Assembly (NCBI GenBank): GCA_021806205.1
Contig: JAJZXX010000155.1
Location: 1 to 34,796 of the forward strand
From: Bacillota bacterium
GTDB lineage: Bacteria; Bacillota; Sulfobacillia; Sulfobacillales; Sulfobacillaceae
Direction: 5' to 3'
Length of the DNA: 34,796 nt
Under the pieces are notes generated by a model, which was not told the DNA's origin, did no database searches, and worked only from the letters and a program-made list of their open reading frames with translations. Positions 1 through 34,796 of this stretch are shown here, in pieces. Each line of letters opens with the position of its first letter. Positions within the stretch are counted from its first letter, which is position 1. The translations under genes and the position numbers were made by a program.

Positions 1-783
1 TCTTCCGGCGAGAAGCCCGCCATTGCCCACGCTGGCGTTGGCGGCGCGTCTTCGTGATCCGTTTTTTCTGCATGGGCACGAGATCAAGGGATTGGCCGTC
101 GGAGGTCATTAAAGGCTTCGCGACACTCAATCCCCGCCGAGCGTGCGCTCCGCGAGCTGGTCTACAGAAAGATGACGCAAGTCTTCGGCGATCTGCTCCG
201 TGGCCGCATCGACCGTTTTCGCGGGCATTGTCACAGCAGGGTCGTCCGCAGCAAACGAGAGCCTCCAGTGGCCGCCTTCCACGGCAATATGAATGGAAGA
301 CGGCACCGAATGGGGCCGATGCGCCACGTAAGGGATGATCCCGGCGGGAAAGTTTTCGGTTCCGACATGCAGTTGATCGCCTGCGATGTCTCCGCCCGTC
401 GCCGCTATCCTGGGAATAAACTGAAAAAGTTCCGCGGTGATCCAGACCGATTGCTTTCCCGATTTCCTCTTGATCTTCGGGCGCCCCCCAAGCTTTTTGA
501 AAAACCGCTGATAGGCCTGGCGAAACTTCACCGCGCCATTACGCAAAATCTGCGAGGGCACCTGTTTAAGAAACGCCGTGCGTTCGGTAATGAAGCGGCT
601 GTACTCTTGGTCGACGGGAACCTTGTCGCCAGCAGTCCCGACCATCTGCCGCTGAAAGCGGCGACAATACCGATCTTCTTGGACTTTAGCGTTATAGATG
701 ACCCGTTGACACCCGATCCACTGGAGCAAGATCTGCGCCTGCTCTGGACTCGGATACCGGCGAAACTGATAACCGTTCAGCAT
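1..783 (-). pseudogene. tnpB: IS200/IS605 TnpB-type RNA-guided nuclease, frameshifted and cut by the window edge
   Basis: The minus-strand frame opens at ATG 783 and runs 218 residues. Its start (GYQFRRYPSPEQ, then WIGCQRVIYNAKV) is the classic TnpB/OrfB N-terminus, with the basic GGRPKIKRKSG stretch in the middle. This frame stops at 127-129, immediately after LGGD, where TnpB proteins carry the first RuvC motif (GIDxG). Below about position 125 a different minus frame continues the homology (TSDGQSLDL, then KKRITKTRRQRQRGQ) without a stop to base 1. So one indel lies at the RuvC-I site and the catalytic Asp context is lost in both frames. It is divergent to tnpA (51 bp apart), as in IS605. 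The C-terminal RuvC-II/III parts, zinc finger and guide RNA end lie outside the window. A sequencing error could mimic the frameshift. Confidence 0.85.
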
Positions 784-834
784 GCACTCACCCGCTTGCC
801 TGGGTGCGTATTTCCATTATATCATTAGGCTACT

Positions 835-1308
835 ATGAATGAAACAGAAATGATGTCTGCCTCACATGCAGTGTACTCTCTTCGGCTACATATCGTCTTC
901 GTGACCAAATATCGACGGAAGACCTTAACCCCAGAACTCCTCGCGGCCTTGCGAGAGGCGTTCGCAGAAATTCTGGACGACTGGCGCTGTACCCTGATTG
1001 AGTTCGGGGGGGAAGCGGATCATGTCCATGTGCTGGTGGGTATCCATCCTGCGCTGAACCTTTCGACCTTGATTAACAATCTCAAGTCCGCCAGTGCGCG
1101 GAGAATGCGGAACCGTTTTGCCGATCACTTACGCAAGTTTTATTGGAAACCGTACTTTTGGCACCGCGCCTACTACGTCGGGAGTGTCGGAGGGGCATCC
1201 TTGGATACGGTGAAGCGCTATGTCGAGGCCCAAGGGACCCAAGAAAGACCCCGCAAGACAGCTAAGAGGCCGCCGCCCGTGACCGAAGGGAATCCCCGTG
1301 GGACTTGA
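835..1308 (+). CDS. tnpA: IS200/IS605 family transposase TnpA (HUH single-strand transposase)
   Basis: This 157-residue protein is slightly longer than usual for the family (about 130-150). It starts with the typical VYSLRLHIVFVTKYRRK block. The HUH metal-binding motif is HVH at residues 63-65, and the catalytic tyrosine is Y129 in TVKRYVEAQ. TnpA of this family nicks and rejoins single-stranded DNA during replication-linked peel-and-paste transposition, recognising hairpins near the element ends. The gene appears intact, so the element may still move even though its tnpB is broken. No strong Shine-Dalgarno precedes the ATG, which is common in this family. It is divergent to tnpB. Confidence 0.93.
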   Translation: MNETEMMSASHAVYSLRLHIVFVTKYRRKTLTPELLAALREAFAEILDDWRCTLIEFGGEADHVHVLVGIHPALNLSTLINNLKSASARRMRNRFADHLRKFYWKPYFWHRAYYVGSVGGASLDTVKRYVEAQGTQERPRKTAKRPPPVTEGNPRGT

Positions 1309-1309
1309 C

Positions 1310-1338
1310 CCCCTCCTGTCCTGTGGCCTAGGAAGGGG
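1310..1338. repeat. Imperfect hairpin, probable IS605 end recognised by TnpA
   Basis: Just after the tnpA stop, arms CCCCTCCT and AGGAAGGGG can pair with one bulged A around a loop of about 12 bases. IS200/IS605 elements carry such subterminal hairpins, so this is a likely left-end hairpin. The exact cleavage site was not located. Confidence 0.45.
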
Positions 1339-1620
1339 AATGCGCGGACATTATGGTCAATATCTTAGTTGCGGAACCTGGTTGACAGAGATTTTTGAGG
1401 CTAGAGCGGATGGCTTCTAGGATTAGGGATGCGGTCAAATTGGCACTCCCGCAATCAGGTAAGAAGCCAAATAGTGTAAAAGCGTATCAGTATGGGGCGA
1501 CTCCTGGTCTCGCGGCCTTGTCAGAAGTTGACTAATCGCCAGATGAAAACCCGGCTAGTGGCAGGACTTTTTCGACAGGACTCGAATTGTCTCTGTATGA
1601 ACAAGTAAAGGGGGCGCGTT
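1339..1620. other. Intergenic region, IS end to defence-like operon
   Basis: No gene is seen here. A TTGACA hexamer lies near 1382, but no good -10 follows at the right spacing. The stretch probably holds the rest of the IS end and the promoter of the four-gene operon. A ribosome binding site (AAAGGGGG, near 1607) precedes the GTG at 1621. Confidence 0.4.
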
Positions 1621-2448
1621 GTGGAAAACACGATAGCACAGCCGACCGACAAGTCGATTACGGGGGTTACAGGGTTTGAGCAGGAGGTTGCACCTGGGAT
1701 AAAGGACCTGGCTAAAATGGTGGATCGGCTGGGCAAGTTGAAAAAAGTTGGTCAGCAGGCAAACCTCGTGAACTTGTTGGAACTGCGCAAGCAATTAGAC
1801 GATATAAACCGATTGGCAGGCGAAGTTAAGGAGTTTGCGAGCCTAATCAAAAAGCAGGTGGATGGCGTTGCGGTCGCGCTAACGGAGCGTGACCAGATTG
1901 AGTGGTGGGAGCGATTTCGGCAATCGTTTCATGCTGGTTATCCGCCGGTGGAGGGGGAATATCCCACTTTTCAGGTGTTTCCGGTGGAGATTCGGGTAGA
2001 CTTGGAGCACGAATTGATTATGGTTAACAACCGTATTGTTCGGGTGTTGCATCCTGAAGCGGTGGCCACTCAGGTGGAAAAAGACTGGGATCGGCTCAAT
2101 CGCGAACGGTTCAATGCGGCGTCCTTCGCGAAAGGTCTTTTGCGTGCATACGACCTCTTAGTGTCTGAAGCACGGGATAAGGCGCAAGGCAGAACTGTCG
2201 GAGCATCGGTGTCTCTAAAGTTGTTGCACCAAACATTGGCACTGAGGGCGGGTGCCGCAGGATACCCATTAAATCAGTTCGCTTTCGACATCTATCGGCT
2301 TCGTCAAAGCCCTCACCTTGTAATTGAAGGTCGTCGTATGGAGTTTGGGTCTACGCGTAACCGTGGAGGGATTGTTATTACTCATCCGAATGGTCATCAG
2401 GAAAACCTCGGGTCCCTAGAGTTGGTCGCCGAGGGTAATCAGACATGA
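1621..2448 (+). CDS. Unknown coiled-coil protein, first gene of BREX-like cassette
   Basis: This is a 275-residue protein that I do not recognise. It starts with GTG behind AAAGGGGGCG. Residues about 25-90 are rich in Leu, Lys, Glu and Gln in a heptad-like pattern (ending near FASLIKKQV) and look like a coiled coil. Then come a compact alpha/beta middle (YPTFQVFPVEIRVDLE) and a C-terminal segment (GRRMEFGSTRNRGGIVITH) that reads like a beta-rich end. There is no signal peptide and no membrane span. Its stop overlaps the next ATG (ATGA at 2445-2448), so translation is probably coupled to the ATPase that follows. By position it could be an adaptor or DNA-binding subunit, loosely comparable to the small BrxA/BrxB proteins of BREX, but no sequence link to them was seen. 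Confidence 0.85.
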   Translation: MENTIAQPTDKSITGVTGFEQEVAPGIKDLAKMVDRLGKLKKVGQQANLVNLLELRKQLDDINRLAGEVKEFASLIKKQVDGVAVALTERDQIEWWERFRQSFHAGYPPVEGEYPTFQVFPVEIRVDLEHELIMVNNRIVRVLHPEAVATQVEKDWDRLNRERFNAASFAKGLLRAYDLLVSEARDKAQGRTVGASVSLKLLHQTLALRAGAAGYPLNQFAFDIYRLRQSPHLVIEGRRMEFGSTRNRGGIVITHPNGHQENLGSLELVAEGNQT

Positions 2449-3656
2449 CCGAGGGTAATAGTCGACCGTTGGGTGGAAGCGACCGCTGGCCGGACGCTAG
2501 CTTATGGCCTGATGCAGTCATTGAAGAGACTTATGTCGATCCTTTCGGCCTAGTCAAGTTTTGGGAGCAATGGTATTTAGACGGGTTTGTAAACCGAGGG
2601 CAGGGCAAAGTGAAGTGCCTGGTAGGTAGGCCTGGGGCTGGCAAAACCCATGTTTTACGTTACCTTTCCAGTGTTGCAGGGAAACGGGGATTTCAGGTGG
2701 CCCGGGTGGACGTGTCAGACATCAAGGTTGCTGCCATTGACGATTTATATCGGGAGGTAGCCACCCAGATAAACTGGGATGTTCTGTTAAGTCGTATTCT
2801 TGTACACGTCATTCAAAACGAGTTGGGTTATCCGGAGTTTGATCGCGACCCCGCTAGCTTTATAAGCTGGGGCGAGTCAATCCGTCAGCTTACGCCGAAT
2901 TTCCTGCGCCGGGACCTTCGTGAAGCTATCAATAAACATTTTCAGCAAGTAGACTGGTATTCTGACTTTGCCATGGCCGTGCGGTCATGGATATTGGACC
3001 ATGTGAGCGACAATCCACTTGGCGGCTCAGCGGAAGTCGCCTGGTTACGCGGCGAGAAATTGGGCGCCAGTCATAGAAAAAGCATGGGTACCCGCAGTAA
3101 TATCAATCGTCGCAATGCCAGACTCTGTCTTGGATCGCTGGCGTCGTTGGCGCACGTGGCATTTGGGCAAGGGCTGATAGTCCTAGTGGATAATGTGGAG
3201 GTTATGGCCTCGTCGACTCGGGTAGAGAATCGACCGTATTACACCCGTGGTTCGCGTGATCAAGCCTATGAAATGTTTCGGCAGCTCATTGATGAGAGTC
3301 CCTTGACCCCTTATCTTATGACCATTCTCTGCGGTGACGAAGATCCGCTCAGCGGATCGCAAATCGGATTTCCTTCCTATCCGGCCCTTTGGGCGCGGTT
3401 AGAGACGGAGATACATAGCGATAAGCCCAACCTATTTGCGGATTGGGTGAGCTTAGATGCTTTATGGGAGCAAGACGCCGTGGCGTTGGATGCATTGAGG
3501 GAGCGTTGGCTTCGGATTTCGGCTGACTGGTGGGTGGATGCCGATGGCAATCCCAGTGGAACGATGCAGCCGTTAGGATTAGAATGGGGGCGGCCGCGGC
3601 GAATGATCGCTGAATTATGGACTGAGGCGTCGGTGAAAGGAGGCGATGCCTGGTGA
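2445..3656 (+). CDS. P-loop ATPase, BrxD/DUF2791-like, with altered Walker B
   Basis: This 403-residue cytoplasmic protein has a perfect Walker A at residues 61-68 (GRPGAGKT). The Walker B strand is LIVLVDNVE with D249-N250, so the usual catalytic Glu after the Asp is Asn. The block VAWLRGEKLG, followed by NINRRNARLCLGSLASLA, resembles the middle of BrxD-type (DUF2791) ATPases of BREX systems. The C-terminus (about 290-403) holds a GDEDPLSG sensor-like loop and a Trp-rich tail. It starts with ATG overlapping the previous stop and ends overlapping the next GTG, so it is made in step with both neighbours. The missing Glu suggests ATP binding with slow or absent hydrolysis, perhaps as the regulatory half of a pair with the next protein. 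Family assignment is from motif memory, not a search. Confidence 0.85.
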   Translation: MTEGNSRPLGGSDRWPDASLWPDAVIEETYVDPFGLVKFWEQWYLDGFVNRGQGKVKCLVGRPGAGKTHVLRYLSSVAGKRGFQVARVDVSDIKVAAIDDLYREVATQINWDVLLSRILVHVIQNELGYPEFDRDPASFISWGESIRQLTPNFLRRDLREAINKHFQQVDWYSDFAMAVRSWILDHVSDNPLGGSAEVAWLRGEKLGASHRKSMGTRSNINRRNARLCLGSLASLAHVAFGQGLIVLVDNVEVMASSTRVENRPYYTRGSRDQAYEMFRQLIDESPLTPYLMTILCGDEDPLSGSQIGFPSYPALWARLETEIHSDKPNLFADWVSLDALWEQDAVALDALRERWLRISADWWVDADGNPSGTMQPLGLEWGRPRRMIAELWTEASVKGGDAW

Positions 3657-4888
3657 ACAGTGCACGGGTTATCGTGGAAGGTCTAAGATCTGGTATCCCC
3701 TATCGCAAGACGGCCCAGGCGGTCACTATCGGTCGTGAAGCCAACATCAAGGCGCTGGTAACCCTTTTGGAAACGGTAGAGAGTGGCGGGCGTCCAACAA
3801 TGTTTTCGCAAATTGTTCGAGCCCAATATGGTGAAGGTAAAACCCATTTGATGCATGCTCTGGCTTCATCAGCATGGGATCGCAATTGGGTTGTGAGCAT
3901 GGCGGCAATAAGCAAAGAGACACCGCTGGATCGTCTCGATCAGCTGTATCCCAAATTGACGATGAATGCACTACGCCCGGGTAGTACTCAAGCCGGATTA
4001 GACTCGGTTGTCACGGAGGCACTTGCAGTTCCACACTTGTTGGCGGAGTCCCGGGCCGTGAATCTTTCCGAGCGTACTCGCGCCATTTTGGATAATCTAG
4101 TTCGACAAGATGCCGGTCTCGATGAACTCATGGGGGACATCCACGGGCAATTCCTGCCGCTGGCAACGATTAAACGGATCCACCGTGAGAATTACGGGAA
4201 GACCCTCAAAATTTCATCGACTCGGATTAAGGATGAGATTCCTTCTTACTTGGGGTTACTCGACTGGCTGATTAGCCGGGCCGGTTATGGGGGTTGGCTA
4301 ATATTGCTGGATGAGGTTGAACTGATCGGAAAGTTTGGCCGTGGCGGTCGTGCCCGCAGTTACGCTAATATGGGTCGGTTTATGGAGGGTATGGGTGAAC
4401 GAACGGTGTCGGTTTGGGCTGTGGCGGGAAATTTTCAGAATGACGTGATTGTGGCGCGGGACGATGCCGTGCACGCCCCACAATGGCTGGCGTCTCGCCC
4501 TCAAGAAGCAAAGGATGCCGAATTGGCGGTGATGGCCGTTGACGAATTATCGGCGGCGCGGCCACTTTCACATCCCCAACCTGCCGAGATTCGTGAAATG
4601 GTAGAACGGGTATATGATCTGCACCAAGAGGCCTATGCCTGGTCTGCACCCCTATCGCGTAACCAGTTCTATTCGGCGGTACATGAGCGGATCGGGGTGG
4701 TGGATGCGCGAATTCGGACGTGGGTACGGCTCTCTTTAAGTCTGTTAGACTTGTGGTTTCTTCATGGAGTAGACGCCGCGGAAGTTCGGGCTGATGAACT
4801 GGTCGAGATCGATCTATCCGAGGAGCCGGACGATCACTCGCACAAGGAATCGGTCGAGTTGATCGAGCGCCGGCCACTTTTTGACTAG
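3653..4888 (+). CDS. brxD-like: P-loop ATPase, BrxD/DUF2791-like
   Basis: This 411-residue ATPase starts with GTG 3653, which overlaps the preceding TGA and sits behind a strong AAAGGAGG at 3637-3644. The phosphate loop is the shortened type YGEGKT (residues 59-64, within RAQYGEGKTHL), as in BrxD proteins (typically YGSGKT). The Walker B is LILLDEVE with D220-E221, so the hydrolysis residues are present, unlike in the upstream ATPase. The order N-terminal REANIKAL helix, P-loop, ETPLDRLDQLY, Walker B, then a helical C-terminus fits DUF2791. BrxD is an ATPase of BREX types 2 and 6 with an incompletely known role. Here it probably partners the BrxL-like protein encoded next. The stop at 4886-4888 lies 10 bp before the preferred start of the next gene. 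Confidence 0.88.
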   Translation: MNSARVIVEGLRSGIPYRKTAQAVTIGREANIKALVTLLETVESGGRPTMFSQIVRAQYGEGKTHLMHALASSAWDRNWVVSMAAISKETPLDRLDQLYPKLTMNALRPGSTQAGLDSVVTEALAVPHLLAESRAVNLSERTRAILDNLVRQDAGLDELMGDIHGQFLPLATIKRIHRENYGKTLKISSTRIKDEIPSYLGLLDWLISRAGYGGWLILLDEVELIGKFGRGGRARSYANMGRFMEGMGERTVSVWAVAGNFQNDVIVARDDAVHAPQWLASRPQEAKDAELAVMAVDELSAARPLSHPQPAEIREMVERVYDLHQEAYAWSAPLSRNQFYSAVHERIGVVDARIRTWVRLSLSLLDLWFLHGVDAAEVRADELVEIDLSEEPDDHSHKESVELIERRPLFD

Positions 4889-4898
4889 AGGAGTGGGG

Positions 4899-7025
4899 AT
4901 GGAAAGTTGGATTGAGGGTCGACAGGGGTCGATTGGGACGCGGGCAGTCCGCGTCTTTGGAACGGTGTGGCGGGACCGGCAGGGATCGCCCAAAGCGAGA
5001 TTGGGCGGTCAGTTGCCCGAGTTTTTGGTAGAATATTTAGTAGCATTACATGGTGTGCATGGCGCGAGCCTCTTGGTAGAGGCACACTTTCCTACGACGC
5101 GCAATCGACAACTTTTGAAATATCAGCTCATACATGACGGCCATGTGGATCTTCTGGATTATGTGGAGGTTACGGTCGATTTGGAGCAGAACACTGCTGT
5201 TGCGCAATTGACGGCGTTTCAGCACCAGTTCCCAATTGATCCCGCGCTCTTGGAAGAGAATCCAGATCTATTGGCAGGCGGCCTTTGGGGACGTGTGACC
5301 GTAGGGAGCCGGCCCGATTCGATCGGCCGTGACGAAGTCGTAGGCGAACCTTGGGTCGATGGTGAATCACTGTTATCGGCCCCAAACGAGTCGTTTTGGG
5401 CTTCGGATTCTCCGCCGCACGTGAGTGGATTTCAGCCCTACCAGGCCAGGGTGGATGTGCACAGCTTTGTCCATGCGCGCCAGGTGTTCAATACCGAAGA
5501 ATGGATTGATCTCCTGTTGGCGTCCGGTGGATATAATCCGGAATGGATTCGTAGTCAGCCGGATGGGAGAAGGCTCACCCGCCTTTACCTGATGCGATTT
5601 TTGCCCATGGTGGAACGCAATGTGAACCTTTTGGAACTTGGTCCCAAGAACACCGGTAAAACTTACCTATTAAGGAACTTGTCCCCTCATGCCTTTACTG
5701 TGGCCGGGGGAGGTGCTACCCCTGCGAACCTTTTCGTAAACTTAACCACCGGACGGCCCGGCCTCATTCAAAGTCGACGCGTGATTGTTTTTGACGAGGT
5801 GGCGCGGGTGCGATTTAGTCAAAACCGCGGCACATTGAGCTTGCTGAAAGATTACATGGAAAGTGGTCAATTTTCCCGAGGCCGGGCTTCGCATGGGGCG
5901 GACACGTCGTTGGTGTTTATGGGCAACTTGGAAGTTGAGGGTTCACGGCCCGCCCCACGTTATCGGCATCTCTTTGAAGTTTTGCCCCAAGAGTTGAAGG
6001 ATACGGCCATATTGGATCGACTACATGCCTTTGTGCCGGGATGGGAGTTTCCAAAATTGACCCCACAGGTGCTGGATCCACCAATGGGATTGGCATCCGA
6101 CTATTTTGGGGAAGCGCTGCTAGCACTGCGAGATTGGCCGTATGATGACGTATGGCTTACTGCGCAAAGGCGGTGGCCCGTTAGAGGGGATCTCAACCGG
6201 CGCGATATTACCGCTTTGGACCGAATAGGACGAGGCCTTTTTAAATTGGTATTCCCTGATGGGAATCTGGATCCGACTGTCGCTGAAGAACTCTTAGGAC
6301 TGGCGGCCGAGTGCCGGCAACGAATTCACGAACAGCTCATGAAAATGGAACCGGGTGAATTCCCGCCGTACATCATCGGGTATCATGGAATCGTAAGCCG
6401 CGACGACAATAGGATGCGGGTCGAAACGCCGTTGGATCATCAAATCAATACGGCACCGCGGGCGGGTGAAGCGACTTCCGTCGCGGCAGCTACCGATAAT
6501 GTTACGGGATCTGTCAGCACGGAAGTGGCAATGGTCCAGGTAGTTATGACCACGAGCAAACGCTACCAGCCTACCTTGCTGGCAGACCCTGGGTTAATAG
6601 GTCTGGAGGCAGTGTGGCAGGTCGCACACTTTTTTCTTAAATCCCATAGCCAGCGATTAGGTCTATCATCCGTGGCGCGATGGGAGGGAATCGGGATACA
6701 GTGGACCGGGGGTCCCGGCGATCTGAGAGGACGATGTGAGCTATCGCTAGTCATGGCTCTGGTGTCGGCGTGGTTGAGAAAACCGTTGCCGCCAGCCCTG
6801 GCCATCATTGGGGGCATGACCGTCGCTGGTGATGTGGTAACACCTTCAGATATGGTGGCATTGACCATGGCAGCGCTCAACCGCGGACGTCAAATCATTG
6901 TGTTACCTGAGGGAAGCCCCATTGATTTATTGCGCGACACGTTCTCCACAACATTTGATCCGACAACCTGGGTCGCGGTGCCTACCGCCATGCGTGCACT
7001 TCGCTGGGCATTTTCAGATCGGTAA
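4899..7025 (+). CDS. brxL-like: BrxL-like AAA+ protein with degenerate Lon-protease-like C-terminus
   Basis: ATG 4899 is chosen over the in-frame TTG 4881 and GTG 4893 because AGAGGAG (4887-4893) sits just upstream. The protein is 708 residues. The AAA+ core has Walker A GPKNTGKT at 248-255, followed by AGGGATPANLF, and Walker B VIVFDEVA with D299-E300. The blocks KDYMESGQFSRG, LDRLHAFVPGWE and DLNRRDITALDRIGRGLFKL are strongly like BrxL of BREX. BrxL forms DNA-encircling AAA+ rings needed for phage defence. The C-terminal about 150 residues resemble the Lon S16 fold, but where Lon has GPSAG the sequence reads RGRCELS (610-616), and a hydrophobic residue replaces the catalytic Lys. Proteolysis is therefore unlikely. 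It is the last gene of the four-gene operon. Confidence 0.9.
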   Translation: MESWIEGRQGSIGTRAVRVFGTVWRDRQGSPKARLGGQLPEFLVEYLVALHGVHGASLLVEAHFPTTRNRQLLKYQLIHDGHVDLLDYVEVTVDLEQNTAVAQLTAFQHQFPIDPALLEENPDLLAGGLWGRVTVGSRPDSIGRDEVVGEPWVDGESLLSAPNESFWASDSPPHVSGFQPYQARVDVHSFVHARQVFNTEEWIDLLLASGGYNPEWIRSQPDGRRLTRLYLMRFLPMVERNVNLLELGPKNTGKTYLLRNLSPHAFTVAGGGATPANLFVNLTTGRPGLIQSRRVIVFDEVARVRFSQNRGTLSLLKDYMESGQFSRGRASHGADTSLVFMGNLEVEGSRPAPRYRHLFEVLPQELKDTAILDRLHAFVPGWEFPKLTPQVLDPPMGLASDYFGEALLALRDWPYDDVWLTAQRRWPVRGDLNRRDITALDRIGRGLFKLVFPDGNLDPTVAEELLGLAAECRQRIHEQLMKMEPGEFPPYIIGYHGIVSRDDNRMRVETPLDHQINTAPRAGEATSVAAATDNVTGSVSTEVAMVQVVMTTSKRYQPTLLADPGLIGLEAVWQVAHFFLKSHSQRLGLSSVARWEGIGIQWTGGPGDLRGRCELSLVMALVSAWLRKPLPPALAIIGGMTVAGDVVTPSDMVALTMAALNRGRQIIVLPEGSPIDLLRDTFSTTFDPTTWVAVPTAMRALRWAFSDR

Positions 7026-7055
7026 GAATCCGCGAGCGTAGTCCGGTGATCGGCC

Positions 7056-7940
7056 TCAGACGCATGTGAGACTCAGAGTCTCGTCACGGACTTTTCGGTG
7101 TGCCCGTCGCGTCTCGCGGACTAAAGTGCCGACCCCGACGAAAATGACCGTCGCAATGACCATCATAAAGGGTAAGCCGATGGTATCTAGATTATGCACA
7201 TGCAAACCGGTATTTATGCCAATGGCCGCAAGTTTTGGGAACGCCAACCCAAAGAGTCCTGCGGCGGCAAAAATGATTCCGCCCCAATACAACGTGTTGC
7301 CGGCCGTCTTTAACGAAATTTTCCGGATGGCGTCGGTGGACAGACCCAGGTTACGGCTAACCCATCCAAAAAGGCCGCCCGCCGCAGCCTGAATCAGAGT
7401 GGTTCCGACCCCGAAGAGAAATCCCGGTATCCAGGCCAGCCAAGCGGATGGCATCGTCGGGGCGAGCACCGTATAGATGATAATCGCGAAGGCACCAAAT
7501 CCCCATCCGGCGATGAAGCCATGAATTAACGGCATCCACCACCGGGGATCTTGAGGCGACTCCTCCTGAGGTTGGTCACGATGCCCCAGTCCAAAAAGAT
7601 GCCAATGCTGACCGCGGAAAATATGGCGAGCAGCCCATAACATGACGACACCTACCACGATATAGACAATATCATCGACGGTTGATCCAAACGTGAACCA
7701 TTTATCTAAGGCGAGATACGCCAATTCACTGGCGAGTGCCCGCTGAAACGTAAAGGCTGCCGAAAATGTGAGGCCTGCGATAATGCCCCGTCGTGTCGAA
7801 TAGCTACCAATGGCATAGCTAAACGTGATGGGCCAGGTGTGCTCGTCTGGAGTTATTCCATGCACCATCCCTAATAGAAGGGCGATGAGTAGTACCGCAC
7901 CAAAGGTTAGTCCCGCATGCGGATCCCACAGATTAAGCAT
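7056..7940 (-). CDS. NicO/UreH-like polytopic membrane transporter, probably for divalent metal
   Basis: ATG 7940 is preferred, giving 294 residues. A TTG at 7958 and an ATG at 7949 are in frame, but AAAGGA lies too close to them. The sequence shows about 6-7 hydrophobic spans. The first span contains MVHGITPDEHTWPI, a His/Asp-rich signature like the HxxxxDH motif in helix I-II of nickel/cobalt permeases (NiCoT, RcnA, UreH, NicO families), which binds the metal. A cytoplasmic His-containing loop (QHWHLFGLGHRD) follows the third span. It is convergent with the cassette upstream (30 bp between stops). It has its own promoter with a palindrome, which suggests ligand-controlled expression. TauE-like exporters are an alternative, and the substrate is uncertain. 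Confidence 0.7.
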   Translation of the reverse strand: MLNLWDPHAGLTFGAVLLIALLLGMVHGITPDEHTWPITFSYAIGSYSTRRGIIAGLTFSAAFTFQRALASELAYLALDKWFTFGSTVDDIVYIVVGVVMLWAARHIFRGQHWHLFGLGHRDQPQEESPQDPRWWMPLIHGFIAGWGFGAFAIIIYTVLAPTMPSAWLAWIPGFLFGVGTTLIQAAAGGLFGWVSRNLGLSTDAIRKISLKTAGNTLYWGGIIFAAAGLFGLAFPKLAAIGINTGLHVHNLDTIGLPFMMVIATVIFVGVGTLVRETRRAHRKVRDETLSLTCV

Positions 7941-7971
7941 GGCCCACATTCCTTTCAAATGATAATCTGTT

Positions 7972-8006
7972 GCATATACGATATGCCATCATTAGGTACC
8001 TGTCAA
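7972..8006 (-). promoter_or_regulatory. Sigma-A-type promoter with palindromic operator for the NicO-like gene
   Basis: On the minus strand TTGACA (8006-8001) and TATCGT (7983-7978) are 17 bp apart, a good housekeeping promoter reading into the transporter gene. The -10 lies inside a perfect inverted repeat, GCATAT-ACG-ATATGC (7972-7986). A repressor bound there would block RNA polymerase. The regulator was not identified. Confidence 0.6.
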
Positions 8007-8253
8007 GTCACCAGCCAAACAATTTTTGCTCCCAACGGTTCCTCTTGTGCATAGGGAATGACTCGGGTGTTTTAGTCCGAGACTGCAAGTGATAAGGGGA
8101 TGCTAAGCGTGATGACCATGTTTGACCTACGGGACAGGTGTGCTAAAGTCTGAAGTAGATAAAGGATGCGCGGATGTGGGAGAACGTGAGAGGTACTGGC
8201 ATGCACCAGGTGGCCCACATACATTTGTTTGGAAAGGGATGAAGGTTGGATCT

Positions 8254-8685
8254 ATGGAATATCGCATGATGGCGGGCAAGATTCATCGCGCTACGGTGAC
8301 GGAGGCGAACTTGAATTACATTGGATCGATCACCATCGATCAAAACCTTTTAACCGCGTCCGGATTGTTGCCCTATGAAATGGTGCAAATTACAAATCTC
8401 GCCAATGGAGCCCTCTGGCAAACCTATATTATTGCGGGCGAAGCGGGAAAGGGCGACATTTGCCTGAATGGGCCGCCTGCGCGTCTCTTTCATCCCCATG
8501 ATCTCGTGGTTATTTTGGGTTGGAGAAATCTTACTCGCGATGAGTTGCGTACATACCAACCCCATGTCGTTTTTGTCGACGAGCACAACCAGATCACCGA
8601 TGTGACGACGGAGGAATCTCCCTTTAAGGAATATGTCAACCACCCCGGCCTGAAGGCCGGAGCTTCTGAAACCTCCATCGGTTGA
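8254..8685 (+). CDS. panD: Aspartate 1-decarboxylase, C-terminus altered by insertion element
   Basis: The enzyme makes beta-alanine from L-aspartate for pantothenate and CoA synthesis. ATG 8254 places the self-cleavage site (YIG-S at Gly24-Ser25, giving the pyruvoyl group) exactly where it lies in E. coli PanD. GAAGG at 8241-8245 is a plausible ribosome binding site. A longer open frame back to TTG 8122 has no PanD-like sequence. Conserved blocks are KIHRATVTEANLNYIGSITID, ICLNGPPARL and the DELRTYQPHVVFVDE tail. Normal PanD is about 126 residues. Here the native protein reads to about residue 130 (EESPFKEYV), and the last 13 or so codons come from the left end of the IscB element. The core is intact and it is probably active. 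Confidence 0.9.
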   Translation: MEYRMMAGKIHRATVTEANLNYIGSITIDQNLLTASGLLPYEMVQITNLANGALWQTYIIAGEAGKGDICLNGPPARLFHPHDLVVILGWRNLTRDELRTYQPHVVFVDEHNQITDVTTEESPFKEYVNHPGLKAGASETSIG

Positions 8686-8904
8686 CCAGTCTCAGCCGTT
8701 TTGCACGGCCCCGTTCGGTCAGTGCAGGCCTTGGGGTGCTTCTCCAGCCCCAAGCCCTCCGGGTTCACGTTAAAAGCATATGCTCAGGGTAATGTCAGCG
8801 GTGCCCTGACAGATTTCGACCTGATCGAACCTTGGCGAGGAGAGATCCCGTATGCGCGGGATGTTATCAGCTCAGCCCCTTACGGGGCAGAAAGCAGGGC
8901 AATC
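8637..8904 (+). ncRNA. Probable omega-RNA scaffold region of a decayed IscB element
   Basis: The stretch begins with the palindrome CCGGCCTGAAGGCCGG (8647-8662), typical of IscB-type IS200/IS605 ends. It holds further pairable segments (TTGGGGTGCTTCTCCAGCCCCAA, CCCCTTACGGGG) and leads directly into the iscB reading frame. In IscB loci this position encodes the omega-RNA, whose guide comes from the DNA flanking the left end, here the panD tail. Whether it is still made is unknown. It overlaps the last panD codons. Confidence 0.55.
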
Positions 8905-9403
8905 ATGGTTCGGTTCTCGATCAGCACAAGAAACCGCTCATGCCGTGCTCCGAAAAACGGGCCCGTACTGCGATACTTCGAATGCCACCTTTCAAATCGA
9001 TTACGTCCTCCCGAAAGACGGTGGTCGCTCCGATCGGGTGTCAAACTTAGCCCTCGCCTGTCCCGCTTGCAACCGGTAAGGGTAATCGGTAGCTGGCCGA
9101 CTTTTTCACTCATGACGCCGGTGCCGGCGTCGCGTCCGGAAGAATGCGCACCGCAGGCTGCACCGTGGGAAACGACCCGCCTCGAACGGGCTCAACGCCA
9201 AATGAGAGCGCCCCTTCAAGATGCCGCGGCCATGAATGAATGCCACACGCTGGCGTCTTTCTGAACGGTTGACGGCACATGCTGACGGCCGATTTGTCGT
9301 CATGACTGCGGACGGCAACAAGATTGAGGGGCACTCTGACCAGCGCTGCATTCTGCAACGCCTAGATGGCTGGCCGTATACTCAACGCCGGGTTACTGGA
9401 TAA
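8905..9403 (+). pseudogene. iscB: IscB RNA-guided nuclease remnant with internal deletions and frameshifts
   Basis: Pieces of IscB are readable in order but in different frames. VLDQHKKPLMPCSEKRAR (about 8912-8965) is the N-terminal PLMP domain. It is followed directly, with the bridge helix and the RuvC parts before the HNH missing, by the HNH nuclease core (FQIDYVLPKDGG, then SDRVSNLALACPACN, about 8985-9078). RAPLQDAAAMN and RWRLSERL (9200-9275) resemble the conserved RuvC-III region. IEGHSDQRCILQRLDGW (9325-9375) is the C-terminal target-adjacent-motif domain. An intact IscB gene is about 1.2-1.5 kb, while this is 0.5 kb. The His expected after the Asp in the HNH (IDH) is Tyr. It cannot make an active nuclease. 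Confidence 0.8.
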
Positions 9404-9609
9404 CCGTTACCTGGCGGTGCTCCTCCACCCTTCGGGTACTACGCTGCCCTGAAGGGCGAGGCCCCCGCACCGTCAAAAATTGCTTGGGAAGAGGATAGGG
9501 CTTGAAGGTGTCGCGTTCTTCAGGGGCTGCGTGTATCGGCAGAGCGCCAAGAAAATCGATTAAGATTGCTTGTCTTGATGAGGCTATCAGACATAGTTGA
9601 TGAGCCTGA

Positions 9610-11694
9610 TCATTCGGTTTGGCGAATCCCTTCAGTTAGAGGTTGCATCACCGAAGTTTCTGCACAGGCCCTTTCTACATCGACCCGGGTTGAGAAAAAA
9701 GCGGCACCCTGGCCGAAATCCGAGAGCCTCTGGGGGGTGAGAGCGTTGATGGGTTGGTGATGGGGATTCCCGCCGTCCCACCATAATCCTTGGCTCACAA
9801 CAACGCCCTTTAAGAGGTTTGTCCCCACCCGAGCTCTAAGACAGCATTGACCCCGATCGTTCCACACCCAAACCAGGTCGCCACTCCTTACGGATCTTTT
9901 TTCCGCATCTGCGACATGCATGGCCAGGAACGGCTCTCGTTCAGCGTGCTTCAGTGATTCCATATTGCCAAAGGTAGAATTTAAAAAGTTGTGGTTAGGA
10001 GCCGACACAAGTTGTAGCGGATAAGTCTCGGGCTCCCTCAGTGGAGTATGGTCCGGAAGCGGAGGCCATCCCAACTGCTGCAGTGATTCCGAATAGAACT
10101 CTATCTTTCCCGATGGAGTGGGAATATGGGTGGGGAACAGCGGATGATGGCGGAGATTCAACTTGATCCATCCACGGGTTTTCAGCGACTCATAGGTGAC
10201 ATCGGTGAGATAAGGGCTGTCGCTATCCATGGCTTCTCGAATCATGTCTGTTTCGGTGCACTGAAAACACGCGTCATCAAACCCCATGCGAAGTGCGAGT
10301 TCTTTAAACAGGGTGAAATTCGACTTGGATTCCCCTAAAGGCTCGATAATTGGTTCGTGCAGTTGAAGATAGAGGTGCCAATAGGATTTGTATAAGTCAC
10401 GATTCTCGAAATGGCTGGTTGCGGGCAGTACGATGTTCGCGAAACGGCAGGTATCGGTCAGGAATAGGTCGTGGACGACGGTGAATAAATCGTCACGCAT
10501 CAGCCCTTCTCGGACTTTGTTCTGGTCGGGAGATACCAAAGCCGGGTTGCTATTATACACAAAAAGCGCTTTTATGGGGGGCGTGGCATTAAGCAAGGCG
10601 TTGCCCAATTGATTCATGTTAATCGTACGCGCATGGGGATTGGGGTGCAGTTCTGGACGTTGAAGTGCAGGGAGACTCAATCCGGCGTACCAGGCATTGC
10701 CCTTAAGAGCACCACCTCCTTTGATGCCCCATTGGCCCGTCAAGGCGGGTAGACAGGTGATTGTACGGACAGTCATCCCCCCATTGTCGTGATGTTGTAA
10801 CCCATTTCCAATACGGATAAACGAGGGGCTGGTGGTGCCGTATAGGCGAGCCAGGTGGACGATATCATCCGATGGAACGCCAGTAATCCGGGACACATAT
10901 TGAGGCTTATATGTTTGAACGTGTTCTACGAGTTCCTCATAACCGTATGTATGCCTGGTAATGAATGGGTGGTTGACCAGGTCTTCGGTAACGATCACAT
11001 GCATGATGCCCAATGCTAAGGCCGCATCTGTACCGGGTAAAATAGGTATGAACCAATCTGCCCAACGTGCGGTGCGATTTTGGTGTACATCGATATGGAC
11101 GATGGTGGCGCCGCGCTTGCGCGCCTGGTCGGCATAAATCGCTTGATGCATATTGGTCGCAATGATGTTGGCGCCCCAAATGATAATGAGGTTGGAGGCC
11201 ACGGTCTCTTCCGGATCGATGCCGGCGTTGACGCCCATGGTATACCGAAATCCTTCGGATCCGGCGCTATTACAGATGGTTCGGTCGAGATGACTGGCGC
11301 CGAGCCGATTGAAAAAACGCCGGTCCATCCCTTCTGCGTTTAGCACACCCATATTCCCATAAAAACTATAGGGCAAAATGGCTTCAGATCCATACCGCTC
11401 GATGATCGATTGAAATCGGCTCACAAGTTCCGCATAGGCCTCATCCCAAGTTATTGGATCAAATGTCAGAGTACCTTTTGGGCCTCGCCTCCTTAGTGGC
11501 TGCAATAGACGCTCTTTGTGGTAGACGCGTTGCGGTAAGAGCCGCACTTTATTGCAGATGGCGCCTTTTGTGACCGGATGCTGTGGATTACCGCTGACCT
11601 TGATAATCTTTCCGCCTTCTTTAACCACGTTGAGGCTGCAGGTATCTGGGCAGTCAAATGGGCAAACTGATGGGGCTATGGTTTGTTGTGGCAA
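9610..11694 (-). CDS. Molybdopterin-dependent oxidoreductase (DMSO reductase superfamily, YyaE-like)
   Basis: The protein has 694 residues. It starts with TTG behind AAGGTG. The N-terminus holds a [4Fe-4S] Cys set, C11, C15, C19 and C47 (CPFDCPDTC and GAICNK). The molybdopterin domain follows (WDEAY near 85, SAGSEGFRYTMG, SNLIIIWGANI, GNGLQHHDNGG, SNPALVSPD), and the C-terminal beta-barrel dinucleotide-binding domain (MHVADAEKRSVRSGDLVWVWN) is complete. No twin-arginine signal is present, so it is probably cytoplasmic. No electron-transfer or membrane-anchor gene is adjacent. Members of this subgroup are annotated as generic molybdopterin oxidoreductases with unknown substrates; sulfur, arsenic or formate chemistry cannot be told from the sequence. 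It stands alone, followed by about 130 bp without features. Confidence 0.9.
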   Translation of the reverse strand: MPQQTIAPSVCPFDCPDTCSLNVVKEGGKIIKVSGNPQHPVTKGAICNKVRLLPQRVYHKERLLQPLRRRGPKGTLTFDPITWDEAYAELVSRFQSIIERYGSEAILPYSFYGNMGVLNAEGMDRRFFNRLGASHLDRTICNSAGSEGFRYTMGVNAGIDPEETVASNLIIIWGANIIATNMHQAIYADQARKRGATIVHIDVHQNRTARWADWFIPILPGTDAALALGIMHVIVTEDLVNHPFITRHTYGYEELVEHVQTYKPQYVSRITGVPSDDIVHLARLYGTTSPSFIRIGNGLQHHDNGGMTVRTITCLPALTGQWGIKGGGALKGNAWYAGLSLPALQRPELHPNPHARTINMNQLGNALLNATPPIKALFVYNSNPALVSPDQNKVREGLMRDDLFTVVHDLFLTDTCRFANIVLPATSHFENRDLYKSYWHLYLQLHEPIIEPLGESKSNFTLFKELALRMGFDDACFQCTETDMIREAMDSDSPYLTDVTYESLKTRGWIKLNLRHHPLFPTHIPTPSGKIEFYSESLQQLGWPPLPDHTPLREPETYPLQLVSAPNHNFLNSTFGNMESLKHAEREPFLAMHVADAEKRSVRSGDLVWVWNDRGQCCLRARVGTNLLKGVVVSQGLWWDGGNPHHQPINALTPQRLSDFGQGAAFFSTRVDVERACAETSVMQPLTEGIRQTE

Positions 11695-11948
11695 TTGTCG
11701 GCACCTTTTTCTCCATAATCTATGGTTGAGTGTATCTTAAAAAGCTGGGTCAGATCCTCTAGCGGAAGTTTCCTAGTTAGCCGGTAAATTGGCCTGAAAC
11801 GTAATCAGTGTCTCATTTCTGTGTTTATACAACTTATTTAGCCGGGCTACCGATCTTTCTTGTAGAAGATAATTCCTATTAAAATCCGAATTTGCGCGCA
11901 CCGTGTCGAAGCCTCTGTTTATCCACCGAATGTCGAGGCGGTGCGGGG

Positions 11949-12176
11949 ATGGCGACGATGACCAAACGCAAGGTCAAGGGACACATGTATTATTACCTCG
12001 TTGACGGGAAACGGGTGGATGGCAAGTCGCGGCTCGTGAAGCAGCAATATCTGGGACGCGCGGACCAGGGCGGCGGCCAAGCACTGTTCCAGATCGCGCG
12101 GAGCCTCCGCCTGGTGGACCTCATTGACGCCGTCGCGCCGAAGCGCGACCAAGGACGTGCGACCGGCAGGTCGTAG
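11949..12176 (+). pseudogene. IS1634-like transposase, N-terminal fragment
   Basis: From ATG 11949 the sequence MTKRKVKGHMYYYLVDGKRVDGK, then VKQQYLGRAD, matches the usual start of IS1634-type DDE transposases. It continues for 75 residues and ends at 12174-12176, whereas full proteins exceed 450 residues. No catalytic domain is nearby. It is a dead remnant in a region of mobile debris. Confidence 0.65.
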
Positions 12177-12216
12177 TTCTTGTTAGTGAGAGTCTAACCC
12201 TCGCAAGTTCACTCGT

Positions 12217-12598
12217 TCAAGTGGGGTAGGCGATAATGGCAGGGTGTCTGGGGCAACCCAGAATCTGATGGGCCTGAGCCGAATTTCGGACCCGGGCGGA
12301 ATACGCATACGCGATGGCGCGGCGTAGCTTATGGTACGACTCGGTTCATCGCCGGCTGCACGTTATGACGCAGGGTCACCGAATCGACGTAGGTCAATAA
12401 GTGCGCGCTGCGATAGACATTGTCCAACTCCCACAGGACTTTCCTGGTGCGGTTTTTCCTGCCGTACGTGCTCAACTTGCCGATAATATCGCTTTGAGTC
12501 GTCACTTTGAGCGCGAGCGCTGCCAAGATGTGCTGGATGTTGTCGGCTTCGTCGATCATCAGACGCGCATTGATTTTACTGGTGGACTCCCGCGTTGT
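12217..12598 (-). pseudogene. tnpA (Tn3): Tn3-family transposase, C-terminal remnant
   Basis: The minus strand reads KINARLMIDEADNIQHI, LALKVTTQSDIIGKLSTYGR and TLRHNVQPAMNRVVP, then after a frame change HKLRRAIAYAY (about 12300-12330). These match the C-terminal catalytic region of Tn3 transposases (the ILxKL..YxRxN block and the YHKLRRAIA block). Only about 125 of some 1000 residues remain, with at least one frameshift. It marks a former transposon. Confidence 0.7.
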
Positions 12599-12848
12599 TC
12601 ACACTGAGTGGGTGGTGCGAGCACCACCAGGAGATCGAATACCTATCAGAAGATCCGTGAACTTCTGCCGCATACGTGCCGCCGCGGACCATCCATCCGG
12701 GTGGAGTCGGCATCCACGTTGGCCCCGACGTCGTCACGGCTACAGCCATTCCGCTTGCCACTAACAACATCACTTCTTTCCAGGCAAGGGGTCCGCGCAG
12801 TAAACCATCGATAAAGACGATTCCGTCCGCCAATAACGTAGTAGACAC
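12576..12848 (-). CDS. Small hypothetical membrane-like protein, copy A (probably a remnant)
   Basis: The frame has 90 residues. The useful part is the start, LLADGIVFIDGLLRGPL, then a hydrophobic span VMLLVASGMAVAV. It resembles LAEGTVFIGRVLQDPL in the copy at 14862-15143, and the two DNA segments align without gaps for more than 60 bp. A stop codon lies a short way upstream in the same frame, so this copy appears truncated. No function is recognised. Confidence 0.3.
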   Translation of the reverse strand: MSTTLLADGIVFIDGLLRGPLAWKEVMLLVASGMAVAVTTSGPTWMPTPPGWMVRGGTYAAEVHGSSDRYSISWWCSHHPLSVNNAGVHQ

Positions 12849-12908
12849 GGGAAGTGGCGGTTCGGCCCCAAGTCGTTATATTGAACTCGCGCGGCTCGCC
12901 GAACACCG

Positions 12909-13931
12909 TCATCCACCTTCAGTGCAACTAAGATGGGTTTGGGTCGCAACGCATCCGGTCTGGGCGTTCATCTGATTGAGAAAACCAAGTTCCCCAGGCG
13001 ACGATGGATGTCCACCTGGGTGCAGCACTCGCCACTGCCGACCACCATTGGTTGTGCTTTCGATTACCGTCTGATTGTGCTTCAGTGAGTACAAGGCCAC
13101 CCAGCCTGTAGTCGGTGAGCTAAAGGACAAAGCGGTTACTGTTCCCACCAAGCCACGTGTCGAGAGCGACGCCCTCTGCCATGTGCGGCCTCCTGTACGC
13201 GTCAGAAGCTCTTGGAGGATCGGCACTACTTGCTTTCGCGCATTCATCCGCCAATACGCGTTGACAACAAATCCGTCACGTGGCGAGGAAAAAAGAAGTC
13301 GCGTAGCGCTCAAAGAGGCCCCGATTCGCAGAGGTGATGGCCCGGGTAGCGAAATTGGGGTCCAATGCTGGCCACTACTCTCAGTCACTGCAGCAGCCTC
13401 CTGCGTTCCGCCCCCCGGACCTCCGATGATCATACCGTGAGTAGCGCTCGAAAACGCTAAGGTAACCGGTCCGGAGGGCATCCAAATTTTTGAGGCGGAA
13501 TGCCATGTGCGGCCTCCGTTCGTCGTTCTTAAGAGTTGATATTGGGCGTGCCCCATGGCTACCCCGAGACCAACCAAAGCCATCCCTTCCTGTTGGTCAA
13601 CAAAGGTGAGTTCCATCACACCATGCATTGCTGCATCTTGTTTCGGATACCGAGCCACGACTTGCCACTGCTTTCCCCAATCGGTGGTGTGGTAGAGCGT
13701 AGCGGATTCGACATCGCCGCGAGCATTGAACTGGTCTGTGATCATCCATCCTTGATGATGGGGCACCAAATCGAGTGCCACCACGGCGCTGTGGCTAGAG
13801 GATATGTTTTTTACGGTCTTAAATAACGGGGCCGGAATGGTTAAACGATGAGCTTGCGCGGAATGAAACCCACACGCAACTAAGGAGACCAGTATCCCGC
13901 CTATTCCCAGCATCTGAAGAGCAGTACGCAT
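12909..13931 (-). CDS. Secreted lipoprotein with BNR/Asp-box repeats (Ycf48/sialidase-like propeller)
   Basis: ATG 13931 is chosen, giving 340 residues, because AGAGGTGG precedes it at good spacing; the open frame extends further upstream without a start signal. The N-terminus is a signal peptide with lipobox LVAC, so the protein is likely anchored on the outer face of the membrane. At least five Asp-box motifs follow (TTDWGKQW, TTNGGRTW, TESSGQHW, TRTGGRTW, TTNGGRQW), each closing a blade of a beta-propeller. Such proteins act in binding or assembly (Ycf48 in photosystem II assembly), and many bacterial ones have unknown function. No sialidase catalytic residues are obvious. It stands alone among mobile remnants. 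Confidence 0.85.
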   Translation of the reverse strand: MRTALQMLGIGGILVSLVACGFHSAQAHRLTIPAPLFKTVKNISSSHSAVVALDLVPHHQGWMITDQFNARGDVESATLYHTTDWGKQWQVVARYPKQDAAMHGVMELTFVDQQEGMALVGLGVAMGHAQYQLLRTTNGGRTWHSASKIWMPSGPVTLAFSSATHGMIIGGPGGGTQEAAAVTESSGQHWTPISLPGPSPLRIGASLSATRLLFSSPRDGFVVNAYWRMNARKQVVPILQELLTRTGGRTWQRASLSTRGLVGTVTALSFSSPTTGWVALYSLKHNQTVIESTTNGGRQWRVLHPGGHPSSPGELGFLNQMNAQTGCVATQTHLSCTEGG

Positions 13932-14007
13932 ACCCGACCACCTCTCTGGAGTATAAACGCAGCGCCATGACGGGAGGTTACCCCGATCGTGGTTCCGGTC
14001 TTTTACG

Positions 14008-14238
14008 CTAGCCCTCGTGAACTGAAGTATCTCGGGTCGTCGCGTGCATGTCCGCACCACAATGGCACGAAAGATACTCCCTCAATGCCTGTAACACGAC
14101 GTGATGGTGGCAAAGTATGGACCCCAACTCAGGATGACCCTTTGCATTCCGATTCCACATCGCGTAGCAATGCACAATCAAACGGTGTTCTTCTTGGCAG
14201 GCCTCCCTAACGGCACGCTCAGATATCACGATGTTCAC
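14008..14238 (-). CDS. Small hypothetical protein downstream of the split sigma genes
   Basis: The frame has 76 residues from GTG 14238 behind a G-rich stretch, and its start overlaps the end of the preceding sigma-like gene by 20 bp. It is rich in His and Cys (HPELGSILCHHHVVLQALRE). I recognise no domain. The overlap with the upstream gene in the same direction is the main support that it is coding. Confidence 0.35.
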   Translation of the reverse strand: MNIVISERAVREACQEEHRLIVHCYAMWNRNAKGHPELGSILCHHHVVLQALREYLSCHCGADMHATTRDTSVHEG

Positions 14239-14452
14239 CCCCAGAACAAAATTCCTGAAGCACGCGCGGCGGTTTTCTACGTAGCGCAAGCCACAAAGCG
14301 GTCCACAGTTCTTGCTCTAAATCTGCTACATTACTCTGTAAAGTCCAGTTGCAATAAACGTGGATCTGCTTTTCGAGTGTTTTCATGAGATCAGCAAAGG
14401 CATCTTGATCGTCGGCATTTACTCGACACATCAATTGAGCTAATGAGGACAC
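14219..14452 (-). CDS. Sigma-70 region-2-like small protein (Tn916 Orf8 / RsoA-like)
   Basis: The protein has 77 residues from GTG 14452. The sequence DDQDAFADLMKTLEKQIHVY, then LEQELWTALWLAL, follows the pattern of sigma-70 region 1.2-2.1 as found alone in Tn916-type Orf8 proteins and in RsoA of Bacillus, both also just under 80 residues. It overlaps the end of the region-4-like frame upstream by 13 bp. Together the two would supply one divided sigma factor. A longer frame upstream to 14647 is only the wrong reading frame of the neighbour. Confidence 0.55.
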   Translation of the reverse strand: MSSLAQLMCRVNADDQDAFADLMKTLEKQIHVYCNWTLQSNVADLEQELWTALWLALRRKPPRVLQEFCSGGEHRDI

Positions 14453-14775
14453 GTCGTCCGGATGCGGCGAATCGCCCTTCTGACCGTACGTTGGTCGCAT
14501 TCGGCGATTTGGGCAACGGCCACTTGGGTTTTCCCTTGACCAAGCTCCAACAAGATTACCTTGTCGCGTGGCTGCAACCGTAGTAGACATTTTTGTAGCC
14601 ATAGATCGTTGTCGATTCCTGTCGAGATGTCTTGATAGTCTCCCCATGGTTCACTCTCCTCCTGAATTACCGAAACAGCACTATATTGTCGTTGTTGATT
14701 GCTGATCCAGCGTGTGGCAGCGTGTAGAAATACCGTTCGTACCCAAGCCCGCAGTTATCGTTCTCTTACCGTCAT
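14440..14775 (-). pseudogene. Sigma-70 region-4-like protein with stop at codon 7 (Tn916 Orf7 / SigO-like)
   Basis: From ATG 14775, behind AATGGAGGTGGATAAGG, the frame reads MTVRER, a TAA at 14757-14755, then 104 residues without a stop: LRAWVRTVFLHAATRWISNQ near the start, and RLQPRDKVILLELGQGKT plus AECDQRTVRRAIRRIR at the end. The latter is a typical region-4 helix-turn-helix. Tn916 Orf7 and SigO have the same layout and gene order. Either the gene is dead, a rare start after the stop is used (CTG, the codon after TAA), or the stop is a read error. It is not apparent from a standard ORF scan because of the early stop. Confidence 0.5.
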
Positions 14776-14861
14776 CCTTATCCACCTCCATTACGCTTTC
14801 GTAACCAGATTTTGCATCCCGGATTGACTCCCACTCGCGGTTGCGGCCGCCACCATGCTGC

Positions 14862-15143
14862 TCACCGCGGGAAACAGTACTGTTTTCCCACAAGGGGATC
14901 TTGTAGCACCCTGCCTATAAAGACCGTGCCTTCCGCCAGCGCCCACGTCACGCAGGGCTCGGGCACCGTCTTCCAGATAGCCTTGATTAATGCGACCAGC
15001 GCTGTTGTAATGGCCGATGCTCCGGCTACGTGAGAAAATGCGTCAACGTCAGCATGGGTTGTCCCTATTTCACGTGGAGGAAGTGGATTTTGGCGTGGAG
15101 AACGTAGAGAATCCTGTGGAGAGACCTCAACAGGCGTCTGCAC
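14862..15143 (-). CDS. Small hypothetical protein, copy B
   Basis: The frame has 93 residues with a hydrophobic segment ITTALVALIKAIW and then VTWALAEGTVFIGRVLQDPL, which matches copy A at 12576-12848. It lies about 90 bp upstream of the sigma-like pair in the same direction. The hydrophobic helix suggests membrane association. The start is uncertain. Conservation between the two copies is the only evidence that it is coding. Confidence 0.35.
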   Translation of the reverse strand: MQTPVEVSPQDSLRSPRQNPLPPREIGTTHADVDAFSHVAGASAITTALVALIKAIWKTVPEPCVTWALAEGTVFIGRVLQDPLVGKQYCFPR

Positions 15144-15438
15144 GTGCCTTGGTCAACAACAATACCCGTATGAACGTCGGGGGCAGACAAGTGTGAACGA
15201 CCGAGTTTATGATGAATGTGGGGACATGGCTACGCACGGTGCCTGCATCGATATGCAAAGATTTAGCAATCTGGGTAGTCGACCAGCCCGCCAGCAGGAG
15301 GTCATAAATGTCGCGTTCTCGCTCGGTCAGCAGCGCAACCGCACGGGAAAGCGGATCGGTATCAGTTAGGATAACCAAATCATCGCGTCCACGACCGCCC
15401 ATAAATAACCGCCGACCATGGCCACAACGGCGCAGCAT
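15127..15438 (-). pseudogene. LuxR-type HTH regulator fragment with frameshift
   Basis: The frame contains LLTERERDIYDLLLAGWSTTQIAKSLHIDAGTVRSHV, the LuxR/FixJ DNA-binding helix-turn-helix. After RSHV the expected helix (xxIxxKLG) is found in another frame as PHIHHKLGR, so one base seems to have been lost near 15225. The receiver domain expected for a response regulator is absent upstream. It is probably a decayed gene. Confidence 0.6.
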
Positions 15439-15471
15439 GTACCCCAGGACGCGTAGTGACGCAGTAGGCGG

Positions 15472-15507
15472 GGTAAAAAGTCATCGGGCCCCGATTAGGA
15501 CCCGATG
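15472..15507 (-). terminator. Intrinsic terminator after the urocanase gene
   Basis: On the minus strand CATCGGG (15507-15501) pairs with CCCGATG (15488-15482), and ACTTTTTA follows at once. It lies 28 bp after the urocanase stop and ends the RpiR-urocanase unit. Confidence 0.75.
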
Positions 15508-15534
15508 CTGTTAGGGGTAGGGGATTCTGTTCAC

Positions 15535-17226
15535 CTAGGTGTTGGGTAGTTTGGTTGGTCCTAATAGTGGAGTGTCGAATCGGTCAGAGAAAGCCGTAAG
15601 GGTGTCTTGGGCCTTGTCATAGCCAGCATCTGCGTGACGCACCACACCGAGCCCGGGATCATTCCAGAGCACTCGCCGTAATCGCCCGGCACTATCATCC
15701 GATCCGTCGGCGACGGTGTTAGCGCCCGAATGCAGTGAATAGCCGATTCCTGTGCCACCGCCGTGGTGGAATGCCACCCAATGGGCTCCCGAGGCGACGT
15801 TAAGTAGCGCGTTTAAGATAGGCCAGTCTGCAATGGCGTCCGATCCATCCATCATCGCTTCGGTCTCACGATAGGGCGAAGCCACGGAACCGGTGTCATG
15901 ATGGTCTCGGCCAAATACCACCGGTGCAGCTAATTCGCCAGTGGCTACCAATTCGTTGACGCGCAGCGCGAAGGTGTCGCGTTCGCCCTGGCCCATATAC
16001 GCAATCCGTGCTGGCAACCCTTGAAACTGAATATATTGCCGAGCCAAGCTAAACCATCGCCTTAATAGTGGATTATCCGAGAACAGCTTCAGGGCCAGCT
16101 CATCCATCCGGTAGATGTCCTCCGCCTGACCAGATAGGGCGGCCCACCGAAAGGGTCCTTTGCCTTGACTGAACAAGTCTCGTATATACGCGGGTACGTA
16201 GCCTGGGATGGCGAATGCCTCGGTCACCCCTTGGTCAAACGCTTCGCGGCGGATATTGTTTCCGTAATCAAAGGTAAGTGCGCCCAGTTTCTGGAGACTG
16301 ACCAGATTGCGCACATGCTGAGCAATCGCATGTCGGGAACGCCTGAGATATTCTTGAGGGTCGTCGGATCGTAGTAACCTGGCGGCATCCACGTCCAACC
16401 CGTCGGGAACATAGCCAACTAGGGGGTCATGGGCAGCGGTCTGGTCGGACAAGACGTCCGGGACAATTTGCTGGGATAATAGATAGTCTAGCAGTGCGTT
16501 GGCATGACACTGCACCCCAATGGTATACGACTCGCCAGCGGATCGGGCGGCCAGAGCCCGGCTCACGGCTTCGGGAATGCTGGTGAACCCTTCATCGAGA
16601 TATCCCGAATCCAGTCGCCGTTGAATGCGCCGCGGGTCGACCTCGGCAATCAACGCCACACCATCCAGCATCTTGGCGGCTAAGGGTTGAGCACCGCCCA
16701 TGCCTCCCAGCCCTGCTGATACGTACAGCCGCCCTTTTAAATTGTCCGACCCGAAGTGTTCGGCGGCCAACGCCACCAGGGTTTGAAAGGTCCCCTGAAT
16801 AATGCCCTGGCTTCCGATGTAAATCCAAGATCCTGCCGTCATTTGGCCATACATGGTGAGACCTAGATCTTCGAGCCGATTGAATTCCTCTAAGGAAGCC
16901 CACTTGCCGACTAGATTGCTGTTCGCAATCAGCACGCGAGGCGAGGACGGCTGAGTCGAAAACACCGCCACGGGTTTACCCGACTGGATTAAAAGTGTCT
17001 GATCGTTTTCCAGGCGTAGCAGTGTTTCGACGATTTTGTCATAGGCGTCCCAGGAACGGGCGGCGCGTCCGCGGCCCCCGTAAATGATAAGGTGGGCTGG
17101 ATCTTCGCCGACAGCCGGATCCAAGTTGTTCATGAGCATGCGTAAGGCGCCTTCTTGTCCCCAGCCCCGGCAGTTTAGCGTACGCCCGCGCGGTGCGGTA
17201 ATGTTTTCGTGTGTCAACCAGTTCAT
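15535..17226 (-). CDS. hutU: Urocanate hydratase family protein lacking the catalytic cysteine
   Basis: The 563 residues match the family length. Urocanase hydrates urocanate to imidazolone propionate in histidine breakdown, using tightly bound NAD as an electrophile. NAD-site motifs are conserved: YGGRGRA (49-55), QMTAGSW (128-134), GLGGMGG (172-178), DQTAAHDPL (261-269), FDYGNNIR (319-326) and HHGGG near the C-terminus. However, at the conserved active-site Cys (Cys410 in Pseudomonas, in PARICW) this protein reads PARIAYMG with Ala409. No hutH, hutI or hutG lies nearby. ATG 17226 follows AAGGAGG. It is 29 bp behind an RpiR regulator, probably one operon. It may act on a different substrate or by a different mechanism, or be inactive. 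Confidence 0.9.
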   Translation of the reverse strand: MNWLTHENITAPRGRTLNCRGWGQEGALRMLMNNLDPAVGEDPAHLIIYGGRGRAARSWDAYDKIVETLLRLENDQTLLIQSGKPVAVFSTQPSSPRVLIANSNLVGKWASLEEFNRLEDLGLTMYGQMTAGSWIYIGSQGIIQGTFQTLVALAAEHFGSDNLKGRLYVSAGLGGMGGAQPLAAKMLDGVALIAEVDPRRIQRRLDSGYLDEGFTSIPEAVSRALAARSAGESYTIGVQCHANALLDYLLSQQIVPDVLSDQTAAHDPLVGYVPDGLDVDAARLLRSDDPQEYLRRSRHAIAQHVRNLVSLQKLGALTFDYGNNIRREAFDQGVTEAFAIPGYVPAYIRDLFSQGKGPFRWAALSGQAEDIYRMDELALKLFSDNPLLRRWFSLARQYIQFQGLPARIAYMGQGERDTFALRVNELVATGELAAPVVFGRDHHDTGSVASPYRETEAMMDGSDAIADWPILNALLNVASGAHWVAFHHGGGTGIGYSLHSGANTVADGSDDSAGRLRRVLWNDPGLGVVRHADAGYDKAQDTLTAFSDRFDTPLLGPTKLPNT

Positions 17227-17255
17227 TGGGTGTCTCCTCCTTAACAGGTATCGGG

Positions 17256-18083
17256 TTAGGGACGATAGACATGGCGGCGGCCCTCGTACTCTTCAAGCGC
17301 CTGTAGGCGCGATTCTAACTGCGGGGTGCCCGCCGCTGCTTCCCGCACTAGGTAGTTGATGTAGACCATAACGGCCGCATACGAGTCGAATAGTGAAGCT
17401 CGGGCGACCGGGATGACTGCAACCGGTCGGGCTAGCCGGCTGACTGGGGACTGCTCCCGATCCGTGATGGCGGCAATCGGCGTGGCCCATTGCAACACGT
17501 CTTCCAACCAATCTAATTGCACTCGCGAATAGCGGGGAAAGACAAACGCTAATACGGCAGTGTCAGGTTGTGGATGGGACGCGAGGGTGGTCCATAGAGG
17601 AGTTTCGGGCGTGGCGATCTCGACACCATCACGGATTTTGCTAAGAAAATAGGCGGCATAAGGAATCACCGTCGCCGATGCGCGCGTCCCCGCCAGAATA
17701 ATCCGGGGAAAGCGTAGCACAAATTGCACCAGGGTTTTGGTGGTCGAACTGGCACATAGTGCGGGTAACTTTGCCAGATTGGCACTTTCTTCAGTAATCA
17801 ACGGATCGCTATCTTCACCCAGGGTGCGATGCAGATGCCTGACGCGATCCGGAGCTTGCCATTCTTCACGGATTAAATCCTGTAGCTCACGAACGAACTC
17901 CGCAAATCCGGTGAAGCCGAGTCCCATGCAAAAGCGCGAGACGGTGGCTTGGCTCACCACGCAGGCTTCGGCGAGATCTGATGCGGACATGAGTGACACA
18001 TCGCGCAAATGCTGCGCCACGTATTCGGCAATTTGGCGATGCGCACTCGATTGTGACCCTTGTTCAATCACTTGATTCTTCAA
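17256..18083 (-). CDS. MurR/RpiR family transcriptional regulator
   Basis: The 275 residues are the usual length. The N-terminal HTH_6 domain lies at about 15-80 (MSASDLAEACVVSQATVSRF). The C-terminal SIS domain, about 115-255, has the sugar-phosphate-binding loop near GTRASATVI and is normally the effector sensor. RpiR proteins control sugar-phosphate and amino-acid catabolic genes, and some control hut-like genes. It precedes the urocanase homologue by 29 bp in the same direction, so it likely regulates its own operon. The ribosome binding site is weak (TTTGAAG). Confidence 0.9.
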   Translation of the reverse strand: MKNQVIEQGSQSSAHRQIAEYVAQHLRDVSLMSASDLAEACVVSQATVSRFCMGLGFTGFAEFVRELQDLIREEWQAPDRVRHLHRTLGEDSDPLITEESANLAKLPALCASSTTKTLVQFVLRFPRIILAGTRASATVIPYAAYFLSKIRDGVEIATPETPLWTTLASHPQPDTAVLAFVFPRYSRVQLDWLEDVLQWATPIAAITDREQSPVSRLARPVAVIPVARASLFDSYAAVMVYINYLVREAAAGTPQLESRLQALEEYEGRRHVYRP

Positions 18084-18095
18084 ATTATCTAACGT

Positions 18096-18108
18096 GACGA
18101 GGCTCGTC
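18096..18108. promoter_or_regulatory. Inverted repeat just upstream of the RpiR gene
   Basis: GACGAG-G-CTCGTC is a perfect palindrome with 6-base arms, 13 bp before the RpiR start. On the minus strand TAGATAAT, a possible -10, lies between it and the start. It could be an autoregulatory operator. Confidence 0.35.
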
Positions 18109-18825
18109 GCATACCACCTCCGATTCGTAGAAGCGAATGGATTGATTCATCAATTCCAGATCATCCTGGCAACCGATCCGATCAGCCAGGTTATTATAGT
18201 ACTTTATGAAAGAGCACACGACACCGCTTTTTGAGATGTTACGGAATTTTGCGGCGAAGCGTGAGATTCCGATCGTTTGGATGAGATGATTCTCAGCAAG
18301 TAATTCGTTGCGTAAAAATCTTCGTTCAGAGGAGGATCCTACGGTGAAAGTGGGGAGCATAGTATCGAATTTATTCCAGAACAAAAGCGCCGCGGCATAC
18401 CACCAATTTATTGACGGGGTGGTTTGCCGCCACTATGCAGCTTACTCCCTTGCTGACCGACGCATTGGCGGTCTTGGAGTCTAAGCCGGGGATGGAGCAT
18501 TCTGGTTATTGTCATAGGCAACCTGATAGGGGTTATTTTTTGTGGCCGTTGACGCTAACGCTAAATGTCATCACTTCAACTAACTTGACTGCCACCAAGA
18601 TCGATCGATCCATGACCCACGGAACACCAGAGAATCAGCGCCAGGGGGTGAGCTTCGCGTTGGGCGTACGGCGAAAACCCATGGCCTACACCAAAACGCG
18701 AATGACCCGGGCAGAACCCCGAGTCTGCAATCGTCACTCCCCAATCCGAATGTTACGATGGCAGTATAATTAGTCAAACCCATGACAAAAAGTATTATTC
18801 AAAACAATGGCGTATCACGCAGATC
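18109..18825. other. Intergenic stretch without recognised genes
   Basis: Short open frames exist on both strands (a 120-residue one on plus from 18411), but they show no protein family, no good ribosome binding site and unlikely compositions. I see no gene here. Confidence 0.5.
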
Positions 18826-18848
18826 AAAGACCGAAGTTGGGTCTTTTT
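18826..18848 (+). terminator. Stem-loop with T tract
   Basis: AAAGACC and GGTCTTT pair around GAAGTTG and are followed by more T residues. It has the form of an intrinsic terminator for plus-strand transcription, though no plus-strand gene was recognised upstream. Confidence 0.5.
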
Positions 18849-19088
18849 CCGATGATCCAAAGCCGCGCCCGGAATTCTTGTCGCTGGCGGATGTGCGACG
18901 GCCGTTGATGTTTCCGGAGTGATCCGTGGTTGGCGTACGGTGTCCGCCGCCCTGTTTGCCACCTCGATCCATGGCTCAGCGGAATGACGAACGCGGGTCG
19001 GCTTGGCCGATATTCCTGAACATGGGGTTCGGGCAGACAAAATGATAACACTGGTCTCATCCGGGAAAGGCTTGGGGGCGGAGCCTCA
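18849..19088. other. Intergenic stretch downstream of the broken permease
   Basis: I see no recognisable gene or repeat here. The minus-strand open frames in it have no family signature. Confidence 0.4.
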
Positions 19089-19950
19089 TCATGCGGCTCT
19101 TTGTTTGCGAAAGCAGCCATTGACTAATAATATACTGGCCGAAACGGCGACGAACCCTCGGACAAAAAGAATGTTGAGGGGCTCGCCGAGGCCGATGAGA
19201 CTCGCTAAAGCCGGCACGCCAAAGAGATATGTGCTCACGCGGCTGGCATGGTCCCTCGACAAAAGGACCATCCAGAGAATCCACGCACCGGCTGTTCCGC
19301 CGATAATGATGTACAGAAGGTCGAAGAATGCCACGGGCGTCCAATGCGTCGCGGGACTCTTTACCACCAGGTTGACTGCTTCGAAAAGGCTTCCACCCAA
19401 AATAAATTGTAATCCCAGAAAGCAAATAGGAGAATCATCGGACCGGGCTTTGAGATAAACGGTGCCGAGTGCCAGCCCAACGCAGCGCTGACCGAAAAGA
19501 TGACGCCTAATACCGAGACGCGCGCCCCGACGCTAAAGGCGACGAGTCCCACACCTAAAATCCAATCGATATGCCGGTAAGTTTTGTCACTGAGAGTGGC
19601 TCTTTGAGCCAAAACCATGCAAATATCGTGACTAATACCGGTTGCAGATACAAGAGGCCCACAGTGATTCCCGGGCTCAGGTACGCGCTTGCCGCGATTT
19701 GACTACCATATAGCATTAGCATGATGACATTTAACAGGGCGGAGACGAAGGCCGTGAGCCATAGGCGGGTAGGCGGGCGATCCCGGCGCACGAGCGACCA
19801 ACTGCACAATATGACGCCGGCTGGAAGAACGCGCCAGGTCGCCAAAGGCAGTGGGGCCATGAACCGGAGTTCGAGTTTTAGGGCAGGAAACGTCACGCCC
19901 CATAAGCCGATGATAAACAGGGAAAGGGAGCACGTGGGTATTTTTGACAT
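19089..19950 (-). pseudogene. EamA/DMT-family permease broken by frameshifts
   Basis: Three overlapping minus frames together reconstruct one 10-TM drug/metabolite transporter. The first (19950-19555) covers the N-terminal EamA half (GVTFPALKLELRF, SPGITVGLLYLQPVLVTIFAW, ending LTGISIGF). The second (from about 19590) gives VGLVAFSVGARVSVLGVIFSVSAALGW. The third (about 19450-19089) gives the C-terminal half (LQFILGGSLFEAV, HASRVSTYLFGVPALASL, GEPLN). The protein order is right, with frame changes near 19570 and 19470. EamA transporters export amino acids or other metabolites. It is non-functional unless the indels are read errors. It lies between the two regulators and faces the same way as the GntR gene. 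Confidence 0.8.
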
Positions 19951-20047
19951 GGAGTCTCCAACAGGCGTATTGACTATGGCTTAGTGCATAGGCCCAGGAC
20001 CGTACCCTATGGAGTATGCCGGTTACGGAATGGGTTGGGATCGGGTG

Positions 20048-20731
20048 TTATTCATTGGGGCCACTTTGGTGATGGAAACTTTGTAACCCTTGTTTGGCTA
20101 AGGCCAATGAATCTAGAATATGGGTGCGGGCACTGTCTTGCGCGGCCGGTCCGTTGCGCTGGCAGACGAAGGTCAGGATACGCTGGTGCTGTTCTAGGGT
20201 GAGTGCCGGTCGTCCTTTTTGGGCTGACCAGGAAAGATTGCGATAAAGGTCAATGCCGGTCCGCAGTCTATCGAGTGAGGAGACCAATTCGGCGTTGCCG
20301 GTGCACTGTGCCAGGGAGTGATGAAAAGCATCATTGCTTTCAGCCATGGCTGTCGCGTCCCCAACCCGGAGGCCTTCTTGGGCCGCTTCCCAGAGGCTTT
20401 TGAGATGCGACAGATCTGCTTCGGCAGCCCGTGTGGCCGCGAGTCGTGCCGCCATTCCTTCCAGCTCGGCGCGTAATTCGTAGAAGTCTTCGAGTTCTTT
20501 AATAGTGGGGATCGGGACACGAAACCCCCGATGAGGAATCGAGACTACGAGTCGTTCTTGCTCCAGCATTCGGAGGGCTTCGCGGACGGGTGTACGACTA
20601 ATGCCTAAAAGCTCGGTGAGTTGTCGCTCTTTAATCCACTGGCCGGGCAAAAATTCTCCGGCAAGAATCATGCGATACAAGTGGTCATAGGCAACACGCG
20701 AGACGGTCCGTACTTCGACGCGAATATCCAT
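20048..20731 (-). CDS. GntR family regulator, FadR (FCD) subfamily
   Basis: The 227 residues carry an N-terminal winged helix (about 10-72: IKERQLTELLGISRTPVREALRMLEQERLV) and a C-terminal helical FCD domain (about 78-215) with the DxxFH pattern (SNDAFHHSLAQCTGN) that usually binds a metal and an organic acid. ATG 20731 follows AGGGAATT. It is divergent from the catabolic operon starting at 20901, with a palindrome between them, so it is most likely the substrate-sensing repressor of that operon. FCD regulators commonly respond to pathway intermediates such as carboxylic acids. Confidence 0.92.
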   Translation of the reverse strand: MDIRVEVRTVSRVAYDHLYRMILAGEFLPGQWIKERQLTELLGISRTPVREALRMLEQERLVVSIPHRGFRVPIPTIKELEDFYELRAELEGMAARLAATRAAEADLSHLKSLWEAAQEGLRVGDATAMAESNDAFHHSLAQCTGNAELVSSLDRLRTGIDLYRNLSWSAQKGRPALTLEQHQRILTFVCQRNGPAAQDSARTHILDSLALAKQGLQSFHHQSGPNE

Positions 20732-20797
20732 GGAATTCCCTCCAATAAATTCTTCTGCTTTGCAGGATTATTTGATGCACATATCGTATAGGGTATT

Positions 20798-20807
20798 TTG
20801 TATACAA
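20798..20807. promoter_or_regulatory. Candidate GntR/FadR operator
   Basis: TTGTATACAA is a perfect 10-bp palindrome in the 169-bp divergent region between the GntR gene and the catabolic operon. It fits the T-G-T-(N)-A-C-A half sites known for FCD-type GntR regulators. AT-rich promoter-like hexamers surround it on both strands. Confidence 0.6.
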
Positions 20808-20900
20808 TTTTGATAGAGACTCCACCACCTAACTCACTCTTACGGTAATGCAACATGCCTCAAGTTGCTAGCCCAGAGCATCGATTAAAGGAGGGTCGAC

Positions 20901-21545
20901 ATGGCCACCTACATCGACTTGACGATACCTTTTGGTCCGGACATTCAGCCGCTCGACGGGCATCCTCGAGTCTATTTTGAACCCATTACGACTCATCAAC
21001 AAGAAGGTCGTTCGAATACCCGTGTCATCTTTAGCATTCACACCGGTACCCACATTGACTCGCCGTACCACTTTTATCGTGAGGCCCCCGGTATTGACGC
21101 GATGCCGCTCGATCAACTGATTGGACCGGCGGTAATAGTGGATCTCACCGCTATCTCTCAACCAGGTGAGGCCATTCGTGTGGAGGATTTGCAGAATGCG
21201 GTCGGTGACATGCATCTTAAGAATAAGAGGGTGCTTTTGCGGACTGACTGGGCCACCGACCATTGGAACCAGCCTGACCTCTATGCGCGCAATCCCTATT
21301 TATCCGAAAAGGCGGCGATATGGCTTAAGGACCAGGAAATCCGGGCATTGGGATTAGACTTTGCGGTCGATAAAGATTTCCCATACCCTAACCACTATGT
21401 CTTTTTGGGACGTTCCATCGTGCTTATCGAAAACTTGATTCATTTGGGAGAGATCCCTCAACAGGAATTTACGCTGATGGCCTTGCCGTTGAAAGTCGTG
21501 CACGGTGACGGGGGGCCGGCACGCGTCGTCGCCAAGCTGAACTAA
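20901..21545 (+). CDS. Cyclase family metal-dependent hydrolase (kynurenine formamidase-like)
   Basis: The 214 residues are the usual length. The metal signature HTGTHIDSPYHF at 47-58 (H47, H51, D53, H57) defines the cyclase/kynurenine formamidase family, which cleaves amide or cyclic C-N bonds such as N-formylkynurenine, isatin or carbamoyl compounds. ATG 20901 is preceded by AAAGGAGGG. It is the first gene of a long same-direction operon. As the other members include a molybdenum hydroxylase and a nitrilase-like amidase, it probably opens or deformylates a nitrogen-containing intermediate. The substrate is unknown. Confidence 0.88.
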   Translation: MATYIDLTIPFGPDIQPLDGHPRVYFEPITTHQQEGRSNTRVIFSIHTGTHIDSPYHFYREAPGIDAMPLDQLIGPAVIVDLTAISQPGEAIRVEDLQNAVGDMHLKNKRVLLRTDWATDHWNQPDLYARNPYLSEKAAIWLKDQEIRALGLDFAVDKDFPYPNHYVFLGRSIVLIENLIHLGEIPQQEFTLMALPLKVVHGDGGPARVVAKLN

Positions 21546-21575
21546 CTTGCCAGATCGTAGAGGAGGCGTTAATTC

Positions 21576-22394
21576 ATGGATTTAGGATTACGGGGTCAGG
21601 TAGCTCTGGTGACCGGCGGAAGTAAGGGGATCGGGCGGCAAACCGCATTAGCATTTGCTCGCGAGGGTGCCATCCCCATATTAGTCGCGCGAGATAGTGT
21701 GGGACTGAACAGTGCGCGCCAGTGGATTACCGAGGCAGTACCCGATGCCGAAGTGTATACGGTTTCGGCAGATCTATCCCGTGAAGTCCATGCCAAGGAA
21801 GCGGTCGCCCAGTCCCTAGGATTTAAGGGCCATGTGGATATCTTGGTTAATTGTGCCGGGGCGGCGCCTGGGCGTGTCTTGATGGATGTCGACGACGAGT
21901 TGTGGAACGTGGCCTTAGGCGTAAAATTTCTCGGCTATATGCGCATGACCAAGTCGATTATTCCTCACTTCCTGGCGCAAGGCCATGGGGTGATTGTGAA
22001 TGTTGTGGGCAATGATGGCATTAAACCTTCGTATTGGGAAATTACCGGGACCGCGGCCAACGCGGCTGATTTGGCCGTGATGCGCGCGTTGGCGGATCAA
22101 TACGGGCGTCATAATATTCGTATCAATAGCGTGAACCCTGGCCCGGTAGATACCGGCCGCTGGGCCCAACTCACCGAAGCCTTTGCCCGGGACCTGGACT
22201 TTGCTATCAACGTTGCGGACGAGCGGGCGAAGAAATCCATGACACCCCATCGGATAGCCCGACCCGAAGAAGTGGCCAATGTTGTGGTATTCCTCGCATC
22301 GTCCCGGGCCAGCTTTGTCCATGGCACGGAAATTGCGATTGACGGCAACCAACGTAAGGCGCTCATGGACCGAACCGATGACGGTGTATCGTGA
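21576..22394 (+). CDS. Short-chain dehydrogenase/reductase-fold protein with noncanonical active site
   Basis: The 272 residues have the Rossmann motif TGGSKGIG at 13-20 and NCAGAAPG at 92-99, so NAD(P) binding is likely. The catalytic Ser-Tyr-Lys is missing: where YxxxK is expected the sequence reads GTAAN (Gly158, Asn162), and NVVGNDG replaces the usual serine strand. Similar GxxxN variants exist in some SDRs of catabolic clusters with unclear chemistry. PGPVDT (188-193) and the C-terminal VFLASSRASFVHG block are normal. The start has AGAGGAGG upstream. The stop overlaps the next GTG by 4 bp. Confidence 0.88.
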   Translation: MDLGLRGQVALVTGGSKGIGRQTALAFAREGAIPILVARDSVGLNSARQWITEAVPDAEVYTVSADLSREVHAKEAVAQSLGFKGHVDILVNCAGAAPGRVLMDVDDELWNVALGVKFLGYMRMTKSIIPHFLAQGHGVIVNVVGNDGIKPSYWEITGTAANAADLAVMRALADQYGRHNIRINSVNPGPVDTGRWAQLTEAFARDLDFAINVADERAKKSMTPHRIARPEEVANVVVFLASSRASFVHGTEIAIDGNQRKALMDRTDDGVS

Positions 22395-23236
22395 AGGCGG
22401 CGATAACCCAATTCTTGGTTCCACCAGAAAACACTCTTCGGGATAACCACGCTGCCCAAAGCGAGATGGTCAGCGACCTCCACCGACAAGGAGCCCAGTT
22501 GGTGATTTTGCCAGAGTGCGCTTCCCATCCTTACGGCTTTAAGTCGCGGGCTGACATCGACTTGTGGGCGGAGGAGCTTGATGGGTCCACGGTGCGCTTT
22601 TGGGAATCGCTGGCGGCGGAGTGGAACATCTATTTAGTGGGCGGGATTCTCGAACGGTCAACCCAAGGCTTTTTCAACACGGCCGTATTGATTGGCCCCA
22701 CTGGGTGTCTTGGCCATTATCGCAAGATGCATCGATTCGGATGGGAGCAAGATTGGCTATCTTTTGGCGAATCGCTCAAGGTCTGGCGCATCAAGTCGCT
22801 TGAACTGACCTTAGGCTTACTGATTTGCTACGATCTCAGGTTTTCGTACCTGGTCAGTGCCTTGGCTTTGGCCGGTGCAGATCTTATTGCGGTACCGACC
22901 ACTTGGACGTCAATCGGGAAGACACGACTTTTCGATGAGGTGGGATATGCGCCCGCCGATCACTTGGTCTTGGGGTATGCCTACGCGCACCGACTATTTA
23001 TTGCGGCGAGCGGCCGGGTGGGTCAGGAGTCGGGGGTGAGATATTTGGGATCGAGCCTGGTGGCGGGGCCGAACGGTATGGCGATGGCGGGCCCCTTATC
23101 GGTCGAGCGTCCGGAGAGCGCGGTGGTGGACCTGGTTGTCTCGCAGGCGCGCACCAAACGGGTCGGCACCAATCAGTTAGATCATGACTGGCGATGGGTG
23201 CCAGACATCCCGGTTGAAATAGATGAGGTGGAGTAA
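22391..23236 (+). CDS. Carbon-nitrogen hydrolase (nitrilase superfamily amidase)
   Basis: The 281 residues carry the nitrilase catalytic set: Glu42 (LPECASHP), Lys112 (YRKMHRF) and Cys146 (LLICYDLRF). The family hydrolyses amides, carbamoyl groups or nitriles. The Cys-Tyr-Asp motif and length are closer to amidase or carbamoylase branches than to true nitrilases. GTG 22391 overlaps the SDR stop, so the two are translationally coupled. In this operon it may remove ammonia from a ring-opened amide or N-carbamoyl acid. Confidence 0.88.
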   Translation: MKAAITQFLVPPENTLRDNHAAQSEMVSDLHRQGAQLVILPECASHPYGFKSRADIDLWAEELDGSTVRFWESLAAEWNIYLVGGILERSTQGFFNTAVLIGPTGCLGHYRKMHRFGWEQDWLSFGESLKVWRIKSLELTLGLLICYDLRFSYLVSALALAGADLIAVPTTWTSIGKTRLFDEVGYAPADHLVLGYAYAHRLFIAASGRVGQESGVRYLGSSLVAGPNGMAMAGPLSVERPESAVVDLVVSQARTKRVGTNQLDHDWRWVPDIPVEIDEVE

Positions 23237-23251
23237 AGGAGGGCGGTGGCG

Positions 23252-23686
23252 ATGGCGGCTAAGACGCTCGATCACATAGGAATGGTGGTGCGCGACATCC
23301 ATCAAACCGCATCGCGCATCAAAAGCATTTTGGGTTTCTCAATCGCGCAGTCTGAGGATTATAGTCAAGGTCTTCTCTCCATCGCTTTTATTCCCCTGGG
23401 GAGTGGACTGAATGGTCCGAAACTTGAGCTGTTGCAGCCCAACCGCCCGGGAAGCAGCGCCTGGGATTTTCTCCAGAGCCAAGGCGAGGGCGTGGAGCAT
23501 GTTGCCTTTTTAGTAGACGACGTGGATCAGGAGCTGGGCGTCTTACAGGGCCAGGTCCCTTTGCTGGACCATCACAGCAAGAGAGGGGCGGGCCACATGA
23601 ATATCGCGTTTTTAGGTCGGGACGCCATCCCAGGGCTATTCACGGAACTCGTGGCGCCGGTCCGAATCGGAGGGGGCAGGCCATGA
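23252..23686 (+). CDS. VOC-fold protein, methylmalonyl-CoA epimerase/glyoxalase-like
   Basis: The 144 residues start at ATG 23252; an in-frame GTG at 23246 is also possible (AAAGGAGG at 23235-23242). LDHIGMVVRDI (His8), PKLELLQP (Glu), GVEHVAFLVDDVD (His) and GLFTELVAP (Glu) supply the usual 2-His-2-Glu metal site. The pattern is close to methylmalonyl-CoA epimerase, which interconverts epimers of acyl-CoAs. The neighbouring CoA-transferase and enoyl-CoA hydratase support an acyl-CoA substrate. Its last codons overlap the next ATG. Confidence 0.82.
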   Translation: MAAKTLDHIGMVVRDIHQTASRIKSILGFSIAQSEDYSQGLLSIAFIPLGSGLNGPKLELLQPNRPGSSAWDFLQSQGEGVEHVAFLVDDVDQELGVLQGQVPLLDHHSKRGAGHMNIAFLGRDAIPGLFTELVAPVRIGGGRP

Positions 23687-24864
23687 AACCGTTGGAATCC
23701 GTTCGGGTCATAGATCTAACACAAATTCTTTCAGGACCGTATGCGACCCAGATTTTAGCCGACTTGGGTGCCGAGGTGATTAAGGTGGAACCACTTTGGG
23801 GCGATAAGGCGCGGCAAAACGGCCCGATGGTCGATAACCGCAGCACCTATTTCGCCAGTCTCAACCGCGGCAAACAGAGTCTAGCGGTGGACTTAAAGAA
23901 TTCGGCTGGGAAAGCGATTGTAGAACGGTTGGTCGAGAAGGCCGACGTTCTCGTGGAAAACTTCCGGCCGGGAGTCTTAACGAATCTAGGATTGGGGTAT
24001 GAACACTTAAAACGGCAGAATCCCCGGTTGATCTATGCCGCATGTTCGGGTTTTGGATGGGGAAACCCGGACAGCGCGAGGCCAGCACTCGATGTGGTTA
24101 TCCAAGCTATGGCAGGTTCGATGTCCCTGACCGGGACTCCGAACGGCGACCCTATCAAAGTGGGCTTTTCGGTTGGCGATATTGGCGCCGGACTTTATCT
24201 GGCGTTGGGAATCATGGGGGCTCTGGAGCTGCGACACCAGACAGGCCACGGAACGCGCGTCGATATTAGCATGCTTGAAAGCCAAGTGGCATTTTTAGAA
24301 AATGCATATGCCCGCTATTTTGCCACCGGCGAGGTGCCTGGGCCACTCGGAAGCCGGCATGCGGTCATGGCACCCTTTCAAGCGTTTGCGGCCCAAGACG
24401 GCTATGTGGTCGTTGCAGTCAGTACCAACGCCCACTGGCAAGCGTTTTGCGGGGTATTGGATCTGCCGCAGTTGGTCAACGACGACACTCTCACCACGGC
24501 CCAGGGGCGTATCGAGCACCGTAGTCGGTGGGAAGGGATGGTCGCCGAGCGTATGCTTTCTGAAACGGCCCAATACTGGCTGGAGCGCCTGGCCGAAAAC
24601 AACATTCCGGCAGGTCCGATCTATAGTGTGGCCGAGGCTAGCCGACAGCCAGCATTGGCTTCGTCGGACTTCTTCGTGAATGTGGATTATGGGGGGGTTT
24701 CTTTTCGGGTGGTGGGCACCCCGCTCCATTTTGACCGCGAACGCGCCGTCCTAGAGGGCGACGTGCCAGAACTCGGGACCCAAACGGAAGCGGTATTAAA
24801 GAATCTATTAGGGATGGACGCAAACGCGATCCATAATCTCTACGACCAAGGGGTGGTCCGATGA
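23683..24864 (+). CDS. CaiB/BaiF family (class III) CoA-transferase
   Basis: The 393 residues match family length. DLTQILSGPYATQILADLGAEVIKVEP is the CoA-binding start, VENFRPGVLTNLGL and GFGWGNP follow, and the catalytic Asp is D166 in GFSVGDIGAG. The enzyme transfers CoA to a carboxylic acid via an aspartyl anhydride. A second, related copy ends the operon at 32652-33800 and shares the same Asp position. This one probably activates the substrate or an intermediate for the hydratase encoded next. It overlaps both neighbours by 4 bp (ATGA). Confidence 0.93.
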   Translation: MKPLESVRVIDLTQILSGPYATQILADLGAEVIKVEPLWGDKARQNGPMVDNRSTYFASLNRGKQSLAVDLKNSAGKAIVERLVEKADVLVENFRPGVLTNLGLGYEHLKRQNPRLIYAACSGFGWGNPDSARPALDVVIQAMAGSMSLTGTPNGDPIKVGFSVGDIGAGLYLALGIMGALELRHQTGHGTRVDISMLESQVAFLENAYARYFATGEVPGPLGSRHAVMAPFQAFAAQDGYVVVAVSTNAHWQAFCGVLDLPQLVNDDTLTTAQGRIEHRSRWEGMVAERMLSETAQYWLERLAENNIPAGPIYSVAEASRQPALASSDFFVNVDYGGVSFRVVGTPLHFDRERAVLEGDVPELGTQTEAVLKNLLGMDANAIHNLYDQGVVR

Positions 24865-25652
24865 CCCGCTTCATTCGCGCCGAGATAGTCAAGCGAGTGG
24901 CTTACTTAACGATTGACCGCCCGGAAAGTCACAATGCCGTCACGTTGGACATGTGGGAGGAGATGGCCCGAAGTCTTGCCACCCTATTGGCGCGCGACCC
25001 GGCGGTTTTGGTCGTCTCGGGAGTACCAGGCCACTTTGCAGCGGGCGCTGACATTAAAGAGTTTCATGCCACCAGGTCAACGCGCGAGGCCTCGCGCCGC
25101 TCGTTTCTGGCTGTTGACAGTCTTTGTCGGTCACTGACCGAAGCACCGGTCCCGGTCATTGCCGCCATAGAAGGGTATGCCATCGGGGCGGGATTGGAAC
25201 TTTCATGTGCGTGTGACATACGCCTAGCCTCAGCCGATTCCCGACTGGGAATCACGGCGTCCAAACTTGGCATCACCGTGGGCCGAGAACATATCCGACG
25301 CCTCATAGGCGTGGTGGGTGCCGCGCACGCGCTGGATTTACTGACCACGGGGCGATTGGTGACGGCAGCGGAAGCATATCATATGGGGCTCGTGACTGAG
25401 GTCGTATCCCCAGGAAAACTCCCGGAGCGCCTTAAAGATTGGGTAGATCGCTATGGGCAGCGAGCTCCCTTATCCTTAGCATGGGCAAAGCAAGCCGTTT
25501 ATGGAATTCTCGCCGACCCGCATTTGGATTGGGTCCGGGACGATGCGGAGGAGTCTATTGACTGTTTTGAAACCGAAAACTTTCGCGAAGCGGTTAGGGC
25601 ATTCCAGGAGCACCGCCCGCCCAAGTTTCGGGGTAAAGGAGGCCGACTATGA
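24861..25652 (+). CDS. Enoyl-CoA hydratase/isomerase family protein
   Basis: The 263 residues have the crotonase oxyanion-hole segment HFAAGADIKEF (58-68) and GAGLELSCACDI with Glu113, equivalent to Glu144 of rat hydratase. The second catalytic Glu (Glu164 in rat) falls at Ala133 in SRLGITASKLG, so this is not a standard two-Glu hydratase. One-Glu crotonases perform isomerisation, ring opening, C-C cleavage or CoA-ester hydrolysis. It overlaps the genes on both sides by 4 bp and lies between CoA-transferase and molybdenum hydroxylase genes. Confidence 0.9.
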   Translation: MTRFIRAEIVKRVAYLTIDRPESHNAVTLDMWEEMARSLATLLARDPAVLVVSGVPGHFAAGADIKEFHATRSTREASRRSFLAVDSLCRSLTEAPVPVIAAIEGYAIGAGLELSCACDIRLASADSRLGITASKLGITVGREHIRRLIGVVGAAHALDLLTTGRLVTAAEAYHMGLVTEVVSPGKLPERLKDWVDRYGQRAPLSLAWAKQAVYGILADPHLDWVRDDAEESIDCFETENFREAVRAFQEHRPPKFRGKGGRL

Positions 25653-26542
25653 AACCAGCCCCGTTTGACTACATTGTTCCGCAATCGCTTGAGGAGGCAC
25701 TCGGGCTATTGCACGACTTGATCGCTCAGGGCGTGGACGTGAAGGTCATAGCGGGAGGCCAAAGTCTCATGCCGCTGATGAATATGCGGTTGGCTACCCC
25801 GGCTGCCCTCATTGATTTGGAAAGTCTTTCGGGCGAATTGGCGTACATTGAGGAGGGGAACGGGCTCTTACGGGTTGGGCCGCTCACCCCTCATTACCGG
25901 CTCGAGGAATCGCCGGTCATTGCCCGCGCTTGCCCTATTATTACGGAGGCGGAGGCGCTCATCGGCCATCCCCAAATCCGCAGCCGTGGTACCATCGGCG
26001 GAAGCTTAAGCCATGCCGATCCCTCCGCCGAGCTGCCCTTAATATGGACACTGTTAGAGGGGCGCGCCATCCTGGCGACCAAGACGGGCCAGAGAGTTCT
26101 GCGGCCACAGGAGTTTTTCATTTCCTATCTCATGACCGCCTTGGCCCCGGACGAGATTATCACCGAGGTGCAACTCCCGGTAGCTCTTGAGGGTGTGGGG
26201 CAGGCTCTGGAAGAGTTTTCCCCGCGGCACGGTGATTTTGCATTGGCTGCCGTGGCCTGTCAGGTGAGCCTGGACGAAGCTGGCTGTTTAAGGGGGGCAC
26301 GCCTGGCGGTGGGAGGTGCCGGCCCCACGCCGATCGATGTGAGCGAGGTGCTGGAAGGCTATCGGGGTGAGGCGGTTACGGAAAAGCTGGCGCTGGCGGT
26401 TGCAAACCAGATGGTCACGCATCTAGATCCGCCCGACGACCTTCATGCGAGTCGGGAGTACCGACTGAATTTAGTTCGAGAACTGGGTCGTCGTGCAATT
26501 CTCAAATCCTATCAGCGGTGTCTGAGAACCACTGACGTTTAG
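25649..26542 (+). CDS. Molybdenum hydroxylase FAD subunit (CoxM-like)
   Basis: The 297 residues include both FAD motifs of the CO dehydrogenase/xanthine dehydrogenase medium subunit, AGGQSLMPLMNMR (35-47) and TIGGSLSHADPSAE (about 112-126). The C-terminal substrate-side domain (AAVACQV, LAVGGAGPTPID) is complete. It passes electrons from the iron-sulfur subunit to an acceptor. The M-S-L gene order with the next two genes is typical of three-subunit molybdenum hydroxylases. The start is an ATGA overlap behind AAAGGAGG. Confidence 0.93.
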   Translation: MKPAPFDYIVPQSLEEALGLLHDLIAQGVDVKVIAGGQSLMPLMNMRLATPAALIDLESLSGELAYIEEGNGLLRVGPLTPHYRLEESPVIARACPIITEAEALIGHPQIRSRGTIGGSLSHADPSAELPLIWTLLEGRAILATKTGQRVLRPQEFFISYLMTALAPDEIITEVQLPVALEGVGQALEEFSPRHGDFALAAVACQVSLDEAGCLRGARLAVGGAGPTPIDVSEVLEGYRGEAVTEKLALAVANQMVTHLDPPDDLHASREYRLNLVRELGRRAILKSYQRCLRTTDV

Positions 26543-26558
26543 AAAGGTGGTGTTGTAG

Positions 26559-27059
26559 GTGGCGGAATTCAATACAAAGTCTATGTCTTACGTGCTGCGA
26601 GTCAACGGTCGCGAGTATCCGGTCACCGACGTAGAGCCTCGCATGCTCTTGGCGGATATCTTGCGGGACACACTGCGGCTGACCGGCACCCATCTGGGAT
26701 GCGAACACGGGGTGTGCGGTGCTTGCACGGTATTGGTCGATGAAAGGCCGGTTCGCTCTTGTCTGATGCTAGGTGTCCAAGCCCGCGGGCGAAACATCGA
26801 GACAGTCGAGGGGATTAGTGACACAGACAGCCTTTCCCCGTTGCAGGAAGCCTTTTGGGAACATCACGCCCTGCAATGCGGTTTTTGTACACCCGGAGTG
26901 CTTATGACCGCTCAACACTTTTTAAAGACGCATGAACGCGCCACCCGCCAGCAAGTTCGAGAAGCCTTGTCTGGGAACCTTTGCCGCTGTACCGGCTACC
27001 AGCCGATTGTGGATGCGATCCTATCGCTGGTAGAGGATGCATCCGGTCCGACTCCATGA
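26559..27059 (+). CDS. Molybdenum hydroxylase [2Fe-2S] subunit (CoxS-like)
   Basis: The 166 residues start at GTG 26559 behind GAAAGGTGG. The plant-type ferredoxin cluster uses C48, C53, C56 and C68 (CEHGVCGAC, RSC), and the second cluster uses C107, C110, C142 and C144 (QCGFC, LCRC). Both clusters are complete. It carries electrons from the molybdenum centre to the FAD subunit encoded upstream. Its stop overlaps the large-subunit ATG. Confidence 0.95.
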   Translation: MAEFNTKSMSYVLRVNGREYPVTDVEPRMLLADILRDTLRLTGTHLGCEHGVCGACTVLVDERPVRSCLMLGVQARGRNIETVEGISDTDSLSPLQEAFWEHHALQCGFCTPGVLMTAQHFLKTHERATRQQVREALSGNLCRCTGYQPIVDAILSLVEDASGPTP

Positions 27060-29359
27060 CCAGACTGGGGGAGTCGACGCGACGGGTCGAGGACCCTCGC
27101 TTTTTGCGGGGGCAGGGGAGATTTGTGGCGGATATCGAGTTTCTGGGTATGTTAGAGGGTATGGTGGTGCGCAGTCCCCACGCGCATGCGCGGATTGGGC
27201 GGATCAATGCGGCGAAAGCCCTGCGGATGCCGGGTGTAGTGGCGATTTGGACTGCCCAGGACTTGCCCAGGCCGTGTCCCATCATTCCCCCGCGGCTTTC
27301 TTCAACCCCCGAACTTCAGCTCGCATTACAGCCAGTGCTGGCTGAAACGATCGTCCGCTACGTGGGTGAGCCGGTGGCCCTGGTCGTGGCCACCAACCGG
27401 TATGTGGCGGAAGATGCGGCGGCGTTGATCGAGGTGGAATATCAGCCGCTTCCCGTCGTCGGGGAGATGGGGGATGGTGCGGTGAATGATCCGGTGAATG
27501 ATCCTTTGCATCCGGGGATGTCGGACAATGTCATTTATCGGCGCCGATTCGTTAAGGGGGATGTTGAGACCGTTCTTCAATCGGCGCCCCATCGGCTGTC
27601 CTTAAACTTTCAAGTACAGCGACATAGCGGGGTTCCGCTCGAAACCCGGGGACTGGTGGCAAGGCCGATCGAAGACCGGATTGAGGTCTATGGGCCCACC
27701 AAGGTGGTGCACTTCAACCGGAGTGTCCTCGCACAGCTATTGGGATGGCCCATAGAGCGAATTCGATTTATTGAGCCCGACGTGGGTGGTGGGTTTGGAA
27801 TTCGGGGCGAGTTCTACCCGGAGGACTTTCTCATACCATTTGCCGCCCTAAAATTGAGATGCCCGGTGCGCTGGATTGAGGATCGCCGGGAACACTTGAT
27901 GTCTAGTAATCATTCGCGCCAGCAAGACCACAGCGTCCAAGTGGGATTTTCGGATGAAGGACGCCTCTTAGCGCTTTGCGACACGATTTGGGTGGATTCG
28001 GGTGCCTACGTTCGAACGCATGGGGTGACCGTGCCAGAACTCACTCAGGCCATGCTGCCCGGTCCCTATGACTGGCCGGCTCTGGACATCGCCGTGAACG
28101 TCTGCCTGACCAACAAGACACCGACCGGTACCTATCGCGGGCCGGGCCGGTTTGAGGGGACCTTTGTCCGAGAACGGACCCTGGATGCGATTGCCAACGA
28201 ATTGGGGTTGGATCCCATCCGAGTGCGGCGCGTTAATCTTATTCCCCCCGAAAAGCTGCCCTACAGCAACGGCCTGACCGCGCTAGGCCAAGAGGTGGTG
28301 TTTGATAGTGGAGACTATCAAGCGGCATTGGACCGGGCGCTTATGGAGATGAACTACACGGGGTTTCCCGACCGCCGGCGCGAAAGTGCGAAGTTAGGCC
28401 GATTGCGGGGATTCGGGGTGGCTTGCTTTGTCGAGAAGTCGGGACTCGGGCCCTGGGAGACCGCGCGCATTGCTCTTTTGGGGGACGGCAAAGTTGCGTG
28501 TTTCAGCGGACTAGCTGCGCTGGGCCAGGGCACCGAAACCATGTTGGCCCAAATCGTGGCGTCCAATCTCGCGATGGATATGGAGGACGTGCTCGTGGTG
28601 CATGGCGATACCGATAGCGTTCCGACAGGGCACGGCACGTTCGCCAGTCGAGGTGCCGTGGTCGGCGGAACCGCCGCATATCGTGCCGCAGAGGTGCTCA
28701 AGGATCGGATTATCCGTGTGGGTGCGCAGGCTCTGGAAGCGCATCCGGATGATATGGTGCTGAAAGAGAGCGCGGTGTTTGTCCGGGGCGTCCCGGCAAA
28801 AAAAATAAGCTTCGCAGCTATTTGGGCCGAAGCGGACAGGCTAGGCATCGAGTTGGACGTTGAGGAGCGGTTTGAGGCCCAGCACATGACCTACCCGTAC
28901 GGGGTACATTGCGCGGAAATGGAGATTGACCCATTGACCGGGGAATTTCGGGTACTACGGTATGGGGTGGCCTACGATGTAGGGCGGGCGATTAATCCGG
29001 CTTTGGTCCAGGGGCAAATTGTCGGAGGCGTGGCCCAAGGCATTGGCGGAGCCTGGTTGGAGGAATTGGCCTACGATTCCGAGGGTCAGCTTTTGTCGGC
29101 GAGTTTAATGGACTATCTCTTGCCGGGTGCCCCAGAGGTGCCTGACGTCGAGGTGTGGCTCACGGAGGATGCTCCCGCGCCCAGTAATCCGTTGGGAACG
29201 AAAGGCAGCGGAGAAGGTGGCGTGGTGGGTGTCGCTCCGGCATTGGCGAATGCGATTGTGTCGGCGCTAGGCATTTCCGACCAAGTGGCCTGTCAACTGC
29301 CGTTGACACCGGAACGGGTCAGAACATGGGTGCAATTGCGAAAGGAAGGTGGATTATGA
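27056..29359 (+). CDS. Molybdenum hydroxylase large subunit 1 (xanthine dehydrogenase/CoxL family)
   Basis: ATG 27056 overlaps the small-subunit stop; the longer frame from 26981 lacks homology before this point. The 767 residues show GEPVALVVA, DVGGGFGIRGEFYPED, TYRGPGRFEG (active-site loop, 359-368) and the catalytic Glu720 in GSGEGG. The loop is not the AYRCSFR of form-I CO dehydrogenase, so CO oxidation is unlikely. The family hydroxylates heteroaromatic rings or aldehydes with water-derived oxygen. It is followed at once by a second large subunit, and the two share one M and one S subunit. Confidence 0.93.
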   Translation: MTRLGESTRRVEDPRFLRGQGRFVADIEFLGMLEGMVVRSPHAHARIGRINAAKALRMPGVVAIWTAQDLPRPCPIIPPRLSSTPELQLALQPVLAETIVRYVGEPVALVVATNRYVAEDAAALIEVEYQPLPVVGEMGDGAVNDPVNDPLHPGMSDNVIYRRRFVKGDVETVLQSAPHRLSLNFQVQRHSGVPLETRGLVARPIEDRIEVYGPTKVVHFNRSVLAQLLGWPIERIRFIEPDVGGGFGIRGEFYPEDFLIPFAALKLRCPVRWIEDRREHLMSSNHSRQQDHSVQVGFSDEGRLLALCDTIWVDSGAYVRTHGVTVPELTQAMLPGPYDWPALDIAVNVCLTNKTPTGTYRGPGRFEGTFVRERTLDAIANELGLDPIRVRRVNLIPPEKLPYSNGLTALGQEVVFDSGDYQAALDRALMEMNYTGFPDRRRESAKLGRLRGFGVACFVEKSGLGPWETARIALLGDGKVACFSGLAALGQGTETMLAQIVASNLAMDMEDVLVVHGDTDSVPTGHGTFASRGAVVGGTAAYRAAEVLKDRIIRVGAQALEAHPDDMVLKESAVFVRGVPAKKISFAAIWAEADRLGIELDVEERFEAQHMTYPYGVHCAEMEIDPLTGEFRVLRYGVAYDVGRAINPALVQGQIVGGVAQGIGGAWLEELAYDSEGQLLSASLMDYLLPGAPEVPDVEVWLTEDAPAPSNPLGTKGSGEGGVVGVAPALANAIVSALGISDQVACQLPLTPERVRTWVQLRKEGGL

Positions 29360-31662
29360 CGGCGATAGGGAAGCCTGTCAAGCGATTAGTGGACCCGCGC
29401 CTTCTGCGCGGTCACGGTCGATATGTGGCGGATATCCATCGACCCGGTCTGTTGCATGCGGCATTCGTGCGGAGTGTGCACGCTCATGCTGAGATTATCG
29501 GCGTGGACATATCCCGGGCGCGCGGCCTGGCCGGAGTCGTGGCGATCTGGACCCCTGATGAGGTGGCCTTTAGTCCTTTGCCGCTGTTGTTCGCCCATCC
29601 CAAGCTTGATCCCGTCACCCAGACGCCTTTGGGTCACATGGTCCACCACGTTGGCGAACCGGTGGCGATCGTTGTGGCAACGAGCCGGTATCGGGCTGAA
29701 GACGCCATCGCCGCCATTAGAGTGGAGTATCGAGTGCTGTCGGGAGTAGCGTTTTTGCATGAAGCGCTCTCCAAAGGTGCCCCGAGAGTTCATCGCGACC
29801 GGCCCCACAATCTGGCCGGAGAATTTGAGCAACGGGTGGGCGACGCGCAGGCCGCCTTGAGGGAAGCGCCGGTGGTCGTGCACGACCACTTTGAAGTCGG
29901 CCGCATCAGTTGTATGCCCATAGAAACCCGCGGGCTGCTGGCGGAGTGGGACGGGGGCCTGGACAAGCATCTGACCGTTTATGCCGCCACGCAGACTCCT
30001 CACATGATGCGCCACATTTATGGCCAATATTTTGGATTGGAAGCGGAGAACGTCCGGGTGGTGGCGCCGGATGTGGGCGGGGCGTTTGGCGCCAAAGAAC
30101 CTTTTTATGTAGAAGACCTGGTGGTGGCGTGGGCGGCACGAGAGCTTTCGCGCCCCGTGGTCTGGATTGAAGATCGCCTGGAACATTTGTCGGCGGCTGT
30201 GCACGAACGCGAGCAGATTCACGAATCGGCCATGGGGCTGACGCGTGACGGGCGCATCTTAGCGGTTCACGATCAGTTTCTGGCGGGTACCGGAGCCTAT
30301 GTACCCTGGGGAATCATCGTTCCGATTATTACGTCAACGCTGATACCCGGAACATTTCAGGTGCCTCACTATCTCTGTCACGCCAAGGTGGCTTACACCA
30401 ACACCACACCGCTAGCCCCCTATCGGGGCGCAGGCCGACCCCAAGCCGCCATGGTGATTAATCGCCTGCTGGATGCGGCTGCCCTAAAATTAGGATTAGA
30501 CCCTGCCGAAATTCGGCGTCGCAACTTCATACCCACGGACGCATTTCCATATGAAACCGGGTTGATATCCCGAGAGGGCAGTCCCATGGTTATCGACAGT
30601 GGAGACTATCCCGACCTGTGGGAAACCCTCTTGCAAGAAGGGCAATATTCCTATTGGCGTCAACGCCAGAAAGCGCTGGATGAGGATGATCGGGCGATTG
30701 GCATCGGGGTAGCCATAGCTCTAGAAAATACAGGGATGGGGCCATTCGAAGGTGCCGTGGTGAGCGTTAAGGAAAATGGGACGGTCACGGTCGCGACCGG
30801 AGCGGCTTCCCAAGGTCAAGGCCATGAAACCAGCCTGGCCCAGATTGTTGCCGATGTGCTGGGGGTGCGTATGGATTCGGTACGCGTGCATGAAGGCGAC
30901 ACCGACGCTGTTCCGCTGGGAACAGGAACTTTTGCCAGCCGCACGGCGGCCATTGCCGGCAGTGCGGCCCATGGGGCAAGTCTCTTGGTCAAACAAAAGA
31001 TTTTAGCGATGGCGGGTCAGTTGCTGGAGGCATCGGCGGACGACTTAGATCTAAAAGACGGGCGCGTCCACGTTAAAGGGGTTCCCGAGAAATCACTGAC
31101 CTTGGGGGACCTTGCGTTTATGGCGCAGGGACCCTTTCCCGGGAGCACCTATAGCTGGCCGATTGAGCCCGGACTTTCGGCGACCCACTACTTCGTGCCC
31201 GCGGGCGCGGTCTACTCGGCGAGTGCCCACCTGGTGGTTGTGGAGGTGGAAAAGCATACGGGTCAGATCAAAATTTTGCACTACGTCTCGGCACACGATT
31301 GCGGACGCGAAATTAATCCCCTGATTGTGAAAGGGCAAATTATCGGAGGGATTGTGGCGGGAATTGGGACGGCTTTATACGAAGAGGTGCTTTATGATCG
31401 CGAGGGTCAACTTCTCACAAATTCGCTGATGGATTACTTAATTCCCGGCGCGGTCGAGATGCCAGACATCATCTCCCTTTCGCAGGGCACGCCCACCCCG
31501 TTAAACCCGCTGGGTGTCAAAGGAGTCGGCGAAAGCGGAGCGATTCCTTCTCCCCAGGCGGTATCGGCCGCGGTGCAGGACGCGGTGCGCGGCTGGGGGA
31601 TTGCTATCCGCCGGGTGCCGGTACACAGCCAAGATGTCTACCTTCGGGACCCTAGGTCGTGA
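29356..31662 (+). CDS. Molybdenum hydroxylase large subunit 2 (tandem paralogue)
   Basis: ATG 29356 overlaps the preceding stop; the frame opens earlier at 29326 but inside the neighbour. The 768 residues parallel subunit 1: GEPVAIVVATSRY, DVGGAFGAKEPFYVED, PYRGAGRPQA (355-364) and catalytic Glu726 in GVGESG. The active-site loop differs (GAGR here, GPGR in subunit 1). The GAGR loop is typical of form-II CoxL-like proteins, not CO dehydrogenases. The pair arose by duplication and may give two enzymes of different specificity using common electron-transfer subunits, or a mixed complex. Confidence 0.93.
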   Translation: MTAIGKPVKRLVDPRLLRGHGRYVADIHRPGLLHAAFVRSVHAHAEIIGVDISRARGLAGVVAIWTPDEVAFSPLPLLFAHPKLDPVTQTPLGHMVHHVGEPVAIVVATSRYRAEDAIAAIRVEYRVLSGVAFLHEALSKGAPRVHRDRPHNLAGEFEQRVGDAQAALREAPVVVHDHFEVGRISCMPIETRGLLAEWDGGLDKHLTVYAATQTPHMMRHIYGQYFGLEAENVRVVAPDVGGAFGAKEPFYVEDLVVAWAARELSRPVVWIEDRLEHLSAAVHEREQIHESAMGLTRDGRILAVHDQFLAGTGAYVPWGIIVPIITSTLIPGTFQVPHYLCHAKVAYTNTTPLAPYRGAGRPQAAMVINRLLDAAALKLGLDPAEIRRRNFIPTDAFPYETGLISREGSPMVIDSGDYPDLWETLLQEGQYSYWRQRQKALDEDDRAIGIGVAIALENTGMGPFEGAVVSVKENGTVTVATGAASQGQGHETSLAQIVADVLGVRMDSVRVHEGDTDAVPLGTGTFASRTAAIAGSAAHGASLLVKQKILAMAGQLLEASADDLDLKDGRVHVKGVPEKSLTLGDLAFMAQGPFPGSTYSWPIEPGLSATHYFVPAGAVYSASAHLVVVEVEKHTGQIKILHYVSAHDCGREINPLIVKGQIIGGIVAGIGTALYEEVLYDREGQLLTNSLMDYLIPGAVEMPDIISLSQGTPTPLNPLGVKGVGESGAIPSPQAVSAAVQDAVRGWGIAIRRVPVHSQDVYLRDPRS

Positions 31663-31777
31663 AGGAGGTGAGGCCAAAGCTTCAAGATTGAGAAATTGCC
31701 GTTGGGACGTGGATTGCGATTGATTGATGTGATGGACGGCGTCATGCCTGGTGGATTAAAGAGAAGGCGGGAGAACG

Positions 31778-32492
31778 ATGTCTGTGCAAACACCGGAATA
31801 TGGTGATGCGGTGTTGAAAGTGGGAATCTATGGCATTGAGGGCAATGGGCCTGAGGAGCGGCACGGAACATCCAGGGGCCTTTCTTGGCATGGTCTGGCT
31901 GGAGATCGTCGGCATGCTGGCGGGTATATTATCGGCGCCCCATAACAGCAATCCCATCGCCGCACTTAATACCGTTATGGGCGGGTTTAGCGAAGTGGCA
32001 GTGATTGCCATTATATTTGGGGGGATCGCCGCCAATGTCCTCAATATCTATTCAAATGCCCTGTGTGCAGGAACCTTGGACTTGCGAATGCCCAGGTGGA
32101 GTCTGGCGATTATGTCCGGGCTGTTGGGCTTCATCTTTAGCGTATTTGGATCAGGCAACTTTGACACCAACTACACCAATTACCTCTATGTGATCGGATA
32201 CTGGGTGACGCCCTTGACCGGGATTTTAGTAGCCGATTTATCAGGCATTGTGGTCAACAAGCCGACACGGATCTGGGGCATCAGAACAACGTGAATGGAG
32301 CGGGGCTGATTAGCTGGATTATTGGGGTGATTATCATGTTTGAACAGCCCGTTTTTTGAAGGCTTGGCGGCCAAGGCCCTGTCCGGCGTCGACATTAGCT
32401 ACTAGGTGGGATTTATCGTAGCGGGCGGACTTTACTTGACCTTCACGCAGAACGGCTTAACCCGGACGACGGTGTCTAGCCGCAATCCCTAG
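31778..32492 (+). pseudogene. NCS1 family permease (cytosine/purine/allantoin type), deleted and frameshifted
   Basis: ATG 31778 begins MSVQTPEYGDAVLKV, GIEGNGPEERHG, a typical NCS1 N-terminus. Right after it the frame shifts to PGAFLGMVWLEIVGMLAGIL (about 31873), a mid-protein helix, so roughly half of the protein, including the first helices, is deleted. The rest (NPIAALNTVMGGFSEVA, YIIGY-like YLYVIGYWVTP) runs on, with another frame change after 32300, then FFEGLAAKALSGVDISY, a stop at 32402-32404, and VGFIVAGGLYL. It is non-functional. NCS1 proteins import nucleobases, hydantoins or related compounds, which hints at the operon's original substrate. Confidence 0.8.
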
Positions 32493-32516
32493 ACCGCCTT
32501 TAGTCGACCAACTGAA

Positions 32517-32539
32517 AAGGGGTGGGGGCGCCACCCCTT
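32517..32539 (+). terminator. Strong stem-loop after the broken permease
   Basis: AAGGGGTGG and CCACCCCTT form a perfect 9-bp stem with loop GGGCG, followed by only a short ATT. It is likely a terminator or attenuator between the permease remnant and the second CoA-transferase. Confidence 0.5.
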
Positions 32540-32651
32540 ATTGGCGATGTCACAGGGTGCTTGAGGGGCGGCTTCCGTCGTGTCAAGCTTGGTATGAAGA
32601 CAGAATAAGCTAGAGCTTTCACGGTTCAGCGTGTACCTGGGAGGTAGGGCG

Positions 32652-33800
32652 ATGTTACCGCTAGAGGATTTGTTGGTATTGGACTTAACCCGCATTTTGA
32701 CAGGTCCGTATTGCACCATGATGTTGGCTGACTTTGGCGCAGACGTGATAAAAATTGAGCCCCCTGCGGGGGACGACACCCGTCAGTGGGGACCCCCGTA
32801 TCTTAACGGCGAAAGCGCCTACTATATGAGCGTAAATCGCAATAAGCGCTCTATCGTTCTTGATTTTCGGGAATCGAAAGACCGGGATCTGTTCTGCGAC
32901 ATGGTGCGGCAGGCGGATGTGGTGGTTGAGAATTATCGGCCTGGTACCTTGGCGCGGTGGGATCTGGATTACCCCCACCTAAAATCGATGAATCCCAAGA
33001 TTATTTTGGCTTCGATTTCCGGGTTTGGTGCGACCGGTCCCGGGCTTCACCGCCCCGGATACGACGTGGTAGCTCAAGCCATGAGCGGGCTGATGTCGGT
33101 TACGGGTGACGGTCATGGCCCGGTTAAGGCGGGATTTTCGGTCGGCGATATTGGGGCCGGAATGTGGGCGGCCTATGGCATCATGGTGGCGCTCTGGGCC
33201 CGACAGCGCACCGGATTGGGGCAATGGATCGACACCTCGCTCTATGAGGCCCTGATTGCGTGGCAAACCTACCTGGCGAGTAATTACTTTGCGACGGGCG
33301 AGGAACCGGTACCATTAGGGTCCGCCCATCCTAACATTGCCCCATACCAAGCCATACGCGCCCAGGATGGCTATATCGTGGTGGCGTGCGGCAACGATGC
33401 ATTATGGGCCAAGATGGTGGACGCATTGAAAATTCCATTCGGAGCTGACCCGGATTATCGCACCAACGCCGACCGGGTGGTACATCGGGAAAGGTTGATT
33501 GAGCGTCTGGAAAAAGAGGTGTTTGCCGCAAAAAGTGTGGACCATTGGCTAAAAAGGCTAGCCGACGCCGGGGTGCCGGCCGCTCCCATCCAATCCTTAA
33601 AAGCGGTGTTTTCGGACCCCCAGGTCAGGGCCCGGGCCATGGATGTGACAGTCCGACACCCTTTAGCCGGGACGATTCATCAACTCGGGATTCCGGTGAA
33701 GTTGAGCGAGACGCCGGGCGCGGTTCGCACGCCCCCGCCTCTGTTGGACGAACACCGCGCCGAGATTATTGAGCGCTTTCACCCCAAACCGACGGATTGA
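32652..33800 (+). CDS. CaiB/BaiF family CoA-transferase, second copy
   Basis: ATG 32652 is preferred to GTG 32631 because GGGAGGTAGGG lies between them and homology starts with LEDLLVLDLTRILTGPYC. The 382 residues include VENYRPGTLARWDLDY, GFGATGPG and the catalytic Asp166 in GFSVGDIGAG. It resembles the copy at 23683 throughout but is clearly diverged, so each may handle a different acid. It is separated from the main operon by the broken permease and a stem-loop, so it may have its own promoter. Confidence 0.92.
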   Translation: MLPLEDLLVLDLTRILTGPYCTMMLADFGADVIKIEPPAGDDTRQWGPPYLNGESAYYMSVNRNKRSIVLDFRESKDRDLFCDMVRQADVVVENYRPGTLARWDLDYPHLKSMNPKIILASISGFGATGPGLHRPGYDVVAQAMSGLMSVTGDGHGPVKAGFSVGDIGAGMWAAYGIMVALWARQRTGLGQWIDTSLYEALIAWQTYLASNYFATGEEPVPLGSAHPNIAPYQAIRAQDGYIVVACGNDALWAKMVDALKIPFGADPDYRTNADRVVHRERLIERLEKEVFAAKSVDHWLKRLADAGVPAAPIQSLKAVFSDPQVRARAMDVTVRHPLAGTIHQLGIPVKLSETPGAVRTPPPLLDEHRAEIIERFHPKPTD

Positions 33801-33818
33801 TGCCGTCGCAAAAGGAAA

Positions 33819-33840
33819 GCTGCAGCCTGAAAGCTGCAGC
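33819..33840 (+). terminator. Stem-loop at the end of the catabolic island
   Basis: GCTGCAG and CTGCAGC pair around CCTGAAAG, 18 bp after the CoA-transferase stop. There is no T tract, so it may be a weak terminator or a 3' stabilising hairpin. Confidence 0.4.
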
Positions 33841-33858
33841 ATCGGGGGTCGGCCAGCC

Positions 33859-34431
33859 TTAAGAAGCAGGCGCTGATGGGGCTGTCGGGCCGTAGGCTAT
33901 ATTAAATCCGTCGGTATCGGAGTCCGGCACGGAGGGTGTGGACACCTGCTTTTTGTGTTGGATCATAATGCCGCCGTCGGTGGTAACTAGACCGGGGTTG
34001 GCGCCGTTCACGGTACCCGGGTTAAACGTGGTTTGCGCATAATTAGCCAAGGTTGAAATGTGGCCGCCAACTTCTGGAGCTTCCATAATCCACTCCGCTG
34101 AGCGAGCCGGGCCCGTATAGGTTTGTGTCGTGCTGAAGCTTTGCCCAGTGGTGTTGTCGGTCAGTGAGATGGTCCAGGTGCCATTGCCATTGTTGTTAAT
34201 GCTGGCCGACATGTGATCACCAGGCTGGATGGTCATGCTTGAAATGGTGGTTTCCGAGGCTGGCAAAATTTCCCACCAGGCGTAGTAATTAGTCAAACCG
34301 TTCGCCGACACGTCTTGCTCGGTTCCCGTTTGGATCAAATCGCTATTGTTAAATCCGTCGATGCCGATCCAACTGGACGAATACGTATTGCCATGACTAC
34401 GGGTCACCGTGGGCACTACCCCATACGCGCT
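33859..34431 (-). pseudogene. G1 (glutamic) peptidase, N-terminus lost
   Basis: The minus frame reads VVPTVTRSHGNTYSSSWIGIDGF, IQTGTEQD, YYAWWEILPA, SFSTTQTYTG and SAEWIMEAP, the core of eqolisin-type acid peptidases. The catalytic Gln (IQTGTE) and Glu (AEWI) are both present. Upstream the frame meets TAA at about 34432-34434, just where the earlier beta strands, propeptide and signal peptide should be. The segment FSAYGVVPTV is the last recognisable part. The break adjoins a transposase fragment on the other side, so an insertion probably cut the gene. It was a secreted acid protease; this fragment has no signal peptide. Confidence 0.8.
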
Positions 34432-34521
34432 AAATTAAGAGAAATACCGCTTGTCGTAAAGGACTTTCGGCACGATATCGCGAAGTAATCGAACAACTTT
34501 CGTGATCGAGGTGACCGAGAC

Positions 34522-34796
34522 ATGAACAAAACTTCCGCCTTCAGCAACCCGCTAGAAGATCAATGGGAGATGCTCCTACATTTCTTGCCGAAAGGCTGGC
34601 AAGACGCGGCCTGGACGAAAGGCGCCATCACACGCTTGCGGGCCATCCAGTCCGCGACCGATCTCTTGCGGCTCTTTCTCAAAGCGTCGGATCGAGGGTG
34701 AACATTAGAAGATGTTTCCATTATGCGGCTATTCCTCGAGGTCCTCTATGGTAAGCACATTGTACGCACTGAACGGCTCTGGCCTTGAGTACAAAT
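34522..34796 (+). pseudogene. IS4-like transposase, N-terminal fragment
   Basis: From ATG 34522 the frame reads MNKTSAFSNPLEDQWEMLL, then ITRLRAIQSATDLLRLFL, the usual start of IS4-type DDE transposases (the (R/K)xIxSxxxLLRL block). It stops at 34699-34701, and similar composition continues in frame (TLEDVSIMRLFLEVL) toward the window edge. It may be the end of the element that disrupted the G1 peptidase. The rest lies outside the window. Confidence 0.55.

Follow-up and report, generated by a model that had tools for sequence, protein, structure and literature searches.

The window analyzed here, a stretch of 34,796 nucleotides from a bacterium of the Sulfobacillaceae, carries a paralogue of panD, the gene for aspartate 1-decarboxylase, into whose last codons the omega-RNA of an ISC element is fused. 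Remnants of an iscB gene and an eroded right end follow in the same orientation. The genome (G000) is a draft of 3.77 Mb in 254 contigs and is 87% complete. The following features were recognized:

8254-8685, + strand: panD paralogue (aspartate 1-decarboxylase; Pfam PF02261, E=3e-43)
8619-8634, + strand: position of the guide segment, panD-derived, 16 nt 5' of the HEARO start
8635-8849, + strand: HEARO/omega-RNA scaffold (RF02033); its 5' end is the left end of the element
8905-8907, + strand: former iscB start codon, offset by 1 base from the frame of the PLMP block (from sequence)
8913-8965, + strand: IscB PLMP block, aa ~5-22 (tblastn, E=2e-6)
8965/8966, + strand: deletion junction, 535 bp gone relative to locus L009, aa ~23-199 (blastn)
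8966-9076, + strand: IscB HNH block (aa 200-236) carrying H212Y and G220R in the numbering of locus L002 (tblastn, NCBIfam)
9158-9270, + strand: IscB post-HNH segment, ending MNATRWRL, aa ~255-273, frameshifted (83% identical to L005:1966-2073, piecewise alignment)
9266-9390, + strand: IscB C-terminal block, aa ~384-420 (tblastn with L002, E=2e-4)
9420-9476, + strand: ISC right-end hairpin region, its end eroded and lacking RTGA (right ends compared by eye)

HEARO (RF02033) was the sole Rfam match at gathering level in the window. It aligned over the full model (1-211) with E=1.1e-15, and its 83.7 bits lie just above the cut-off of 83. A sequence-only reading of this DNA had placed a fossil IscB with its omega-RNA at the 3' end of panD and had named a covariance search among its checks; the HEARO match at 8635-8849, the tblastn pieces described below and a score of 148.5 bits with a family covariance model all bear the proposal out. 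This family model drew on the omega-RNAs of 17 loci whose IscB frames are open, namely L002 and 16 loci of relatives, the window RNA being excluded. The start of the element, first put at 8637, moves to 8635. Here the left-end hairpin adjoins the flank, and its first 26 nt are identical to those of the copies on contigs C126, C163 and C194. The first 31 nt are also identical to those of L008, another HEARO locus of this genome. The structured region upstream of the gene is recognizable, as had been claimed, but "well preserved" overstates its condition: 49 of 56 family pairs are kept, and of the 7 that are broken four fall in a single 3' helix. Compared with L002, positions 8648-8965 are 68% identical. 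Single-strand folding energy was an uninformative measure here, as the window RNA (z=-1.31) was unremarkable and an intact omega-RNA scored z=-0.03. The RNA lies 3' of panD in the same direction, and the two terminator-like sites found in 8000-9700 correspond to the chance level.

The nuclease gene was traced by tblastn of the genome's own intact IscB (L002) against the whole window. Matches were obtained at 8913-8981 (E=2e-6), at 8966-9364 (E=2e-9, gapped and running through stops) and at 9266-9379 (E=2e-4), while matches elsewhere in the window had E values of 1.2 or worse. The match of L003 to the C-terminal block extends to 9388. With five IscB queries the best off-locus match reached E=0.018 (L009, 5409-5254), and the on-locus matches used were all at or below 0.007. 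Together, four IscB pieces lie in order between 8913 and 9390. The HNH piece alone matched the NCBIfam model guided_IscB with E=1.9e-7 and 30.5 bits, where the cut-off for the whole protein is 175. The ordered blocks are thus significant against the family and mark an IscB pseudogene. The order of the PLMP, HNH and C-terminal blocks agrees with what had been read before; the piece then called RuvC-III-like, DAAAMNATRWRL, in fact precedes RuvC-III, whose H/D motif is missing.

Comparison with L009 by blastn located the first loss. Positions 8873-8965 correspond to L009:1793-1886 and 8966-9076 to L009:2422-2528, placing a deletion of 535 bp exactly between 8965 and 8966. It removed what we take, from the established anatomy of IscB, to be RuvC-I, the bridge helix and RuvC-II. 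No obvious short direct repeats were seen at the junction. Among the matches listed, no other copy shares the junction as a mobile deleted form would: those that reach it end at most 6 bases from it (query 325-336) or start there (332). Two are exceptions, namely G020:C267 (16-355), a locus with an open IscB frame, and G001:C99 (327-487), whose match starts slightly ahead of the junction. A second loss of ~110 codons (aa 273 to 383) took the RuvC-III H/D motif, HYYDALCV in L002. In addition, the HNH histidine is a tyrosine (IDYVLPK; H212Y), and stops occur in all three frames of the remnant. As judged from its coding sequence, the IscB nuclease is broken, with neither an open frame nor the full set of RuvC-I/II/III and HNH catalytic residues. 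At the right end, RTGA follows 10 of 11 elements compared by eye; L154/L002 is also without it.

The insertion has reshaped the host gene. The first base of the element (8635) is the first base of panD codon 128, and codons 128-143 as well as the TGA stop (8683-8685) come from the inserted omega-RNA, so that 8635-8685 supplies the last 16 residues of PanD. The stop codon sits in the 3' strand of the first helix of the omega-RNA, and translation of panD should disturb the folding of the RNA's 5' end. Two further panD genes of the genome (71% and 48% identity) are not among its HEARO places. In the 61 genomes examined, which include 60 relatives, panD was matched in 40 and HEARO in at least 27; among the HEARO and panD matches listed, HEARO adjoins panD at this locus only. 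A synteny search for the empty site among panD loci gave matches of at most 18 bases for the flank 9471-9640 and for the region preceding panD (7959-8260).

We take the IscB guide to be the nucleotides just before the scaffold, about 16 nt, which places it at 8619-8634. These positions are panD sequence, in agreement with the earlier proposal that the guide derives from panD. Apart from its own position, the guide region matched the genome at two poor sites, one with 2 and one with 3 mismatches in 17; the reversed pattern, used as a control, gave 4 matches. The better of the two sites is followed by ATCG, not RTGA, and no good second target was found in the genome. Upstream of the genome's other 12 HEARO matches, the flanking sequence is different in every case.

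The genome has 13 HEARO matches. The IscB frame is intact at three (L002, L006, L011), in answer to the earlier call for an intact IscB elsewhere in the genome, broken at eight (L001, L003, L004, which is the window element, L005, L007, L009, L010 and L012) and not detectable downstream of the RNA at two (L008 and L013). L003 consists of a single open frame, yet it is frameshifted from HNH on and its HNH has no Pfam match; at L012 the sole remnant is a C-terminal piece. Full-length open IscB frames are found on C157 (425 aa), C78 (409 aa) and C155 (446 aa, divergent). The left ends of two further elements are cut off at the ends of contigs C126 (L175) and C194 (L174) and are identical over 127 bp, and C251 (L178) starts, from its first base, inside an open IscB frame of 340 aa. 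The C126 and C194 left ends probably belong to recent multi-copy elements split by the assembly; that C251 is part of the same copies is a guess. The best reading is that ISC elements, both live and decaying, abound in this lineage and that the window element is one ordinary fossil among them.

Other internally deleted iscB copies occur at L133 (aa 34 to 189), L005 (34 to 252) and L007 (45 to 318). In all three, the omega-RNA survives together with the first 34-45 codons and pieces further along the gene; ascertainment by a HEARO match favours the finding of such deletions that spare the RNA. The window contains further mobile and defence genes. A divergent IS200/IS605 pair lies close to the start of the contig. 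It consists of a TnpA that looks complete (127-783, - strand; NF033573, E=6e-40) and a TnpB frame (835-1308, + strand) whose match covers only about the first third of the family models. An unassigned gene at 1621-2448 precedes a consecutive row at 2445-7025 (+ strand), in which two genes for BrxD-like ATPases score below the NCBIfam cut-off and BrxL (TIGR02688) exceeds it. The row may be a partial or unusual BREX-like defence operon, adjoining the IS element near the contig end. Among the titles listed by a literature search, most subscription papers being outside its reach, none concerns this locus.

The sequence-only reading had further suggested that the RNA outlived its nuclease as a regulator. 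We compared the decay of the RNA with that of the coding pieces at conserved sites. These were defined on 17 intact-IscB loci, of which 15 had also entered the model and two, L135 and L159, had not. Coding sites were codon positions 1 and 2 of the recognizable pieces, aligned piecewise. At the 94% threshold, 9 of 100 conserved sites were changed in the RNA versus 4 of 89 in the coding pieces (Fisher p=0.26), a result that does not favour survival of the RNA as a regulator. The measured coding decay is lowered by the fact that only recognizable pieces can be aligned, and two of the four coding changes lie at the edges of the second deletion. The 88% threshold gave 10/117 versus 7/99 (p=0.80) and the 99% threshold 7/74 versus 2/62 (p=0.18). 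Held-out intact loci showed change at 2.4% of RNA sites (30/1271) and 1.0% of coding sites (49/4879). Window RNA and coding pieces hence show no detectable difference in decay; the numbers are small, and weak constraint on the RNA is compatible with them.

Pooling nine other dead loci gave 62/626 changed sites for RNA versus 107/1405 for coding (p=0.10), the RNA being slightly worse, in a cruder alignment of the kind that scored frameshift misalignments of the window element (L004) as changes. One locus, L133 (G031:C2), goes the opposite way, with 0/74 RNA sites and 8/153 coding sites changed (p=0.056). Its IscB is dead (aa ~35-188 missing, one stop), and its RNA keeps 53/56 pairs and scores 126.1 Rfam bits. 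L133 is possibly a better candidate than the window for a retained RNA, or merely a case of recent loss.

Broken pairs were counted as a second measure. The RNAs of the 17 intact loci have 0-6 broken pairs (median 1), compared to 7 in the window; 15 of these RNAs belonged to the model's training set, and L135 (1 broken pair) and L159 (0) were outside it. The divergent loci with open frames, L006, L011, L164 and L168, have 9, 10, 13 and 4. Since three of these four carry 9-13 broken pairs and so exceed the window, the count alone does not prove decay and partly reflects distance from the model. Random substitution at 5, 7 and 9% in 15 of the 17 intact RNAs (without L161 and L128) broke on average 5.3, 7.0 and 8.5 pairs, a range that includes the window's 7. 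Over all classed loci, the median of broken pairs was 9.1% for dead (n=13) and 1.8% for intact loci (n=21; p=0.003). Rfam bits, which are independent of the family model built here, followed the same trend, with medians of 80.6 (dead, n=10) versus 102.3 (intact, n=17; p=0.003), or 76.8 (n=13) versus 99.3 (n=21; p=0.004) over all classed loci. The window's 83.7 bits exceed those of 4 of the 21 intact loci. The four divergent loci are outside the main intact set of 17 and enter the count of 21; L008, L012 and L013, with no or almost no IscB, are outside the dead set of ten and enter the count of 13. Searched with the family model but unclassed were L125, L151, L152, L138 (the place of L157), L139-L142, L166, L167, L169, L170 and L173, and also L137, which has 8 broken pairs and an IscB frame that looks open. 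Omega-RNAs beside dead IscBs thus tend to decay too, and the window RNA is not set apart from them.

We consider it likely, with a probability of about 0.8, that the locus is an ordinary decayed ISC element with a dead iscB, an omega-RNA drifting like the coding pieces and no reuse. An ISC-type element (IS200/IS605 superfamily) with omega-RNA and iscB would have inserted into the last codons of the panD paralogue of a Sulfobacillus-family bacterium. While the element was intact, the guide of its omega-RNA would have been a copy of the panD 3' end, and IscB could have cut the empty panD site and thereby favoured retention of the element, as the known mechanism of the family suggests. RNA-guided activity of the IscB family is described in PMC9755519 and PMC9581776. 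Two deletions, frameshifts and missense changes would then have killed iscB; the omega-RNA would have been spared the deletions and would have drifted through point mutations about as fast as the coding pieces that survive. From these features we infer both the past activity of the element and its present lack of function.

By homology, the locus is of the known ISC/HEARO kind, and the initial observation is confirmed with the corrections given above. Like HEARO RF02033, the omega-RNA of IscB, the window RNA matches the covariance model over its full length and lies where expected, 5' of iscB and correctly oriented; unlike that family, it has 7 of 56 family pairs broken and its nuclease is dead. 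With the IscB of ISC elements (NF040563) the remnant shares the PLMP, HNH and C-terminal blocks in order, whereas RuvC-I, RuvC-II and the RuvC-III H/D are missing, the HNH histidine is changed and the frame is broken. Standalone omega-RNAs acting in trans (Altae-Tran 2021, as cited in PMC9581776) resemble the window in that no usable nuclease adjoins the RNA and intact IscB frames exist in the genome, but the window retains nuclease remains and no sign of retention was found in it. CreTA, a CRISPR-like RNA reused as a regulator (PMC9458426), offers a parallel in idea, namely that a guide RNA may persist beyond its original use; in contrast, the window insertion showed no conservation among the panD and HEARO matches listed, and no good second target was found for its guide.

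Could the omega-RNA, made from the panD transcript, be used in trans by an intact IscB encoded elsewhere in the genome? The open full-length frames on C157, C78 and C155 would provide the nuclease, as might the related and apparently recent family truncated where C126 and C194 end, together with the open IscB frame in which C251 starts; standalone omega-RNAs functional with IscB have been reported (Altae-Tran 2021, cited in PMC9581776), and the RNA lies behind panD on the same strand, with terminator-like sites at the chance level only. However, the L002 IscB accompanies a clearly different omega-RNA (68% identity over 8648-8965), four pairs are broken in a single 3' helix of the window RNA, and no second target was found for the guide, the better of its two poor sites lacking RTGA. 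We therefore regard trans use as unlikely. A more specific version is that the nuclease-less omega-RNA, carried at the 3' end of the panD mRNA with its panD guide, is loaded by the IscB of another locus and polices or represses element-free panD copies such as incoming alleles. This seems distinctly improbable; if true, the fossil element would be a source of guides for its relatives.

A role in cis, with the omega-RNA taken over as a 3' untranslated region or regulator of panD, would fit the fusion of the RNA to panD in the same direction, with panD ending inside the scaffold. Yet the decay of the RNA is indistinguishable from that of the coding remnants, the RNA adjoins this panD only among the listed panD genes and HEARO matches, neither of the genome's other two panD genes coincides with a HEARO place, and the folding energy is unremarkable, which together make such a role very improbable. 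That the nuclease merely seems broken through an assembly error is hardly credible: the fragmented draft (254 contigs, 87% complete) does have unresolved repeats, but two separate deletions, frameshifts and catalytic missense changes with ordered flanks are atypical of such errors, and other copies have breaks of their own.

As an ordinary decayed ISC element, the locus records a case in which a host enzyme was given a new C-terminus and stop codon by the insertion of an omega-RNA. The tempting idea that the RNA outlives its nuclease is now quantified in a lineage where both live and dead ISC elements are numerous: pooled, the omega-RNAs beside dead IscBs were kept no better than the dead genes themselves, with L133 as a possible exception.
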